Source: Paeniglutamicibacter psychrophenolicus
Lineage (GTDB): Bacteria > Actinomycetota > Actinomycetes > Actinomycetales > Micrococcaceae
Assembly: GCF_017876575.1 (NCBI RefSeq)
Contig: NZ_JAGIOE010000001.1
Span: forward strand, 868,001-932,000
Length of the DNA stretch: 64,000 nucleotides
Reading direction: 5' to 3'
Part shown: positions 1 to 64,000 of the stretch, in pieces
Numbering within the stretch: the first letter of the stretch is position 1
Layout of the letters: each line of letters starts with the position of its first letter
Position numbers and translations under genes: made by a program
The notes under the pieces: generated by a model
What the model was told of the DNA's origin: nothing
Database searches by the model: none
What the model saw: the letters and a program-made list of their open reading frames with translations, nothing else

Positions 1-132
1 GCAATGGAGCTCGGAACCGGACCCCAGAACTGTTCCCTAGAATTCTCACTGGACGAGAAACAGCCCGTAAATCGGCGCAGTTGCCCGGCCGGAATACAAA
101 GGCGCAGAGAACGAATCCGGAAAGGGGAAACA

Positions 133-868
133 GTGGTCGGAATCGACAGCACGGAAGTGCAGACTTCACGGGTGTTGAAGGTCCTTGACGCATTGGCGAA
201 AACACCCCAGGCGAGCGTGAAACAACTCGCCGCATCCACCCGGATCCCCGCGAGCACCATGTACCGCCTGCTGGCTCCACTGGTTGCCTCCGGCTTTGTG
301 CAGAAGACCCCCCACCCGGCACTACTGCGCCGGCCCCATCGCCGTGGAGCTTGCCGAGCGCTATCGCGACGCCCACCCCGGAACGGGGATCTTGGCCTCC
401 CACCTGCGCCTGCTCGCCGAAGCAACGGGCGAACTCGCGGCCTTCATGGTGGTTCGCGGAACCGAAGCCGTGTGCGTTGAGGCAGTTGAATCGCGCCACA
501 CGCTGCGGGCCTCCTACTCGGTGGGAGCCGCCGTGCCATTGCTGCGCGGAGCCACCGCAACCGCACTGCTCTCACGGATGCCGCCCGCCGCGCGCGGCTC
601 CATCCTCGAGCACTACAACGTCCCGGCCGCGCAGCGGGCGGACATCGAATCCGCCTGCGCCCAGGCACAAGCCGACGGGTATGCGGTCAGCACGGGAGAA
701 CTGGACCCGGGCATCTGGGGAGTCAGCGTGCCGGTGCCCGATGGCAGAGGCCAACTGGCGGGCACGCTCACGCTGATGGCCCCCAGCGAGCGAAGCGGCC
801 ACAGGGAAGAAGAACTGATTGAACTTGTCCGCGGCACCGCGGACGCCTTGAGCGAAGGAATGCAATGA
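133..868 (+). pseudogene. IclR-family regulator (HutR-like), frameshifted
   Basis: An IclR-type transcriptional regulator split by one frameshift. The N-terminal winged helix (VLKVLDALAKTPQASVKQLA, then STMYRLLAPLVASGFVQKT) is in one frame. The effector domain, from YCAGPIAVELAERY to the C-terminus, is in the next frame. The break is at a run of six C at 308-313; five C would restore KTPTRHYCAGP, a normal IclR sequence. The start chosen is GTG at 133, behind AAAGGGGA. The TGA overlaps the hutG ATG by 4 bp (ATGA), so the two are co-translated. IclR regulators of histidine utilisation next to hutG are known in actinobacteria, so a HutR role is inferred from context. The break is either a sequencing error in the homopolymer or a genuine loss of the repressor. 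Confidence 0.8.
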
Positions 869-1803
869 CCTGGAAGGACGCCGGTTCCTGGGCCGGCCGC
901 GACGACGGCCCCGGGGCGCAAAACGCGCGCTGGCACAGCACCATCAAACCGTGGAAGGCCGGAGAAGGCGCAGGAAGCGCGCTTCTGGGCTTCGCCAGCG
1001 ACGAGGGCGTGCGCCGAAACAAGGGACGCACCGGTGCCAAGACCGGGCCCGGTGCGCTGCGTGCAGCACTCTCGAACATCTCGCTCCACGAGCCGGCCAA
1101 CCTTTTTGATGCCGGAGACATTGCCGTCGAGGACCGGGAGCTTGAGGCAGGCCAGGAAGAGTTCGCCAACGCGCTGGCGGGCCTGCTGCGGGACGGACAG
1201 TTCACCGTGGGGCTGGGCGGCGGACACGAAATCACCTTCGCCTCCTACTCCGGCATCGCCAAGGCGCTAGGTGCCGACGGGCACTGGAGCCTGGGCTGCC
1301 TGAACATCGATGCGCACTTCGATTTGCGCGTCGCCGAGACGGCATCCTCGGGCACCGGATTCGCACAGATCGCCGAGGCCGAGGCCGCCGCTGGACGCAC
1401 CTTCCGCTATGCGGCGGTAGGCATCTCCGAGGCGTCAAACACCAAGGTGCTCTTCGACCGTGCGGCGGAACTTGGCGTGCAGGTGCTGCTGGACACCGAA
1501 TGCCACCTGGGGAACATCGACGCGGTGCGTGGCTTCGTTGCCGAATTCGCCGGCTCGGTTGACCATCTGTACCTGACCATCGACCTTGACGCACTGCCCG
1601 CGTCCGTGGCCCCGGGCGTCAGCGCCCCGGCGGGCTACGGCATCGGCCTGGAGGTGGTGCGCGCCATCGTGGTCGCGGCTTCCGCCAGCGGCAAGCTCAT
1701 CCACGCGGACATCGCCGAATTGAATCCCGACTTCGACATCGACCAGCGCACGGCCCGCACCGGCGCCCGCTTGGTCAACGACCTGATTATGAACCGAGGC
1801 TAA
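865..1803 (+). CDS. hutG: Formimidoylglutamase
   Basis: A ureohydrolase-fold enzyme (312 aa, normal for the family) that hydrolyses N-formimidoyl-L-glutamate to glutamate and formamide, the last step of cytosolic histidine degradation. The binuclear manganese site is visible in order: GLGGGHE near residue 116, NIDAHFDLR near 148-156 (Asp-x-His-x-Asp) and LTIDLDALPASVAPG near 240. The ATG overlaps the stop of the upstream IclR gene by 4 bp, and gltS follows after 7 bp, giving one transcriptional unit. The other hut genes (hutH, hutU, hutI) are not in the window and may lie upstream. Agmatinase or arginase is less likely, because the DAHFDLR signature and the regulator context fit HutG. Confidence 0.88.
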   Translation: MTWKDAGSWAGRDDGPGAQNARWHSTIKPWKAGEGAGSALLGFASDEGVRRNKGRTGAKTGPGALRAALSNISLHEPANLFDAGDIAVEDRELEAGQEEFANALAGLLRDGQFTVGLGGGHEITFASYSGIAKALGADGHWSLGCLNIDAHFDLRVAETASSGTGFAQIAEAEAAAGRTFRYAAVGISEASNTKVLFDRAAELGVQVLLDTECHLGNIDAVRGFVAEFAGSVDHLYLTIDLDALPASVAPGVSAPAGYGIGLEVVRAIVVAASASGKLIHADIAELNPDFDIDQRTARTGARLVNDLIMNRG

Positions 1804-1810
1804 TTACTAG

Positions 1811-3088
1811 ATGGATATACAACTTGACCTGGTGCAGAGTTCTGCGCTGGCAATGCTCCTGCTGGCCGGTGGCGAATTTGCCAGACGCCGGATTGGCTTC
1901 CTGCATCGCTTCTGCATCCCGGCTCCCGTGGTGGGCGGCTTCATGTTTGCGGTGCTGGTGCTGCTGCTGCGCCAAACCGATGTGGCGCAGATCCAGCTTG
2001 ATACAACGCTGCAAACTCCCGCAATGGTCGCATTCTTCACAACCATCGGCCTTGCCGGTTCGTTGGCGACCATCAAGAAGGGCGGCAAGCTGCTGCTGAT
2101 GTACCTGATTGCCTGCTGGTCACTTGCCATCATGCAAAACGTCATCGGCATGACGATGGCCAAGGTGGTTGGCGTTGAGCCGATGCTTGGCATCATGGCT
2201 GGTGCCGTGGCCCTTGAAGGTGGCCACGGAAACGCAGCTGCCTTTGGCCCCACGGCAGAGGCCATGGGCTTTGAGGGTGCAACAACCGTTGCCATCGCCG
2301 CAGCCACCTTTGGGCTGGTTGCCGGGTCCATGCTTGGCGGCATGACCGCCAACTACCTGGTGGCACGCCACAACATCGAGATCCCCGAAAAGGCAGGCGT
2401 GCTTGGCAAGCTTGCCACCGCCGGTGCCGTGATCAAGGAAATGGCGGTTGGCGATGGCAACAAGGGTTCGGTTGCCACGGTCACCCGAACCGAGGACGAA
2501 TCCTCTTCCGATCGCGGAGCCAACTACGGCTCCTTGCTGACCGTCGTGGTGCTTCTTGCAACGCTCATGGTGCTTGGCACGGTCCTGGGAGACTGGCTTT
2601 CCGCGCTGACCGGCCTGACCCTTCCCGCCTATGTTGGTGCGATGATCGTTGCCGTGATCTTCCGCAACGTGAATGACAAGTTTGCCTGGTTCAAGATCAA
2701 CGACGATGCGGTTGAACTGATCTCCAAGTTTGCCCTCGGCTTCTTCCTGACCCTTGCCATGATGAGCCTGAAAATGTGGGAGCTTGCCTCGCTGGCGGGC
2801 CCGCTGGTGATCATCCTGGTGGTCCAGCTGGCATTCATCTTGATCTTCGCGGTAGTCGTTGTCTTCCGCATGCTGGGCAAGAACTACGATGCGGCAACCA
2901 TGGTTGCAGGATTCATTGGCCACGGACTGGGCGCCGCACCCAACGCGCTTGCCAACATGGATGCGTTCAACGCCAAGTTCGGTGTCCGCTCCGAACGTGC
3001 ATTCCTGATCGTGCCGCTGGCAGGGGCTGTGCTCGTTGACCTGGTGGCGCTGCCATGGATCGTTTGGTGCATGAACCTGGTCAGCTGA
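1811..3088 (+). CDS. gltS: Sodium/glutamate symporter, GltS family
   Basis: An integral membrane carrier of the ESS family (425 aa) with about ten hydrophobic segments. The family takes up glutamate with sodium. The two pseudo-symmetric halves are recognisable: AVALEGGHGNAAAFGPTAEA near residues 136-155 in the first, and VAGFIGHGLGAAPNALANM near 362-380 in the second. It follows hutG by 7 bp and so belongs to the histidine unit. Because HutG makes glutamate, the carrier could import glutamate or balance the pool during histidine growth; the direction is inferred. A strong hairpin follows at 3113-3156. The start ATG at 1811 has only a weak ribosome site (GAGGC). Confidence 0.88.
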   Translation: MDIQLDLVQSSALAMLLLAGGEFARRRIGFLHRFCIPAPVVGGFMFAVLVLLLRQTDVAQIQLDTTLQTPAMVAFFTTIGLAGSLATIKKGGKLLLMYLIACWSLAIMQNVIGMTMAKVVGVEPMLGIMAGAVALEGGHGNAAAFGPTAEAMGFEGATTVAIAAATFGLVAGSMLGGMTANYLVARHNIEIPEKAGVLGKLATAGAVIKEMAVGDGNKGSVATVTRTEDESSSDRGANYGSLLTVVVLLATLMVLGTVLGDWLSALTGLTLPAYVGAMIVAVIFRNVNDKFAWFKINDDAVELISKFALGFFLTLAMMSLKMWELASLAGPLVIILVVQLAFILIFAVVVVFRMLGKNYDAATMVAGFIGHGLGAAPNALANMDAFNAKFGVRSERAFLIVPLAGAVLVDLVALPWIVWCMNLVS

Positions 3089-3112
3089 CGCGATGCGTTG
3101 ATTGACGGCAAT

Positions 3113-3156
3113 AACCGCGGCCCCCATGCATCTTGCGATGCGTGGGGGCCGCGGTT
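3113..3156. terminator. Bidirectional stem-loop between gltS and pcaC
   Basis: A 20-bp stem (3113-3132 with 3137-3156) encloses the loop TTGC. The only imperfection is one G/T-type pair. It lies between the convergent genes gltS and pcaC and can stop transcription in both directions. No clear T-tract follows on either side, so termination is inferred from stem strength and position. Confidence 0.75.
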
Positions 3157-3172
3157 GGTCAACGAGGAAGTA

Positions 3173-3577
3173 CTACGTGGTTTCGTTCTCGTATTCGGCC
3201 AGCACGTCCTTGCCGATCTTGAACGCGGTGTTGGCCGCCGGGACCGAGCAGTAGATGGCCGACTGCAGGAAGACTTCCTTGATCTCGTCCGCACTCATGC
3301 CATTGCGCAGCGCCGCGTGCACATGCATTTCCAGCTCTTCCCAGTAGCCGCCGGCGATCAGCGCGGTCAGCGTGATGGCGCTGCGCGTGGTGCGCGGCAG
3401 CCCGTCGCGGGTCCAGATGGTGCCCCACGCGTAGCGGGTGATCATTTCCTGGAACTCGTCGGTGAAGTTGGTCGAGTTGGCGGTGGCCCGGGCGACGTGC
3501 TCGCTGCCAAGCACCTGCTTGCGGACTTCCAGGCCGGCGTCGTAGCTGTCTCCGGGCAGGCGTTCGGAGGCGGTCAT
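3173..3577 (-). CDS. pcaC: 4-carboxymuconolactone decarboxylase
   Basis: A small cytosolic enzyme (134 aa, AhpD-like CMD fold) that decarboxylates gamma-carboxymuconolactone to 3-oxoadipate enol-lactone. The family pattern covers almost the whole protein: NFTDEFQEMITRYAWGTIW near residue 36, then RSAITLTALIAGGYWEELEMH and NGMSADEIKEVFLQSAIYC. It is the last gene of the minus-strand pob-pca operon, and its ATG overlaps the pcaD stop by 4 bp. In some actinobacteria pcaC and pcaD are fused as pcaL; here they are separate but translationally coupled. Confidence 0.92.
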   Translation of the reverse strand: MTASERLPGDSYDAGLEVRKQVLGSEHVARATANSTNFTDEFQEMITRYAWGTIWTRDGLPRTTRSAITLTALIAGGYWEELEMHVHAALRNGMSADEIKEVFLQSAIYCSVPAANTAFKIGKDVLAEYENETT

Positions 3578-4389
3578 GCGGTCTTCTCCGCGGTGATGGA
3601 AGCGAAGAAATCGACCAGCAGCGCGGAAGTGGTCTCCGGGTCCTCGGCCGGGGCCAGGTGCGCGACGGTGTCGATGGTCGCTGCCGTGCCGTTGGCGGCG
3701 TGCTCGGCAATGAAGATGGCATCGGACGGCGGGCAGACCACGTCGTGGGCGCCGGCGATGGCCAGGATCGGGTCCTTCATGCCGGCCAGGGCTTCGCGCA
3801 TGTCGTAGCCGGCAAGCGCGCCGCAGGCGTGGGCGTAGGAGAACCTGTCGGCGTCCTGCAGGTTGTGCAAAAGGTCGGTGGAGCGGACCGGGTGCGCCTC
3901 GATGTAGCCTGGGGCGAACCAGCGCTCGGCGGACCCGCTGAGCACCACCGGGGTGCCGGCCTTGGCGACCAGCTCGGCGCGATCGGCCCAGCCCTCGGGG
4001 GTGCCGATCTTTGCCGCGGAGCAGAGAACTGACAGCCCGGCGAAGGCGCCGGGGAAGTCGTTGGCCAGCTGCAGGGCGATGGCCCCGCCGATGGAGACAC
4101 CGGCGTAGTACAGCGTCGCCTCCTGGGCGATGACCTCGTCGGTGCGCAGCGCATCGACCATCTCCATGACACCGGCGGCCAGCTCACCCATGCTGAAGGG
4201 CCCGGTGGAGGGCTCGGATTCGCCGTGGCCGGGCAAGTCCCAGGCCACCAGCTGGAAGTGGTCCTTCAGGTACGGGACGGCCGGGCCCCACAGGGCCAGC
4301 GCGCCGGTGCCCAGCGAGGGACCAAGCACCAGGGTGGGCAAGGCGCTGGCCGGGTTCAGCAGGGACGGGGTCAAGGTCGGGATGCTCAA
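3574..4389 (-). CDS. pcaD: 3-oxoadipate enol-lactonase
   Basis: An alpha/beta-hydrolase of about 270 aa that opens 3-oxoadipate enol-lactone to 3-oxoadipate. The oxyanion region (LGPSLGTGALALWGP), the nucleophile elbow GVSIGG, the acid region (AGAHDVVCP) and the C-terminal histidine (VAHLAPAEDP) are all visible. Start choice: TTG at 4389 overlaps the pcaB TGA (TTGA) and has GGAAG six bases upstream. An alternative TTG at 4401 adds four residues but has no ribosome site. The stop overlaps the pcaC start. It sits between pcaB and pcaC, its usual place in the pathway order. Confidence 0.88.
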   Translation of the reverse strand: MSIPTLTPSLLNPASALPTLVLGPSLGTGALALWGPAVPYLKDHFQLVAWDLPGHGESEPSTGPFSMGELAAGVMEMVDALRTDEVIAQEATLYYAGVSIGGAIALQLANDFPGAFAGLSVLCSAAKIGTPEGWADRAELVAKAGTPVVLSGSAERWFAPGYIEAHPVRSTDLLHNLQDADRFSYAHACGALAGYDMREALAGMKDPILAIAGAHDVVCPPSDAIFIAEHAANGTAATIDTVAHLAPAEDPETTSALLVDFFASITAEKTA

Positions 4390-5795
4390 GCGTTCTTCCA
4401 ATCGTTGAAGTCGTCGCGGATGCGGTTGATGAAATCGTGGGCCGAGCCGAGGTAGCTGGCCGGGTTCAGCAGGTCGTCAAGGAACAGCTGGTTGTCCAGG
4501 TCCGAGGGCAGGACCCCCTGCAACAGGCTGCGCAGCGGGGTGCCGGTGCGCAGGGATTCGAGGACCAGTTCCTGCACCGCGGCCTTGCCGCCGGCCACCA
4601 GCGGCGAGGCGACGGTGGAGATCCGCTCGGAGACCAAAAGGTCCCCGGACAGGGCCATATTCCGGGCCATGGCCTCGGGGTGCACGCCCAGCCCGGAGGC
4701 CAGGACCGAGGCGTGGTGCGCGGCGCCGCCGGCAAGCCGGACGAGCTCCCGCAGGGCGGACCACTCGGTGTGCCAGCCGCCGTCGGGCCGCTCGTCCACG
4801 GCCGTGCCGGCAGCGGTGTAGAGGGTTGCAAGATGCGCGGGGGCGGCCAGTGCCGCGTTGCGCAGCAGCACCGAATGCACGGGGTTCTGCTTCTGCGGCA
4901 TGGCCGAGGATCCGCCCTTGCCGGCCTCGCGGGGTTCGGACAGCTCGGCGATTTCCGGGCGGGAGGCGGTGAGCACGTCGGCGCCGAAGGTGCCGGTTGC
5001 CGCTGCCACGGAGGCCAGCGCGGAGCCCAGGGCAAGGACCGGCTGGCGGACGGTGTGCCACGGGGCCACGGGGACGGCCAGGCCGAGCTCGGCGGCGAGG
5101 TTGGCGGTGAGTTCTGCGGCGCGGGCCGAAAGCTGGTGGTCGGACTTGTACGGCAGGGCCGCGCCCAGGCGCTGGTGCAGCGAGGCCAGGGTACCCACGG
5201 CTCCGCCCCATTGCAGGGGCAGTTCGGCCGCGGCGGCGTCGAGTTGTCGGCCGGCCGCGGTGAGGGCGGCGAGCCAGTTGGCGGCGCGCAGCCCGAAGAC
5301 TGTGGGCAGCGCGTGCTGGGTCAGTGAGCGGGCCACGCAGAGGGTGGCGGAGTGCCGGTGGGCGAGCGCGGACAGGGAGTCGGCGGCGGCGAGCAGGTCG
5401 TTGCGCATCGATGCGATGGAGCGGGACGCAAGGAGCATCAGGGCGCTGTCGATCACGTCCTGGCTGGTGGCGCCGCGGTGCAGGGCCAGCGCCGCGGTGG
5501 ACGGGGCGCCGGAGGCGGCGAGCTGTTCGCGCATCATGCCCAGCAGCGGGATCAACGCGTTGGCGCCGTCGGGCCCGCGCCCGGCCAGTGCGCCCAGGTC
5601 GTAGAGCTCGACCTTGGAGATGGCGGTGACGGCATCGGCGTCCGCCTGGCTGCAGAGCCCGGCCTCGGCCTGGACCCTGGCCCAGGCGGATTCAACGTCG
5701 AGCATGCCCTGGGCGAAGGCGGCATCCGAGGCGGCTTCGGCAACTGGTGTTGCCGCCCAGGCGGGGGTCAGCAATCCGTAATCGACCGGGTACAT
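4386..5795 (-). CDS. pcaB: 3-carboxy-cis,cis-muconate cycloisomerase
   Basis: A fumarase/aspartase-superfamily enzyme that lactonises 3-carboxymuconate, the product of PcaHG, to 4-carboxymuconolactone. The superfamily signature GGSSAMPQKQNPVHSV lies in the middle of the protein, with HRGATSQDVIDSALML near residue 105 upstream. ATG 5795 (MYPVDYGLL) is preferred, because AAGGAG lies 12 bases upstream of it; ATG 5807 directly abuts that ribosome site. Longer upstream extensions run through the GC-rich hairpin and look non-coding. The gene is 190 bp downstream of pcaG in the same operon and overlaps pcaD. Confidence 0.88.
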   Translation of the reverse strand: MYPVDYGLLTPAWAATPVAEAASDAAFAQGMLDVESAWARVQAEAGLCSQADADAVTAISKVELYDLGALAGRGPDGANALIPLLGMMREQLAASGAPSTAALALHRGATSQDVIDSALMLLASRSIASMRNDLLAAADSLSALAHRHSATLCVARSLTQHALPTVFGLRAANWLAALTAAGRQLDAAAAELPLQWGGAVGTLASLHQRLGAALPYKSDHQLSARAAELTANLAAELGLAVPVAPWHTVRQPVLALGSALASVAAATGTFGADVLTASRPEIAELSEPREAGKGGSSAMPQKQNPVHSVLLRNAALAAPAHLATLYTAAGTAVDERPDGGWHTEWSALRELVRLAGGAAHHASVLASGLGVHPEAMARNMALSGDLLVSERISTVASPLVAGGKAAVQELVLESLRTGTPLRSLLQGVLPSDLDNQLFLDDLLNPASYLGSAHDFINRIRDDFNDWKNA

Positions 5796-5842
5796 TCGCT
5801 GCTGCATCTCCTTGGAAGGGGGCGGGACAAGGTGGCTTCTGC

Positions 5843-5910
5843 GGTTCCGGGGGAATACCCCGGGAACCACTGGGGGGTGGACCCCCCAAAGCCCCCGCGG
5901 TGCCGGAACC
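5843..5910. other. Nested stem-loop between pcaG and pcaB
   Basis: GGTTCCGG (5843-5850) pairs with CCGGAACC (5903-5910). Inside, a second perfect hairpin is formed by GGGGGG (5872-5877) and CCCCCC (5882-5887) around TGGA. It lies inside the pca operon, where the pcaG-pcaB gap is 189 bp although the other junctions overlap or are short. It may be an attenuator, an RNA-processing or stability element, or a dispersed repeat. The sequence alone does not decide. Confidence 0.6.
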
Positions 5911-5984
5911 CGCATTTCCATCATCCCGGTTCGGGGACGGAACGGCGAGTTCCGCGGCAGGCGGGGGCCAAAGGGGTGCGCGTG

Positions 5985-6572
5985 TTACGACTCGCGCGGG
6001 TAGGAGAGGAACACCGTTTCGTTCTCGCCCTGCAGCGAAACGTCGAAGCGCAGCGAGCCGTCGGCCTCGCGGGTGGCGACCAGCGTCTTGCGGCCGGCCT
6101 CATCCAGCGATGCCAGCAGCGGGTCGTTGGCCAGCGCCGCGGTGTCCTCGGGCAGGTAGATGCGCGTGAACAGGCGGTTGAGCAGGCCGCGGGCGAAGAC
6201 CGTGAGCATGATGAACGGTGCCTTGCCCTCCTCGGTGGCCCCGGGGTTCAGCGTGGTGAAGGTGTAGTGCCCGACGTTGTCCACCGCGGTGCGGCCCCAG
6301 CCGGTGAAGGTGTAGCCGTCGCGCACCAGCGAGCCGTCCTTGGCCACGACGTTGCCGTGCTCGTCGGCCTGCCAGATTTCCAGCAGGGCATCGGGGATGA
6401 CGGTGCCGTTGCCGTCGGTGACGACCCCGTGCAGGCGGACGGCTCCGGGGCGGGCCTGGTTGACCAGCTCGTTGTCCTTGTCGAAGGGCAGTGCGTAGCC
6501 GTAGAACGGGCCGATGGTCTGTCCCGGGGTGGGGGCGAGCTCCAGCGCCGGTGCTGTGTTTGCGGTGGTCAT
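5985..6572 (-). CDS. pcaG: Protocatechuate 3,4-dioxygenase, alpha subunit
   Basis: The alpha subunit (195 aa) of the non-haem iron intradiol dioxygenase that opens protocatechuate to 3-carboxy-cis,cis-muconate. TPGQTIGPFYGYALPF at the N-terminus and LLEIWQADEHGNV near residue 62 are typical. The alpha chain lacks the full tyrosine/histidine iron set and shapes the active site together with PcaH. The start ATG at 6572 overlaps the pcaH TAA by one base (TAATG). Longer readings into pcaH are a frame shadow. A large hairpin region follows before pcaB. Confidence 0.92.
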   Translation of the reverse strand: MTTANTAPALELAPTPGQTIGPFYGYALPFDKDNELVNQARPGAVRLHGVVTDGNGTVIPDALLEIWQADEHGNVVAKDGSLVRDGYTFTGWGRTAVDNVGHYTFTTLNPGATEEGKAPFIMLTVFARGLLNRLFTRIYLPEDTAALANDPLLASLDEAGRKTLVATREADGSLRFDVSLQGENETVFLSYPRES

Positions 6573-7405
6573 TAGTTCTCTCCCTCTTCGTCTTCCATCC
6601 AGGTCCGGTTGCTGCCGGTGAGCACGATGTCCCAGTTGTAGCCGGTGGCCCATTCGTGGGACGTGATCGAGTGGTCGTAGGTGGCAACCAGGCGGTCGCG
6701 GGCATCCGCGTCGGTGATGGCCTGGTAGATGGGGTCGAGGCTGAACAGCGGGTCGCCCGGGAAGTACATCTGGGTGATCATGCGCTGGGTGAAGTCGGTG
6801 CCGAAGAGCGAGAAGTGGATGTGCGCCGGGCGCCAGGCGTTGTGGTGGTTCTTCCACGGGTAGGGCGCCGGCTTGATGGTGGTGAAGGAGTATTCGCCGT
6901 TGGGGCCGGTGATGGCACGGCCCACGCCGGTGAAGTTCGGGTCGATCGGGGCCGGGTGCTGGTCGCGCTTGTGGATGTAGCGTCCGGCGGCGTTGGCCTG
7001 CCAGACCTCGATCAGCTGGCCGGCCACGGGGCGGCCGTCGCCGTCGAGCACGCGCCCGGCCACCACGATGCGCTCGCCGATCGGCTCGCCGTTGTGCTGG
7101 ATGGTCAAATCCGATTCCAGGGCGTGCACGTCGCGCTCGCCGAAGGCGGGGGAGTGCAGCTCGATGGTCTCGGGGTCCGCGTGGTGCAGGTTCTTGGTGG
7201 GGTGGCGCAACAGCGAGGAGCGGTAGGGCGCAAAATCGATGCGTGGCTGCGTCTCGGCCCTGGCTCCGTCAAGGACGGACTGCTTGTAGGCGGCGTGGAT
7301 GTCGGTGATCTCGGCGGAGATGGCGTCCTGCGAGAGCGTCGTGGCTGCGGGGTCCAGCACGTGCGAATCGGTGAAGGACTCGGTCGAGGTGGCTTCGGTG
7401 CTCAC
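6572..7405 (-). CDS. pcaH: Protocatechuate 3,4-dioxygenase, beta subunit
   Basis: The catalytic subunit (277 aa) carrying the ferric iron. The ligands expected for the family are visible: tyrosine in NAAGRYIHKRD, tyrosine in KPAPYPWKNHHNAWRP, and two histidines in RPAHIHFSLFG. The dioxygenase domain takes up roughly residues 95-275 after an N-terminal segment typical of actinobacterial PcaH. It lies 52 bp downstream of pobA, which supplies protocatechuate, and overlaps pcaG by one base. Confidence 0.94.
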   Translation of the reverse strand: MSTEATSTESFTDSHVLDPAATTLSQDAISAEITDIHAAYKQSVLDGARAETQPRIDFAPYRSSLLRHPTKNLHHADPETIELHSPAFGERDVHALESDLTIQHNGEPIGERIVVAGRVLDGDGRPVAGQLIEVWQANAAGRYIHKRDQHPAPIDPNFTGVGRAITGPNGEYSFTTIKPAPYPWKNHHNAWRPAHIHFSLFGTDFTQRMITQMYFPGDPLFSLDPIYQAITDADARDRLVATYDHSITSHEWATGYNWDIVLTGSNRTWMEDEEGEN

Positions 7406-7457
7406 TGCGTGCTCCTTTCGGTGGGGGGAATGCGGGAAATGGATGGAGGGAAGAAGG

Positions 7458-8654
7458 CTAGGAGTGGGGCCAGCCGGTGTAGGACTCGGCCAGGTATTGC
7501 TGCCCGTAACGCGAGGAGGTCACGGTGTCGAGCTCGCCCAGGGCTCGCTGGGCCATGAACGGGTCGGCGTTCACCGGGGTGTGCAGCATCGAGGTCATCC
7601 AGTAGGAGAAGTTCTGCGCCTTCCACACGCGCTTCAAGGCCGTGGCCGAGTAGCCGTGCAGCAGCGCGTCGTTCTTGGTGGCGTAGAAGGAATCCAGGGC
7701 CTCGAAGAGCACCTTGACGTCGGCGAAGGCCAGGTTCAGGCCCTTGGCGCCGGTGGGCGGGACGGTGTGCCCGGCATCGCCGATGAGGAAGAGCCGGCCG
7801 TGGGAGAGCGGTTCGCGGACGAACGAGCGGAACTTCAGCACGGTCTTGTCGAAGATCTTCCCGGTCTTCAGCGTGAACCCGTCGGGTCCGTCGACGCGGC
7901 GCTGCAGCTCGGACCAGATGCGGTCCTCGGACCAATCGTCGGTGTTTTCGTTGGGGTCGCACTGGAAGTACATGCGCTGGACGGTCTCCGAGCGCTGGGA
8001 GATCAACGCGAAGCCGTGCGGGGAGTTGGCGTAGATCAGTTCCTTGGAGGACTTCGGTGCCTCGGTGAGGATCCCGAACCAGGCGAAGGGGTATTCGACC
8101 TTGAAGTCCTTGCGGTTGGTTTCCGGGATCTGCCGGCGGCAGAAGGAACGCGAGCCGTCGGCGCCCACGAGGATGTCGCAGTGCACCTCGAATTCGGTGC
8201 CGGATTCGTCGGTGAAGACGAACTTCGGGGTGTCGGTTTCCAGGTCCATGAGCTCGGTGACCTCGCAGGAGAAGCGTACGTCCCCGGAATCGCGTTTGCG
8301 GGCAGCGGCGAGGTCGACGAAGACCTCGTTCTGTGCGTAGAGCGTGACGGTGGCGTCGACCAGGTCGGTGAAGTCCAGCGGGTGGGATTCGCCGTTGAAG
8401 CGCAGGTCGATGCCCTCGTGCTCGTCGCCGTGGGTCAGCACGCGCCCGTCGACACCGGAGTCCACGAGCATCTTCACGGCCTGGGCCTCGAGGATGCCGG
8501 CGCGGTGGGTGTTGCGGATGGTCTCGTGGTCGCGGGCCTCGACCACGATGTTCTCGATGCCGGTCTTGGCCAAAAGGTGCGAGAGCATCAGGCCGGCGGG
8601 GCCGCCGCCGACGATGCCGACCTTGGTCTTGAGGATGGTGCGCTCTGTGGCCAT
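7458..8654 (-). CDS. pobA: 4-hydroxybenzoate 3-monooxygenase
   Basis: A class A flavoprotein hydroxylase (398 aa, standard length) converting 4-hydroxybenzoate to protocatechuate with NAD(P)H and O2. The FAD-binding GIVGGGPAGLMLSHLL is at residues 13-28. The conserved DG region (ILVGADGSRSFCR) is near 160, and the second FAD motif (GRLFLIGDAGHTVPP) is near 285. It is the first gene of the minus-strand operon, so the promoter should lie in the 8655-8890 gap, where a 15-bp palindrome is present. A cofactor preference for NADH or NADPH cannot be read with confidence. Confidence 0.94.
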   Translation of the reverse strand: MATERTILKTKVGIVGGGPAGLMLSHLLAKTGIENIVVEARDHETIRNTHRAGILEAQAVKMLVDSGVDGRVLTHGDEHEGIDLRFNGESHPLDFTDLVDATVTLYAQNEVFVDLAAARKRDSGDVRFSCEVTELMDLETDTPKFVFTDESGTEFEVHCDILVGADGSRSFCRRQIPETNRKDFKVEYPFAWFGILTEAPKSSKELIYANSPHGFALISQRSETVQRMYFQCDPNENTDDWSEDRIWSELQRRVDGPDGFTLKTGKIFDKTVLKFRSFVREPLSHGRLFLIGDAGHTVPPTGAKGLNLAFADVKVLFEALDSFYATKNDALLHGYSATALKRVWKAQNFSYWMTSMLHTPVNADPFMAQRALGELDTVTSSRYGQQYLAESYTGWPHS

Positions 8655-8797
8655 GGGGCGATCGAGTCCTTAGATGCTCGGTGGCGTTTCCCCGTGGACT
8701 GCCGTGCACCGTTGCGCTGGACGCCTGGGGGAGGCCACATGAATGTGATTCGTCTGCAAACAGTCTGTGGGCGCGGGCACACAAAGCACATGCCCTA

Positions 8798-8812
8798 TCT
8801 CATTGAATGAGA
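8798..8812. promoter_or_regulatory. Palindrome upstream of pobA, candidate operator
   Basis: TCTCATTGAATGAGA is a perfect 15-bp palindrome around one central base, in an AT-rich patch of the otherwise GC-rich 8655-8890 gap. It lies about 150 bp upstream of the pobA start, where the promoter of the pob-pca operon is expected. It does not match the GTTC-type repeats before pcaF, so a different regulator (a PobR type) may bind. No matching regulator gene adjoins it. Confidence 0.45.
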
Positions 8813-8890
8813 ATATGATGGGCGGGCGCGGACCTCGCCCGAGGGCTGGCGGGCACCTGGAGCGTGCAACAGTGTGAGGGGTGCCGGCTG

Positions 8891-9937
8891 TCAGGTGCCG
8901 TAGAGGGTGACCGCGGTGGCCTTGAGGACGAAGTACGCCTGCGTGCCGGGAACCAGCCCGAGGTCGGCCAGCGCCGCCGGGGTGATGTCAGCGGCCAGGT
9001 CGCCGGCCCGCACGCGGATGGCATCCCCGTGCGGTTCCAGGTCGGTGATGGTGGCGCGAAGCAGGTTCCGCGGGCTGCCGTGCGGCGGATCCAGGTACAC
9101 GGAGACCGCCGAGGGTCGGAAGGCCGCAGCCGCCGGGTCGCCCGGGGACAGCGTCTCCTCCGCGGCTCCGCTGACCAGCCCGTAGCGGGTCTCGATCCCC
9201 TCGGCGCGGGCGGTTCCGGTGAGCAGGTTCAGTCCGGCGAGCCCGGCGGCAAAGCGCGAGCGCGGCCTGTTGAGCACCTCGCGGGTCGCCCCGGCCTCGG
9301 TGATGCGCCCGTGCTCCATGACGATGACCGCATCGGCGAGCATCAGGGCGTCGAGCACGTCGTGCGTGACGATGATGGCGTTGCGGCCGGCCAGCACGTG
9401 CTTCAGCAACCGGCGCATCAAGGGCGCGGCATGGATGTCCAGGGCGGCCATGGGCTCATCGAGCAGCAACAGGTCCGGCCCGGCAGCCAGCGCCCGGGCC
9501 ACCGCGACCCGCTGGGCCTGCCCGCCGGACAGCTCCCCGGGACGCCTGGACTCCAGGGCCCCGGTGTCGGTGGAGGCAAGCCATTGGCGCGCCAGGGCCC
9601 TGGCCTTGGGGCCGGGCGTGCCGGTGCTGCGCGGGCCGAAGGCCACGTTCTCCAGCACGCTCAGGTGCGGGAAGAGCAGGGGTTCCTGCGCCAGCAGCGC
9701 GGTGCCCCGGGCATGCGGCGCCAGCCAGGCCGGCCTGGTGGAACCGAGGTCGAAGAGGGAGCGCTCGCCGATCCTGGCGCTGCCGGAATCCGGTCGCAGC
9801 AGCCCGGCGATGATGGCCAGCAACGTGGACTTGCCCGCCCCGTTGGGCCCCAGCACGGCCAGGGTCTGTCCCGGGGCCATGTCCAGTGCAACCTCGAAGT
9901 TCCGGGATGCCAGCGCGGCCTCGAACCTGAAACCCAT
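8891..9937 (-). CDS. modC: Molybdate ABC transporter, ATP-binding protein
   Basis: An ABC ATPase (348 aa) energising molybdate import. Walker A GPNGAGKST is near residue 33. The Q-loop lies in LLAQEPLLFPHLSV, the ABC signature in LSGGQAQRVAVARAL near 138-152, Walker B in LLLLDEPMAALD and the H-loop in IIVTHD. The C-terminal third (about 230-348) fits the TOBE-containing ModC regulatory domain. Its ATG directly abuts the modB stop, and it is the last gene of the minus-strand mod operon. Confidence 0.87.
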   Translation of the reverse strand: MGFRFEAALASRNFEVALDMAPGQTLAVLGPNGAGKSTLLAIIAGLLRPDSGSARIGERSLFDLGSTRPAWLAPHARGTALLAQEPLLFPHLSVLENVAFGPRSTGTPGPKARALARQWLASTDTGALESRRPGELSGGQAQRVAVARALAAGPDLLLLDEPMAALDIHAAPLMRRLLKHVLAGRNAIIVTHDVLDALMLADAVIVMEHGRITEAGATREVLNRPRSRFAAGLAGLNLLTGTARAEGIETRYGLVSGAAEETLSPGDPAAAAFRPSAVSVYLDPPHGSPRNLLRATITDLEPHGDAIRVRAGDLAADITPAALADLGLVPGTQAYFVLKATAVTLYGT

Positions 9938-10756
9938 CTAGCTCGCCTCCGCCATCGATTTCTGCCGATGCGGGGAGCCATAGGACAGGGCCACGACGAT
10001 GACGGCCACGGCAACCAGCACCAGGGACAGCGCGACGGCCGCATCGGCGTCGGTCTCGCGCTGCAGGTAGATTTCCAGCGGAAGGGTCCGGGTGACGCCC
10101 TGCAGGGAACCGGCGAAGGTCAGGGTCGCCCCGAATTCCCCGAGGCTGCGGGCGAATGAGAGCACCGCTCCGGAGGCCAACCCGGGAAGCACCAGCGGCA
10201 GGGTCACGCGGCGCAGCACCGTGCTGGGCCGTGCCCCCAGCGTTGCGGCGACCGCCTCGTACTTGCCGCCCGCGGTGCGCAGGGCGCCCTCGAGGCTGAC
10301 CACCAGGAAGGGCAGCGCGACGAAGGTCTGCGCCAGGACCACCGCGGTGGTGGAGAACGCGATCTGGATGCCGGCGATTTCCAGGTACCGGCCCAGCAGG
10401 CCCTGGCGCCCGAAGGTATAGAGCAGGGCGATGCCGCCGACCACCGGCGGCAGCACCAGTGGCAGCAGCACAAAGGCACGCAGCACCCGTTGGCCAGGGA
10501 AATCCCCGCGGGCCAGCACCAGGGCCAGCGGAATGCCCAACACGATGCACAGCGCGGTGCTGGCCGTCGAGGTGCGCAGGGACAGGCCCAGCGCGGTCAG
10601 CGAGGATTCGGAGGTGATCAGCGGGATGAATTGGGCCCAGTTGATCTTCACGGCCATGGCAACCAGCGGGAGCATGACAAAGAGCGCGCCCACGGCCGCA
10701 AGCGCATAGATCCAGGGTGGTACGGCGGTGTATCCGGTGCCGCTTCGACGACGCAT
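9938..10756 (-). CDS. modB: Molybdate ABC transporter, permease
   Basis: The inner-membrane permease (272 aa) with five to six hydrophobic segments. The cytoplasmic EAA-type loop that contacts ModC is [26 protein letters not shown], near residues 163-188. [17 protein letters not shown]-like sequence ([16 protein letters not shown], near 203) is typical of molybdate permeases. It starts 4 bp after modA and abuts modC. The combination with a TOBE regulator supports molybdate over sulfate. Confidence 0.87.
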
Positions 10757-10760
10757 CCCT

Positions 10761-11564
10761 CTAGCCCCTCGGGGTTCCGAAGCCGGCGGCGGCCAGGATC
10801 TTTTGGCCCTCGGGCGCGGTGACCGAGGCGATGAATTCGTTGGCCAGGTTCTTGTTGGGGCTCGTTCCCACGGTGGTGATCGGATAGGTGTTCGCCGCGG
10901 CGGAGGACTCGGGGAACTTGATGCCCTTGACCTTGTCCCCGGCAGCCAAGACGTCGGTGACGTAGACCAGCCCCGCGTCGGCCTCGCCGCTGGTCACCTT
11001 GCCCAGTACGTCGGTGACGGAGGATTCCTCGCTGACGGGGGCGAGCATCACTCCGGCGGATTCCTCCACGGTCTCGGTCGCTGCCCCGCACGGGACCTGC
11101 GGTGCGCAGATGACCAGCTTGAGGCCGGGTTTGGCCAGGTCGGCAAGGGAAGCGATCGAGGCCGGGTTGGACGGGGGAACCACGATTTGAAGGGTGTTGG
11201 TGGCGAAATCGACGGGCGTGCCCGCAACCAAGCCGGAATCCTGCAGCTTGGACATGTTTTTGGTGTCGGCCGAGGCGAAGACGTCGGCCGGGGCCCCTGC
11301 GGTGATCTGGGTGACCAGGTCCGAGGAGCCGGCAAAACTCAGGTGGACGGTGGTGCCGGGGTGGCTGGCCTCGAAGTCGCCGGCCAGCTGCGTGAACGTG
11401 GATTTCAAGGAGGCCGCGGCAAAGACCGTGATGCTCCCGGCGGTCCCGGTGGCGGGGGAGTCGGGCGAGGCGTCGCTTGCGGTGCTCGCGGAGCACCCGG
11501 CAAGCGAGGCAATGAGCGCCCCGGCCAAGAGGAGCCTGGCGATATTTTTGCCGGCCGGACTCAT
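10761..11564 (-). CDS. modA: Molybdate-binding lipoprotein
   Basis: The extracellular solute receptor of the molybdate importer (267 aa). A lipoprotein signal is visible: a positive N-terminus, a hydrophobic core and the lipobox SLAGC with Cys24 as the lipidated residue. The mature part begins [20 protein letters not shown] and contains [24 protein letters not shown], both characteristic of ModA. The ATG at 11564 overlaps the TGA of the upstream regulator by 4 bp (ATGA). Longer N-termini run back into the regulator gene and are rejected. Confidence 0.9.
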
Positions 11565-11971
11565 ATCGCGATCTTTCCCTGCGGGGATTCGATGATGACG
11601 GTGGTCGCCTTGACCACGGCGGTGGCGATCGACCCCGGCTTGAGGTCCAGTTCCCGGGCTGCCTCGCTGCTCATCAGGGAGACCACGCGGAAGGGGCCGC
11701 ATTGCAGCTCGACCTGCGCCATGACGGTGTCCATGGTGATGGCGGTGACCAGTCCGACGAACCTGTTGCGCGCCGAGGAGCCTGGCCGCGAAGGGTCATC
11801 GGGCAGGTGGGCCTGGTCGCGGGCGAGTTGGGCCAGCTCAAGGCCGTCAACGGCCAGGCGGCCGGAATCGTCCTTGTGGGGTGTCAGATTGCCGTTCTCG
11901 GTCCATCGCCGGATGGTGTCGTCGCTGACTCCCAGAAAACGTGCGGCTTCGGAAACCCGGATCTTCGTCAT
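11561..11971 (-). CDS. HTH-TOBE (molybdate-sensing) regulator
   Basis: A small one-component regulator (about 136 aa). Residues 1-45 form a MerR/excisionase-like helix-turn-helix (RVSEAARFLGVSDDTIRRWTENG). Residues about 68-136 form a TOBE/Mop domain (NRFVGLVTAITMDTVMAQVELQCGPFRVVSLMS), the oxyanion-binding fold of ModE and molbindins. Being the first gene of the mod operon and overlapping modA by 4 bp, it probably senses molybdate and controls modABC. The start MTKIRVSEAARFLG at 11971 is preferred over ATG 11989 because it begins at the HTH. Neither has a good ribosome site. Confidence 0.8.
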   Translation of the reverse strand: MTKIRVSEAARFLGVSDDTIRRWTENGNLTPHKDDSGRLAVDGLELAQLARDQAHLPDDPSRPGSSARNRFVGLVTAITMDTVMAQVELQCGPFRVVSLMSSEAARELDLKPGSIATAVVKATTVIIESPQGKIAI

Positions 11972-12286
11972 ACCCACATACTGCCGCATATGAGGACCGG
12001 TTGATCATATTCAGCCGTATTTCTGGCTAATGGTGGCGTTTTTCTTGGAAAACACGGGTCGCCAACCGATATGCGTTAAGGTCCTGCTCGGAGCCATGGC
12101 ATCAGTAACAGCACCGGTGCGGCTGCATGGGCAACGCACGGATCCAGCTCGTTCGGACCATCGGGGCCGCAAAACGGGTCCAAGCCTTCCTGTTCGTTGT
12201 CTGACCGGTTATCCGGGGTTCTTTGGTTATCCACAGCGTGTTTGCTTCGCTGAACTGTGGGAGAGGCTGGGACGTAGATTCGGAGC

Positions 12287-12409
12287 ATGAACCGGCTCGA
12301 ATCGATCCTGGTGTGGATGAAGCCGGGAGCGGATGTGGGGCTGGTGGATGAGCCATTACTGGTGCCAGCAGTTGCGACAATCGCTGTCGGAGCCGCGGTC
12401 GTATCCTGA
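12287..12409 (+). CDS. Possible 40-residue peptide
   Basis: An ATG at 12287 opens a 40-aa frame beginning MNRLESILVWMKPGADVG and ending with a hydrophobic stretch, EPLLVPAVATIAVGAAVVS. I do not recognise it. Support comes from the diverged copy at 12569-12622: over PLLVPAVA the copies differ at four positions, all synonymous, as expected if the peptide once mattered. The upstream GAGAGG lies about 20 bases from the ATG, too far for a good ribosome site. The hydrophobic C-terminus could insert in a membrane. The protein is tentative. Confidence 0.3.
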   Translation: MNRLESILVWMKPGADVGLVDEPLLVPAVATIAVGAAVVS

Positions 12410-12622
12410 TCGGTGCGAACTAGAGCACAGCTTCCGCCGAAGAATTCCGGCTTAAAAAATGAGATCGCCGCGATTCCGAGGCGATCTCCGAACCCCTAGG
12501 GGAATATACGTCAATGCTGGCTTCGATATCGTGATGCGGCAACAGGGCGATGTGTTTCTGGTGCTGCGCCATTGCTGGTTCCAGCTGTTGCAGCATTCAC
12601 TGTCGGAGTCGCCTCTGAGTCC
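12353..12622 (+). repeat. Two diverged direct copies of a ~54-bp coding motif
   Basis: Copies lie at 12353-12406 and 12569-12622, 216 bp apart, with about 40 of 54 positions identical by hand count. Weaker similarity extends about 35 bp further upstream to an ATG in each copy. In the second copy a one-base deletion relative to the first moves the conserved part out of frame from its ATG, so the second copy looks broken. Confidence 0.55.
12452..12488 (-). terminator. Intrinsic terminator on the minus strand
   Basis: GAGATCGCC (12461-12469) pairs perfectly with GGCGATCTC (12480-12488). Read on the minus strand, the stem is followed directly by ATTTTTT (12454-12460), a classical Rho-independent signal. 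No convincing minus-strand gene lies just upstream of it. The nearest is the MarR gene ending at 13268. Confidence 0.65.
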
Positions 12623-12727
12623 GGGTTAGTTGCAAACTCGACCCACCTCCACCCCATCGGAGGAAGCCGATCACTAGGTCGTCAACGCTGTTGACGGCGG
12701 GCAGTGGCAGCGGCCATGATGCTAACC

Positions 12728-13225
12728 ATGACCCATGTACCGTCGCTTGAGCCGCTGCGCTCGCCGTCCGCACCCGCTCTGGAGTTCCGCTTCCGCATCG
12801 ATGCGCATGTTGACCCCGAAATCCCCATCGACGACCGGTCCGCGGGGGAACTGGAATTCATTCCCATTACCGGCGGCAGTGTTGAAGGTGCCTTGAACGG
12901 CACCGTGACACCCGGAGGGGACTGGTGCCTGGGCAAGGATCCATCCACCTATCGCGTGGAGGCCAGGTACGGACTGCGCCTCGAGGACGGGGGCTATGTC
13001 GACGTCCACAACATCGGGATGCTCGACGAGTCGCGGTTCGCCAGCGATGCCGGGGAGGGCGCACCCTATTTCATGACCAATCCGGTGTTCCGCACCGCCG
13101 CGCCCGGGCTCGACTGGTTGAACCGGTCGGTGTTTGTGGGGCAAGCCCAGGTGCTCGAGGGCCTCACGCGCATCGATGTCTTCGAGGTCGTTTTCCCGCG
13201 GCAGGACGGGCAGCCGCCTGCCTAG
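12728..13225 (+). CDS. DUF3237 (UPF0311) family protein
   Basis: A 165-aa soluble protein matching the DUF3237 pattern: LEFRFRIDAHVDPEIPI near the N-terminus, RSAGELEFIPITGGSVEGAL around residue 38, GGDWCLGKDPSTYRVEARYGLRLEDGGYV-type sequence around 65-95, and a C-terminal LTRIDVFEVVF. The biochemical role of the family is poorly defined. It often sits in catabolic loci, and here it is convergent with a MarR gene and close to the acyl-CoA pathway at 13.9-19.2 kb. ATG 12728 (MTHVPSLEP) is chosen. In-frame alternatives at 12704-12719 are possible, and none has a clear ribosome site. Confidence 0.75.
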   Translation: MTHVPSLEPLRSPSAPALEFRFRIDAHVDPEIPIDDRSAGELEFIPITGGSVEGALNGTVTPGGDWCLGKDPSTYRVEARYGLRLEDGGYVDVHNIGMLDESRFASDAGEGAPYFMTNPVFRTAAPGLDWLNRSVFVGQAQVLEGLTRIDVFEVVFPRQDGQPPA

Positions 13226-13267
13226 GCAGCCGCCGGTGACGGTGCTGGAGCCTTCCCGAAAGTGCGC

Positions 13268-13738
13268 TCAGCTGGCAGGGAACGCGATGCGGGAGAGCAG
13301 GCCGCGCAGGGTTTCCTGTTCTTCCTTGCTGAGCCGCTCCATGGAACGGGCCTCGCCCTCCGCGGTGGCCTTGCGCGCCTTCTTGTAGAGCTTGGCGCCG
13401 TCGGCGGTGCCGGAGATGACCTTGGAGCGGCGGTCGTTGGGGTCGGGTTTGCGCTCGACGAGCCCGCGGTTCTCCAGCTGGTCAACCAGCGGCACGATCT
13501 GGCTCGGGTCCAGCGAGAGGAATTCGGCCAGCTCGCGCTGGGTGGGTGCCAGGCCGCTGCAGGCCAGTGACAGCACCGAATAGGAGCGGACCTTCAGCTC
13601 GAGCGGTGCCAGCAGTGCATTGGCTCGCATTGAGCCAAGCGACCGGGTGCGGGCGGTAAGGAATTCGATTTCTGCGGCCAGTTCGCTGCCCAGGAATCGC
13701 TCGATGCCGTTCGCGGTGCTCCCGTTGTTGGATGCCAT
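13268..13738 (-). CDS. MarR-family transcriptional regulator
   Basis: A winged-helix regulator of 156 aa. The recognition helix region LAPTQRELAEFLSLDPSQIVPLVDQLENRGLVER (residues about 63-97) is followed by the wing signature PDPNDRRSKVI, which is diagnostic of MarR. It is divergent from the SDR-amidohydrolase-acyl-CoA dehydrogenase operon. The 127-bp space between them holds two AT-rich inverted repeats. It therefore most likely represses that pathway and itself until a pathway intermediate, often an acyl-CoA or aromatic acid in this family, binds. Confidence 0.88.
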   Translation of the reverse strand: MASNNGSTANGIERFLGSELAAEIEFLTARTRSLGSMRANALLAPLELKVRSYSVLSLACSGLAPTQRELAEFLSLDPSQIVPLVDQLENRGLVERKPDPNDRRSKVISGTADGAKLYKKARKATAEGEARSMERLSKEEQETLRGLLSRIAFPAS

Positions 13739-13759
13739 GGTGCGCTATCTCCAGATCGG

Positions 13760-13787
13760 TAAATTATTTAATCGTTGACTTTTTCAA
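13760..13787 (+). promoter_or_regulatory. Promoter with two inverted repeats, candidate MarR operator
   Basis: TAAATTATTTA (13760-13770, palindrome with one central base) and TTGACTTTTTCAA (13775-13787, TTGA/TCAA arms) lie in a very AT-rich patch. TTGACT at 13775-13780 is a good -35 element. A TGTCAT at 13798-13803, 17 bp downstream, could be the -10. The placement in the divergent MarR/SDR space suggests repressor sites over the promoter. Confidence 0.5.
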
Positions 13788-13865
13788 GAGTTTACGTTGT
13801 CATGTATATATCAAGGTTCCCACGCCGGCGGCGGCGGGAGCAACAAAAGTTTTGAAGGAGCAGGC

Positions 13866-14798
13866 ATGCCACTGGCTGGAAAAGTTGCAATCGTCACCGG
13901 CAGCGGACGCGGACTCGGACTGAGCTACGCGCAGGAACTGGCCCGCCAGGGTGCGGCCGTCGTGGTCAACGACGTCGACGCCGACGTTGCGGCCGAGGCA
14001 GTCGCCTCGATCACCGCATCCGGCGGCAAGGCCGTGGCCGTGGTCGCACCGGTGGGTTCCACCGAAACCGCCAAGACCCTGGTTGCAGCTGCAGTGGAAA
14101 ACTTCGGCGGACTGGACATCCTGGTCACCAACGCCGGGGTGCTGCGCGACAAGTCGATCCTGAAGATGACCGACGAGGACTTCGACATGGTCATCAACGT
14201 GCACCTGCGCGGCACCTTTACCTGCGTCCGCGAGGCCTACGCCTACTTCAAGGAAAACAACGTCGCTGGCCGCATCATCACCATCGGCTCGCCGACCGGC
14301 CAGCGCGGCACCTTCGGCCAGACCAACTACGCCGCGGCCAAGGCCGGCATCGTGGGCATGGTCCGCACCTGGGCACTGGAAATGAAGCGTGCCGGCGTCA
14401 CCGTGAACACCGTGGTCCCGGTGGCGGCAACCGCCATGACCAAGACCGTCCCGTACTTCGCCAAGGCCGTCGAAGCCGACGAGCGCGGCGAAGCCATGCC
14501 CGACTTCTTCCGCAAGACCCTGGGCTTCGGCACCGCAGACGACGTCGCGGGCCTCATCGCGTTCCTCGCCTCGGATGCCGCGGGCAAGATCAACGGCCAG
14601 GTCATCGGCGCCGGTGGCGACCGCCTGCAGCTGTGGAGCCACCCGGAGGCCGTGGCCACCGAGTTCCGCGACGGCGGCTGGGACACCGCAAGCCTCGCCG
14701 AGTCCTTCGAGTCCCTCTTCGGCGACAAGCTGCAGTCCGTGGGCGAACGTTTCCCGGAGCTCCCGGCCGAGCTGGCGCCCGAACCGGCCGCCAAGTAA
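13866..14798 (+). CDS. SDR-family oxidoreductase (3-hydroxyacyl-CoA dehydrogenase-like)
   Basis: A short-chain dehydrogenase of 310 aa. The nucleotide-binding TGSGRGLG is at residues 11-18, with VNDVDADV ending strand 2 (Asp suggests NAD). The NAG motif is LVTNAGVL near 88. Catalytic Ser, Tyr and Lys are seen in GSPTGQRG, then NYAAAKAG. The roughly 50-residue C-terminal extension (LWSHPEAVATEFRDGGWDT) resembles the dehydrogenase domain of peroxisomal-type multifunctional enzyme 2, which suggests a 3-hydroxyacyl-CoA substrate. The start ATG 13866 has GAAGGAG at ideal spacing. It is the first gene of the operon divergent from MarR. Confidence 0.8.
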   Translation: MPLAGKVAIVTGSGRGLGLSYAQELARQGAAVVVNDVDADVAAEAVASITASGGKAVAVVAPVGSTETAKTLVAAAVENFGGLDILVTNAGVLRDKSILKMTDEDFDMVINVHLRGTFTCVREAYAYFKENNVAGRIITIGSPTGQRGTFGQTNYAAAKAGIVGMVRTWALEMKRAGVTVNTVVPVAATAMTKTVPYFAKAVEADERGEAMPDFFRKTLGFGTADDVAGLIAFLASDAAGKINGQVIGAGGDRLQLWSHPEAVATEFRDGGWDTASLAESFESLFGDKLQSVGERFPELPAELAPEPAAK

Positions 14799-14845
14799 CT
14801 CCGAACACCGAACAACCAGGCAACCAGGAAGCGCGCAGGTATCCC

Positions 14846-15736
14846 ATGAGCGTTCGTTACGAGTCGGCGATCGACCTTGAAAAGGTCAGCGCCATCGACA
14901 TGCACGTGCACCTCGAAGTCGACGAGTGCGGCCACAAGGCCATGCCCGAGGACCTCTTCGAGGCCTCGGCCGCCTACTTCAAGTCCGCCGAACGCACCCC
15001 GTCGGTGGACCGGATCGCGCAGGTCTACCGCGAGGCGGGCATGGCCGCGGTGCTTTTCACCGTTGACGCCCGCACCGCGCTGGGCCACGAACCGAACTCG
15101 ATTGATGACTTGGTCGCCGGGGCGACGCGGAACAACGACGTACTGATCCCCTTCGGCTCCGTCGACCCGCGCACCGGGGAAGCGGCGATCATTGAAGCGC
15201 GCCGCCAAGCGAACGAGCTTGGCGTGCTCGGTTTCAAGTTCCACCCCTCGCTGCAGGGGTTCGACCCCTCGAATGAGGAGTTCTACCCGCTCTGGACGGC
15301 GCTTCAGGAGCTCGGCTTGCCGTGCATCTTCCACACCGGCCAGAACGGCATGGGCGCCGGGCTGCCCGGCGGGCGCGGCATCAAGCTGCGCTACTCCAAC
15401 CCGTTGCTGCTCGATGATGTTGCAGCGGACTTCCCGAATCTCACCATCATCATGGCCCACCCCTCGGTGCCGTGGCAGGACGAAGCCAACTCGATCGCCA
15501 CGCACAAGGCCAACGTCTTCATCGACCTCTCGGGCTGGAGCCCGAAGTACTTCCCGGCATCGCTGGTGAAGATGGGCAACAACGTGCTTTCGAAGAAGCT
15601 TCTTTTCGGCACCGATTACCCGCTGATCACCCCGGAAAAGTGGCTCGGCGCCTTCGCAGAACTGCCGTTGAAGGACGAGGTGCGCGGCGGCATCCTCAAG
15701 GACAACGCGGTGCGCGTGCTGGGACTGGGGAAGTAG
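14846..15736 (+). CDS. Amidohydrolase family protein (amidohydro_2 type)
   Basis: A TIM-barrel metal-dependent hydrolase or decarboxylase (296 aa). The metal-ligand motif IDMHVHLE is near residue 17. Other family positions are FKFHPSLQG, IFHTGQNGMGAG, IIMAHPSVPW and the barrel-end aspartate in LFGTDYPLITP. Relatives include decarboxylases of the ACMSD/resorcylate group and C-C hydrolases. The exact reaction cannot be read. In this operon of beta-oxidation-like enzymes it may open a ring or remove a carboxyl group from the substrate. Its stop overlaps the next GTG start by one base. Confidence 0.75.
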   Translation: MSVRYESAIDLEKVSAIDMHVHLEVDECGHKAMPEDLFEASAAYFKSAERTPSVDRIAQVYREAGMAAVLFTVDARTALGHEPNSIDDLVAGATRNNDVLIPFGSVDPRTGEAAIIEARRQANELGVLGFKFHPSLQGFDPSNEEFYPLWTALQELGLPCIFHTGQNGMGAGLPGGRGIKLRYSNPLLLDDVAADFPNLTIIMAHPSVPWQDEANSIATHKANVFIDLSGWSPKYFPASLVKMGNNVLSKKLLFGTDYPLITPEKWLGAFAELPLKDEVRGGILKDNAVRVLGLGK

Positions 15737-16917
15737 TGGGCAGTTTCTACCCCAGCGACCAGTATGGCTTTGCCTCCCTGCTCACTGGCGCCGAACGTTC
15801 TGCGTTGCTGCGCCTGCGCGGCGTGCTCGACGAGCATGTCCGCCCCGTGGTCAACGAATACTGGGAGCGCGGGGAATTCCCCACCCAGGTCATCGCGCCG
15901 TTGGTTGCGCAGGACCTGATGAACCCGGCCGAGGTGCTGGCCGCCGGCGAAAAGGTCCGCGGGCTCTACGCAGGCTTCCGCAACTTCGAGCTGGCACGCG
16001 TGGATGCCTCGATCGTGACGTTCTACAACGCGCAATCGGGCCTTTTCCGCACCACCGTCAACCTCGGCGGCAGCGCCGAACAGGTCGCCGAGCTCGACCC
16101 GAGGATTGCCGACTACAGCTACAAGGGCGTCTTCGCGCTGACCGAGCCGGAACACGGTTCGGACATTGCCGGCGGCCTGGAAACCAGTGCGGCGTTCGAC
16201 ACGGCAACGGGCAGCTGGAGCATCAGCGGCGCCAAGCGCTGGATCGGCGGGGCGGCGCAGTCCGACGTGCTCGCGGTCTTCGCCCGCGACACCGCAGACA
16301 ACCAGGTCAAGTGCTTCCTGGTGCCCACGGATTCGGAGGGCATCACGCTGTCCAAGATCCTGCGCAAGACCTCCCTGCGCATCATGCAGAACGCCGACAT
16401 CAAGCTGGAGAACGTCACGGTGCCGGACTCGGCACGCCTGGCGAACATCAACTCGTTCGCCGACGTGGCCGCCTGCCTGCGCAACATGCGCTCGGATGTC
16501 GCCTGGATCGCCACCGGGGCCGCGGCCGGTGCCTACGAGGCGGCACTGAAATACGTCACGGAGCGCCACCAATTTGGCAAGCCGCTGGCCTCGTTCCAGC
16601 TGATCCAGGAGAAGCTGGCCCGGATGCTCACCAACGTCACGGCGTCCCTGTCGATGGTGGTCAGCCTGACCCAGGCGCAGGACGAGGGCATCTACAAGGA
16701 CGAGAACTCGGCCATGGCCAAGATGTTCACCGCGCGCATGCTCCGCGAGACGGCGGCACTGGCGCGGGAGGTCTGCGGGGGCAACGGCATCGTGCTCGAC
16801 TACGACGTCGCCCGCTTCCACGCAGACGCCGAGGCCATCTATTCCTACGAGGGCACCGACGAGATCAACGCGTTGATCCTGGGCCGTGCCATCACCGGAA
16901 TCGGGGCCTTCCGCTAG
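15736..16917 (+). CDS. Acyl-CoA dehydrogenase
   Basis: An FAD-dependent acyl-CoA dehydrogenase (393 aa, normal length). ALTEPEHGSDIAGGLET near residue 135 and ISGAKRWIGGAAQSDVL near 162 are the two flavin/substrate signatures. The end of the protein has the catalytic glutamate in IYSYEGTDEINALILGRAITG. Overall it resembles glutaryl-CoA dehydrogenase and actinobacterial FadE proteins. The start is GTG 15736, overlapping the amidohydrolase TAG. It desaturates an acyl-CoA made by the ligase at 17.6 kb, inferred from the operon. Confidence 0.85.
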   Translation: MGSFYPSDQYGFASLLTGAERSALLRLRGVLDEHVRPVVNEYWERGEFPTQVIAPLVAQDLMNPAEVLAAGEKVRGLYAGFRNFELARVDASIVTFYNAQSGLFRTTVNLGGSAEQVAELDPRIADYSYKGVFALTEPEHGSDIAGGLETSAAFDTATGSWSISGAKRWIGGAAQSDVLAVFARDTADNQVKCFLVPTDSEGITLSKILRKTSLRIMQNADIKLENVTVPDSARLANINSFADVAACLRNMRSDVAWIATGAAAGAYEAALKYVTERHQFGKPLASFQLIQEKLARMLTNVTASLSMVVSLTQAQDEGIYKDENSAMAKMFTARMLRETAALAREVCGGNGIVLDYDVARFHADAEAIYSYEGTDEINALILGRAITGIGAFR

Positions 16918-16994
16918 GAGCGGGTCCCGGCACCACCAGGTTTTTAGCCAAACACCTCAATACCAACCACTTGCATCAATAAGGAGAACCCATC

Positions 16995-17450
16995 ATGGGC
17001 CAGACAGTACTTTCCTACGAGCAGCTTGCCAACGCCGCCGGCACCGACCTGGGTTTCAGCGACTTCCGCACCGTCACCCAGGACCAGGTCAATACGTTCG
17101 CCGATGCGACGGACGACCACCAATGGATCCACACCGATCCGGAAAAGGCCAAGGACGGCCCCTTCGGCGGTCCCATCGCGCACGGATACCTCTCGCTGAG
17201 CCTGCAGATCGCCTTCTGGTCCGAGCTCTTCGACGTCACCGGCGTCTCCACCCGCGTGAACTACGGGCTGGACAAGGTCCGTTTCCCGTCGCCGGTGCCG
17301 GTCGGTGCAAAGATCCGCATGAAGGCGCAGATCGCCGGGGTCGAAGAGGTCAAGGGTGGTTACCAGATCGCCGTCGACCAGGTCGTCGAGGTTGAGGGTG
17401 CACCGAAGCCCGCTGTGGTGTCGCGCGGGATCTACCGCTTCTACGCCTAG
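16995..17450 (+). CDS. MaoC-family (R)-enoyl-CoA hydratase
   Basis: A hot-dog-fold hydratase of 151 aa. The catalytic motif typical of R-specific hydratases is visible: FADATDDHQWIHTDPEKAK (Asp and His near residues 36-44), followed by GPIAHGYLSLSL. It hydrates a trans-2-enoyl-CoA to the 3-hydroxyacyl-CoA, matching the acyl-CoA dehydrogenase before it and the SDR in the same cluster. AAGGAG precedes the ATG. A strong hairpin follows in the gap to the CoA ligase. Confidence 0.86.
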   Translation: MGQTVLSYEQLANAAGTDLGFSDFRTVTQDQVNTFADATDDHQWIHTDPEKAKDGPFGGPIAHGYLSLSLQIAFWSELFDVTGVSTRVNYGLDKVRFPSPVPVGAKIRMKAQIAGVEEVKGGYQIAVDQVVEVEGAPKPAVVSRGIYRFYA

Positions 17451-17488
17451 GCCATTTTCCCCGTCCCCGGAACAGGGGGTGGGACATT

Positions 17489-17535
17489 GCTTGGCCGGGG
17501 CGGGATGGCACATGCCGTGCCACCCCCGGGCAAGC
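17489..17535 (+). terminator. Strong stem-loop between MaoC and CoA-ligase genes
   Basis: GCTTG (17489-17493) pairs with CAAGC (17531-17535), CCGGGG with CCCCGG, and TGGCAC (17506-17511) with GTGCCA (17517-17522) around ATGCC. It follows the MaoC stop by about 40 bp and lies before the ligase in the same direction. It could partly terminate or cap the upstream transcript. There is no T-tract. Confidence 0.55.
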
Positions 17536-17617
17536 CATCGCGTGCAGGACGCGCACATGGTCAACTTGAACACATCACGGCAGTTCCACCTCGGCGGTGG
17601 ACGGAAGGAAAACGGGC

Positions 17618-19150
17618 ATGTTGAACCAAGGACTGGGCAGCTGGATCCACAAGCGGCGCGTCAAATCTCGCGGGCACATCGCCATCGTCAGTGGCACTCA
17701 ATCGTTGACCTACGAGCAGCTGGCAGAGCGCATCGACCGACTGGCCAACGCACTCGGGGACGCAGGAATCAAGCGCGGCGACCGGGTTGCCTATTTGGGC
17801 AACAACCACCCCGCGTTCCTGGAGACACTCTTTGCCTGTGGCAGCATCGGGGCGATCTTCGTTCCCATCAATTCCCGACTGGCAGCCAGGGAAGTGGCCT
17901 TCGCCCTCGAAGACTCCGGAACGAGTCTGCTCGTCAACGCCCGGCAGCTGGACGAGCTCGCTGTGGCGGCAACCGAAAAGTCGCCCGTTTCCGCCCGTTG
18001 GGTGGTCGAGGAGGATGCCTCGTCCGTGGGGACCTATGAGGCGGCAATCCGTCAAGCCTCCGTGGAACGCCACGAGCATTCGGTCAGCATGGAAGACACA
18101 GCCATAATTCTCTACACCTCCGGGACGACGGGAAACCCCAAGGGTGCCATCCTGACCCACGGCAACCTCACCTGGAATTCGATGAACGTCCTGATCGACT
18201 ACGACGTCACCAGCACCCAGGTCGCCTTGATGATTGCACCAATGTTCCACGTCGCCTCGCTGGGGATGGGAGCGTTGCCAACATTGCTCAAGGGTGGCAC
18301 CCTGGTGTTGCAGGACCGGTTCGAGCCCTCGGCCGTGCTGTCCGCCATCGAGCAATACGGAGTCACCTCGCTCTCGGGCGTGCCCACCACCTACCAGATG
18401 CTCGCCGAGCACCCGAACTGGGAGACCACCAATATCTCCTCGATACGGATGCTCACCTGCGGAGGATCATCGGTCCCCGGTAGGGTCCTGGATGCCTACG
18501 AAAAACGCGGGCTCTCCTTCTCCGGCGGCTACGGGATGACCGAAACCTCTCCGGGGGCAACGTCACTGCAACCCGAGTACTCACGGGAAAAGGCGGGCTC
18601 CGCCGGGCTTCCCCACTTCTTCACCGGAGTTCGCATCGTCGACGCGGGCGGAGACGACGTTCCCGCCAACGACGTCGGGGAGATCCTGATCCAGGGCCCC
18701 AATGTCATCCCGGGCTACTGGAACAGGCCAGACGCAACAACGGAGTCATTTTTGGACGGGGACTGGTTCAAATCCGGGGACATGGGGTACGTGGATGAAC
18801 AGGGTTTCCTCTACATTGCCGACCGGCTCAAGGACATGATTATCTCGGGTGGGGAAAACATCTACCCGGCACAGGTGGAGCAGGCGATCATGGAACTGCC
18901 CGCCGTGGATTCCGTTGCCGTGATCGGTGTACCGGATGAGAAGTGGGGTGAAGCCGTGCATGCCGTCATCGTGGCGGCTCCCGGACAACAAATCAGCCGT
19001 GATGACGTCGCTGCACACCTGGAGGGAAAGCTAGCGCGCTACAAGATCCCGCGCACGATCGAAGTCGTCGATGAGATGCCGCGCACGGCCAGCGGAAAGA
19101 TCCGCAAGACCGACCTGCGCGAGGCCCATCGCAAGAATGCATTGGCATGA
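17618..19150 (+). CDS. Acyl-CoA synthetase (AMP-forming)
   Basis: An ANL-superfamily ligase of 510 aa that activates a carboxylic acid with ATP and CoA. Motifs in order: P-loop IILYTSGTTGNPKGAILTHG near residue 165, SGGYGMTETSPGATS near 305, GDWFKSGDMGYVDEQGFLYIADR near 385 with the hinge DRLKDMIISGGENIYP, and the catalytic lysine in RTASGKIRKTDLR near the C-terminus. Sequence style is that of FadD-type actinobacterial ligases; chain length or ring preference cannot be assigned. AAGGAA precedes ATG 17618. It probably supplies the CoA ester for the upstream dehydrogenase, hydratase and SDR. Confidence 0.87.
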   Translation: MLNQGLGSWIHKRRVKSRGHIAIVSGTQSLTYEQLAERIDRLANALGDAGIKRGDRVAYLGNNHPAFLETLFACGSIGAIFVPINSRLAAREVAFALEDSGTSLLVNARQLDELAVAATEKSPVSARWVVEEDASSVGTYEAAIRQASVERHEHSVSMEDTAIILYTSGTTGNPKGAILTHGNLTWNSMNVLIDYDVTSTQVALMIAPMFHVASLGMGALPTLLKGGTLVLQDRFEPSAVLSAIEQYGVTSLSGVPTTYQMLAEHPNWETTNISSIRMLTCGGSSVPGRVLDAYEKRGLSFSGGYGMTETSPGATSLQPEYSREKAGSAGLPHFFTGVRIVDAGGDDVPANDVGEILIQGPNVIPGYWNRPDATTESFLDGDWFKSGDMGYVDEQGFLYIADRLKDMIISGGENIYPAQVEQAIMELPAVDSVAVIGVPDEKWGEAVHAVIVAAPGQQISRDDVAAHLEGKLARYKIPRTIEVVDEMPRTASGKIRKTDLREAHRKNALA

Positions 19151-19181
19151 TCCGCGAAGCCCAACAACCCACATGATGACT

Positions 19182-19213
19182 GAAGCCACCGCTGCCACCA
19201 CAGCGGTGGCTTC
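19182..19213 (+). terminator. Perfect 13-bp stem after the CoA-ligase gene
   Basis: GAAGCCACCGCTG (19182-19194) pairs perfectly with CAGCGGTGGCTTC (19201-19213) around CCACCA, 31 bp after the ligase stop. It marks the end of the catabolic operon and separates it from the ATPase gene. Confidence 0.7.
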
Positions 19214-19298
19214 TGCCATCATCCGCAGCTGGGCAAAGATTCTTGGCCCGTTGGCCCGTTCGGCGTGTTGCGGGGCAGCGGGCACTCCAGGTCGCCAT

Positions 19299-19355
19299 GT
19301 ACACAGGAGTACACCCAGTACATAGGAGTACACTAAGTACACAAGAGTACACAGG
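19299..19355 (+). repeat. Three tandem 19-bp repeats before the ATPase gene
   Basis: Units at 19299-19317, 19318-19336 and 19337-19355, each of the form GTACAYARGAGTACACNNN. Each unit carries two GTACAC/T half-sites, at 19299, 19309, 19318, 19328, 19337 and 19347, alternating 10 and 9 bp apart, close to one helical turn. The last unit runs into the AGGAGG ribosome site of the ATPase whose ATG is at 19363. The array therefore overlies promoter and translation start, as expected for an autoregulatory protein-binding array. Confidence 0.85.
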
Positions 19356-19362
19356 AGGTTCC

Positions 19363-20469
19363 ATGGTTGAACGAAATCCAACGCAGAATCCTTTTCGGCC
19401 AACCGCAGGAGCCGAGCCGCCACAGCTGATCGGCCGAGCCGGGCTGCTGGATGAGTTCGCTTACGGTCTGCAGATCCGATCCGGCGCTCCTGGCCTGCTC
19501 ACCATCTTTACCGGTGCTCGCGGCATCGGCAAGACCGTCATGCTCGGCGAAGCCGAGGATATCGCACGCGCCCAAGGATGGGTGGTGGTGTCCGAGACCG
19601 CCACGACAGGGTTTCTTGGCCGAATCGGCGAAGCGATGCGCGCAGCGGCAGAAGAGCTGGGGCATGGTCCGGCAGGCCGGCGCATTACGGGCATCGGAGC
19701 CGCCGGGTTCTCTATCACTTCCCAGTTGCCGCCGGCTCAGCAGTTGGGATGGAGGCAACTGGGGGAGCAGTTGTTGCGCCTGCTGGACGAGAAGCGCACC
19801 GGCTTGGTTATCACCCTGGACGAGATCCACGGTGCCAACCGCGATGAGCTTGCTCAGCTGGCTGCCTTCGTGCAGCACTTCATCCGCGATGGACTGCCCA
19901 TCGCCCTGCTGTTTGCAGGCCTGCCCGCAGCCGTCTCCGACCTGCTCAACGAGGGCGTCGCGACGTTCCTCCGCCGAGCCGACCGAATCGACTTGCATGC
20001 CGCGGCCATCCGCGATGTTGAGGTCTCCTATGCAGAAACGTTCGCGAGCCTGGAATATCCGGTTGATCCTGGACTCATTCGGAAAGCCGCAGAATCCACC
20101 GGCGGATATCCGTTCCTCATCCAACTGGTTGGATACCATTTGTGGCAGCTGGCCGAGGTGAAACAGGGCCTCCTGAGCGAGGCAGATATTGATCTAGCCT
20201 TGGCCGCCGCTCATCAAAGGAACACTCGCGTTGTACTGGCTGCGGCATTGGCCACGGTGTCACCCAAGGACCTCGAGTTCCTGCGGGCGATGTCCCAAGA
20301 CGATGGGCCGTCGAACACCGCGGACATCGGACGACGCCTCGGAGATGCCAAAAACACCGTCGGCAATTACCGGGCCCGCCTCATCGACGCGGGACTCGTC
20401 CAGCCAGTGGGTCGTGGACTACTCGAGTTCGCCATCCCCGGTCTGCGCGAATACGTGCGCGAGACCTAA
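19363..20469 (+). CDS. AAA-type ATPase with C-terminal winged helix
   Basis: A 368-aa predicted P-loop ATPase. Walker A is GARGIGKT (residues 51-58) and Walker B is LVITLDE (148-154). The next segment, LLFAGLPAAVSDLL, looks like a sensor-1 strand. YPFLIQLVGYHLW near residue 250 is typical of Orc1/Cdc6-like and archaeal-type ATPases. The C-terminal part (about 305-365: DDGPSNTADIGRRLG, then NTVGNYRARLIDAGLVQP) is a winged helix-turn-helix. ATG 19363 has a perfect AGGAGG. The gene stands alone, preceded by the 19-bp repeat array and followed by convergent genes. The function is unknown; a DNA-binding ATPase acting at its own repeats is the simplest inference. Confidence 0.75.
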   Translation: MVERNPTQNPFRPTAGAEPPQLIGRAGLLDEFAYGLQIRSGAPGLLTIFTGARGIGKTVMLGEAEDIARAQGWVVVSETATTGFLGRIGEAMRAAAEELGHGPAGRRITGIGAAGFSITSQLPPAQQLGWRQLGEQLLRLLDEKRTGLVITLDEIHGANRDELAQLAAFVQHFIRDGLPIALLFAGLPAAVSDLLNEGVATFLRRADRIDLHAAAIRDVEVSYAETFASLEYPVDPGLIRKAAESTGGYPFLIQLVGYHLWQLAEVKQGLLSEADIDLALAAAHQRNTRVVLAAALATVSPKDLEFLRAMSQDDGPSNTADIGRRLGDAKNTVGNYRARLIDAGLVQPVGRGLLEFAIPGLREYVRET

Positions 20470-20551
20470 GGCGTTGAGCTGAAGTTCCGTTAGGCAGATC
20501 GTCAGGATCCCCGGATTGTCGACCGAAACCTGAGCGACCATCTCCAGTGCC

Positions 20552-20959
20552 TTACCGCGTTGGCTTGGGCAGCAGGACCTCGCCCTCCAACCCGTCCGGA
20601 TCCCGGAAAAAGGTGCTGAAAACCGCCCCGAAGTCGTTGACCTTTCCGTCACCTGCCCCGGCTTCGATGAGCCGGGTGCGGATGGTTTCGAAATCCTCGG
20701 GGGAGGCAGCGGCAAACCCGATGTGGTCGATCCGGCCACGTCCCCACATGGGTGTTTGGCGCTCTGCCTCGGAGTTCCCCTCGATGACGAAGACGTTGAG
20801 TTCGGTTCCTGGCCCGACCTTGACGTTGGTCATGGTTTCGCCGGGACCGTGGCCGCGGGTCGGGCCCACTTCGGCGTCGAAGACCTCGCGGTAGAAGTCG
20901 CCCAGCCGCTTGGCGTTCTTGGAAATGATGGCGATGTGGTTGATTCCGCCCAGCAGCAT
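20552..20959 (-). CDS. VOC-family (glyoxalase/dioxygenase-like) protein
   Basis: A small vicinal-oxygen-chelate protein (135 aa) with two beta-alpha-beta-beta-beta modules: INHIAIISKNAKRLGDFYREVFDAEVG at the N-terminus and RIDHIGFAAASPEDFETIRTRL in the second half. The C-terminal STFFRDPDGLEGEVLLP carries the metal-ligand glutamate. The histidine in INHIAI and that in RIDHIGF are plausible metal ligands. The substrate is not identifiable. The start MLLGGINH at 20959 is chosen, with the VOC fold beginning at once. It lies downstream of the IclR gene on the same strand and may be co-transcribed. Confidence 0.78.
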   Translation of the reverse strand: MLLGGINHIAIISKNAKRLGDFYREVFDAEVGPTRGHGPGETMTNVKVGPGTELNVFVIEGNSEAERQTPMWGRGRIDHIGFAAASPEDFETIRTRLIEAGAGDGKVNDFGAVFSTFFRDPDGLEGEVLLPKPTR

Positions 20960-21061
20960 GATTGGTCCTGTTCGTTCTCCGCGGGCCCGATGGGATACCT
21001 GGTCCCTATGACCATTGAGCGCCATGGGCCGGGCAAGTTCAAGGACTCCGGGAAGCGGGGC

Positions 21062-21811
21062 TCAGTGTTCAGTAGCCGGTGCCAGCGCGCGGGCAATGCC
21101 TCGGGTGGCGGTTTGCAGGGCCATCACCGCGGCCGGCAGCAGGTCCGATCCGCGCGGGACCACCACGGCCAGGACCGCCAGTGCGTGGCCGCGGGTGTCG
21201 AGGATCGGTGCCGCGGCTCCGGTCGATTCCGGGTCGATGAGCCCGTCGAATGTTGCGTACCCGGTGCGCCGGATCTCGGCCAGCTCGTGGCGCAGCTTCG
21301 GGTGCCGGGCCACCATGGCCTCGCCATGCCGTTCGAGGTAGCCCTCCAGCACGCTGGCGGGGGAGTAGGCCAGCAACGCCATGCCCATCGAGGTCAGGTG
21401 CACCGGCATGCGCCCTGCCACGTTGGCCTGGTTGACCACCGAGCCGGGGCGGGAGAGCCGCTCGATGACCAGCACGTCGTCCTCGTGCAACACCGCCAGC
21501 TGGGTGTTCTGTCCGACCAGCTGGTTGATGTCCTCCATGAAGGGCAGTGCCGCCTGGCGCAGGTCCAGCGTGGAAGCACTGCGGTTGGCCAGTTCCCATA
21601 GCCGCATTCCCAGGCGCACCTGGCCGTCGGCGTCGCGCGCCAGCAGGCCGTGGGACACCAAGCTTTCGAGCAGCCGGTAGGTGGTTGCCCGCGGGACGTC
21701 GGCCCGGCGGGCCAGGGCGTTGACCGTCAGCGTGGGATTCTGCGCGTCAAAGGCGTCCAGGATGCGCACCAGGCGGTCGAGCATCGAGTCCCCGCTCGGT
21801 GAATTGGCCAT
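21062..21811 (-). CDS. IclR-family transcriptional regulator
   Basis: A full-length IclR protein (249 aa). The winged helix is at the N-terminus (MLDRLVRILDAFDAQNPTLTVNALARRADVPRATTYRLLESL). The effector-binding domain includes RLGMRLWELANR, a central SMGMALLAY segment and the C-terminal GLIDPESTGAAAPILD and ALAVLAVVVP. It is divergent from betT, so it may regulate choline uptake, and on the same strand as the VOC gene. The start ATG 21811 (MANSPSGDSML) is supported by the HTH position. Confidence 0.87.
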   Translation of the reverse strand: MANSPSGDSMLDRLVRILDAFDAQNPTLTVNALARRADVPRATTYRLLESLVSHGLLARDADGQVRLGMRLWELANRSASTLDLRQAALPFMEDINQLVGQNTQLAVLHEDDVLVIERLSRPGSVVNQANVAGRMPVHLTSMGMALLAYSPASVLEGYLERHGEAMVARHPKLRHELAEIRRTGYATFDGLIDPESTGAAAPILDTRGHALAVLAVVVPRGSDLLPAAVMALQTATRGIARALAPATEH

Positions 21812-22114
21812 GGAACCACTGTAGATCAGGCGGCCGATCCATCGGTGCCCGGAAATCGAAGGAACTCCGGGTGAAAGCCGAGCAGCCGAGGCCGTCGCTT
21901 TCCGACGCGGGCCGAGCGCGGGCCAAGAACGTCTGGAGACAAAAGTTACTCGGCAAAATCCTCCTGGACTCCCTCGAACGGGCTTAACATGAGGAAGCAA
22001 AAGCAACCAGGTGCGCCGGTCCATCCGATCCAGTGTTTAGGGGTTTGACAAGCGGTTCTTGAATTCACGGACGGCCCTCCGGCACCCCTGGTCCATAACG
22101 ACAAGGAGAACCAC

Positions 22115-24373
22115 ATGGCCGGGCCAGAGGACATGCAGGGCACGGAGCGGGAGCACCCCCAGCCCATGGTGGAGCGAAGCCGCTTCGGCGTCAGCGAGCG
22201 GCGCAAGGACCCTGCTGCCGAAGAAAACCGTGCCCCGATCACCAGTACCGAACTGAGCAAGGGCCCGGCCGAACTCATCGAGTATGCCGGACCCAAGGTC
22301 AACTGGCGCGTCTTCATCATCTCGGCCGTCATCATCCTCGCATTCTCCCTCTGGGCCATCGTCGTCCCGGACAACGCCGCGACCGCAATGGCCGCGGCCG
22401 TCGCCTGGATCTCGACGAATCTCGGCTGGTTCTATGTCGTGACTGTGACCCTGGTGGTGCTCTTCGTCCTCTGGGTCGCCTTCTCCAAGGAGGGCAGCGT
22501 GCGGCTGGGCCCGGACCATTCGCGCCCGCAGTACAACCTCTTCACCTGGGTCGCGATGCTCTTCGCTGCCGGGGTCGGCATCGACATGCTCTTCTACTCG
22601 GTGACCGGACCCATCACCCAATACATCACCCCGCCCTCGGTCGACCCCGAATCCGCAGCGGCCGCCCAGGACGCGGTGGTGTGGACGATGTTCCACTACG
22701 GCGTCGCCGGCTGGTCCATGTATGCGCTACTGGGCATGGCGATGGGCTACTTCGCCTACCGCTGGGGCATGCCGCTGTCGATCCGCGCGGCGCTCTACCC
22801 GCTGCTGGGCAAGCGGGTCCGAGGCGCGACGGGCGACGTCATCGACATCTTCGCCCTGGTCGGCACGGTGTTCGGCGTGGCCACCTCGATGGGCATCGGC
22901 GTGGTGCTGCTCAACGTCGGGATCTCCTGGCTCTTCGGCATCCCCGAGGGGCTGGCCCTGCAGATCGCCCTGGTGCTGGTGGCCGTCATCATGACCATCG
23001 CTTCGTGCACCTCCGGGGTGGACAAGGGCATCCGGCTGGTCTCCGAGCTGAACCTCTGGTCTGCCGCGGCCATGATGCTCTACATCCTGATCACCGGCAA
23101 GACTTCCTTCCTGCTCACCGCCATGGTGGAGAACATCGGGCGCTTCATCTTCACGCTGCCCGAGCGCACCCTGCAGACCTTTGCCTACGAGGAAGACGGG
23201 TCGGCCTGGATGGCAGGCTGGACCCTGTTCTTCTGGGCGTTCTGGCTGGCCTGGGGGCCATTTGTCGGGATGTTCCTGGCGCGCATTTCGCGTGGGCGAA
23301 CGCTGCGCGAGTTCGTCATCGCCGCCATCACGGCCCCGGTGCTCTGCGACTTCTTCATCGTCTCGATCTTCGGCAACAGCGCCATGAGCGAGGTGCTTGG
23401 CGGGAACACCGAATTTGCCGAGCTGGCGATCAGGAGCCCCGAGCACGGCTGGTACGCGTTGCTGGAGATGTTCCCCGGCGCCCCGTTCCTCATCGGCCTG
23501 GCTACGCTCTCGGGCCTGCTCTTCTACCTGACCAGCGCCAACTCCGGGGCCATGGTCATGTCCAACTTCTCCTCCTCGATCCCCGATCCCTCGCAGGACG
23601 GTGCCAAGTGGCTGCGCATCTTCTGGGCGCTGCTCACCGCGGTGCTCACCGTGGCCATGCTGGTGGCCGGCGGCGTGACGACCATGGAGCACGCGACGCT
23701 GATCTTCGCGCTGCCGGTGACGATCATTGCCTACCTGGTCATGGCCTCCTTCTCCAAGGTCCTGCGGATGGAGCGGGCCGAACGCGAAGGCACAGTCATG
23801 CGCCGGCGCTCGGTGGCCGCGCACGGCGGCAACGCGCCGGAAAAGACCTGGCGCCAGCGGATGGCGCAGCTGCGCGCCTACCCGTCCAACAAAGCCGTGG
23901 CCCAATATGTGGAGCGGACCATCCAACCGGCCCTGGAGGAAGTGGCCGGCGAGTTCAACGAGCTGGGCTACGAGGCCGAGCTGAGCACCGTGCCGAACGA
24001 GCAGACTGGCATCGCCGAGCACACGCTGCTGGTGCACATGCACGACCACCGCAACTTCCACTACCAGGTGGCAGCGGTCGAGGCCCCGGTCCCGGCGTTC
24101 GGTGCCCGCACAGTCTCCCGCGAGGTCGACGTGTACTTCCGCCTTGAGGTCTTTACGCAGACCGGCACCGAGGGCTACGACCTGATGGGCCTGGACAAGG
24201 CGCAGGTCATCAACGACGTGCTGGACCGCTACGAGGCGCACCTGTCCTTCCTGCAGTACTCCTCCGAGCACGACTACGCCTCGCTGCTCACTCCGCCGCG
24301 CCCGGCCACGGGCATGGTCCCGCAGGTGGACCTGCCGGAACCGGACGAAGACGAGGGCAAGGGCCGGGAGTAG
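22115..24373 (+). CDS. betT: BCCT transporter, BetT-type choline carrier
   Basis: A large integral membrane transporter (752 aa) of the betaine/choline/carnitine family. Twelve hydrophobic segments lie between about residues 65 and 555. The tryptophan- and glycine-rich region with FHYGVAGWSMYALLGMAMGY near 190-210 is typical. The hydrophilic C-terminal tail of about 190 residues (RAYPSNKAVAQYVERTIQPA onward) resembles that of E. coli BetT, where the tail senses osmolarity. There is an acidic end (PEPDEDEGKG). AAGGAG precedes the ATG. Proton- or sodium-coupled choline uptake is the family function. Choline oxidation genes are not in the window. Confidence 0.85.
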   Translation: MAGPEDMQGTEREHPQPMVERSRFGVSERRKDPAAEENRAPITSTELSKGPAELIEYAGPKVNWRVFIISAVIILAFSLWAIVVPDNAATAMAAAVAWISTNLGWFYVVTVTLVVLFVLWVAFSKEGSVRLGPDHSRPQYNLFTWVAMLFAAGVGIDMLFYSVTGPITQYITPPSVDPESAAAAQDAVVWTMFHYGVAGWSMYALLGMAMGYFAYRWGMPLSIRAALYPLLGKRVRGATGDVIDIFALVGTVFGVATSMGIGVVLLNVGISWLFGIPEGLALQIALVLVAVIMTIASCTSGVDKGIRLVSELNLWSAAAMMLYILITGKTSFLLTAMVENIGRFIFTLPERTLQTFAYEEDGSAWMAGWTLFFWAFWLAWGPFVGMFLARISRGRTLREFVIAAITAPVLCDFFIVSIFGNSAMSEVLGGNTEFAELAIRSPEHGWYALLEMFPGAPFLIGLATLSGLLFYLTSANSGAMVMSNFSSSIPDPSQDGAKWLRIFWALLTAVLTVAMLVAGGVTTMEHATLIFALPVTIIAYLVMASFSKVLRMERAEREGTVMRRRSVAAHGGNAPEKTWRQRMAQLRAYPSNKAVAQYVERTIQPALEEVAGEFNELGYEAELSTVPNEQTGIAEHTLLVHMHDHRNFHYQVAAVEAPVPAFGARTVSREVDVYFRLEVFTQTGTEGYDLMGLDKAQVINDVLDRYEAHLSFLQYSSEHDYASLLTPPRPATGMVPQVDLPEPDEDEGKGRE

Positions 24374-24391
24374 CAAGGCACCTCCGGAGAC

Positions 24392-24952
24392 TCAGCCGTT
24401 CCGGATTGCCCCTGCCCCCGAGCCACCGCGGGCGCGATGCCTGCGCACCGCTGCCCGGTTGGCGCAGCGCACCGAGCAGTATCGCTGGCGGCCGTTGCGG
24501 GTCACGTCGATGACCACCTTGGTGCAGGGATCCCCGGGCACGTCCCCCGCGGCGCAGCGTCCCATGCGGTGCATGCCGCGGGTGGAAAGGTGCAGGGCGG
24601 TGCCGACGCCGAAGACCGCGCGCAGCACATGGGGCAGGGCCTGGTTCGCATCGCGATAGTGCAGGTGCCAGCCCTCGCCGTTGTGGTCAACCAGCCGCGG
24701 GTACGCCGCGGCAGCGGCCATCTGCTCGTTGAGCAGGTTGGCGCGCTTCTGGGGATCGGTGGCGTCCACGACGCGCAGCCAGTCCTCGACGACGCGGCGG
24801 GTGAGCTCGTAGTCGTCGGGGGCGGGGGTGAAATCCATGGTCATGCCGAACTCGCGGGCCCGCCCGATGATGCCGTCCCGGTCCGCGGGCGGGTCGTTGG
24901 CCAGCGATGCCGCCAGCAGGACCGCATACTCTCCGTAAGGGTTGAGGTGCAT
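24392..24952 (-). CDS. CGNR zinc-finger (ABATE-domain) protein
   Basis: A 186-aa protein with an N-terminal ABATE-type domain (LNPYGEYAVLLAASLANDPP, near residue 3) and a C-terminal CGNR zinc finger. The finger is in RMGRCAAGDVPGDPCTKVVID, then GRQRYCSVRCANRAAVRRHR, with four cysteines spaced as in the family. In this protein the usual CGNR is CANR. The family is thought to be transcriptional regulators with a stress-associated sensor domain. It is divergent from the small gene at 24979 with only 26 bp between starts. Confidence 0.83.
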   Translation of the reverse strand: MHLNPYGEYAVLLAASLANDPPADRDGIIGRAREFGMTMDFTPAPDDYELTRRVVEDWLRVVDATDPQKRANLLNEQMAAAAAYPRLVDHNGEGWHLHYRDANQALPHVLRAVFGVGTALHLSTRGMHRMGRCAAGDVPGDPCTKVVIDVTRNGRQRYCSVRCANRAAVRRHRARGGSGAGAIRNG

Positions 24953-24978
24953 AATGCCATTACAGCATAGTGGTCTGC

Positions 24979-25182
24979 ATGATGCCTACCCGCGCCACCG
25001 CAACCCTTTCAGGCCAAGCGCCCGCCCATGAGCACGCCTGGCTGGTCGAGTCCGCCCACAACACCTCCGAGGGCATGGTGGCGTACGTGCGCTGCGTGGC
25101 CGGTTGCGGCGCCCGACGTATTGACCTCCAAGGCCCCGCCAACGTCCCCCCGAGTGCGGTGAGCAAGCTGGTCGGCCGGTAG
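24979..25182 (+). CDS. Small protein of unknown function
   Basis: A 67-aa protein starting MMPTRATATLSGQAP. The middle, HEHAWLVESAHNTSEGMVAYVRCVAGCGARRIDLQG, looks like a compact one-zinc or beta-rich domain with two cysteines and two histidines. The pattern (HAWL..S.H.TSEG...YVRC..CG.RR) is one I associate with small conserved hypothetical proteins of Arthrobacter-like genomes, which is recollection rather than a search. It is divergently paired with the CGNR protein. It has third-position GC bias like its neighbours. The function is unknown. Confidence 0.55.
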   Translation: MMPTRATATLSGQAPAHEHAWLVESAHNTSEGMVAYVRCVAGCGARRIDLQGPANVPPSAVSKLVGR

Positions 25183-25234
25183 CGGTCGATCCCGGCGGTC
25201 CGCCCGCGGCCTCGCGAACGCCAAGGGGCATGCC

Positions 25235-25295
25235 TTGATGGTCGGCCCCCTTGGTGATAAAGTTCATTTAGTGAACGAGCGTTCGCGATGCGAAC
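25235..25295 (+). promoter_or_regulatory. pcaF-IJ promoter with two PcaR-type operators
   Basis: TTGATG (25235-25240) and TAAAGT (25258-25263) are 17 bp apart and form a plausible promoter. Two perfect 15-bp inverted repeats follow: GTTCATTTAGTGAAC (25262-25276) and GTTCGCGATGCGAAC (25281-25295), centred 19 bp apart. They resemble the GTTCG-centred 15-bp sites known for PcaR/PobR-type IclR regulators. The first overlaps the -10. The regulator gene (28060) lies at the end of the same gene group. Confidence 0.7.
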
Positions 25296-25325
25296 ATATA
25301 GATCAGGAAGCCGGGACCAGACACC

Positions 25326-26537
25326 ATGCAGCAGGCGTACCTCTACGACGCGATCCGCACCCCCTTCGGCAAGATCGGCGGAAGCCTCTCCGCCCACCGC
25401 CCCGACGACCTGGCCGCGCACGTGGTCCGCGAGCTCGTCGCCCGCGCCCCGCAACTTGATCCCGCCTCCATCGACGAATCGATCTTCGGCAACGCCAACG
25501 GCGCCGGCGAGGAAAACCGCAACGTGGCACGCATGGCCACCCTGCTGGCCGGCCTGCCCACCTCGCTGCCCGGCACCACCATGAACCGCCTCTGCGGCTC
25601 CTCGCTGGACGCCGCCATTGCCGCTTCCCGCCAGGTCAACACAGAGGATGCCGACCTGGTCCTGGTTGGCGGCGTCGAATCCATGAGCCGCGCCCCGTGG
25701 GTGCTGCCCAAGACCGACCGCCCCTTCCCGATGGCCAACCTCGAGCTGGCCAACACCACCCTGGGCTGGCGCCTGGTCAACCCCGCCATGCCTAGTCAGT
25801 GGACCGTCTCCCTGGGCGAAGCCACCGAGCAGCTGCGTGAAAAGTACGAGGTCACCCGCGAGGACCAGGACGAATTCGCCGCACTTTCGCACACCCTGGC
25901 CTCCGCTGCCTGGGCCGACGGCAAGTACGACAACCTGGTGGTCTCCGTGCCCCCCGCCAACAAGCGCGGCACCGAAGTGACCATGGATGAAACCATCCGC
26001 CCCGGCACGACCGCCGAGACCCTGGCCGGGCTGCGCACCGTCTTCCGCGACGCCGCCACCGGAACCGTTACCGCCGGCAACGCCTCGCCGATGAACGACG
26101 GCGCCTCCGCCGCCTTCATCGGTTCCGAGCGCGGCGGCGAACTGCTGGGCGCGGCCCCGCTGGCCCGCATCGCCGGACGAGCCTCCTCCGCCCTGGATCC
26201 GCAGTACTTCGGGTTCGCCCCGGTCGAGGCCGCCAACAAGGCTCTGGCCAAGGCCGGCATCAGCTGGTCGGACGTTGCCGCGGTCGAGCTCAACGAGGCC
26301 TTCGCCGCCCAGTCGCTGGCCTGCATCCGCGCCTGGGACATCGACGAGAAAATCGTGAACGCCTGGGGCGGCGCGCTGTCCATCGGCCACCCGCTGGGCG
26401 CCTCCGGCCTGCGCATCCTGGGTACCCTCGCCCGCCGCCTGCAGGAGAACAACCAGCGCTGGGGCGTCGCGGCGATCTGCATCGGCGTCGGCCAGGGACT
26501 GGCCGTCGTGCTGGAAAACCCGAACGCCACCGCCTAA
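25326..26537 (+). CDS. pcaF: 3-oxoadipyl-CoA thiolase
   Basis: A thiolase of 403 aa that cleaves 3-oxoadipyl-CoA to succinyl-CoA and acetyl-CoA. The nucleophile cysteine is in TTMNRLCGSSLDAAIA near residue 90. AVELNEAFAAQSLA carries the NEAF motif. The histidine is in GHPLGASGLRILG near 360, and the second cysteine is in AAICIGVGQG near 390. Both catalytic cysteines and the histidine are present. It is followed by pcaI and pcaJ on the same strand, which fixes the assignment within the otherwise broad thiolase family. Confidence 0.9.
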   Translation: MQQAYLYDAIRTPFGKIGGSLSAHRPDDLAAHVVRELVARAPQLDPASIDESIFGNANGAGEENRNVARMATLLAGLPTSLPGTTMNRLCGSSLDAAIAASRQVNTEDADLVLVGGVESMSRAPWVLPKTDRPFPMANLELANTTLGWRLVNPAMPSQWTVSLGEATEQLREKYEVTREDQDEFAALSHTLASAAWADGKYDNLVVSVPPANKRGTEVTMDETIRPGTTAETLAGLRTVFRDAATGTVTAGNASPMNDGASAAFIGSERGGELLGAAPLARIAGRASSALDPQYFGFAPVEAANKALAKAGISWSDVAAVELNEAFAAQSLACIRAWDIDEKIVNAWGGALSIGHPLGASGLRILGTLARRLQENNQRWGVAAICIGVGQGLAVVLENPNATA

Positions 26538-26599
26538 GCACCCTCGGGGGAATTGAACCCCCATCCCCCTGACACCAAGACTTAAGGAGAGAACCACCA

Positions 26600-27271
26600 A
26601 TGGCACCACGCATTGCCACCACGGCCGCAGAGGCCGTGGCCAACATCCACGACTCGTCCACCATCCTGATCGGCGGCTTCGGCAACGCCGGGCAGCCCAT
26701 GGAACTGATCGACGCACTCATGGATTGCGGCGCCAAGGACCTGACGGTCATCAACAACAACGCCGGACAGGCCGACGCCGGCCTGGCGCTGCTGATCAAG
26801 GAACGCCGCGTCTCCAAGATCATCTGCTCCTTCCCGCGCCAGTCCGACTCCTGGCACTTCGATGAGGCCTACCGCGCCGGGGAAATCGAGCTGGAGCTGG
26901 TCCCGCAGGGCAACCTCGCCGAGCGCATCCGCGCCGCCGGCGCGGGTATCGGCGGGTTCTTCACGCCCACCGGCTACGGCACGTTGCTGGCCGAGGGCAA
27001 GGAAACCCGCGTCATTGACGGCAAGGGCTATGTGCTCGAAAGCCCCATCCACGCCGACTTCGCCCTGATCAAGGCCTTCAAGGCCGACACCCACGGCAAC
27101 CTGGTCTACCGCAAGACCGCGCGGAACTTCGGTCCGATCATGGCCTCGGCGGCCAAGTCCGCGATCGTCCAGGTCGATGAGATCGTCGAAACCGGAAAGC
27201 TTGATCCGGAGGTCGTGGTGACCCCGGGAATCTACGTCAACACCCTTGTGGCACTGGGAGGCAACAACTAA
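26600..27271 (+). CDS. pcaI: 3-oxoadipate CoA-transferase, subunit A
   Basis: The alpha subunit (223 aa) of the succinyl-CoA:3-oxoadipate CoA-transferase. The glycine-rich oxyanion motif ILIGGFGNAGQPMELIDAL is near residue 25, and IGGFFTPTGYGTLLAEGKE near 115 matches the family. AAGGAG stands before the ATG. TAATG overlap with pcaJ gives translational coupling. The SCOT family also contains acetoacetate and butyrate transferases. The pcaF/pcaR context decides for 3-oxoadipate. Confidence 0.9.
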   Translation: MAPRIATTAAEAVANIHDSSTILIGGFGNAGQPMELIDALMDCGAKDLTVINNNAGQADAGLALLIKERRVSKIICSFPRQSDSWHFDEAYRAGEIELELVPQGNLAERIRAAGAGIGGFFTPTGYGTLLAEGKETRVIDGKGYVLESPIHADFALIKAFKADTHGNLVYRKTARNFGPIMASAAKSAIVQVDEIVETGKLDPEVVVTPGIYVNTLVALGGNN

Positions 27272-27942
27272 TGAGCACCGAAACCAGCACCTTCACCACC
27301 ACCGACGCGGCACTGACCCGCGACGAGATGGCGGCCCTGGTCGCCGCGGACATCCCGGCGGGCGCCTTCGTGAACCTGGGCATCGGCCAGCCGACCAACG
27401 TCTCCAACTACCTGACCGCGGATCAGGGCGTCACCCTGCACACCGAGAACGGCATGCTGGGCATGGGTCCGGTCGCCACCGGCGATGACATCGACGAGGA
27501 CCTGATCAACGCCGGCAAGATCCCGGTCACCGAGCTGCCCGGTGCCAGCTACTTCCACCACGCGGACTCGTTCGCGATGATGCGTGGCGGGCACCTGGAT
27601 GTCTGCGTGCTCGGGGCCTTCCAGGTCTCCGGCGCGGGCGACCTGGCCAACTGGCACACCGGCGCGCCGGGCGCGATCCCGGCCGTGGGCGGGGCCATGG
27701 ACCTGGCCATCGGCGCCAAGTCCACCTGGGTCATGATGGGCCTGTTCACCAAGACCGGCGAATCCAAGCTGGTTCAGGCGCTTTCCTACCCGGTCACCGG
27801 GCTCGGCTGCGTCTCGCGCATCTACACCGAAGCGGCCATCTTCGAGCTGGCCGGCGGCAACGTGACCGTGCGCTCCACGCACGGGATTTCCTTCGAGGAG
27901 CTCGCCGAGCGCCTGCCGGTGGAATTGGTCCGCGCCGCATAG
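27271..27942 (+). CDS. pcaJ: 3-oxoadipate CoA-transferase, subunit B
   Basis: The beta subunit (223 aa), bearing the catalytic glutamate in HTENGMLGMGPV near residue 53, which forms the glutamyl-CoA thioester. GAFVNLGIGQPTNVSNYL and MRGGHLDVCVLGAFQVS are further family signatures. The ATG shares one base with the pcaI stop. With PcaI it activates 3-oxoadipate for PcaF. A hairpin at 27956-27993 separates it from pcaR. Confidence 0.9.
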   Translation: MSTETSTFTTTDAALTRDEMAALVAADIPAGAFVNLGIGQPTNVSNYLTADQGVTLHTENGMLGMGPVATGDDIDEDLINAGKIPVTELPGASYFHHADSFAMMRGGHLDVCVLGAFQVSGAGDLANWHTGAPGAIPAVGGAMDLAIGAKSTWVMMGLFTKTGESKLVQALSYPVTGLGCVSRIYTEAAIFELAGGNVTVRSTHGISFEELAERLPVELVRAA

Positions 27943-27955
27943 GCAGTAGATTTGA

Positions 27956-27993
27956 GGGTGCGGCACCGGGCTTTCGCGTCGGGCGCCGCACCC
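27956..27993 (+). terminator. Stem-loop between pcaJ and pcaR
   Basis: GGGTGCGGC (27956-27964) pairs perfectly with GCCGCACCC (27985-27993) around a 20-base loop, starting 13 bp after the pcaJ stop. It probably terminates, or partly attenuates, the pcaFIJ transcript before pcaR. Confidence 0.6.
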
Positions 27994-28059
27994 GCTGCCC
28001 GCGCACACCCGTCCGCGGGCACGATCATGTGTCGGCAGAAGACGTAGGAGCAAGAACAG

Positions 28060-28857
28060 ATGAGCCAGGAAACCGGCACCCCGTCCGCGGGCGGATCCAA
28101 CTCGGTCCAGTCCCTGGCCCGCGGCCTGGATGTCATCTGCGCCTTCGACGCCGAGCACCCCTCGATGACCCTCAGCGAGGTCGCCAAGCGCGTGGACCTT
28201 TCCCGGGCCACCTCCCGCCGCTTCCTGCTGACCCTGCAGGAATTGGGCTACGTGCGTTCGGACGGCAAGTTCTTCGAACTCACTTCCAAGGTCCTGCAGC
28301 TGGGCTACTCCTATCTCTCCAGCGCCACGCTGCCCCAGCTGATGGAACCGGTGCTCGAGGAACTCTCCTCGAAGGTCCACGAGTCGGCTTCGGCCTCGGT
28401 GCTCGAGGGGGCGGAAATCCTTTACATCGCCCGGGTGCACACCCGCTCGATCATGCGCGTGGGGATCTCGGTGGGCACCAGGTTCCCGGCGACCACCACC
28501 TCGATGGGCCGCGTGCTGCTGGCCTACCAGGCCCCCGGGGTGCTGGAGAAGCTGTTGGAAGGCGGCATCCCGAACCCGACCGGGCACGGCATCAACACCG
28601 TGGAGAAGCTGCGCTCCGAACTTGAGCACGTGCGCGCCCAGGGCTACGCGATCGTTGACCAGGAACTTGCGATCGGGCTGCGCTCGGTCGCCGTCCCGGT
28701 GTTCAGCCCGGACGGCAGCATTGCCGCTGCCATGAACGTGTCCATGAGCGTGGGCCCGGCGTCGCACACCGGTGCGCAGGAGGCGGCCGCGGCGGTGCTT
28801 CCGGCGCTGCAGAAGGCCGCGGCCCAGGTCCAGGCCGCGCTGGCCGCGAGCCGCTAG
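28060..28857 (+). CDS. pcaR: IclR-family regulator PcaR
   Basis: An IclR regulator (265 aa) matching PcaR/PobR/PcaU-type proteins. The winged helix is SVQSLARGLDVICAFDAEHP, then LSEVAKRVDLSRATSRRFLLTLQELGY. The effector domain includes ESASASVLEGAEILYIARV and RVGISVGTRFPATTTSMGRVLLAY, which are typical of the subfamily binding pathway acids such as 3-oxoadipate or protocatechuate. It lies after pcaFIJ, whose promoter carries two matching inverted repeats. The stop overlaps the convergent oxidase gene by 4 bp. Confidence 0.85.
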   Translation: MSQETGTPSAGGSNSVQSLARGLDVICAFDAEHPSMTLSEVAKRVDLSRATSRRFLLTLQELGYVRSDGKFFELTSKVLQLGYSYLSSATLPQLMEPVLEELSSKVHESASASVLEGAEILYIARVHTRSIMRVGISVGTRFPATTTSMGRVLLAYQAPGVLEKLLEGGIPNPTGHGINTVEKLRSELEHVRAQGYAIVDQELAIGLRSVAVPVFSPDGSIAAAMNVSMSVGPASHTGAQEAAAAVLPALQKAAAQVQAALAASR

Positions 28858-30035
28858 AGGACGCTGCCCGGGTTCCTGGCGAACGCGGGCGCGAGCACCG
28901 AATCGCCGATGGTGCGCCCGGCGGCGAACTTCACCGGGGCCGGCCCGCTGCCGTCGGCCAGGTCGGCAAGGATCCGTCCGATGACCGGGGTGAACTTGAA
29001 CCCGTGCCCGGAGAACCCGGCGCCAATGGTCAGCGGACCGATGCGGTCGAGGATGAAGTCCTCGTCCGGGGTGTTGGTGTAGGTGCAGCTGATTTCGGTG
29101 AAGGAATCCGCGTCGACGCCCGGCAGCCACTCCCGCGCATAGTCCTGCAGGGCGCGCAGCTGCTTCGGTTCGGAGGCGAAGCTGCGTGCATCGGGGTGCG
29201 TCGGCGCTCCCGTCCCGTGCCAACCGGCCTTGATCCCCTCGCCGGGCGTGGACATTCCGTAGACCGGTGAATAGGCGTGCTCGAACCCGGGGGAGCCGGG
29301 AACCAGGGTGTGGTTGAAGCCCGGCCACACGGTGTCCGCATCCAGCGGGGCAAAGTGCACCGGCTGTTCCTGGGTGACGCGCAGGGCAGGCAGCCGCACC
29401 GAGCCGGGCAGCAGGTGGCGTGTCCAGGCACCCGCGGTGACCACGATGCTTCTGGCCTCAACGGTTTCGGTGCCGGCGGCGGATTCCAGGACCAGACGCA
29501 CCCGGTCATCCCCAAGAACCTTCATCTGAACCACGCGCACCCCGTGGCGGATCCGGGCGCCGTGGTCGGCGGCCACGCGCTGGAAGCTCGGCAGGGCGAG
29601 GTCGGGGTTCAGCTGCCCGCCGTCGGGCATGTGCAGCGCGGGGCCGGCGAAGCGGATGCCGCTCCAACGCCCGGTCGCCTGCGCCGCGGAGAGCTCCTCG
29701 GCGCGGATGCCGGCGGCCGAGAGCGCGGCGAGCACCCGTGCCTGTTCCGCGGGGGCGCCGTGGTTGACGATCCCGGTGCGGGCCACCTGGGCCTCGCCGC
29801 TCTGGGCACCGAGCCGATCCCACAACTCGAGTGCCTCGGCGAGCATCGAGACGTACACGGGGTCGGCGTAGCCGAGATTCAGGTTCCGGGTGGTGCCGTG
29901 GGACGCGCCCAGCACATGCCCGGGCTCGAACTGCTCGAGCAAGGTGACCTCGCGGCCGCGGGTGGCCAGCGCCCATGCGGTGGCCGATCCCATCGCCCCG
30001 CCGCCGACGACGAGAGTGTCCAACCGTGCAACCAT
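28854..30035 (-). CDS. Sarcosine oxidase-like FAD amine oxidase
   Basis: A DAO-fold flavoenzyme (393 aa), the length of monomeric sarcosine oxidase and N-methyltryptophan oxidase (SolA). The ADP-binding motif LVVGGGAMGSATAWALA is at residues 8-24. GASHGTTRNLNLGYADPVYVS near 45 contains the arginine/histidine pair of this group. The cysteine that carries covalent flavin in relatives is present in SCTYTNTPDEDFILD near 315. The end has GAGFSGHGFKFTPVIG. The start MVARLDTLVVGGG at 30035 is preceded by AAGGGG. The N-methyl amine substrate is not certain. It is divergent from the MHS transporter at 30332. Confidence 0.82.
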   Translation of the reverse strand: MVARLDTLVVGGGAMGSATAWALATRGREVTLLEQFEPGHVLGASHGTTRNLNLGYADPVYVSMLAEALELWDRLGAQSGEAQVARTGIVNHGAPAEQARVLAALSAAGIRAEELSAAQATGRWSGIRFAGPALHMPDGGQLNPDLALPSFQRVAADHGARIRHGVRVVQMKVLGDDRVRLVLESAAGTETVEARSIVVTAGAWTRHLLPGSVRLPALRVTQEQPVHFAPLDADTVWPGFNHTLVPGSPGFEHAYSPVYGMSTPGEGIKAGWHGTGAPTHPDARSFASEPKQLRALQDYAREWLPGVDADSFTEISCTYTNTPDEDFILDRIGPLTIGAGFSGHGFKFTPVIGRILADLADGSGPAPVKFAAGRTIGDSVLAPAFARNPGSVL

Positions 30036-30331
30036 GCGTTGTGCCCCTTCAGGAAGAATCTCGTTCGAGTCTAGGCGATGCCTCACTGCCGGTATTTGCG
30101 AAACAAAGCGTGACTTGGGCGTTAGGTGCTTCTGGAACCGAAGTTGAAACGCGGTGGTCGGCCGGTGTCCCGGACATGCAGCGTGCATTGCCGCACGAGG
30201 CGTGTGCACAAACGGCTGTCCGAGATACCAATAGAAACCCTTCACGATTTCTGTGATCCGAGTCATACTCATGGGGTGATCGGCAGGCGGCAATTGCCCC
30301 AGATGCCATCCATGGACCCGGGAGGTTGAAA
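30036..30331 (+). promoter_or_regulatory. Divergent intergenic region with a weak promoter
   Basis: This is a 296-bp space between two divergent genes. TTCACG (30241-30246) and CATACT (30264-30269) are 17 bp apart and could drive the MHS transporter gene. Its likely GTG start at 30332 follows GGGAGG. No coding sequence is recognisable here. Confidence 0.35.
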
Positions 30332-31729
30332 GTGGCTTCATCTCACTCCAGCAGCACCAGCATTCAGGAACGCAAGGGACTCAAGCGCGTCGTTGTCGCC
30401 TCGATGGCCGGTACGGTCGTCGAATGGTACGAATTCTTCTTGTATGCGACCGCGGCAACACTGGTCTTCAACAAGATCTTCTTCCCCGAAGCGGCCAATG
30501 AGCTGGACAACATCATCAAGGCGTTCCTGACATACGCCGTCGGCTTCATTGCCCGGCCCATCGGTGGCATCGTCTTTGGGCACTTCGGCGACAAGTACGG
30601 CCGCAAGCACCTGCTGCAGGTCGCCATCGTGCTGGTTGGCGTCACCACGTTCCTCATGGGCTGCCTGCCGACGTTCGATGCAATCGGCTATGCGGCACCG
30701 GTGCTGCTGGTCATCCTGCGCTTCTTCCAGGGCTTCGCGGTCGGTGGCGAATGGGGTGGAGCTGTCCTCCTCGTTGCCGAACATGCCCCCGACAAGGAAC
30801 GCGGGTTCTGGTCTTCCTGGCCGCAAGCCGCGGTCCCCGCGGGCAACCTGCTGGCGACCATCGTGCTGCTGGTGCTCTCGTACACCCTGTCGGAGGAAGC
30901 CTTCCTGGCCTGGGGCTGGCGCATCGGTTTCTGGCTCTCGGTGGTCATCGTGGCGGTGGGCTACTACGTGCGCACCCGGATCTCGGATGCCCCGATCTTC
31001 CAGGAGGCGAAGGCCGAGCTGGAGCAGAATGCCGAGGCCGGCTACGGTGTCGTCGAGGTCTTCCGCCGCTACCCGCGCGGCGTCTTCACCGCCATGGGAC
31101 TGCGGCTGGGCGAGAACATCCTCTACTACATGGTCGTGACGTTCTCCATCACGTACCTGAAGACGCAGCTGGACATGGAGACCTCCACGATCCTGATGCT
31201 CATGCTCGTCGCGCACGTGATCCACTTTGCCGTGGTTCCGGTGATCGGCCGCTACACGGACAGATTCGGCCGCCGGCCGGTGTATGCGTTGGGTGCGGCG
31301 TTGATGCTGGTGTGGGGATTTGTTGCCTTCCCGCTCTTCAACACGCAAAACGACTTCGTGATCCTGCTGACGATCATCGCCGGCCTGCTGGTCCACGGGC
31401 TGATGTATGCCGGACAGCCGGCCATCATGGCAGAGATGTTCCCGACCCGGATGCGCTATTCGGGGGTCTCGTTGGGTTACCAGGTCACCTCGATCGTCGC
31501 AGGCTCGATGGCCCCGATCATTGCCACGTTCCTGCTGAGCATCTACGGATCGTGGGTGCCGGTGGCCATCTACATCGGCATCGCGGCACTCATCACCCTG
31601 GTCGTCGTGTTCTTCATGCGTGAAACCAAGGGCATCTCGCTGCACGAGATCGATGAGATGGACCGCGCGCGGACCGTGGTCATCAACTCGGAGGCCGCCG
31701 AAGCCGCTGAACGCGAGGGCGTGAAGTAA
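30332..31729 (+). CDS. MFS transporter, metabolite:H+ symporter (MHS) type
   Basis: A 12-segment membrane transporter of about 465 aa in the ProP/ShiA/citrate (MHS) branch. SMAGTVVEWYEFFLYATAATL at residues 25-45 is a hallmark. FIARPIGGIVFGHFGDKYGRK near 75-95 carries the MFS loop motif, and GFAVGGEWGGAVLL near 135 is also MHS-typical. The substrate is a small acid or zwitterion and cannot be named. Start GTG 30332 is chosen, because GGGAGG lies six bases upstream; TTG 30326 would overlap that site. A very strong terminator follows. Confidence 0.85.
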   Translation: MASSHSSSTSIQERKGLKRVVVASMAGTVVEWYEFFLYATAATLVFNKIFFPEAANELDNIIKAFLTYAVGFIARPIGGIVFGHFGDKYGRKHLLQVAIVLVGVTTFLMGCLPTFDAIGYAAPVLLVILRFFQGFAVGGEWGGAVLLVAEHAPDKERGFWSSWPQAAVPAGNLLATIVLLVLSYTLSEEAFLAWGWRIGFWLSVVIVAVGYYVRTRISDAPIFQEAKAELEQNAEAGYGVVEVFRRYPRGVFTAMGLRLGENILYYMVVTFSITYLKTQLDMETSTILMLMLVAHVIHFAVVPVIGRYTDRFGRRPVYALGAALMLVWGFVAFPLFNTQNDFVILLTIIAGLLVHGLMYAGQPAIMAEMFPTRMRYSGVSLGYQVTSIVAGSMAPIIATFLLSIYGSWVPVAIYIGIAALITLVVVFFMRETKGISLHEIDEMDRARTVVINSEAAEAAEREGVK

Positions 31730-31753
31730 CCCCCCCGGTCCCGGGGGAGGCAT

Positions 31754-31797
31754 CAGGGGCCTGCGGGCACGGCAAGCGCCGTGCCCGCAGGCCCCTG
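31754..31797. terminator. Perfect 20-bp stem between MHS and LysR genes
   Basis: 31754-31773 pairs base for base with 31778-31797 around AAGC, starting with CAGGGGCCTGCGGG. The flanking genes are convergent, so the signal can serve both. No T-tract is visible. Confidence 0.75.
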
Positions 31798-31806
31798 TCC
31801 GTGGAA

Positions 31807-32694
31807 CTACGCGGCGGCCTGCCCCATGGCCGCAACGGCGGCCAGCACCGCCGGGTTGCGCAGCGACTCCTCCCGGCCCACCACCCAATAGGTGGCGGCA
31901 TACGCGTACTCGTGAGGCAGCAGGCGCACCAGGTCGGGCTCGAGATCGGCGAGGAAGTCCGGCAGGATGCCGATCCCGGCCGAGGCCTTGGTGGCGGCGA
32001 TGTGCGAGAACACGCTGGTGGAGGTGATGCCGCGGGCCATGGGTGGCAGGGCCTCCGTGGCGCTGTCCAGCTCGTCGATGGTCAGCGCGGATTCCACGTA
32101 GTAATTCAGGCGGTGGGAGACGAGCTGGGCGAGGTCGCGCGGTGCCTCGTGGTGGGAGAGGTAGTCGCGGGAGGCGTAGAGCCCGAGGTGGTAGGTCAGC
32201 AGCTCGGTGGCCACCGCCTTGTGCACGTGGGGCTTGCCCACCACCACCTCCAGGTCGACCCCGGACCGGGTCTGGCGTGCCCGTTGGGTGGCGCTCATGA
32301 GCTCGACCGCCAGCCGCGGGTGTTCGCGCTGAAGCGCGGCCATGGCCGGGGTGGCAAAGTGTGCGGCGAAGGCATCGGGCACGCCGATGCGCACGGTCCC
32401 GGCAAGCTCGCCGCTGGTGCGGGTTTCGGAGAGGCCCGTGACGGCCCGTTCGATGTCCTCGGCGGCGCCCAGGGCGCGCCGGCCCAGGTCGGTGACCTCC
32501 CAGCCGGAGGGCGTGCGCGTAAGCACACGGCCCCCCATGGCCTTTTCCAGGGCTGTAATGCGGCGCGAGACAGTTGAATGGTTGATTCCCAGGATGTCGG
32601 CGGCCGCGGTGTAGCGCCCGAGCCGCGCCACCGAAAGAAAGGTGATCAAGGATTCCAGGTGATGGTGGTCGATGCTTCGTTGCATGCCCACCAT
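31807..32694 (-). CDS. LysR-family transcriptional regulator
   Basis: An LTTR of about 295 aa. The winged helix is at the N-terminus (LESLITFLSVARLGRYTAAADILGINHSTVSRRITALEKAMGGRVL). The periplasmic-binding-type co-inducer domain starts at GTVRIGVPDAFAAHF. It is divergent from mmsB-mmsA, and a 16-bp inverted repeat directly abuts its start, as expected for an autoregulated LTTR controlling the neighbour. A co-inducer from valine or 3-hydroxyisobutyrate degradation is inferred. ATG 32694 or 32685 are both possible starts. Confidence 0.85.
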   Translation of the reverse strand: MVGMQRSIDHHHLESLITFLSVARLGRYTAAADILGINHSTVSRRITALEKAMGGRVLTRTPSGWEVTDLGRRALGAAEDIERAVTGLSETRTSGELAGTVRIGVPDAFAAHFATPAMAALQREHPRLAVELMSATQRARQTRSGVDLEVVVGKPHVHKAVATELLTYHLGLYASRDYLSHHEAPRDLAQLVSHRLNYYVESALTIDELDSATEALPPMARGITSTSVFSHIAATKASAGIGILPDFLADLEPDLVRLLPHEYAYAATYWVVGREESLRNPAVLAAVAAMGQAAA

Positions 32695-32710
32695 TGTGCG
32701 CTGACGCACA
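32695..32710. promoter_or_regulatory. Inverted repeat at the LysR start, candidate operator
   Basis: TGTGCGCTGACGCACA has perfect six-base arms around CTGA. It lies immediately upstream of the LysR ATG within the 124-bp divergent space to mmsB. Position and symmetry fit an LTTR recognition site. Confidence 0.55.
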
Positions 32711-32818
32711 TCAGTGGTGCAAATCTCGCCTCCTCTTGTGCATTGAACGCGAATGTCTTCGTTCGTAGTGTGGTGGTTATCACAGCTCGAAGGAGCGGAC
32801 CGACGCGCAGGAGGAATC

Positions 32819-33739
32819 ATGGCAGTTTACGGCTGGATCGGACTAGGAAACATGGGCGGCCCCATGACCGCGAACCTGGTGGAGGCAGGGCACCAGGTCA
32901 AGGGCTTCGACTTGGACCCCGCCGCATGCGACGCAGCGAAGGCGCAGGGCGTCGAGATCGTTGGCTCCATCGCCGAGGCCGTCCAGGGATCCGATGCGGT
33001 GTTCACGATGCTGCCCAAGGGCGAACACGTCCGCAGCGTCTACGAAGGGGACGCGGGGATCTGGGCGCATGCCACGGCGCAGACGCTACTGCTGGACAGC
33101 TCGACGGTCGACATCGAGACCTCCCGCTTCTGCCACGAAGGCTCCCTCGAACGCGGACTGAAATTCGTTGACGCCCCGGTCTCCGGAGGAATCTCCGGCG
33201 CCGCGGCGGCAACCCTGGCCTTCATGGTCGGGGGACTGCCGGAGCACACCGCCGAGGCCGTGGAACACATCAAGCCGCTGGCGGGCAAAACCATCGTGGC
33301 CGGCGGGGCGACGTCCGGAATCGCCGCAAAAATCTGCAACAACATGATGCTCTTCATCGACCTGATGGCCTCGGCCGAGGGCTCCCAGCTGGCCCAGAAG
33401 CTCGGACTGGATCCCAAGGTCTTCTGGGAAATCGCCTCCGTCTCCTCGGGCCGCTCCTGGGCGCAGCAGACCTGGTACCCGGTGCCCGGGGTCATCGAGA
33501 CCTCCGCCGCCGACAACAACTTCGACGCCACGTTCCGCGTGGACCTGGCCCGCAAGGACATCGGCCTGGCCCTGGACGCGGGTGTCATGACCGGGGTCAA
33601 GCTCCCCGCCGCAGCACTGGCCCGCGAACACTTCGACGCACTGATCGCCGAGGGGCTCGGCGCGAAGGACTGTTCCCTGATCGTCAAGAACGTATCCCCC
33701 GACGGCACCGTTGCCGGCTACCAGCAGGAGAAGAACTGA
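32819..33739 (+). CDS. mmsB: 3-hydroxyisobutyrate dehydrogenase
   Basis: A beta-hydroxyacid dehydrogenase (306 aa) oxidising 3-hydroxyisobutyrate to methylmalonate semialdehyde with NAD+. The Rossmann motif GWIGLGNMGGPMTANL is at residues 5-20. The substrate-binding DAPVSGGISGAAAATLAFMVGG is near 120, and the catalytic lysine is in GIAAKICNNMML near 170. AGGAGG precedes ATG 32819. mmsA follows after 2 bp and consumes the product, which confirms the valine branch. Confidence 0.92.
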   Translation: MAVYGWIGLGNMGGPMTANLVEAGHQVKGFDLDPAACDAAKAQGVEIVGSIAEAVQGSDAVFTMLPKGEHVRSVYEGDAGIWAHATAQTLLLDSSTVDIETSRFCHEGSLERGLKFVDAPVSGGISGAAAATLAFMVGGLPEHTAEAVEHIKPLAGKTIVAGGATSGIAAKICNNMMLFIDLMASAEGSQLAQKLGLDPKVFWEIASVSSGRSWAQQTWYPVPGVIETSAADNNFDATFRVDLARKDIGLALDAGVMTGVKLPAAALAREHFDALIAEGLGAKDCSLIVKNVSPDGTVAGYQQEKN

Positions 33740-33741
33740 CC

Positions 33742-35250
33742 ATGTCGCAAACCCTTGAACACTTGGCCGTGGCCACCATCGGCCACCACATCGGCGGCCA
33801 GCGGATCGTGAACGCCGAACGCTTCGGACCGGTCTACAACCCGGCAACCGGCGAGCAGACCGGGCGGGTGGCATTGGCCAGCGCGCAGACCGTGCGCGAA
33901 GCGGTCACGGCCGCAACTGCAGCCCAGCGCCAGTGGCGCCGCCTCGGCCTGGCCAAGCGCAGCCAGATTCTCTTCAAGGTCCGCCAGCTCATCGACGAGC
34001 GCCGGGCGGAACTCGGTGCCATCATCACCGCCGAGCACGGCAAGGTCCTCTCCGACGCGGACGGCGAGATCGTCCGCGGGCTGGAGAACGTAGACTTCTG
34101 CACCGGGCTGATGCACCACCTCAAGGGAGAGTACGCCGAGCAGGTCGCCACCGGCGTCGACGTGCACCAGACCCGACAGCCCCTGGGCGTGGTCGCCTGC
34201 ATCACCCCGTTCAACTTCCCGGCCATGGTGCCGCTGTGGATGATCACCACCGCCATTGCCGCCGGCAACGCGGTGATCCTCAAGCCCAGCGAGCGCAACC
34301 CGTCGGCGGCCAACTGGATCGCCGGCGTCTTCGAGGACGCAGGATTGCCGGCCGGGATCCTGAACGTCGTGCACGGGGACAAGGTGGCCGTCGACGAGAT
34401 CCTGGAAAATCCCGGAATCACCGGTGTCTCCTTCGTGGGCTCCACGCCGATCGCCAAGTACGTGTATTCCACCGCGGCGGCCAACGGCAAGCGGGTCCAG
34501 GCCCTGGGCGGGGCGAAGAACCACATGGTCGTCATGCCCGATGCGGACCTGGATGCCGCGGCGGACGCGGCAATCTCCGGTGCCTACGGCTCGGCCGGAG
34601 AACGCTGCATGGCGATCTCCGTCGTGGTGGCCGTCGGCTCGATCGCCGACGAGCTCGTGGCCAAGATTTCGGCGCGCATTCCCGGCCTGAAGGTCGGAGA
34701 CGGGACGCACCCGGATTCGGAGATGGGACCGCTGATCACCGCTGCCGCGCGGGACCGGGTGGCGGGTTTCATTGCCTCGGCCCACGAGGAAGGCGCCGAG
34801 GTCCTGGTTGACGGCCGCAGCCAGGACTTCGACTCCAACGGCTTCTTCATCGGGGTCTCGCTCGTTGACCACGTGAAGCCGGGGATGCGGGTCTACGACG
34901 AGGAAATCTTCGGCCCCGTCCTGGCCGTGGTGCGCGTGGACGACTACGCCCAGGCGGTCGAACTGATCAACTCCAACCGCTTCGCCAACGGCACCGCGGT
35001 CTTCACCCGCGACGGCAAGACCGCCCGCGAATACGAATTCGACATCGAGGTCGGGATGGTGGGCATCAACGTCCCGATCCCGGTGCCCATCGGGGCGTTC
35101 AGCTTCGGCGGCTGGAAGGACTCGCTCTTCGGCGACACCCACATGTACGGCCCGGAATCCTTCAACTTCTACACCCGGCGCAAGGTCGTCACCAGCCGAT
35201 GGCCCGACCCGAGCGAGTCCCAGATCGAGCTGGGCTTCCCCACGCACTAG
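33742..35250 (+). CDS. mmsA: Methylmalonate-semialdehyde dehydrogenase (CoA-acylating)
   Basis: An ALDH-superfamily enzyme of 502 aa converting methylmalonate semialdehyde to propionyl-CoA. The active-site cysteine is in YGSAGERCMAISVVVAVG near residue 285. The cofactor region is GVVACITPFNFPAMVPLWM, then VNVVHGDK-like sequence and GVSFVGSTPIAKYVY. KDSLFGDTHMYGPESFNFYTRRKVV at the C-terminus is highly typical of MmsA. It is translationally linked to mmsB. A 21-bp perfect inverted repeat follows the stop. Confidence 0.92.
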   Translation: MSQTLEHLAVATIGHHIGGQRIVNAERFGPVYNPATGEQTGRVALASAQTVREAVTAATAAQRQWRRLGLAKRSQILFKVRQLIDERRAELGAIITAEHGKVLSDADGEIVRGLENVDFCTGLMHHLKGEYAEQVATGVDVHQTRQPLGVVACITPFNFPAMVPLWMITTAIAAGNAVILKPSERNPSAANWIAGVFEDAGLPAGILNVVHGDKVAVDEILENPGITGVSFVGSTPIAKYVYSTAAANGKRVQALGGAKNHMVVMPDADLDAAADAAISGAYGSAGERCMAISVVVAVGSIADELVAKISARIPGLKVGDGTHPDSEMGPLITAAARDRVAGFIASAHEEGAEVLVDGRSQDFDSNGFFIGVSLVDHVKPGMRVYDEEIFGPVLAVVRVDDYAQAVELINSNRFANGTAVFTRDGKTAREYEFDIEVGMVGINVPIPVPIGAFSFGGWKDSLFGDTHMYGPESFNFYTRRKVVTSRWPDPSESQIELGFPTH

Positions 35251-35255
35251 ACGAA

Positions 35256-35307
35256 GCCGCACGTTTCAAATGTTCAATATTCACACTGAACATTTGAAAC
35301 GTGCGGC
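35256..35307. terminator. Perfect 21-bp inverted repeat after mmsA
   Basis: 35256-35276 is exactly complementary to 35287-35307 around a 10-base AT-rich loop. The outer arms start GCCGCACG and the inner arms are AT-rich (TTTCAAATGTTCA). It is six bases after the mmsA stop and fits a terminator. A smaller palindrome, TTCAATGTTTGAA, lies at 35380-35392 and shares the TTCAA half-site. The rest of the 310-bp gap to the next gene shows no coding sequence. Confidence 0.7.
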
Positions 35308-35560
35308 CGTCGAGCTTGTTGGATGCTGAATCTTCACCGAAGAAGCCGACCCCACCTGGAGGTACCAAGATATTAAATATTCAATGTTTGAACCAGCTGA
35401 TTGGGGGCAAACCGGCAAACCACGGTGCTGATTCATCCGTGCGTCTCGATCATTTCCGTACGCGTGATCTTAACGCCAAGTTCACTGGGGCGCGACCGAC
35501 AGGCCGCTTCCGCACAGCAAGGTGGTAGGTGTCCGTTCCCGACACCGAAGGATCCCCCTC

Positions 35561-36757
35561 ATGAAGTTTCGCACCCTCACGCTTGGAACCCTGGCCGCCT
35601 GCATGCTCGCCGGGCTGGCCACTCCGACCGTCGCCGCACCGACCACCACCGATTCCGACCAGGCCCCCATCCTGATTGGCCACCGCGGCGCCGCCGGCGT
35701 CGCGCCGGAAAACACCCTGGCCGCCATCAAGGCCGGCAGCCAGTCGGGTGCCGACTTCGTCGAAATCGACGTCCAGCTCTCCAGCGACGGCGTCCCGTTC
35801 ATCTTCCACGACGACACCGCGGCCCGCACCACCAACATTGCCGAGGTGTTCCCCGACCGCGTCAAGGACCCGATCACGTCCTTCACCTGGAACGAACTGC
35901 AGCGGCTCGATGCCGGCTCCTACTTCTCGGCCGGTTTCGCTGGCCAGAAGATCCCGCACTTCGACGCGGTGGCCGACGTGCTCACCGGGGAAACGGGAGT
36001 GTTCATCGAGATCAAGTCCCCGGGCGTTGAGCAGGTTGTCGCCGAGGCACTGTCCAACGATCCCGAGTGGAGCGCGCTGGAAAAGGCGGGGAAGATCGAG
36101 GTGCTTGGCTTTGATGCGGCCTCGAACAAGAAGTTTGCCGCGCTGGCACCGGAGGTCCCGCTGCAGCAGCTGACAGGCAGCGTGCCCAGCGCCCCGGTCC
36201 TGGCCGACTACGCGACCTACGCCGATTCCTTCGGCACCAGCTACCGCAGCCTGGACGCGGCCGGTGCCGCCCGGGTCAAGGTAGCCGGACTGGGCCTCGG
36301 CGTCTACACCGTGAACTCCGGCGCCGCCGTGGACGCATCCCTGGCATTGGGAGCCGAGCGCATCACCGGCGACTTCCCGCAGCAGATCGACCGCCACCTG
36401 GGCGGCCAAAAGGCCTTCCCGTCCAACAACGGGGTCGTCATTGCCGGTTCGGTCAACGACGTGCCGGGCGATGACCTGCAGCCGGAAACCGGCGAACACG
36501 TCGTCCTGGCCAATACCGGAAACCGCACCATCGACGTCAGCGGCTATGTGCTGCGCGACGCAGCAAACAACATCCTGCGCGTCGGCGAGGGATTCAAGCT
36601 GGTGCCGGGCGCCGAGCTGCGCGTGTTCTCGGGACCGGGAACCAACAGCGCCGAGGCGTTCTACCTGGGCGGCAGCGTCGGGATCCTGAACAACGGCGGG
36701 GACTCGCTGGGCCTGTGGGACGCCAAGGGCAACCTGCTGGACACCTTCGCGAACTGA
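35561..36757 (+). CDS. Secreted glycerophosphodiester phosphodiesterase with lamin-tail domain
   Basis: A 398-aa exported protein. A Sec signal peptide (MKFRTLTLGTLAACMLAGLA, cleavage near the following TPTVAA) leads to a GDPD domain over about residues 33-285. IGHRGAAGVAPENT, DFVEIDVQLSSDG and FIFHDDTA hold the catalytic histidines and metal-binding acids. From about residue 290 to the end (GVVIAGSVNDVPGDDLQPETGEHVVLANTG onward) the pattern is that of an LTD lamin-tail domain, a small immunoglobulin-like module often on secreted nucleases. It should release glycerol phosphate from deacylated lipids or teichoic acid outside the cell. GAAGGA precedes the ATG. Confidence 0.83.
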   Translation: MKFRTLTLGTLAACMLAGLATPTVAAPTTTDSDQAPILIGHRGAAGVAPENTLAAIKAGSQSGADFVEIDVQLSSDGVPFIFHDDTAARTTNIAEVFPDRVKDPITSFTWNELQRLDAGSYFSAGFAGQKIPHFDAVADVLTGETGVFIEIKSPGVEQVVAEALSNDPEWSALEKAGKIEVLGFDAASNKKFAALAPEVPLQQLTGSVPSAPVLADYATYADSFGTSYRSLDAAGAARVKVAGLGLGVYTVNSGAAVDASLALGAERITGDFPQQIDRHLGGQKAFPSNNGVVIAGSVNDVPGDDLQPETGEHVVLANTGNRTIDVSGYVLRDAANNILRVGEGFKLVPGAELRVFSGPGTNSAEAFYLGGSVGILNNGGDSLGLWDAKGNLLDTFAN

Positions 36758-36784
36758 TCCGAGGCAGTCCTTTTTCAACCCGCA

Positions 36785-36820
36785 ATGGCGGTGCCCCTCA
36801 CCAAGAGGTGGCACCGCCAT
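36785..36820 (+). terminator. Stem-loop after the phosphodiesterase gene
   Basis: ATGGCGGTGCC (36785-36795) pairs with GGCACCGCCAT (36810-36820), continued inside by CCTC/GAGG with a one-base bulge. It lies 28 bp after the stop. Confidence 0.7.
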
Positions 36821-37023
36821 CGTCGTGAGGTTCGGGTGCCGGCCGGCCGTGGATCCATGGCTGTCGGCGAACGGCAAGGGCGCTTCGACCCCGTCTGTCG
36901 TTCCGCTGGCCGGCGATGGTCGCAACGGTAGACTCGGCACTTGGGCGACGTGCGTCACCTGTTCCGGTCCGCGGAACCACCTGCACGCACGGCGCACCAC
37001 GAACGCAGAGGAGAAAACCGTCC

Positions 37024-38028
37024 ATGGCAACTTTCGATGAGCTCAAGGCCCAGCTGGCCCTGCCGGTGGTCGCTGCCCCGATGTTCATCATCTCGAACCC
37101 CGAGCTGGTGATCGAGCAGTGCCTGAACGGGATCGTGGGTTCATTCCCCGCCCTGAACGCCCGGCCGCAGGCGGAACTGGACACCTGGCTGACCCGGATC
37201 ACGACGGCGCTCGACGCGGCAAGGGCTGCGGATCCCGAACGCAAGATCGCCCCGTACGCCGTGAACCTCATCGTCCACCACACCAACGACCGCCTTGAGG
37301 CAGACCTCGAAACCTGTGTGCGACACCAGGTCCCCGTCATCATCACCTCGCTGCACGCACCAACCCCGGTTATCGCTCCCGTGCATGCATACGGAGGCCT
37401 CGTCTTCCACGACGTCACCACGGTGCGCCACGCCCAAAAGGCACTCGAGGCCGGCGTGGACGGGCTCATCCTGGTCTGCGCCGGTGCAGGCGGCCATGCC
37501 GGAACCGCAAGTCCCTTTGCCCTGCTCCCGGAGATCCGCCGCTTCCATGACGGACCGATCATCCTTTCCGGTTCGATCGCCTCCGGCCGCTCGATCCTCT
37601 CCGCCCAGGTCATGGGTGCTGACCTTGCGTACCTGGGAACCCGGTTCATTGCGACCACCGAGGCGAATGCCCCGGATGGGTACAAATCGATGGTGCTGGA
37701 CTCGGCCGCCTCCGACATCGTGTACACGCCCGCATTCACCGGAGTGCCGGGAAACTACCTGAAGCCAAGCATCGCGGCGGCCGGCCTCGATCCGGAAAAC
37801 CTTGCCGAAAGAAGCAAGGGGTCCATGAGCTGGGCAGGGGGAAGTTCCAAGGCCTGGAAGGACATCTGGGGTGCGGGCCAGGGCGTGGGGCAAATCGACT
37901 CGGTCCAATCGGTAGCGGACGTGATCGCCGATTTGGCGGCGGAATACGACGAAGCCCGTGACGCGCTGGCCGCCCAATTGGCCGCAGGGTCCCGAATCGA
38001 TTCCGTCGCCGCAGGGGTACGTGCTTGA
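37024..38028 (+). CDS. Nitronate monooxygenase family flavoprotein
   Basis: A TIM-barrel FMN enzyme of 334 aa related to 2-nitropropane dioxygenase. LPVVAAPMFIISNPELV is at residues 10-26. The catalytic histidine is in VCAGAGGHAGTASPFALLPEIR near 160, and FMN-phosphate binding is in SGSIASGRSILSAQVMGADLAYLGTRF. The family oxidises alkyl nitronates such as propionate-3-nitronate, but many members have unknown substrates. It is followed after 100 bp by an enoyl-CoA hydratase gene on the same strand. GAGGAG lies ten bases before ATG 37024. Confidence 0.82.
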   Translation: MATFDELKAQLALPVVAAPMFIISNPELVIEQCLNGIVGSFPALNARPQAELDTWLTRITTALDAARAADPERKIAPYAVNLIVHHTNDRLEADLETCVRHQVPVIITSLHAPTPVIAPVHAYGGLVFHDVTTVRHAQKALEAGVDGLILVCAGAGGHAGTASPFALLPEIRRFHDGPIILSGSIASGRSILSAQVMGADLAYLGTRFIATTEANAPDGYKSMVLDSAASDIVYTPAFTGVPGNYLKPSIAAAGLDPENLAERSKGSMSWAGGSSKAWKDIWGAGQGVGQIDSVQSVADVIADLAAEYDEARDALAAQLAAGSRIDSVAAGVRA

Positions 38029-38128
38029 ACGCCGACCTCGACGGCGTGGAACAACCAGAGGCATGCCCGGCCAAGGCCCGGCGCGCAGGGCCAGCGGCCT
38101 TGAAGACAGATGAACCAAGGAGAAAATC

Positions 38129-38914
38129 ATGACAGAGCAACCGGTGGCCCGGGCATCCGCACCCGAGCCGGCAACTGTACGCGTCGAAGACGAACGCGAG
38201 GGCGTGCGGGTCTTGGTGATTGACCGGCCCGCGCAGCGCAACGCCCTGGACCACGCCACCTACCTTGCCCTGTCGGCAGCGATCCGCGAGGCCGATACCG
38301 ACCCCGGCGTGCGCGTCAGCATCATCACCGGCGCGGGCGGCACCTTCACCAGCGGCAATGACATCGAAGACTTCCGCAAGGGACCGCAACCGGAAACACG
38401 CGGCGGGACGGTGCTGTTCGACGCACTACTCGACGCCCGCAAACCGATACTCGCGGCCGTGGAAGGCCATGCCGTGGGCATCGGGGTGACCATGCTGCTG
38501 CACTGCGACCTGGCATATGCGGGCGCCGGAACGCGCTTTCGGATGCCGTTCACCGCGCTGGGGCTGAGCCCCGAGGGAGCCTCCTCGTACCTGTTGCCGA
38601 GGCTCGCGGGTGACAAGCGTGCCGCGGAACTGCTGATGCTCGGCGAGTGGTTCGACGCGGCTGACGCCGCCGATGCCGGAATCATCAACCGCGTCGTGGA
38701 CCAGGGCGGCGCCCTGGCCGAGGCCCTGGACCGAGCCTCGGCACTTGTGGCACTTCCGGCGGCCTCCATCGAGGCAACCAAGGCGCTGCTGCGCAAGCAC
38801 CGTGCCGTCGATGTGCGTGAGGCCCTGCAGGTCGAATACGAGGTGTTCGCCGAACGCCTGGCAAGCGACGAGGCCCAGGAAGCCTTCAGGAGTTTCCAAA
38901 ACAAGGGGAGGTAG
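38129..38914 (+). CDS. Enoyl-CoA hydratase/isomerase family protein
   Basis: A crotonase-fold enzyme of 261 aa. The oxyanion-hole region is ITGAGGTFTSGNDIEDFRKG near residues 65-84, and the second one is AVEGHAVGIGVTMLLHCDLAYAG near 110. The position of one of the two usual catalytic glutamates falls in LGLSPEGASSYLLPRLAG. It may hydrate or isomerise an enoyl-CoA. The substrate is unknown. AAGGAG precedes the ATG. It is downstream of the nitronate monooxygenase-like gene and convergent with dsdA. Confidence 0.83.
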   Translation: MTEQPVARASAPEPATVRVEDEREGVRVLVIDRPAQRNALDHATYLALSAAIREADTDPGVRVSIITGAGGTFTSGNDIEDFRKGPQPETRGGTVLFDALLDARKPILAAVEGHAVGIGVTMLLHCDLAYAGAGTRFRMPFTALGLSPEGASSYLLPRLAGDKRAAELLMLGEWFDAADAADAGIINRVVDQGGALAEALDRASALVALPAASIEATKALLRKHRAVDVREALQVEYEVFAERLASDEAQEAFRSFQNKGR

Positions 38915-39055
38915 CTGCAACGGCAATCAGCCTGCAGCTCCGGCTTCGGAACTCGCCGGCGTAGCCCGCGCCTGCCCGTGCCGAGGTAGAAGGAAAGCGA
39001 CCGCGCCCATCACCTTGGTTGGTGACGGACACGGCCGGCCTCGGACGTGGTGCAG

Positions 39056-40411
39056 CTAGCTCCAGAGAACCTGGTCGATCAGCGACTGGCCCTCGGCCAC
39101 GTAAGCTGCCATTTCTTCCTTCGGCACCATCGAGCCACCGGTGGCCCAGACGATGTGGGTGGCGTTGGCCATGGCTTCGGGGGTGAGGCCGTAGGCGGTC
39201 AGGTAGTCCTGGTTTTCCAGGATGCGCCACGGACCGGCGAACCCGGCGGCCGCAGAGGGCTCGATATCGATGCCCTCGGTGTCGTGAACCAGCCCCTGGA
39301 ACGCCTTCATTCGTTCGTCGGTGACGGTCACGAATCCGTCGATCAGCTGCTGCAGGTGCTCGCCCACCAGGCGGGAGGGCCGGCCCACGGCCAGGCCGTC
39401 CGCCGCGGTCTTGCCGTCCAGCCCGATGTCCTGCACGCTGATGGCGTCGTGCAGGCCGGTGCGCACGCCCAGCGACATGCAGGGGGAGTGGGTCGGTTCG
39501 GAGAAGACGCAGTGCACCGCATCCCCGAAGGCTTCCTTGAGCCCGAAGGTGACACCGCCCGGTCCGCCGCCCACGCCGCACGGCAGGTGCACGATCAGCG
39601 GGTGCTGTGCATCCACGGTGATGTCCAGTGCCTTCAGCTGCCCGGCCAGGCGCGACCCGGCCACGGAGTAGCCGGCGAACAGGCTCAGCGAGGCCTCGTC
39701 GTCAACAAACCAGACGCTCGGGTCCTCATCGGCGGTCTTGCGACCGGCCTCCACCGCGTCGGAGAAGTTCCCCGCGTGCTCGACCACGGTGACACCGCGG
39801 GAACGCAGCAGGTCCTTCTTCCACGCGCGGGCGTCCAGGGACATGTGGACGGTGGTGTTGAATCCCAGCTCCGAGGCGACGATGCCGATGGACAGGCCAA
39901 GGTTGCCGGTGGAGCCCACGGCGATGCCGTGGGCCGAGAGCACCTCCTGCGCCGCGGGCGTCATCAGCACCCTGGCGTCGTCGCCCGGGCCCATGATCCC
40001 GGCCTCGGTGGCCAGACGCTCGGCGACCTCGAGGACCTCGTGGATCCCGCCGCGTGCCTTGATCGAGCCGCTGACCGGCAGCGAGTCGTCGCGCTTGAGC
40101 CAGAGCTTGCCCGGCAGCACGGTGCCGAAGCGGCGGCCCAGTTCCTCCTGCAGATCGGGGATGCCGACCAGCGGGGATTCCAGGATGCCGTGGGTGGCAC
40201 GGGTGTCGGCGAAGCGTTCGGCGAACCAGGGGGCGAAGCGGTTGAAGCGCTCACGGGCGGCGGCGATGAGCTCCGGGTCAATGCCCGAGGCCTTGATCCC
40301 CTCAATGGTGTCCACCGGACCGGCCCCGAACCACGCGGTTTCCTCTGCGCGGGCCAGCGCCGCAACGACGGGGTCGGTGAGCAGCTGCTCGAGGTCGGGA
40401 AGCTGGGTCAT
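39056..40411 (-). CDS. dsdA: D-serine dehydratase
   Basis: A PLP enzyme of 451 aa (E. coli DsdA is about 440) that deaminates D-serine to pyruvate and ammonia. The PLP lysine is in LPVSGSIKARGGIHEVL near residue 110, with the phosphate-binding glycine loop GSTGNLGLSIG near 165. LPCGVGGGPGGVTFGLKEAFGD near 275 is characteristic. The start MTQLPDLEQLL at 40411 is chosen, with GAAGAGAG nine bases upstream. A TTG start at 40429 would add six residues across that site. It has no linked regulator, unlike the E. coli dsdXA-dsdC locus. Confidence 0.88.
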   Translation of the reverse strand: MTQLPDLEQLLTDPVVAALARAEETAWFGAGPVDTIEGIKASGIDPELIAAARERFNRFAPWFAERFADTRATHGILESPLVGIPDLQEELGRRFGTVLPGKLWLKRDDSLPVSGSIKARGGIHEVLEVAERLATEAGIMGPGDDARVLMTPAAQEVLSAHGIAVGSTGNLGLSIGIVASELGFNTTVHMSLDARAWKKDLLRSRGVTVVEHAGNFSDAVEAGRKTADEDPSVWFVDDEASLSLFAGYSVAGSRLAGQLKALDITVDAQHPLIVHLPCGVGGGPGGVTFGLKEAFGDAVHCVFSEPTHSPCMSLGVRTGLHDAISVQDIGLDGKTAADGLAVGRPSRLVGEHLQQLIDGFVTVTDERMKAFQGLVHDTEGIDIEPSAAAGFAGPWRILENQDYLTAYGLTPEAMANATHIVWATGGSMVPKEEMAAYVAEGQSLIDQVLWS

Positions 40412-40781
40412 GATGGCGGCTCTCTTCAAGGATCAGGCGTGTACGTAGGTACCCAATCTAGGGCACCGGCGCACTACCGGCGAGTTGAGCCCCCAGGCCG
40501 TTGTGTGTGCGGTTTCTTGTGCCGTGTAGCCGTCTGGGCCCCGAACCCCATCATCGTGTGAATTGCTGCAGGAACGTATTCACTGGGCGCAATCGCGGCA
40601 TCTTCATCGTGGCCATCAACGAATTCCTGAAGATTTTTTTGCCTGGTTCCCGCGGTTTTTCGCCTGTTTCGAGATCGAGGATCAACGAACGGTCAACGAA
40701 ACCTTGGAGAAGTGAAGAATGAATTCCATCCGTACAGGCCCGCATCCCGTGCCGGTGGTGACGGAGCCATCCGCAAACAAA
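40412..40781. other. Intergenic region without recognisable genes
   Basis: About 370 bp between dsdA (leaving on the minus strand) and the terminator of the peptide-transporter operon. It should contain the dsdA promoter. No protein family or RNA gene is recognisable. The 40560-40700 part is AT-richer than the flanks. Confidence 0.5.
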
Positions 40782-40828
40782 AGGTGCTTGGGCCCCTTGA
40801 CCAGGAGGTCAAAGGGGCCCAAGCACCT
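40782..40828 (-). terminator. Intrinsic terminator of the oligopeptide ABC operon
   Basis: 40782-40802 pairs with 40807-40828 over 21 bp with one bulged A, around AGGA. On the minus strand the stem ends in a T-rich run (TTTTGTTTG). It lies 25 bp beyond the stop of the double-ATPase gene, the last gene of the operon. Confidence 0.85.
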
Positions 40829-40852
40829 ATGGATGAAACTCGTTGAGGATCC

Positions 40853-42538
40853 TTATAGCGTCGCGTAATTCGATCCAGGGATCGCGGCCAAGAGCTCCTG
40901 CGTATAGATGTGCTGCGGTGCGTCGAACACGTCCGTCACCGAGCCGTGCTCGACGATTTCACCGGACTTCATGACAGCCACCTCGTCGGCAATCAAGCGG
41001 ACAACTGCCAGGTCGTGCGAGATGAAGAGGTAGCTCAGCTTCAGCTCTTCTTGCAGTTGAATCAGGAGGTCCAGGATCTGCGCCTGAACCAACACGTCAA
41101 GTGCTGATACAGGCTCATCGCAAATGATCAGTTCCGGGCCCAGCACCAAGGACCTGGCAATCGCGATCCGCTGGCGTTGGCCGCCCGAAAGCTCGGTGGC
41201 AAAGCGGTCGTACATATCCGGATTCAGCGAAACCTTGTCCAGGAGTTCGCATGCGGTGGCACGGCGGGACGCAGCATTGCCGATCCCGTAGATCTTCAGG
41301 GGCTCTTCGAGGATCTGGCCGATACTGGACATCGGGTTCAGCGATGAGAACGGGTCCTGGAAAATGGGCTGCACCTTCTTGCGGAACGCCTTGAGCTCCC
41401 GGCCATGCAGGTGGGCGATCTTGGTGCCGTCCACTTCGATCGACCCGCGCGTCGGCTTCTCCAGCTTCAGCGCCATGCGGGCCGTCGTGGACTTGCCGGA
41501 TCCGGACTCCCCGACGATGGCGAGGGTTGTTCCGCGCACCAGGTCGAAGCTGACGTTCTTGACGGCGTTGAACGTGACCTGCTTGCCCGTCTGCTGGCTG
41601 CGGAACTTGTAGTCCATGGAGACGTCCCGGACGCTCAGGATGACATCGCGCGGGGCGCCGGTCTCATGCGTGTTTTCCTGCGATACGGCCTTCAGCGGGG
41701 TGGAGATCAATGAAGGCGCGGAATTGACCAGTCGCTTGGTGTACTCGTGCTGGGGGTTGGCCAGAATCTCCTTGGCGGGCCCCTGCTCAACGATTTGCCC
41801 CTTGCTCATCACGATGACGGTTTCAGCACGGTCGGCAGCCAACCCGAGATCGTGCGTCACCAGGATCATCGAGGTGCCAAACTCGGTGGTGAGGGTGTCC
41901 AGGTGGTCGAGGATCGTCCGCTGGACCGTAACGTCCAGGGCAGAAGTCGGCTCGTCCGCAATCAAGAGCTCCGGCTGGCAGGCCAGCGCAATGGCGATGA
42001 GCGCGCGCTGACGCATTCCCCCCGAAAACTCATGCGGGTACTGGCGGGCTCGCGCCTGCGGATCCGGAAGGCCGACCTGGGCCAAGAGCTTGCAGGCCTT
42101 TTCAGCGGCGTTGGCCTTGGTTGCATTGCCATGCACCAAGAGCACTTCCTCGATCTGCTTGCCGATGCGGATCACCGGGTTGAGGCTGGACATGGGGTCC
42201 TGCGGGACCAGCCCGATGTTCTTGCCCCGGACCTTCCTCATGACCTTTTCGGGTGCGTTGCCGATGTTCCGGCCTTGGAAGATGACTTCGCCTTGGACGA
42301 TGCTTCCGTTGCCGGGCAACAGCCCCATGATTGCGTTGATGGTGGTGGTTTTCCCCGAGCCCGACTCACCAACAATCGCGATGGTTTCACCTCGCTTGAG
42401 GGTGAGGTTCACCCCTTCAATGCCCTTGACGCTTCCCATCTCGGTATCGAAATTGACCGCAAGGTTCCGTACTTCAAGGACAACGTCGGAAACAGGTGGT
42501 TCGCCGGCGGGACGGGCCATCGTGGTTGAGACTGACAT
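40853..42538 (-). CDS. Dipeptide/oligopeptide ABC transporter, fused double ATPase
   Basis: A 561-aa protein joining the DppD- and DppF-type ATPases. Domain 1 (about 15-260) has Walker A GESGSGKTT, signature FSGGMRQRALIAIAL and Walker B LLIADEPTSALD. Domain 2 (about 300-555) has GESGSGKST, LSGGQRQRIAIARSL and LIICDEPVSALD. Each domain ends in the oligopeptide-type extension (QHEYTKRLVNSAPSL, QHIYTQELLAAIPG). All motifs look intact in both halves. It starts 2 bp after the upstream permease. It energises import through the two permeases and the lipoprotein of this operon. Confidence 0.9.
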   Translation of the reverse strand: MSVSTTMARPAGEPPVSDVVLEVRNLAVNFDTEMGSVKGIEGVNLTLKRGETIAIVGESGSGKTTTINAIMGLLPGNGSIVQGEVIFQGRNIGNAPEKVMRKVRGKNIGLVPQDPMSSLNPVIRIGKQIEEVLLVHGNATKANAAEKACKLLAQVGLPDPQARARQYPHEFSGGMRQRALIAIALACQPELLIADEPTSALDVTVQRTILDHLDTLTTEFGTSMILVTHDLGLAADRAETVIVMSKGQIVEQGPAKEILANPQHEYTKRLVNSAPSLISTPLKAVSQENTHETGAPRDVILSVRDVSMDYKFRSQQTGKQVTFNAVKNVSFDLVRGTTLAIVGESGSGKSTTARMALKLEKPTRGSIEVDGTKIAHLHGRELKAFRKKVQPIFQDPFSSLNPMSSIGQILEEPLKIYGIGNAASRRATACELLDKVSLNPDMYDRFATELSGGQRQRIAIARSLVLGPELIICDEPVSALDVLVQAQILDLLIQLQEELKLSYLFISHDLAVVRLIADEVAVMKSGEIVEHGSVTDVFDAPQHIYTQELLAAIPGSNYATL

Positions 42539-42540
42539 TG

Positions 42541-43431
42541 TTATGCTCCCTTGAACTTCACGGATCGAGAATCATTGAATCGAGTGCCAACGATGGACGC
42601 GGAAAGCACCAGAAGCAGGATCACGATCGACGGAAAGAGTGTTTGCCACCAAGCTGAAACCAGGACACCGTCGCGCTGGGCGCTCTGCAGGATCCGCCCC
42701 CATGACCATGTCGAGGGGTCACCAAGGCCCAAGAAGCTGAGGCTCGCCTCGGAGATTACGGCTCGCGCACACGTGAGCAGGCCCATCACGATCAGAAGCG
42801 GGCTGACCATGGGGAGGATCTCCTTGAACATGATCCTCCACGACGAAGCACCGATTGCCCGGGCTCCGTCAACGAACGGCATGGAAACCACGACCAAAGC
42901 GTTGGAACGGATCAGACGGCAGATCTCCGGCCACGAGAAGAACCCGATGACCAAGGTCAAGGTGACGATGCTTGGCCCAACCATGGCGGTGACAACAATC
43001 ATCAGCGGCAGGATCGGCAGCGAGAGCATGACGTCCGTGACGGTCGTGATGATGCTGTCTGCCCGCTTGAAGTATGCGGCCAGGATGCCCAGCGCTACGC
43101 CGACGCCGATCGCGATGATTCCGGCGAAGAGCGCGACGCCGAGGCTCGTTCGTGTTCCCCAGACAATCTGGCCGAGGACGTCAAGGCCGAGGCCGTCGGT
43201 CCCGAACCAGTGCTCTGACGAGGGCGGCTGCAGGACGTTGGGTCCAAGTCCTTCCGGATACGGAACAATCATCGGTCCAAAGATCCCGACGAGAACGAGG
43301 GCCACGATCGTGCCCAGCGAGATGAAGCCGAGGGGACCCTTGAAGAACCTGCTCCAGGTCCGTTGACGTGGAGTCATCTGCTTCACAGGTTTTACGGGCG
43401 TTGTTGTTGCTGCCTTCTCAAGAATGCTCAT
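42541..43431 (-). CDS. ABC transporter permease, DppC type
   Basis: A permease of 296 aa with an N-terminal segment and about six membrane spans. The OppC/DppC hallmark PPSSEHWFGTDGLGLDVLGQIVWGTRTSLGVAL is near residues 65-97. The cytoplasmic loop DGARAIGASSWRIMFKEILPMV near 185-207 contacts the ATPase. It overlaps the DppB-type gene by 4 bp and is 2 bp before the ATPase gene. Confidence 0.88.
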   Translation of the reverse strand: MSILEKAATTTPVKPVKQMTPRQRTWSRFFKGPLGFISLGTIVALVLVGIFGPMIVPYPEGLGPNVLQPPSSEHWFGTDGLGLDVLGQIVWGTRTSLGVALFAGIIAIGVGVALGILAAYFKRADSIITTVTDVMLSLPILPLMIVVTAMVGPSIVTLTLVIGFFSWPEICRLIRSNALVVVSMPFVDGARAIGASSWRIMFKEILPMVSPLLIVMGLLTCARAVISEASLSFLGLGDPSTWSWGRILQSAQRDGVLVSAWWQTLFPSIVILLLVLSASIVGTRFNDSRSVKFKGA

Positions 43432-44393
43432 GCTCGGCTCCCGGTCCTCAGTTTGGGGTCTATGAAGAGGCAGACCACGTCAGTCAATAGGTTTGCGGCC
43501 ACAACGGTGACGGCCAGCAAGATGAAGGCGCCCTGCAGAATCGGGAAGTCCTGCCGGAGTACCGATTCGTAGATCAGCGAGCCGAGTCCCGGGTAGGCAA
43601 AAACGGTTTCGGTGAGTACGGCGCCGCCGACCAAGGTGCCCAATTGCAGTCCCATGAGGGTGACTGCGGGGATCATCGCATTGCGCAACCCGTGGTTCCA
43701 GATCACCGTTCGTCGCGACAGCCCCCGTGCCTTGGCACTGCGGATGTAGTCGGAGCCCAGCACCTGCAGCATGTTCGTGCGAACCGTCAACGCGTACGGT
43801 CCGGTCTGGATGAATATCAAGGTCAGAAGCGGCAACGCGAGGTGCAGCAGGATGCTTGTGAAAACCCCTCCACCTTCCGCGAACGAGTCAACGGCCCCGC
43901 CGATGGGGAACCAGCCCGTGCCGAGGGCAAAGACCGCCAGAAGGAAGACCGCGACGCTGGGGACAAACATGGCCTGGCCGGCCATTCCCAGGAACCTCAA
44001 CACCTGGTCGGGGATGCCTCCCCGTCGGGCTGCAGCGGCGACGCCGAGCGGGATGCCAATCAGCAAGGTGACAAGGAATGCCGTACCCGCCAAGAGGAGG
44101 GTCCACGGGATCCGCGTAGCAAGGACATCCATTACCGGGGACTGCGAGTAGAACGAGGTCCCAAAGTTCCCTTGGACCAAGTTCCAGAGGAAGAGGCCGT
44201 ATTGGACAATCAATGACTTGTCGAGCCCGTACTCGGACATGAGAGCGGCTTCCAGCTCCGGGTCCTTGAGGCCATCAAGCATCAGGGTCGTCGGGCCACC
44301 GGGCAAGAGCCGAAGGAGGAAGAACGTGATGGTGACGGCGATCCAGATGGCCAGGAGTGCCCTAGCCGTTCGAATAAGCACAAAGCGTGTCAT
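43428..44393 (-). CDS. ABC transporter permease, DppB type
   Basis: A permease of 321 aa with six membrane spans. The N-terminal ALLAIWIAVTITFFLLRLLPGGP and the loop YIRSAKARGLSRRTVIWNHGLRNAMIPAVTLMG near residues 215-247 are typical of DppB/OppB. The ligand may be a peptide, nickel chelate or other small solute. It lies 64 bp after the lipoprotein gene. Confidence 0.88.
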   Translation of the reverse strand: MTRFVLIRTARALLAIWIAVTITFFLLRLLPGGPTTLMLDGLKDPELEAALMSEYGLDKSLIVQYGLFLWNLVQGNFGTSFYSQSPVMDVLATRIPWTLLLAGTAFLVTLLIGIPLGVAAAARRGGIPDQVLRFLGMAGQAMFVPSVAVFLLAVFALGTGWFPIGGAVDSFAEGGGVFTSILLHLALPLLTLIFIQTGPYALTVRTNMLQVLGSDYIRSAKARGLSRRTVIWNHGLRNAMIPAVTLMGLQLGTLVGGAVLTETVFAYPGLGSLIYESVLRQDFPILQGAFILLAVTVVAANLLTDVVCLFIDPKLRTGSRA

Positions 44394-44457
44394 TTTTCAG
44401 CACCTTTCAAGTAGGTCGTAATGCCGTGAGGTCGTATGCCTGAAGGGCCCGGGGGCC

Positions 44458-46089
44458 TTACTTCGTCCGGGTGACCTGGGAAAGGGAGAAGGAGTCCACC
44501 GGGCCGTTGATCTCCGTCGGGGACTGCACGTAGCCATCGAATCGCTTGGTGCTCGAGACGTAGTTCAGGGATTCGATGTAGAGCGGCAGCATCATGGCCT
44601 GTTCGCCGACCCGCGTGGCAACTGCTTGGGTGGCTTCCTGGTAAGACTTCTCATCGGTGGCGTTTGTCGACTTCTTGATGAGCTCATCCAGTTCAGCGTC
44701 GCCGCCGTAGGTGTAGTTGAGTCCGTAGTCGTTCGGCGACTCAAACTGGAACCGAAGGTTCGTGCCCGGGCTGTAGCTCTGCGGCATCTTGTGCACGTAG
44801 AGATCGAAGTCTGCGGCCTTTGCCGCAGTCAGCGACGTGGAGCGTTCCGAACATGCCACGGTCGACTTGATTCCTGCCGTGGCCAGGTTGTCTCGAACTA
44901 CCTGCGCGGACTTCACGTGGTTTGAATTGCCTTGGTCGCACAGGATCTTGTAGTCGAGTCCGTCAAAGAAACCGTCATTGTCGGCATCCTTGAAGCCTTC
45001 CTGCTTGAACACATCGCGGGCCTGGTCGGCGCTGACCTTCTGAATGGACTGGCCCTCGGGGGCGTAGCCCTTGAAGAGCGGCAGAACGGGGCTTTCAAGG
45101 TGTGTTCCACGACCCTGCAGGACGGTTTCCAGGATCGCCTCGGTGTCGATCAGCCCGCTGATGGCCTTGCGCACCTTTGGCGACTGCAGGGTCTTGCTCT
45201 GCTGGTTGAAAGTCAGCTTTGACAGGCTGACCGATTCGGAGACTTCCGAGACCTTGATTCCGGGCTTGGACTCGAGGGAGGCGACGGCGGAAGCCGGCAG
45301 CGACGGTGCTGCCAGATCCAATTCGCCGCTCTGGAGGGCGAGCTGCATCGTGTTGATGTCTTGGTAGACCCGGAACTCAAGGGCGGTGATTTCCTCGTTC
45401 CCCGGCGCCGACAACGGGTACTGCTCGTTGCGGGTGAACTTGTAGCGCTGGCCCTTGGAGACCCCAGCCAGCGTGAAGGGGCCCGCTCCGACCCAAGCAT
45501 CCTCGTGTGCGTCGAGGGCGTACTTGGTCAGATCAGGAACATCCTTGAAGACATGCTCCGGCAGGATGCGGACGGAAGTCATGAAGTCCTTGGCCCAGCC
45601 ATAGCTTGGGCTCTTCATGGTCACCGTCAACTCCGTCGGAGAAACAACCTTGGACGATTCGTAGTTCTCTCGGATGGTCTTGCCCTGCAGCAGCTTGTCC
45701 TTGACGTACCGGTCCAGCGTGAACTTCAGGTCGTTGGCAGTGAGCTTTTCCCCGTCGCTCCAGGTGAACTTCTCGTTCAAGACCACCTTGATGGATTTTC
45801 CATCCGGGCTGATGGTTGCGCTCTTGGCCGCGAGTGGACGGATGGAGCCGTCCGTTTCCGCTCGGAAGAGTTCGGGGTACATCTGGTTCATGACCCACAT
45901 GTCGGTGATGCTCACAGTGTTCAACGGAGCGAAGTTTGCAACATCCGAAGTGGTGCCGATCAGGAGGGTGCTGTTCGCAGAGCTGCCCTTGGCTTCGCCG
46001 CCTCCGCCACAAGCAGTAAGGGACAGGAGCGCGGCCAATGCAATTGCGCTGGTTTTGACGATTACGCCAGCCTTGGATTGCTTTTTCAT
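44458..46089 (-). CDS. ABC transporter substrate-binding lipoprotein (SBP_bac_5)
   Basis: A 543-aa receptor of the oligopeptide/dipeptide type. The lipoprotein signal is MKKQSKAGVIVKTSAIALAA, then LLSLTAC with Cys27 in the lipobox. The family pattern appears as FTWSDGEKLTANDLKFTLDRYV near residue 115 and WVGAGPFTLAGVSKGQRYKF near 195. The ligand is not evident. ATG 46089 with AAGGAG is clear; upstream in-frame sequence is not coding. It is the first gene of the operon and the promoter lies in the 46090-46682 gap. Confidence 0.9.
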   Translation of the reverse strand: MKKQSKAGVIVKTSAIALAALLSLTACGGGGEAKGSSANSTLLIGTTSDVANFAPLNTVSITDMWVMNQMYPELFRAETDGSIRPLAAKSATISPDGKSIKVVLNEKFTWSDGEKLTANDLKFTLDRYVKDKLLQGKTIRENYESSKVVSPTELTVTMKSPSYGWAKDFMTSVRILPEHVFKDVPDLTKYALDAHEDAWVGAGPFTLAGVSKGQRYKFTRNEQYPLSAPGNEEITALEFRVYQDINTMQLALQSGELDLAAPSLPASAVASLESKPGIKVSEVSESVSLSKLTFNQQSKTLQSPKVRKAISGLIDTEAILETVLQGRGTHLESPVLPLFKGYAPEGQSIQKVSADQARDVFKQEGFKDADNDGFFDGLDYKILCDQGNSNHVKSAQVVRDNLATAGIKSTVACSERSTSLTAAKAADFDLYVHKMPQSYSPGTNLRFQFESPNDYGLNYTYGGDAELDELIKKSTNATDEKSYQEATQAVATRVGEQAMMLPLYIESLNYVSSTKRFDGYVQSPTEINGPVDSFSLSQVTRTK

Positions 46090-46682
46090 AATTCTCCTTG
46101 ATATTGGCCGTGAAATTGTGTCTATGAGCGGGGCGCGTGCTTGTTTACGCCTTGGATGGCAAGGCACCGCAACCAGAAGGGTGTTAGCTCTTGGATATTG
46201 AAGGATGTATTGGGGCAACGCGTAGTTTGACGTGTCAAGCCGGGCTCGGGACCGGCTATGTTCGCTTAGGTTTGCGCGTTATCTGACGAGGTGCCGGTAA
46301 TTATGCGAGTGTTCCACGGTCCCAGATATCGGCTGTCCAACTTTTCCTTCATCACTCTTCGTGCTGGTGTCACCTGGTTCCTGGAGGTTCCCGGTTTCGG
46401 TAACCCCGGAGACTGCTTTGTGACACACCGCACATTCTCTTGGTGCAATTCAATCAATAATGTCCGGCAACCTCTAGCGGTCTGCTCATGCCAAAAGCGT
46501 ATGAGGTGTAACGATAATGTTGATTAGCGGTCGTTGGAAACCGTTTATCGACCGTTTATCTTTCGATATATAGCTTGCATTGTCATGGACCCGACTGCTC
46601 TCATGAGATGGTCGCTTGGGTGCCACGCCGCCGATTCTTGTGATGGTATTTGAGCAATTAAACAGTTGCGTAGGATGACACC
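46090..46682. promoter_or_regulatory. Divergent intergenic region with tandem 11-bp repeat
   Basis: 593 bp without a convincing gene between the peptide-transporter operon and the MFS gene. Two direct copies of ACCGTTTATCK lie head to tail at 46540-46550 and 46551-46561, in AT-rich DNA. A GTGTCAC/GTGACAC pair flanks the stretch around 46370-46430. Short open frames on both strands look random. It probably holds promoters for both flanking units, and the tandem repeat is a candidate operator. Confidence 0.45.
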
Positions 46683-47930
46683 ATGAGTGAGCAACCCTTT
46701 AGCCTGCGCCGTATAGCCGTGAAAGTGTACTCACCTTCGTTGCTCTACGGTGTGGGCCTGGGCGCGGTGACACCGGTCATTGCACTCTCGGCGCTGGATC
46801 GCGGAGCGACCCTGGCCACCGCCGCACTAGTGGTCACTTTGGTAGGTTTCGGGTCGCTGATATTCAATGTCCCGGCGGCCATGTTGACCACGCGGATGGG
46901 TGAACGATGGGCCATGGTCATGGCAGCAGGATGGGCGTCGCTTGGCTTGGTGCTAGGGATCATCCCATCTAACCTGGGACTCTTTTCCGTAGGCGTGACG
47001 ATGCTGGGAATGGCGGGCGCGGTCTTCAACCTTGCGCGGCAGGCCTACCTGGCCGAGGCGGTCCCGCTGGAGTTCAGGGCGAGGGCCATGTCGAGCCTGG
47101 GCGGGATCCATCGCGTAGGCATATTCATCGGACCTTTTGCTGCCACGCTGGCCATGAAGTGGCTGGACATTGCCGGGGCATACTGGGTGGGCATGGCAGC
47201 CATGGCCGTTGCCATGGTGGTGTGCCTAGGGATCCCGGACTTGGAATCCAGGGCACCAGTGGAGGAAGGCCAAAGCCGGGCAGGTGGCTCGATGTGGAGC
47301 ATCGCCAAAGACCACAAGCACGTGTTGCTGGGCCTGGGGCTCGGTGTCATCTGCCTGTCCGCGGTGCGCTCGACCCGACAGGTTGTGCTGCCGCTGTGGG
47401 GAGAAAGCATCGGTCTGGACGCGGCCACCATTTCGCTTATCTATGGCCTTTCCGGGGCCGTGGACATGCTCATCTTCTATCCTGCGGGCAAAATCATGGA
47501 CAGGTACGGGCGGATGTGGATCGCAGTGCCGTCCATGATCGTGATGTCTGTGGCGATGGTTCTGCTGCCCATGGCCCACTCCGTGCCCACCATGCTGGCC
47601 GTGGCCATGTTGCTGGGGTTCGGCAACGGCGTCGGCTCGGGCATCGTGTTAACCCTTGGCGTCGATTATTCCCCGGTTTCGGGGCGGGCCAAGTTCCTAG
47701 GGCTATGGCGACAACTTTCGGACACCGGTGCAATGGCGGGCCCGGTGTTGCTCTCGGGCCTGGTGGCGGTGGCGACTCTCGCCTCCGGGGTGTGGGCGAT
47801 CGCTGGGATCTCGATGCTGGGAGCGGGTATTTTTGGTTACTTCATCCCCCGGACCAAGATACGGATCGATGCCCCCGTAGCGGGCGAAGAGTACGATCAC
47901 CGGCCATCTGCTGGCCAGGGCGATGCCTGA
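46683..47930 (+). CDS. MFS transporter
   Basis: A 12-span major facilitator of 415 aa. The loop 2-3 region is NVPAAMLTTRMGERWAMV near residues 60-77, and the domain-2 equivalent is YPAGKIMDRYGRMWIAV near 263-280. The substrate or drug is unknown. It is divergent from the peptide ABC operon and convergent with the LysR gene. It starts at ATG 46683 with a weak AGGATGA site. Confidence 0.82.
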   Translation: MSEQPFSLRRIAVKVYSPSLLYGVGLGAVTPVIALSALDRGATLATAALVVTLVGFGSLIFNVPAAMLTTRMGERWAMVMAAGWASLGLVLGIIPSNLGLFSVGVTMLGMAGAVFNLARQAYLAEAVPLEFRARAMSSLGGIHRVGIFIGPFAATLAMKWLDIAGAYWVGMAAMAVAMVVCLGIPDLESRAPVEEGQSRAGGSMWSIAKDHKHVLLGLGLGVICLSAVRSTRQVVLPLWGESIGLDAATISLIYGLSGAVDMLIFYPAGKIMDRYGRMWIAVPSMIVMSVAMVLLPMAHSVPTMLAVAMLLGFGNGVGSGIVLTLGVDYSPVSGRAKFLGLWRQLSDTGAMAGPVLLSGLVAVATLASGVWAIAGISMLGAGIFGYFIPRTKIRIDAPVAGEEYDHRPSAGQGDA

Positions 47931-48043
47931 AGCTGATTCGGGCCGACAGACCAGCAGAAGCAGCAAGTGATCAGCGAGGAGGCAGCCGCCAAGACCTATC
48001 CAGAGCTGTCGATGCCCGCCGGGGGCACCTGGAATTTTCCCGC

Positions 48044-48994
48044 TTATGGGGAGTCGACCAGGCTCGTCTGTGGCCGGGGTTTCTGTACCAGCGAAGGCAT
48101 TTCCGCGTTTGTCATGGCAACTTCGACGAAGGCCGCCCGCACTCCCGACAGCCTCTGTGAACCATCCCAAACTGCCCGGAAGTTCCTCATGATGTTTAGA
48201 CCTGAGACCGGTATTGCGACCAGGTCTCCTGCTCGCAGGGCGTCCTGAACGACGAGGTAGCTCAGGACGGCTGGGCCCATTCCGGACTGCGCAGTGATCC
48301 GAACGGCCGCGTTGCTGTTTAGCTCCAGCGACGGCGCGACGGGACAGTACGGTGCCAGGAATTCATCGAGAGTGACTCTTGTCCCCGAACCTTCCTCGCG
48401 AACGATGAGGGGCGTATTTGCCAGCTCCGCTATTGTGAGCGCGTTTTTGCGATTTGCCCACGGATGTGTCGGATCGACAACCACGGTCAATCTGTCGTGA
48501 CCAACGACCGTCTCCTGTAATTTTGCCGCCGGCTCCGGGGACTCCACGAGCCCCACATCGTATTCGCCCTGGCGTACGCCCTCAAAGACGTCCTGGGAAT
48601 TCCGGACGGCGAACGAAACCTTGGCATTGGGGTGGGCGTCCTTGAATCTCCTCAGCCAGTGGGGAGCGAGGTACTCGGCGACGGTCATGCTCGCTGCGAT
48701 GGAGATCCTGGACGAATTTACGTTGCCCAAATCGTTGACACTATCGCGTAGCCGTTGGGCAGCCGACAGAATCGGTTGTGCCCATTCCACAACGAGTTGA
48801 CCTTCACGAGTCAGCTTCGATCCCGTCGGCGTACGTCGAACCAGTGGAAGCCCAATTTGGGTTTCGTATCCGGCAATTGCCCGGCTCGCGCTTGGTTGCG
48901 TCATCGCCAAGTGGCGTGCTGCGGCACCGATGCCGCCGTATTGATCAATCTTTACGAGAATTTCAAGGACAATGAGATCTGGCCAGACTGACAT
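48044..48994 (-). CDS. LysR-family transcriptional regulator
   Basis: A full-length LTTR (316 aa). The winged helix LVKIDQYGGIGAAARHLAMTQPSASRAIAGYETQIGLPLVRR is at residues 13-54. The effector domain begins SRISIAASMTVAEYLAPHWLRRF. It stands between the MFS transporter (convergent) and the 600-bp gap before the PucR cluster, so its target is not obvious. The N-terminus MSVWPDLIVLEILVKID is accepted at ATG 48994. Confidence 0.84.
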   Translation of the reverse strand: MSVWPDLIVLEILVKIDQYGGIGAAARHLAMTQPSASRAIAGYETQIGLPLVRRTPTGSKLTREGQLVVEWAQPILSAAQRLRDSVNDLGNVNSSRISIAASMTVAEYLAPHWLRRFKDAHPNAKVSFAVRNSQDVFEGVRQGEYDVGLVESPEPAAKLQETVVGHDRLTVVVDPTHPWANRKNALTIAELANTPLIVREEGSGTRVTLDEFLAPYCPVAPSLELNSNAAVRITAQSGMGPAVLSYLVVQDALRAGDLVAIPVSGLNIMRNFRAVWDGSQRLSGVRAAFVEVAMTNAEMPSLVQKPRPQTSLVDSP

Positions 48995-49592
48995 TTGTTC
49001 AGCTTATGAGTGGCCATTTCCGTTGCATAGTCACCAGGACCTATCACTGATATGGGCTGATCGTGTGAAGTAGCAACGTCTCACAGTTGGCTTCGGCGAC
49101 GTGCAGATCGCGTTTGCCGGTTTTCATAAGGGCGTAACCCCTGGCGCATATGCCATCGGGTGTGGCGTATGGCCACTCAATGATCTGCAGGATTCGCCAG
49201 TTTACGGCAACAGCCGAATTATCGATGGCTTGGGCCGGATCTCTTCTGGGCGACGTTCTGACCGCGGAATCCGGCCAACGTCTGTTTCGTCTGTTCATTC
49301 CGACGAAGAGATGAGAGGCACAGTTCCGAGCAAGCAGGTCGGCACTTGCTAATTGCCCAGGGGCGAGGTGGGTGGCTGAATATTGTGGCGTTACATCGGA
49401 TTGCGCCTCAACGGGGCACATATATTGCCCGATCGAAGCTAACTGGCAGGATTTGTGACGTGGTGAGCGACCTCGAAGTCAACAATTGGCGTTCAATCTG
49501 CCAGATCAGGATCATCATCTCTGCACCATGACAGAATCGTGGACAGGTTCTCGAGATTGAGAAGCCCATGCGGTGCTTACACGGAGGTAACG
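48995..49592. other. Intergenic region of about 600 bp without recognisable genes
   Basis: This lies between the LysR gene (minus) and the PucR-type gene (plus). It is AT-richer than the window average. A 125-codon minus-strand frame (49044-49421) and an 83-codon plus-strand frame (49101-49352) exist but have no recognisable motif. It marks the left edge of the low-GC catabolic cluster and could hold decayed sequence. Confidence 0.4.
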
Positions 49593-50831
49593 GTGGAGCT
49601 TACTGAAGCGAGCCAAATCGAGGATTCGCAGATCTCGGCGTTGGTGGACTTTCTCATGTCAAGGGCAGATGCGATCGGTGTTCTGCTGGCCCGGCGATAC
49701 CGCGAGGAAATCGTAGAATACCGTTCACTGCCCGAGGGCTTTATCGAACAAGACGTGGCCCCGACTGCCCGCCACAACCTGGAAACCATGCTTCTTGGAC
49801 TGGGCGATAATTTCACCGTCACCAACGAGCACTTGGATACGTTTCGCGAAAGTGCCGTCCGGCGTTTTCGTCAGGGGGTTCCAATACAGGCCCTTCTGCA
49901 CGCCTACCGGCTGTGGGGACATACGGTGTGGGACCAAGTGCAGATGGCACCGCAAGTTGCCGAGTATCCCCAGGGTGCCTTGCGTATTGCCGGCAAAATC
50001 ATGCAGCACGTCGACTATGTCTCCGCCGCAGTCACGGAAGCATATCTTGATGAGGCCTCGGGCATGATTCATGACCGCGAAAAGGGAAGACGCGATTTTC
50101 TTGAAGCGCTGATCGCCGGAAACCAACCTGGACGCATCGCAACTCATGCTAAACATTTCAACCTGAAAGTGGATAGCTCCTACTTCGTCGTTTTGGTCAG
50201 GCGACGCCCCGGTAGACAGAACGCATCAATCTCAATGCGCCTCTGCCTTGAGACCGTGCAGAAGTCCATATCCGGAACGCAAGCCAAGGTAGGACTTGTC
50301 GGCACACGCGACGAAGAAGTGGTTGTAATCGTCGAATCCATCAAGGGCACTCCGTTGGGTGCCCGCGAGCAATTGGACCTCCTTGCCAGCTTACTGCCTG
50401 AGTTTTCAGTAACTGTGGGAAGGCTCCGCAAGGGACTCCAGACGGTGGCTCAGGGATACGTTGACGCCCAAAATGCGACTTCGTTCGCGGTGCTGAACAA
50501 GATTCCCCGTGCATATCTTTTTTCCGACACCCTTTTGGACCAGATCGCACGGACGAGTCCATTCCGCCACGATCTTGCCGGCGACACCACCGACCTCATC
50601 GCCGCATACGATGCGAAGCGGGGTTCTGATCTATTGGCAACTATTCGTGCTTATATTGACTGCGGTTTCAAGCTCGTCCAGACGGCAGAAATCCTGAAGG
50701 TTCAGCCCAACACGGTCAAATATCGACTGAATCGCATCGGGCAAATCACGGGTCACGATCCGTTCCAAGTCCAGGGCATGACGTTGTTTACCCTCGCCCT
50801 GCGGATCCCGCCCGACCTCGACTCAGCCTGA
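49593..50831 (+). CDS. PucR/CdaR-type transcriptional regulator
   Basis: A 412-aa regulator. The N-terminal sensor part (about 1-150, ISALVDFLMSRADAIGVLLARRYREEIVEY) resembles the RsbRD-like N-domain found in this family. A GGDEF-like middle part follows (about 150-320). At the C-terminus is the PucR helix-turn-helix: ATIRAYIDCGFKLVQTAEILKVQPNTVKYRLNRIGQITGHDPF. Start GTG 49593 follows GGAGGT, so it is preferred over an upstream GTG at 49539 that lacks a ribosome site. It precedes the CoA-ligase operon in the same direction and is its probable activator. Confidence 0.82.
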   Translation: MELTEASQIEDSQISALVDFLMSRADAIGVLLARRYREEIVEYRSLPEGFIEQDVAPTARHNLETMLLGLGDNFTVTNEHLDTFRESAVRRFRQGVPIQALLHAYRLWGHTVWDQVQMAPQVAEYPQGALRIAGKIMQHVDYVSAAVTEAYLDEASGMIHDREKGRRDFLEALIAGNQPGRIATHAKHFNLKVDSSYFVVLVRRRPGRQNASISMRLCLETVQKSISGTQAKVGLVGTRDEEVVVIVESIKGTPLGAREQLDLLASLLPEFSVTVGRLRKGLQTVAQGYVDAQNATSFAVLNKIPRAYLFSDTLLDQIARTSPFRHDLAGDTTDLIAAYDAKRGSDLLATIRAYIDCGFKLVQTAEILKVQPNTVKYRLNRIGQITGHDPFQVQGMTLFTLALRIPPDLDSA

Positions 50832-50851
50832 GGCGCACTGTATCTTTCAAT

Positions 50852-50870
50852 CTTTGCAAAATACGCAAAG
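50852..50870. promoter_or_regulatory. Inverted repeat before the CoA-ligase operon
   Basis: CTTTGC (50852-50857) and GCAAAG (50865-50870) flank AAAATAC, 105 bp upstream of the ligase start and just after the PucR-type gene. It is a candidate binding site for that regulator. The short gap carries no gene. Confidence 0.4.
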
Positions 50871-50974
50871 CTTTCCCTATTACTTCGCACTTAGGCCTAG
50901 AGACCGCCCTGCGCAATGCTCCTACGCTGATGCTATCAACGTGATTTGCATCACCCGAGTTACTAGGAGACGCC

Positions 50975-52933
50975 TTGACGACTACCTCTCTACCCGCCGC
51001 CACCGAGACCATCTGGAATCCCGGGCAAGCCGAGCTCGAGCGCAGTCGCATTCTTAAATTCGTCTCCTGGGCCGGGTGCTCAACGCTATCGGAACTTGCC
51101 GCGAAGGCCGCCGCTGATCCCGAATGGTACTGGGGACGGGTATCCGACTGGCTAGGTCTGGAATGGCAGTCGGAACCCGAATCCGTAGTCGACCAGCTGA
51201 CGGAACCTCATCTCACACGCTGGTTTCCAGGCGGCCATTTCAATTTGACCGAGAACGCCGTGAACCGATGGATTCGCGCGGGTCGAGGCGAAGAAATCGC
51301 ATTGACATGGGAATCAGAAAACGGTGCCATAGGTGCCTGGAGCTTCAACGATCTGGATAACGAAATTAACCGCGTCTCTCGTGGACTGCTGGAATTGGGT
51401 ATTGAATTCGGGGACACCGTGGGAATCCAGCTCCCCATGGTTCGCCAAGCAGCCGTGGCCCAATTGGCATGCGCCAAGATTGGTGCTATTGCCGTCCCTG
51501 TGTTTTCCGGATATGGCTCGACTGCGGTCGCTGATCGGCTCGGCATTTCCGGCGCAGTGGCGCATATTGTCTCCAACGGCTTCGAGCGGCGTGGAAAGAT
51601 CGTAGAAACTCGGGCTGAAACCGAAAAGGCGCTCAGCCTCGCCGGTACTGTCAAGCACGCGATCGTCGTATCGCTGGTGCCAGGGTGCGCGGAACCGGCA
51701 TTGGGGGGCGAGGTATCTTGGGACGACCTGGGAGCTAGCAGTCAGGGGCTCCCGGTCAAGGCTGCGCACTGTCCGGCCGATCATCCGCTGCTCATCGCCT
51801 TCACTTCGGGCACCACTGGGGCTCCCAAAGGTGTCGTACTCAGCCATTCCGGCTTCGCCATTAAAGCCGCCAGCGATGCGGCGTTCAGCTTTGACATCGG
51901 ACCGGGCGACACGGCAATGTGGATCACCGACCCGGGGTGGATCATGAGTCCCATCACTGTTCTCGGTGGGCTCATTGCCGGAAGTTGCGTTGCGCTTTTC
52001 AGCGGCTCGCCTGACTATCCGGAACACACCCGGCTTTGGGATGTCGTGCGGCGGCACGGGGTCACGATGCTCGGGGTATCCCCGACGCTGGTCCGGACTC
52101 TCATGAGCCAGGACGACGGATCCGTTATCAACTACGGGCAACTGCGTGTCATCGCCTCCAGCGGAGAAGCCTGGACTCCCGACGCCTACGAATGGATTTT
52201 CGGACGGGTCACCAATTGTTCCCTTCCCATCATCAACTACAGCGGAGGAACCGAGGTTTCCGGGGCCATCCTCTCCAACCTCACCGCCCTGCCCATCCAC
52301 CCTTGCGGATTTGCCGGCCCCCTGCCGGGAATGGGGGCCACGGTCATCGACACGGATGGGACCAGCATTGAATCCGGATTCGGGGAACTTGCCCTGGGCA
52401 GACCTTCGCCTGGCATGCCCGTGACATTCTGGGGTGCGCCAGAACGGTACTTCAATACGTATTGGAACCGCTGGCCGGGCATTTGGTACCACGGCGACTG
52501 GGTCGAAGTCGGACACGACAACGTCTGGTACATTCGGGGCCGCAGCGACGACACTCTCAAGATTGCGGGGAAGCGGCTGGGTCCCGCCGAAGTGGAATCG
52601 GTGGTCAACGGCTTCGATTTCGTACTCGAATCAGCGGCCATCAGCATCCCCGACGCCGTGAAGGGCGAGGCTTTGGTCATATTCGCCCGCGTCGCCCCGG
52701 CCGTAATGTGCGATGCCGAAAGCATGGCAGCAGCCATCGAAACGGCGGTTACCAGGGCCCTGGGGAAACCCCTTAAACCAAAACACGTCCATGTCGTTGA
52801 AGCGTTGCCTCGAACGCGAAGCGGCAAGATCCTGCGCAGGGTGATCCGGTCCGTATACCTCGGGAATTCTCCCGGTGACGTTTCTTCCATGGAAGATCCC
52901 TCTGCCCTTACCGCGATCGGAGAAGCCCGATGA
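50975..52933 (+). CDS. Acyl-CoA synthetase, acetoacetyl/acetyl-CoA synthetase-like
   Basis: An AMP-forming ligase of 652 aa in the Acs/AacS branch, with the ACS-type N-terminal region (WYWGRVSDWLGLEW near residue 50). The P-loop is LIAFTSGTTGAPKGVVLSH near 270-288, and INYSGGTEVSGAI is near 415. WYHGDWVEVGHDNVWYIRGRSDDTLKIAGKRLGPAEVE is near 500, and the C-terminal catalytic lysine is in RTRSGKILRRVIR near 620. It activates an acid for the downstream lyase and hydratase; the acid is unknown. TTG 50975 is taken as start, with AGGAGA five bases upstream. Its end overlaps the next gene by 4 bp. Confidence 0.83.
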   Translation: MTTTSLPAATETIWNPGQAELERSRILKFVSWAGCSTLSELAAKAAADPEWYWGRVSDWLGLEWQSEPESVVDQLTEPHLTRWFPGGHFNLTENAVNRWIRAGRGEEIALTWESENGAIGAWSFNDLDNEINRVSRGLLELGIEFGDTVGIQLPMVRQAAVAQLACAKIGAIAVPVFSGYGSTAVADRLGISGAVAHIVSNGFERRGKIVETRAETEKALSLAGTVKHAIVVSLVPGCAEPALGGEVSWDDLGASSQGLPVKAAHCPADHPLLIAFTSGTTGAPKGVVLSHSGFAIKAASDAAFSFDIGPGDTAMWITDPGWIMSPITVLGGLIAGSCVALFSGSPDYPEHTRLWDVVRRHGVTMLGVSPTLVRTLMSQDDGSVINYGQLRVIASSGEAWTPDAYEWIFGRVTNCSLPIINYSGGTEVSGAILSNLTALPIHPCGFAGPLPGMGATVIDTDGTSIESGFGELALGRPSPGMPVTFWGAPERYFNTYWNRWPGIWYHGDWVEVGHDNVWYIRGRSDDTLKIAGKRLGPAEVESVVNGFDFVLESAAISIPDAVKGEALVIFARVAPAVMCDAESMAAAIETAVTRALGKPLKPKHVHVVEALPRTRSGKILRRVIRSVYLGNSPGDVSSMEDPSALTAIGEAR

Positions 52934-54093
52934 AGAACCACTTCAGCGCCGAAATCATCGGTGTGGCAGAGCTACCGCCACGGCGAACGACTCCTGGGGA
53001 AACGACCCTGGAAATGATCGCCAACGTTGCACGCCTGGCCATGAAGGACGCAGGCCTAATTCCACGGGACATCGATGGGCTGGTTGTCGGACCTCAAGTC
53101 GGCGAGACCCCCCAGCATGTTCCTGCCACCGTGGCTGAATATCTCGGCTTGCAGCCCCGATACGCGGACATTGTAGATCTGGGTGGAGCCACCGGGGCCG
53201 GCATGGTGTGGCGTGCGGCCGCTGCCATCCAATCGGGGATGTGCGAGACAGTACTGTGCGTTCTGGCCAACACCCGCGATCCTGCAGTCACGCCGCGTTC
53301 ACCGAATCGCAATCCCATCCGTGAGTTCGACGTTCCTTATGGAGGCAGTGGCGCCAATCAGGCGTACGCCATGATTGCGCAGCAGCACATGGCGCGCTTT
53401 GGAACCACTCCCGAACAGCTGGCCTGCGTCCCGGTTAAGCAACGTGCCAACGCCATGCTGAACAAGGCCGCAGTATTCCATGGACAACCGATCACCACCA
53501 CAGATGTCCTGACCTCGCCGATAGTGATGTCGCCCCTTCGTCTTTTGGAAGTCGTCATGCCTTGCGGTGGTGGGGCAGCCGTGATTCTCACTTCGGCACG
53601 GCGGGCCAAGGATGCCCCGCACCCGTCGGTCGGGCTGATGGGAGCCGGTGAACGGGTTACACACCGGGCGCTTAGCCAGGCACCGGAATTAACAACTTCA
53701 CCAATTGCCTCGGCCGTCGCCGACGCCTACGCAATGGCAGGCGTCGGCGCCTCGGACATAGATTTCCTTTCCATTTACGATTGCTACTCGATTGTTGTGG
53801 CGATGACCGTGGAGGACGCGGGGTTCTGTGCCAAGGGAGAGGGCGGGGCGTGGTTGGAGGAACACGATTTTTCCATTGCAAGTCGGCTGCCAATCAACCC
53901 CCACGGAGGCCAGCTGGCCACCGGACAGGCCGACCTGGCCGGCGGGATGGGACACATCGTAGAAGCTGTCCACCAGCTTCGGGGGACCGCCGGGGAACGC
54001 CAGATTCACTCCCCTAAAAGGGCTCTGGTGACCGGTAACGGGGCAACCATGAGCGAAGAAGTTGCACTCGTTTTGATTGGAGCGGAACAATGA
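52930..54093 (+). CDS. Thiolase-like protein lacking the nucleophile cysteine (Ltp2/SCPx-like)
   Basis: A 387-aa thiolase-fold protein. At the place of the usual nucleophile cysteine the sequence reads DLGGATGAGMVW (residues 83-94), so it cannot act as a classical thiolase. The C-terminal region NPHGGQLATGQADLAGGMGHIVEAVHQLRG and the tyrosine pair Tyr283/Tyr286 in SIYDCYSI resemble the Ltp2 group. Members of that group, with a DUF35 partner, cleave beta-hydroxyacyl-CoA by a retro-aldol reaction in steroid side-chain breakdown. It overlaps the ligase before it and the DUF35 gene after it by 4 bp each. A retro-aldolase role is inferred. Confidence 0.75.
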   Translation: MKNHFSAEIIGVAELPPRRTTPGETTLEMIANVARLAMKDAGLIPRDIDGLVVGPQVGETPQHVPATVAEYLGLQPRYADIVDLGGATGAGMVWRAAAAIQSGMCETVLCVLANTRDPAVTPRSPNRNPIREFDVPYGGSGANQAYAMIAQQHMARFGTTPEQLACVPVKQRANAMLNKAAVFHGQPITTTDVLTSPIVMSPLRLLEVVMPCGGGAAVILTSARRAKDAPHPSVGLMGAGERVTHRALSQAPELTTSPIASAVADAYAMAGVGASDIDFLSIYDCYSIVVAMTVEDAGFCAKGEGGAWLEEHDFSIASRLPINPHGGQLATGQADLAGGMGHIVEAVHQLRGTAGERQIHSPKRALVTGNGATMSEEVALVLIGAEQ

Positions 54094-54530
54094 CCACCCC
54101 CACGACCACCACCTCGATCGCCAAGCCGGGATTTGTCTCCACGCGATTGACAACACCGTATTGGCGGGCGGCCGAAGCCGGAAAGCTGTTGCTGCAGGAA
54201 TGCCTGGAATGCGGCCATCTGCAGCACTATCCCCGAAACCTTTGCACCAAATGCTGGTCCCAGGACCTCCAATGGAAGGAAGCTGCAGGAGATGCCAGCA
54301 TCTGGTCCTTTACCGTCGTGGGCATTCCCGGTCATCCAGCCTGGGGAGATGAAATCCCATACATCTTGGCGCTCGTGGAGCTGGTCGAAGGCCCACGGCT
54401 CATGACCAACATCGTCGGTTGTGCCCCTGAATCGGTGCATTGCGGACAGCGCGTGCAGCTCAGACCACACCGCGGAGCACGCGACAACCAAACCCTCCTT
54501 CAATTCACCCCATTCACCAGAGACAATTGA
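54090..54530 (+). CDS. DUF35 Zn-ribbon OB-fold protein, partner of the thiolase-like protein
   Basis: A 146-aa protein. The zinc ribbon has four cysteines: Cys38, Cys41, Cys52 and Cys55 (QECLECGHLQHYPRNLCTKC). An OB-fold follows from about residue 65 (SIWSFTVVGIPGHP, then YILALVELVEGPRLMTNIVG). DUF35 proteins bind and support thiolase-like enzymes and probably hold the acyl-CoA. The ATGA overlap with the upstream gene is typical of these pairs. Alone it is not expected to be catalytic. Confidence 0.85.
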   Translation: MTTPTTTTSIAKPGFVSTRLTTPYWRAAEAGKLLLQECLECGHLQHYPRNLCTKCWSQDLQWKEAAGDASIWSFTVVGIPGHPAWGDEIPYILALVELVEGPRLMTNIVGCAPESVHCGQRVQLRPHRGARDNQTLLQFTPFTRDN

Positions 54531-54539
54531 GGATCCACC

Positions 54540-55919
54540 ATGTCATCCAATCTGATTGAGACACCAGAGCAGGCACTCACCCGTCGTCGCGCACGTGTTG
54601 CGAGCTTTGTGGGCACCACCATCGAGTGGTACGACTTCTATCTATATGGAACCGCAGCCGCTTTGATCTTTGGGCAGCTGTTCTTTCCCAACTTCTCAGG
54701 CTTGACGGCGACGATGCTGGCACTGTTGACGTTCTCGGCTGGCTTCATTGCGCGTCCGCTGGGCGGCGTGATTATGGGGCACTTCGGCGACAAGATTGGG
54801 CGAAAGGCCATGTTGATCCTTTCGCTTGTCATGATGGGCGGGGCGACCGCCCTGATCGGCATGTTGCCTACCTATGGCAGCATCGGCATTTGGGCGCCCA
54901 TCCTTCTGTTGGTCCTGCGCACCGTCCAAGGTTTCGGTGTTGGCGGAGAATGGGGCGGTGCGGTCCTCGTTGCCGTTGAAAACGCCCCGGCGGATAAGCG
55001 CGGATTGTTCGGTGCATGGCCGCAGGCAGGTGTCCCGGTCGGCTTGCTCTTGGCAAACGGCGTCTTCATGAGCTGTCAGATGCTGCTTACCCCGGAACAG
55101 TTCATGGCCTGGGGCTGGCGCATTGGCTTCCTGGGGTCGGTCTTGCTTATCGTCGTCGGATTGTTCATCCGACTCAAGATGGAAGAGACCCCGGCCTTTG
55201 CGAAGGCCAAAAGCCAAGGCGAGGTTGCCAAGTTCCCTGTCCTTGAGGTCTTGCGCTATCAATGGAGGGCTGTCGCGATTGCCGTGGGCATCAAGGTCTC
55301 GCAGAATGCAATCTTCTACATCATCACCGTTTTCGCACTTACCTATGTCAGCAAGGCGCTGGGGCTTCCCAGCTCGGTTGCCCTGATCGGTGTCATGATC
55401 GCTTGCGTCCTCAGCTCCTTCAACTTGTTGTTTACCGGCTGGCTTTCGGACCAGTACGGACGGCGGCGAGTCTATTTGCTTGGTGCGGTTCTATCCGGGT
55501 TATTCGCTTTCCCCTTCTTCATGATGATGAATACCCGACACTCGGTCATGATTTGGCTGGCCATCGTGATCGCGTTGCTCCTGCACGACTTGATGTACGG
55601 ACCGCAGGCCGCATTCATGGCGGAAATGTTCGATACAAACGTCCGCTATACCGGTGCGTCGTTGGGCTACCAGATCGCGTCGATGATTGCGGGCTCTGTC
55701 TCACCGGTTCTGGCCGTGTATCTGCTGAGTATCTCCGATAACAAACCATGGGCGGTGGCGCTCTACATGGTGGGCATTAGCGTGATCACCATCGTTGCCA
55801 CGTGGATTGCCAAGGAGACCCACCGAGGCAACCGGGTAAAGGGGCGGGTCCACTCGACATTCGATGTAGAGCTCGACCGCGAGAATGACAACAGCGCGAA
55901 TTCTCCGGTAGGGAACTAG
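54540..55919 (+). CDS. MFS transporter, MHS type
   Basis: A 459-aa, 12-span transporter. SFVGTTIEWYDFYLYGTAAALIFGQLFFPNFS near residues 20-51, FIARPLGGVIMGHFGDKIGRKAML near 70-93 and GFGVGGEWGGAVLVAVENAP near 125 are MHS marks. It is similar in kind to the protein at 30332 but lies 9 bp after the DUF35 gene in this operon. It probably imports the acid that the ligase activates. Confidence 0.86.
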   Translation: MSSNLIETPEQALTRRRARVASFVGTTIEWYDFYLYGTAAALIFGQLFFPNFSGLTATMLALLTFSAGFIARPLGGVIMGHFGDKIGRKAMLILSLVMMGGATALIGMLPTYGSIGIWAPILLLVLRTVQGFGVGGEWGGAVLVAVENAPADKRGLFGAWPQAGVPVGLLLANGVFMSCQMLLTPEQFMAWGWRIGFLGSVLLIVVGLFIRLKMEETPAFAKAKSQGEVAKFPVLEVLRYQWRAVAIAVGIKVSQNAIFYIITVFALTYVSKALGLPSSVALIGVMIACVLSSFNLLFTGWLSDQYGRRRVYLLGAVLSGLFAFPFFMMMNTRHSVMIWLAIVIALLLHDLMYGPQAAFMAEMFDTNVRYTGASLGYQIASMIAGSVSPVLAVYLLSISDNKPWAVALYMVGISVITIVATWIAKETHRGNRVKGRVHSTFDVELDRENDNSANSPVGN

Positions 55920-55924
55920 CTCAG

Positions 55925-57202
55925 ATGTCGGCCCACAAGCAAGCAACCCGGCAGCGGACAACGACTGCTTTAGTCCAGGTACTCGGACTTGCGGTCTGGT
56001 TCTCGGCGACTGCCGTCGGGCCCAGCCTGCAACGTGAGTGGGCTCTCGAAGACGCCTCCCTGGTCTGGATCACCACGTCGGTGCAGTTGGGTTTCGTCGT
56101 GGGAGCCGTTGGCTCGGCGTTCCTCAACTTGGCCGACAGGTTTCCAGCACAATACGTACTTGCGACCAGCGCTGCCTGCGCATCCGCATGCACATTGGCT
56201 TTTGCCATCGCCGCTAACAGCCTCGGGCCGGCAATCCTGTTCCGTTTTCTTACCGGACTATTTCTGGCGGGAATCTATCCCGTCGGAATGAAGCTGATCG
56301 CGTCCTGGTCGCTTCCCGCCGGTCGAGGAAAGGCCTTTGGCATACTCATTGGAGCCTTGACGATTGGATCTACGGTCCCGCATCTGATTGGAGGGATTGG
56401 CATACTGCCGTGGCGTCAAGTCATGGGGGTAGCTGCGGGTCTTGCGTTGTTGGCCGCGACAATTTCAGCACTCTTCCTACGGGTTGGTCCATACGTCCAG
56501 CGGGAGAAGCCCAAGGTGGACCCTCGCCATGTACTGGCTCTATTTCGACAGCAGCGGCCGCGCCTAGCGAACGTCGGATATTTCGGGCATATGTGGGAGC
56601 TATACGCGCTTTGGGCCTGGCTTCCCATCTTTATCCTAAACAGCCGTCAATCGCGTGAACCAGGCGAAGTGCTTGGCGTGGGCATCGTCGTTTTCGCAAC
56701 CATGGGCGTAGGTGGCGTGATTGGATCAATGCTCGGCGGATGGGCCGCTGACAAATGGGGTCGACCGCAGTCGGCGGCCGTGGCCCTGGCCATCAGCGGT
56801 TCCTGCTGCCTGGCTTCCCCGATCATGTTCAGGGCCCCCGATCCATTGCTCTTCACCTTTCTGCTGCTCTGGGGGGCCTCGGTGATTGCCGATTCCGGGG
56901 TCTTCTCGACTTCGTTGAGTGAAAGCGTCGATCGACGTCTCATCGGCACAGCGCTGACGACCCAAACCGCCGTTGGATTTCTTATCACGGTCGGTTCGAT
57001 CCAGCTGGTTCCCCTGTTTGCCGGAATTGTCGGCTGGCAATACGCATTCGTGGTACTTCTCCCCGGACCCGTCCTAGGCGTCCTAACCATGCACACTCTC
57101 GCAACACTCAAAAAGAACAATGAAAGGCACTCCAATGACTACGACCGCGCACTCACACCTGTACGTCGGCAAAACCGCCCAGTTGTCTCGCACCGTTTCT
57201 AG
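55925..57202 (+). CDS. MFS transporter
   Basis: A second major facilitator in the operon (425 aa, about 12 spans). Its short N-terminus is followed by QVLGLAVWFSATAVGPSLQ. The middle loop GGWAADKWGRPQSAAVAL near residue 262 is the MFS motif of domain 2. It belongs to a different MFS branch from the MHS protein before it, so the two likely move different compounds, perhaps import and export. Its last 20 codons overlap the next gene, which starts inside it at 57135. Confidence 0.78.
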   Translation: MSAHKQATRQRTTTALVQVLGLAVWFSATAVGPSLQREWALEDASLVWITTSVQLGFVVGAVGSAFLNLADRFPAQYVLATSAACASACTLAFAIAANSLGPAILFRFLTGLFLAGIYPVGMKLIASWSLPAGRGKAFGILIGALTIGSTVPHLIGGIGILPWRQVMGVAAGLALLAATISALFLRVGPYVQREKPKVDPRHVLALFRQQRPRLANVGYFGHMWELYALWAWLPIFILNSRQSREPGEVLGVGIVVFATMGVGGVIGSMLGGWAADKWGRPQSAAVALAISGSCCLASPIMFRAPDPLLFTFLLLWGASVIADSGVFSTSLSESVDRRLIGTALTTQTAVGFLITVGSIQLVPLFAGIVGWQYAFVVLLPGPVLGVLTMHTLATLKKNNERHSNDYDRALTPVRRQNRPVVSHRF

Positions 57203-57569
57203 CGACGACATCTCTCTTTTCACCGACATCAGCGGCGACCGCAATCCAATCCACTATGATCCTGCCGCGGCCAAAGCCTCTCGCTTTGGAGAGATAGTCG
57301 TTCAGGGCGGCGTCACAAGCGCGATATTGAATGCCGTGGTCGCTGAAGAGCTCCCTGGCCCGGGAACTGTCTTCTTGAACGTCAACTGGGATTTTGTAGC
57401 CCCGGTCCGCCCTGGTGACGTCATTACTGGAATCGTGGAAGTCACGGAGGTTCGCACGGACAAACCCATCACCAAGATCAAGACCAAGGTAGTGCGCGGT
57501 GACGGCATCGTCGTACTTGAGGGAACGGCGGTCTGTTACACGATGTCCTTGGACGCGGAGAAAGGCTGA
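57135..57569 (+). CDS. MaoC-family dehydratase
   Basis: A hot-dog-fold protein of 144 aa. The R-hydratase motif FTDISGDRNPIHYDPAAAKASRFG (Asp and His near residues 30-40) is followed by VVQGGVTSAILN. It should hydrate an enoyl-CoA to a (3R)-hydroxyacyl-CoA, which the Ltp2-like protein could cleave. Start ATG 57135 has AAAGG seven bases upstream. An in-frame ATG at 57120 lacks a site. It overlaps the end of the MFS gene. Confidence 0.82.
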   Translation: MTTTAHSHLYVGKTAQLSRTVSSDDISLFTDISGDRNPIHYDPAAAKASRFGEIVVQGGVTSAILNAVVAEELPGPGTVFLNVNWDFVAPVRPGDVITGIVEVTEVRTDKPITKIKTKVVRGDGIVVLEGTAVCYTMSLDAEKG

Positions 57570-57574
57570 TTCAA

Positions 57575-58726
57575 ATGTCTAACCGAATTCCGGTCCTGGT
57601 TTCAGCTGCCCGAACGGCAATAGGTAAGTTCAACGGCATACACCGTAACACCTCGGCGCTTGACCTCGGCGCCGAAGCCGCACAGGGTGCCCTCCGGAAC
57701 ATCAATGGGTATGTGCCGGATACCGTGTTCATGGGGAATGTAGTGCAAGCCGGAAACGGGCAGAACCCCGCTCGTTCTGTTGCGGTCCGAGCTGGCTTGC
57801 CTCTTACCGTGCCTGCCATGACCTTGAACAATGTGTGTTTGGCCAGTCTCTATTCAGCGACGCTTGCCTCCACCCTGATCCGGGCTGGTCAATTCGATAG
57901 CGCACTTGTCGGTGGTTTTGAGTCGATGAGTAGGGCTTTGCATGGACTGCAAATGAGGCAAGCCGTGCTGTATGGACAAGCCCCTGCCATGGACCTGTTG
58001 GAGTCCGATGGGCTTCGCTGCGCGATAACCGATCAGGGGATGGGACCCATCTCCGATGAATCCAACGCGCGTCTGTCGATATCACGTGCGGTGCAGGACT
58101 CCTTCGCCGCAGAGAGCCACCGGCGTGCTGCCAGTGCTACGAGCAAGGGACGTTTTGCGCGCGAAATGGCGTTGAAAGGTGCGTCCACCTTCGATGAGGG
58201 CCCACGCCCCGCCACCACAGCGGATATTCTGGGGCAGCTCAATTCGGCATTCACCCCCGGGGGGACCATTACCGCAGGCAACGCATCGCAGATGTCGGAT
58301 GCTGGCGCTGCAGGAGTAGTCATGGAGAGGGAAAAGGCCCGACAACTGGGTCTTGACCCGATTGTGGAGATCGTAGACTCCGCCGTTGTAGCTGGTCCCG
58401 ACACTTCGCTGCACCTCAAGCCCGCCGATGCGATCCGAAAGCTTCTGGCCAGAAACGGTCTGGCGACGAACCAGATCGGACTCTGGGAGATCAACGAGGC
58501 CTTCGCCGGCGTTGTGGTGGCCAGCGTGCGAGACCTCGGAATCGACCTCGAGAGTGTCAACGTCAATGGCGGTGCCATCGCATTGGGCCACCCGCTGGGC
58601 GCGTCGGGCTTCCGACTTCTGCAGACCCTGGCGGTTGAGATGCAGGAACGCCAGGTCGAATACGGGGTTGCAGCAATCTGCGGTGGTGGTGGGCAGGGAC
58701 AAGCCGTCTTGCTGCGACTTCCCTAA
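57575..58726 (+). CDS. Thiolase (acetyl-CoA acyltransferase)
   Basis: A 383-aa thiolase with a complete catalytic set: nucleophile cysteine in TLNNVCLASLYSATLAS near residue 87, LWEINEAFAGVVVAS near 305, histidine in GHPLGASGFRLLQ near 340, and the second cysteine in AAICGGGGQGQAV near 370. The region after the first cysteine (LASLYS) is unusual compared with the common GSG/ASG. It closes the operon after the MaoC gene by 5 bp. It may finish degradation by releasing acetyl-CoA. Confidence 0.86.
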   Translation: MSNRIPVLVSAARTAIGKFNGIHRNTSALDLGAEAAQGALRNINGYVPDTVFMGNVVQAGNGQNPARSVAVRAGLPLTVPAMTLNNVCLASLYSATLASTLIRAGQFDSALVGGFESMSRALHGLQMRQAVLYGQAPAMDLLESDGLRCAITDQGMGPISDESNARLSISRAVQDSFAAESHRRAASATSKGRFAREMALKGASTFDEGPRPATTADILGQLNSAFTPGGTITAGNASQMSDAGAAGVVMEREKARQLGLDPIVEIVDSAVVAGPDTSLHLKPADAIRKLLARNGLATNQIGLWEINEAFAGVVVASVRDLGIDLESVNVNGGAIALGHPLGASGFRLLQTLAVEMQERQVEYGVAAICGGGGQGQAVLLRLP

Positions 58727-58760
58727 ATCACCTAATGAAATACACGGACGCGCCGCCACT

Positions 58761-58807
58761 GGGTGGGCAGCCCGGAACCCATCAACCCGGACCGGTTCTG
58801 CTCACCC
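58761..58807. terminator. Stem-loop between convergent thiolase and CitE-like genes
   Basis: GGGTGGGCAG (58761-58770) pairs with CTGCTCACCC (58798-58807) with one wobble, with GAACC/GGTTC inside. It lies 35 bp after the thiolase stop, between convergent genes. Confidence 0.5.
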
Positions 58808-58910
58808 AATTGGCTGCCTGTACCACCGCTGCCAAAAAGCTCCCTACATTCGTTTGCGCAACAGCTCATGACGAAGCCTGTCAACACCGACATTGGTAAC
58901 AGGGTGAGGA

Positions 58911-59732
58911 TCAAGCGATGCCGGAGATTCGGTGTCGGGCCAATATGGCCCGCGCGTGGCGCAGCAGCGGCTCGTCAACCATCTGCCCCTCGAACGTGAA
59001 CACGCCGGCGGAGACTTCAGCCGTGGCAAGGATGCGCGTGGCCCGCTCGACCTGCTCTGCCGAGGGCGAGAACGCCTGGCGGATGACGGGCATCTGCCCG
59101 GGATGGATGGAGGCCTTGGCCCCGAACCCGGAGGCCTGAGCATCAATGGATTCGGCCAGCAGCCCCTCGTGGTCGGGGATGTTGATATAGACCGAGTCGA
59201 TGGCGACCTTGCGGTACGCACCGGCGGCCAGCAGCACCTGGGATCGTGCATGCAGAGCCACATCGCGGTAGCCGCCCGACTCGTGGCGGGAAGATGCCCC
59301 CCCGAGGGAGGCCACCAGGTCCTCGGCGCCCCACATCAGCGCCACGACGTTGCGTGAGGACGCGATCTGCCCGGCATTGAGGACCCCCAGCGCGGTTTCG
59401 CACAGGGCCACCACGTTGAAGTCGGCCACGGTGGCCAGGTCGTCAAGGGTCTCGGTCTTGGCCAGCATGATGGTGCGGTACTTGGTCTGCTCGATGGCTG
59501 CGATGTCCGCGGCGAAGTCCGGGGTGCCCACCGGGTTGACGCGCACGATGGTGCGTTCCGGATCCAGGGGGTTCTCGAGCAGGGCCTGACGGGCGGCCTG
59601 CTTGTTGTCCGCAGCCACCGCATCCTCGAGGTCGATGATCACCGCGTCGGCACGCTCGAGCGCCTTGGCGTAGCGGTCGGGTCGGTCTGCCGGGCAGAAA
59701 AGGATCGCCGGACCCATGCTGAAGTCTTGCAT
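58911..59732 (-). CDS. HpcH/HpaI aldolase / CitE-like lyase
   Basis: A 273-aa TIM-barrel Mg2+-dependent acyl-CoA lyase. LFCPADRPDRYAKALERADAVIIDLEDAV at residues 11-39 carries the substrate arginine and the metal-binding Asp-Glu pair. TIVRVNPVGTPDFAADI, IMLAKTETLDDL and ALCETALGVLNAG follow the barrel. The end GFGAKASIHPGQMPVIRQAFSPSAEQVE is typical of stand-alone CitE proteins. The neighbouring MaoC and biotin carboxylase match the M. tuberculosis Rv2498c region, where this enzyme acts on (R)-HMG-CoA and citramalyl-CoA. It starts 2 bp after the MaoC stop. Confidence 0.83.
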   Translation of the reverse strand: MQDFSMGPAILFCPADRPDRYAKALERADAVIIDLEDAVAADNKQAARQALLENPLDPERTIVRVNPVGTPDFAADIAAIEQTKYRTIMLAKTETLDDLATVADFNVVALCETALGVLNAGQIASSRNVVALMWGAEDLVASLGGASSRHESGGYRDVALHARSQVLLAAGAYRKVAIDSVYINIPDHEGLLAESIDAQASGFGAKASIHPGQMPVIRQAFSPSAEQVERATRILATAEVSAGVFTFEGQMVDEPLLRHARAILARHRISGIA

Positions 59733-59734
59733 GC

Positions 59735-60250
59735 CTAGTCCTCTTCGTTGGTGTTCATGGATGCCGCGTGGGCGTCCTTGGTCCACATCATGCAGGTACG
59801 CGTGGCGGTGGCCACGATGACGCCGTCCTGGTTCCGCCCGGTGTGCTTCATGGTGACGATGCCCTGTCCCGGACGGGACTTCGAAAGCCGGATCTCGGTG
59901 ACCTCGGTTTCGGTGTAGAGCGTGTCACCGTGGAACATCGGGTGCGGGAACTTCACGGCGTCGATGCCGAGCTGGCCGATGATGGTCCCCTCGGTCATCT
60001 GCGGCACCGACTGGCCGATCATGGTTCCCAGCGTGAACAGGGAATTCATCAGCCGCTGTCCGAAGGGCTGGGTCGCGCTCCAGGCAGCGTCCAGGTGCAG
60101 GCCCTGGTTGTTCATGGTCAGCGAGGTGAACAGGACGTTGTCCGTCTCGGTGAGGGTGCGTCCGGGGCGGTGCGCGTAGATGACGCCCTCGCGCAGCTCA
60201 TCGAGGTAGAAGCCGCGCTGTTGGACGCGCTCGGGGGTTTGGGTACTCAT
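59735..60250 (-). CDS. MaoC-family hydratase of the leucine/itaconate cluster
   Basis: A 171-aa hot-dog protein. [44 protein letters not shown] shows the longer MaoC type with Asn-x-x-x-Leu-His near residue 50. [19 protein letters not shown] is near 105. It resembles the Rv2499c/mesaconyl-CoA-hydratase group rather than short R-hydratases. The probable substrate is methylglutaconyl- or itaconyl-CoA. It overlaps the biotin-carboxylase stop by 4 bp. Confidence 0.83.
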
Positions 60251-62319
60251 GCGCTGTGCTCCAGATCGGTGAGGGTGGTATCGATGTCCTCGGCCTGGGA
60301 CTCCATGTCCTTGACCGTGGCAATGAGCTGGTTGGCCTTGACCAGGTCCCCGGCCTTCAGGTGGCTCATGTTCACGACCCCGTCGGACGGCGAGAGCATT
60401 TGGTGTTCCATTTTCATGGCCTCGATGGTGGCCAGGATTTGGCCGGCCGCCACGAGTTCCCCGTCGCTGACCTGTACGGCGATGACGGTTCCGGGCATGG
60501 GGGAGCGCACCTCGGGGGACAGTGCCCCGGCGCCGCGGTCCATGGCGGCGAGCTCGCGGGCGAGCACTTCGGTGCGGTCAAGCGGCCGCACGCCGGTGGT
60601 CCACCCGTCGTGGCTCAGCCAGATGGTGCGGTCGGCGGAGCGGGCGGTGGACACGCGGTGCGCCAGCCCGTTGACGGAGAAGCGGCCCGGGCCTGCTGTC
60701 TCCACCAGGAATTCCTGGCCATCGATGTCAATTGCGGAACCGTTTCCGGTGCTGCGGAAGGACAGCGAACGGGTCTGCAGGTCGACCTCGAATTGCAGGG
60801 CGGTGCCGACGTGGGCGCCCAGCCGCCATCCGTCCCCGCGTTGCCATGGGCTCGCGGCGGATTTGTGTGCCGGGCGGGAAAGGTGCGCGGCCAGGGCCAG
60901 CTCGGCAGCGGAGATTGCCCGGAATTCCATGTCAGGCATTACTCGGGCGATCAGGTTGGTGTCCAGCCGGCCCGCGGCCACGTCCTGATCGGCGATGAGC
61001 AGGCGCAGGTACTCGATGTTGGTCAGCACGCCCAGGATCACGGTGGAGGACAGTGCCCGGTCCAGTCGTGCGAGGGAATCGGCGCGGTCGGTTCCCCAGG
61101 CGATGACCTTGGAGACCATCGGATCGTAGAAGGAGGAAACTACAAGTCCCTCGCGCAGCGAGGAATCCACGCGGATGTGCTCGCCGGAGGCCTCGGTGAG
61201 GACAAGGATGGTGCCGATCGAGGGCATGAAGTCGTGCGCGGGGTCCTCGGCATAGACGCGGGCCTCGGTCGCATGTCCGTGCAGCTGAACCTGGTCCTGG
61301 GTGAAATCCAGGGCCTCGCCGGCAGCAATGCGCACCTGCCATTCGACCAGGTCGATGCGCTGCTCCTTGATGCGGACGACTTCCTCGGTGACCGGGTGCT
61401 CGACCTGCAGGCGGGTGTTCATTTCCATGAAGAAGAATTCGCCGGGGTTCTCGTCGCTGACCAGGAATTCCACGGTTCCGGCGCCCACGTAGTCCACCGA
61501 TTTCGCGGCGGCGACTGCCGCGGCACCGATTTCGGCGCGGATGCGCCCGCCCTCGGCGTGGTTTTCCAGCAGCGGCGAGGGCGCTTCCTCGATGACCTTC
61601 TGGTGGCGGCGCTGCAGCGAGCATTCGCGTTCGCCCAGGTGCATGGTGTTGCCGTGCCGGTCGGCCAGGACCTGGACCTCGATGTGGCGGGGGTTGCGCA
61701 CGAGTCGCTCGAGGAAGAGCGTGTCGTCGCCGAAGGCGCTGGCCGCGGTGCGGCGGGCGCTGGCCAGGGCCTCGGGCAGCTCAGCTGCGGAATCGACCAC
61801 GAACATGCCCTTGCCTCCGCCTCCGGCCGAGGGCTTGATCAGCAGCGGGAAGCCCACCGAGTCCGCGGCGGCCATGAGTTCCTCGTTGGTCAGTCCGGCC
61901 TTGGCAATGCCAGGGACCACCGGGACGCCGTGGGACATGACGTGGTTCTTGGAGCGGATCTTGTCGCCCATCAGGTTGATGGAGTGGGCATCGGGGCCGA
62001 TGAAGGTGATGCCTGCATCTTCCAGGGCGCGGGCGAATTCGAGGTTCTCGGCCAGGAACCCGTAGCCCGGGTGCACGGCCTGCGCGCCGGAGCGGCGGCA
62101 GGCCTCGAGGATCGCGGGGATGCTGAGGTAGCTTTCGGTGGCGGCACCGGGCCCGATGCGCACGGCCACATCGGCCTCGGCCACGTGGAGGGCGCCGGCA
62201 TCGGCGTCCGAGTACACGGCGACCGAGCGGATGCCCAGGGCCTTGAGGGAGCGGATGACGCGGACGGCGATTTCCCCGCGGTTGGCCACGAGCACCGTGT
62301 CAAAAAGTTTGTTCGTCAC
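60247..62319 (-). CDS. Acyl-CoA carboxylase, biotin carboxylase/carrier subunit
   Basis: A 690-aa protein with biotin carboxylase (about 1-450) and a biotin carrier at the end. [22 protein letters not shown] is at the N-terminus, the ATP-grasp loop [14 protein letters not shown] is near 160 and [19 protein letters not shown] is near 285. The biotinylated lysine lies in [12 protein letters not shown] near 650. The last 30 residues beyond the carrier ([16 protein letters not shown]) are a short extension. Paired with the carboxyltransferase at 62379 and the lyase/hydratase downstream, 3-methylcrotonyl-CoA is the likeliest substrate; propionyl- or acetyl-CoA cannot be excluded. Confidence 0.88.
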
Positions 62320-62378
62320 GATTGGTCCTTATCTGGAATCAAGTGATCTTGGGGGAGGGAAGTAGGGATGTACCGCAA

Positions 62379-63989
62379 CTACATGCGGAAGACGCCGAAG
62401 GAGGTCTCCGGCAGCGGTTGGCGGGAAGCGACGTCAAGGGCCATGCCGAGCACCCGGCGGGTGTCTTGCGGGTCGATGACCCCGTCGTCCCAGAGCCGGG
62501 CGGTGGAGTAGTAGGGGTTGCCCTGGGCTTCGTACTGCTCCTTGATCGGCGCCTTGAAGGCTTCCTCGTCCTCGGCGCTCCAAGTGTCTCCCGCGCCCTC
62601 GATCGCATCGCGCTTCACGGTCGCCAGTACGCCGGAAGCCTGGTTGCCACCCATCACCGAGATCCGGGCCGCCGGCCACATCCACAAGAAGCGCGGAGAG
62701 TAGGCACGCCCGCACATGGAGTAGTTGCCTGCGCCGAAGGACCCGCCAATGACGACGGTGAACTTGGGGACGCGGGCGGTGGCCACCGCGGTGACCATCT
62801 TGGCGCCGTGCTTGGCGATGCCGTCGGCCTCGTAGTCGCGGCCCACCATGAACCCGGCGAGGTTCTGCAGGAACACCAGCGGGATGCCGCGCTGGTCGCA
62901 GAGCTCGATGAAGTGGGCGCCCTTGAGGGCGGACTCGGAGAAGAGCACGCCGTTGTTGGCGATGATGCCGACCTTGTGCCCGTGGATGCGGGCGAAGCCG
63001 GTGACCAGGGTGGTGCCGTAGTTGGCCTTGAATTCGTGGAATTCGCTGCCGTCCACGACCCTGGCAATGACCTCGCGGACGTCGTAGGGCGCATTCACGT
63101 CGGTGGGCACCGCGCCGTAGAGCTCGGCGGGATCCTCGAGTGGTTCGGCGACCTGTTCGGCGATGTCCCAGGCCGGGGCCGGGGTGGGCGGCAGGGTTTC
63201 GATGATGTTCCGGACGATCGCCAGGGCGTGAGCGTCGTTTTCGGCCAGGTGGTCGACCACGCCGGAGGTCTTGGCGTGCAGGTCGCCGCCGCCGAGTTCC
63301 TCGGCGGTGACGATCTCGCCGATGGCCGCCTTCACCAGGGGAGGTCCGCCCAGGAAGATGGTGCCCTGGTTGCGGACGATCACCGTCTCGTCGCTCATGG
63401 CCGGGACGTAGGCGCCACCGGCGGTGCAGGAGCCCAGGACGGCAGCGATCTGCGGGATCTTGGCCGCGGAGAGGTTGGCCTGGTTGTAGAAGATGCGCCC
63501 GAAGTGGTCGCGGTCGGGGAAGACCTCGTCCTGCATGGGCAGGAAGGCTCCGCCGGAGTCGACGAGGTAGACACAGGGCAATCCGTTTTCCATGGCGATT
63601 TCCTGGGCCCGGAGGTGCTTCTTCACGGTCATCGGGAAGTAGGTGCCGCCCTTGACGGTGGCGTCGTTGGAGATCACCAGCACGTGGCGTCCGTGCACCA
63701 AGCCGATACCGGCGATCATGCCGGCACCTGGGCAGTCCCCTCCATACATGTCCTCGGCCGCGAGCGGCGCGATCTCCAGGAAGGGAGAGCCCTCGTCGAG
63801 CAGCGTGTTGACGCGGTCGCGCGGCAGGAGCTTGCCGCGGTCGAGGTGGCGCTGGCGTGATTTTTCCGATCCGCCGAGGGCGGCGGCGGCGAGCCGCGAC
63901 TTGAGCTCGGCGACCAGCCGGGTTTGTTCGGCGGCGTTCTTCAGGAAGGCGGGGCCGGTGGTGTCGATCGTGCTGGACAGGGCTTCCAT
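62379..63989 (-). CDS. Acyl-CoA carboxylase, carboxyltransferase subunit (methylcrotonyl type)
   Basis: A 536-aa carboxyltransferase of the MccB/AccD1 type. [26 protein letters not shown]-like N-terminal sequence ([20 protein letters not shown] near residue 50) and [27 protein letters not shown] near 110 carry the acyl-CoA site. The second half has [30 protein letters not shown] near 355 and [24 protein letters not shown] near 410. The strong match of these segments to methylcrotonyl-CoA carboxylase is why the leucine pathway is favoured. It is the most upstream gene of this unit in the window, starting 11 bp from the edge with GAGG before the ATG. Confidence 0.88.
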
Positions 63990-64000
63990 GGATCCTCTTT

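Follow-up and report, generated by a model that had tools for sequence, protein, structure and literature searches.

The window, that is, the entire 64,000-nt stretch of DNA analyzed here, contains a gene for an AAA+ ATPase with a predicted C-terminal winged helix and, in front of it, a row of short direct repeats (Table 1). The ORF that starts at ATG 19363 (19363-20469) encodes 368 aa; a longer form in the ORF list, starting at TTG 19243, would read through the repeats. On the same strand, the preceding gene stops at 19150; between it and the row of repeats lies an inverted repeat (19173-19222) that resembles a terminator hairpin but lacks a T run. Downstream, an unrelated minus-strand ORF (20552-21025) is convergent with the ATPase gene. 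A previous reading of this DNA made from the sequence alone (hereafter the sequence-only reading) described the neighbours as convergent and terminated: the convergent ORF is indeed present, and termination of the upstream gene at the hairpin, given the missing T run, is plausible only.

Table 1. Features of the ATPase gene and its upstream region (positions in the window)
Feature	Position	Strand	Basis
Inverted repeat, 22-nt arms, 6-nt loop, 91% complementary, between upstream gene and array	19173..19222		
Array, six 9-10-bp units, GTACAY core	19299..19355	+	sequence reading, chance test, family-wide period
Shine-Dalgarno-like AGGAGG, overlapped by the last unit	19353..19358	+	sequence reading
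ATPase gene, 368 aa: NPFxPTxG motif (N-terminal), AAA+ core, lid, C-terminal winged helix	19363..20469	+	ORF, Pfam, AlphaFold2
Walker A, GARGIGKT, residues 51-58	19513..19536	+	sequence
Walker B, LVITLDE, residues 148-154	19804..19824	+	sequence
Predicted winged helix, residues 301-356	20263..20430	+	AlphaFold2 model
Start of predicted recognition helix, residues 327-338, best tracker of the repeat sequence	20341..20376	+	covariation scans

The GTACAY units start at 19299, 19309, 19318, 19328, 19337 and 19347, that is, at steps of 10, 9, 10, 9 and 10 bp, and the six cores span 19299-19352; the array is also detected as three copies of a 19-nt unit. The six GTACAC/T half-sites and the three tandem 19-bp units of the sequence-only reading were accordingly located exactly where it had placed them, and so was the end of the array inside the ribosome site: the last unit (19347-19355) overlaps AGGAGG, which ends 4 nt before the ATG. 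The whole window was shuffled 200 times with its dinucleotides preserved; the longest chain of GTACAY at 9-10 bp spacing then comprised one site in 199 cases and two in the remaining case, compared to the six observed. When 1276 200-bp segments are ranked by self-match at lags 9, 10 and 19, each of the top four overlaps the array. Chance origin of the array is excluded. The one claim about the array that failed is that all sites face the same side of the DNA. The distance from the first to the last unit start, 48 bp, corresponds to 4.57 turns at 10.5 bp per turn, so that the sites cannot all lie on one side of relaxed B-DNA, and they rotate by about -30 degrees per site. Within the same genome, exact matches to the unit pair are found only inside this array, and the 16 further places with two mismatches are within the range of control patterns. 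There is one other place in the genome with at least three GTAC at the array spacing: three copies spaced by about 9 bp, with the different unit GTACGTCAA, adjoining no known family member (L017 1499-1524; C1:4460780).

A consensus search of 19140-20620 gave no sigma-70-like promoter; that the array lies at the gene's own promoter we infer from position only. A TTGAC within -15 to +8 of the array start was considered as evidence of a promoter and not used: it occurs in 7 of 83 arrays of the family described below, several of which belong to one group with AGGAAA repeats. In other members of this family, the median distance from the array end to the NPF motif is 41 bp, which means that some arrays do not reach the ribosome site.

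The Walker A and Walker B motifs and the C-terminal winged helix, which the sequence-only reading had assigned to the protein, are borne out. Lysine K57 of Walker A is retained in 105 of the 106 members of family A (see below), and D153 and E154 of Walker B in all 106; in the AlphaFold2 model, the winged helix consists of helices 301-311, 319-326 and 330-342 and wing strands 346-350 and 353-356. Pfam identifies an AAA_16 domain above the cut-off (E 5.2e-11). According to the model, the fold is SSO1545/Orc1-Cdc6/STAND-like: in a comparison limited to Foldseek's 1000 top chains, the predicted structure resembles SSO1545 over the overall fold, has the Orc1/Cdc6 architecture of an AAA+ core, a lid and a C-terminal winged helix, and is also close to chains of the NLR resistosomes and the CED-4 apoptosome. 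Neither Pfam nor the model revealed a sensor or effector domain beyond the ATPase and the winged helix, and there is no ParA family among the 9 Pfam matches up to E 1. The PADLOC matches are weak and partial, to the HTH of CARF/Csa3 and to Cas3, the best one (E 0.00086, CARF model) being limited to residues 291-351. The annotation of family members in the database records examined goes no further than "ATP-binding protein" or "AAA family ATPase".

A family of ATPase genes preceded by periodic repeats

Relatives of the ATPase were detected in 11 of 15 genomes of the genus (E 1e-40), in at least 44 of 198 genomes of the order (E 1e-30) and in at least 57 of 396 genomes of the phylum (profile, E 1e-25), where the last two counts are lower bounds because up to 10 (order) or 5 (phylum) candidates were scored per genome. 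A genome scan yielded 9 loci, including those in Leucobacter, Arthrobacter, Bifidobacterium, Corynebacterium, an Eggerthellaceae MAG and Rhodococcus. Among 72,556 plasmid records, 106 match the query, distant relatives included, and 14 of the regions were inspected; the family is frequent on plasmids of Arthrobacter and Rhodococcus. The members studied are mostly chromosomal, with up to several per genome. A phage origin was considered and rejected, with one weak match in 50,697 phage records, 2 loci on viral contigs in IMG/VR, and a match to PHROG 6841, which is of unknown function. From 168 full-length matches with enough upstream DNA, 17 were removed as more than 90% identical by an ungapped comparison, a filter that can leave near-duplicates differing by an indel. 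The rest were divided, at a profile score of 220 set by eye, into family A (220 and above; n=106) and group B (lower; n=45). Two plasmid loci deserve separate mention. L199 (CP123774.1 37625-44722), which belongs to family A, has a CTATAAAC-type row upstream and is closely preceded by a gene of an AbiEii/AbiGii-type toxin family; its record, obtained from a mixed insect culture, is labelled as a Bacillus subtilis plasmid, a host assignment that may be wrong. In L203 (NZ_CP018865.1 121747-128829), on a plasmid of Arthrobacter crystallopoietes, the match is in three pieces and the annotation gives two hypothetical proteins; the gene looks broken.

Periodicity was assessed as self-match by lag in the 200 bp before the NPF motif, against shuffles. 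In family A, the mean z is 4.03 at lag 9 and 5.16 at lag 10; multiples of this period are visible at lags 18-20 (1.98, 3.77 and 3.37), 28-30 (0.91-1.63) and 38 and 40 (about 1), and all values at lags 4-8 and 11-17 are below 0.6. Neither the coding DNA nor the DNA 400-600 bp upstream has this period: lag 10 is below zero in both, and the rise at lag 9 (1.0 and 0.7, respectively) is attributable to 9 being a multiple of three. Gene by gene, 75 of the 106 family A regions are significant at p<=0.01 and 86 at p<=0.05, compared to 2 and 6 of 106 coding controls, 0 and 6 of 104 far-upstream controls, and 1 and 3 of 77 regions before other annotated plasmid genes. When four sets of control lags were applied to these family A regions, 3-9 of 106 were significant at 0.01 and 13-18 at 0.05, which exceeds the nominal 5% and implies that these regions are somewhat repetitive in general, albeit far below the signal at lags 9, 10 and 19. 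The 20 members of family A that failed the test at 0.05 include L044, L047, L040 and others with rows that are visible by eye and were missed by the ungapped statistic; others show little, and a few lack a visible array. Arrays with at least four chained units (n=58) comprise 245 steps between units, of which 232 are 9 or 10 bp, 9 are 8 bp and 4 are 11 bp (mean 9.6); steps of 10 and 9 bp often alternate as they do in the window.

Group B has a mean z of 0.9 at lags 9 and 10, and 4 and 14 of 45 regions are significant at p<=0.01 and p<=0.05, respectively. Its peaks at lags 13 and 26 come from a single gene, L083, which has a long tandem repeat with a 13-bp unit in the 200 bp upstream (the self-match score at lag 13 is 125). 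Some group B loci (L085, L089, L144, L146) have inverted repeats before the gene, as opposed to the direct repeats of family A. As a candidate operator of group B, such repeats are too weak a signal (7 of 45 at a nominal p<=0.02, compared to 7 of 106 in family A).

Covariation of the repeats with the recognition helix

Unlike the period, the sequence of the unit varies widely: it can be, for instance, GTACAC, TTTCACC, ACTCACA, TTATAT, AGGAAA, CTTAGA, GGTATAAG or CTGATACGAC. The sequence-only reading had suggested looking for GTACAC repeats upstream of homologues; it is the 9-10-bp repeats that are found there, and GTACAC itself is restricted to close homologues. Similar recognition segments go with similar units, even across distant members, as in the case of VTxDYAQKYR with AGGAAA, SSQVAQYR with CTTAGA, and NVVSKYR with TTTCACC.

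This correspondence was examined by a blind scan in which, for each 10-residue segment of the protein, local identity was compared with array similarity after removal of the identity of the ATPase domain (residues 10-290). An alignment-based version of the scan included 83 of the 86 genes with p<=0.05 (L038, L082 (incomplete winged helix) and L192 were removed by hand, and the 20 genes without signal were not included), and a motif-based version used the 76 genes among these 83 whose arrays have at least three units. Covariation is strongest at residues 326-338, which make up the recognition helix in the predicted winged helix, and the peak falls on helix 330-342 of the AlphaFold2 model, which was made without covariation information. 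In the alignment-based scan, the top value is 0.166 (residues 328-337), compared to 0.087 for the best segment outside the winged helix; 0 of 2000 permutations reached the helix value, but permutation ignores relatedness, so the other segments of the protein are the better control. The helix remains first among pairs below 60% and below 50% identity (0.137 and 0.083 vs 0.062 and 0.065) and loses the top rank below 45% ATPase identity. In the motif-based scan, helix segments rank first of 349 at all five identity cut-offs, down to below 40%, with a partial r of 0.19-0.22 vs 0.12-0.14 elsewhere. As helix identity increases, motif correlations above 0.5 become more frequent among pairs with less than 50% ATPase identity, going from 6% to 44% of the pairs.

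Some observations run against this trend. The six pairs with the most similar helices show only weak array similarity (0.23) in the alignment-based scan, and three nearly invariant single columns outside the helix (283, 188 and 14) score as high or higher in the motif-based scan, which is probably the effect of a few outlier genes. Since the residues that track the repeats peak at the recognition helix, each protein very probably reads its own array. The proposal of the sequence-only reading that this is a DNA-binding ATPase targeting the array before its own gene is well supported by repeats that occur across the family and covary with this predicted helix.

Array and gene as one block, and paralogues in one genome

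The array and the gene form one conserved block. The homologous block shared by the plasmids p232 and pZXY21 starts 3 bp before the first unit, ends 15 bp after the stop codon, and is flanked by unrelated DNA on both sides. All 42 array-spanning columns are identical in three plasmid copies, and the block is 84% identical between L202 and L190. Plasmid p232 carries two copies of the gene, each with its array, the second array preceding the second gene copy. Likewise, the window gene and its relatives in two genomes of the same genus and in Leucobacter share DNA from the array onwards and not before it. Among pairs of genes with 77-97% identity, which represent a few clusters of related genes rather than independent cases, 21 of the 25 that could be assessed have the upstream edge of the block no more than 20 bp from where the array begins; in the remaining ones, shared DNA reaches further upstream (three pairs) or is shorter (one pair), and three more pairs could not be assessed.

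The neighbours differ from locus to locus, and no neighbour gene recurs at more than 4 of 68 loci in flanks of, mostly, 1.5 kb. A clean empty site could not be shown: of the 15 genomes of the same genus searched, the two with the best match to the upstream neighbour (G012 and G013; 82% identity) have other DNA downstream. At L073, L076, L080 and L082, the flanks of the family gene share another solitary ATPase-like ORF, presumably DUF4143-like.

The genome that contains the window encodes four family members, each with a different row upstream. One paralogue (L002; 56% identity) is preceded by GTGTAWA-like units about 10 bp apart, another (L003; 48%) by three TCTAAA units 9 bp apart, and a distant one (L004; 28%) by a looser TTATAAG-like row (p 0.0498). 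The design of the array is thus common to the paralogues, and its sequence is not. The arrays of L002 and L003 each occur once in the genome, at their own genes; like these two, the window array is intact only at its own gene. The GTGTAWA-type paralogue (L002, L022, L024) adjoins the same DNA-polymerase-III-alpha-like gene, by our reading DnaE2-like, in several genomes of the genus; because this downstream neighbour is shared, the copy appears to be stably inherited. We considered insulation as a selected property and rejected it: 2 of 25 within-genome pairs of paralogues have similar arrays (score >4), with no clear difference from other pairs of like identity, so the arrays of paralogues differ mostly because the paralogues themselves are divergent.

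Possible functions and relation to known systems

Taken together, these findings are best explained by cooperative autoregulation, most probably repression. We consider it probable that the array is a cognate operator which the ATPase binds through its own winged helix to shut down its own expression cooperatively, the paralogues being insulated from each other. Under this model, the ATPase would contact the array in front of its own gene through the C-terminal winged helix, and the regular spacing suggests one protein per 9-10-bp unit in a side-by-side assembly, that is, an ATPase oligomer on DNA. The row of proteins would extend over the leader and the ribosome site and probably also over the promoter, and the gene would be shut down as soon as protein has accumulated to a sufficient level; paralogues would stay insulated from one another because their recognition helices and arrays differ. 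The assembly could be controlled by ATP. Autorepression is suggested by the position of the array over the leader and ribosome site and by analogy with type Ia ParA and RepA; the ATPase may also have a second function besides autoregulation.

Two readings in which the repeats are not a DNA operator can be dismissed with some assurance. That the tandem repeats arose by slippage or by chance and have no function is hardly credible: such repeats can originate in this way, but the shuffles exclude chance in the window, the units diverge between the cores while the core and the 9/10 spacing are kept, on plasmids the array is conserved more than the gene, and the period is common to the whole family. 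Binding of the repeats by the protein as RNA, in the mRNA leader, is very improbable: the array does lie in a probable 5' leader, but the residues that track the repeats sit in a winged-helix recognition helix, a reader of double-stranded DNA, and the 9-10-bp period is near one helical turn. Alternatively, the ATPase might assemble on a centromere- or nucleation-like array for partition, tethering or replication control and, like ParR on parC, regulate its own gene only incidentally. An ATPase gene with 9-10-bp direct repeats in tandem before it is reminiscent of parC, the family is common on the plasmids of two genera, and the fold is close to that of the origin-binding Orc/Cdc6 proteins; nevertheless, we regard this as unlikely because most members studied are chromosomal and can number several per genome, the flanks searched contain no recurrent partner gene, two of the plasmids have their own ParA, or ParA and ParB, nearby, and p232 bears two copies with the same array.

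A conflict switch of the STAND type, in which the array would hold the ATPase inactive or poised until a signal from an invader (phage or plasmid) releases a toxic or regulatory action, would fit the closeness of the fold to SSO1545, the NLR resistosomes and the CED-4 apoptosome chains, the patchy distribution in the order and the phylum, the exchange of the block between unrelated flanks and its presence on plasmids. The protein, however, consists of an ATPase and a winged helix without a sensor or effector domain, the PADLOC matches are weak, and the flanks searched show no pattern of a defence island, which makes such a switch decidedly unlikely. Activation of the gene by its own product, in the manner of MalT or IniR, is quite improbable. 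Mycobacterial IniR, the ATPase domain of which has been modelled on SSO1545, is described as a protein of 818 aa that activates the neighbouring operon (PMC5760070), and so provides a precedent; yet IniR carries further domains, namely a MalT-like sensor domain and an SdiA-like DNA-binding domain (PMC5760070), the arrays of the family lie close to the start codon, and an array that overlaps the ribosome site, as in the window, is an unlikely place for an activator.

Beyond cooperative self-repression, the reading we prefer, a broader proposal can be formulated, which we consider possible but doubtful: one-gene, one-array elements of Actinobacteria, each an Orc1-Cdc6/STAND-type ATPase with 9-10-bp sites of its own, might be inherited and exchanged as units of about 1.2 kb, have diversified into many insulated specificities, and use an ordered oligomer winding slowly round the DNA as a functional assembly, segregation-like or immune-switch-like, and not just as a repression complex. 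Such an element would be a minimal DNA-templated STAND switch that connects STAND immune receptors with origin-binding ATPases. Literature searches, narrow in scope and limited to open-licence full texts, returned no description of the family or of the array design, which is weak evidence of novelty; the findings point to an undescribed family of self-targeting ATPase genes, and there is a smaller chance that the array-bound assembly is itself something new. The family is common on actinobacterial chromosomes and plasmids. Provided that each member recognizes the array in front of it, the sequence of every such gene tells in advance which DNA its orphan ATPase targets, and a recognition code relating helix residues to the repeat would be learnable and could be tested by helix swaps; insulated ATPase-array pairs could also serve as orthogonal repressor-operator parts.

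The closest known systems include type Ia ParA and RepA, with which the family shares an ATPase with a winged helix at motifs before its own gene (here, by prediction). Type Ia ParA proteins (F SopA/ParA, P1 ParA) are described as winged-helix ATPases that bind short motifs cooperatively and repress their own promoter, with three dimers assembling cooperatively on it; F ParA binds hexamers that are 13 bp apart or inverted (PMC8465637). The RepA proteins of repABC plasmids each repress their own operon in the ADP state, and those of one cell each bind their own operator (PMC4492784). Type Ia ParA belongs to another P-loop class, has an N-terminal winged helix, and works with ParB and a centromere, whereas the present family consists of AAA+/STAND-like ATPases with a C-terminal winged helix, encoded by single genes behind direct repeats every 9-10 bp. 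The Walker A motif, GARGIGKT in a Pfam AAA_16 domain, is not the deviant form of the ParA class, and in place of a downstream ParB partner there is an unrelated convergent ORF in the window and no recurrent neighbour across the loci. Because Walker A, the position of the winged helix and the gene order all differ, the family is not ParA. ParR/parC is alike in having a row of 10-11-bp direct repeats before the operon, with a specificity that differs between plasmid families: R1 ParR requires 11-bp and pB171 ParR 10-bp direct repeats (PMC9426499). ParR, however, is typically a ribbon-helix-helix protein, the ATPase of which, ParM, is separate and actin-like, so that the present family is not ParR either.

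By fold, the relatives are found elsewhere. The archaeal AAA+ ATPases SSO1545 and PABY2304 are 14-15% identical to the window protein, and we know of no array for these ATPases. Archaeal Orc1/Cdc6 (A. pernix ORC2) is 16% identical, and differs from the genes described here, which are bacterial and solitary and have the array at the gene itself. IniR and the MalT-type transcription regulators likewise have a STAND/SSO1545-like ATPase as their base (PMC5760070). The SSO1545/STAND fold links origin-binding ATPases and immune receptors (PMC8195603), and a bacterial member that carries its DNA target with it would offer direct access to the fold in its DNA-bound state.
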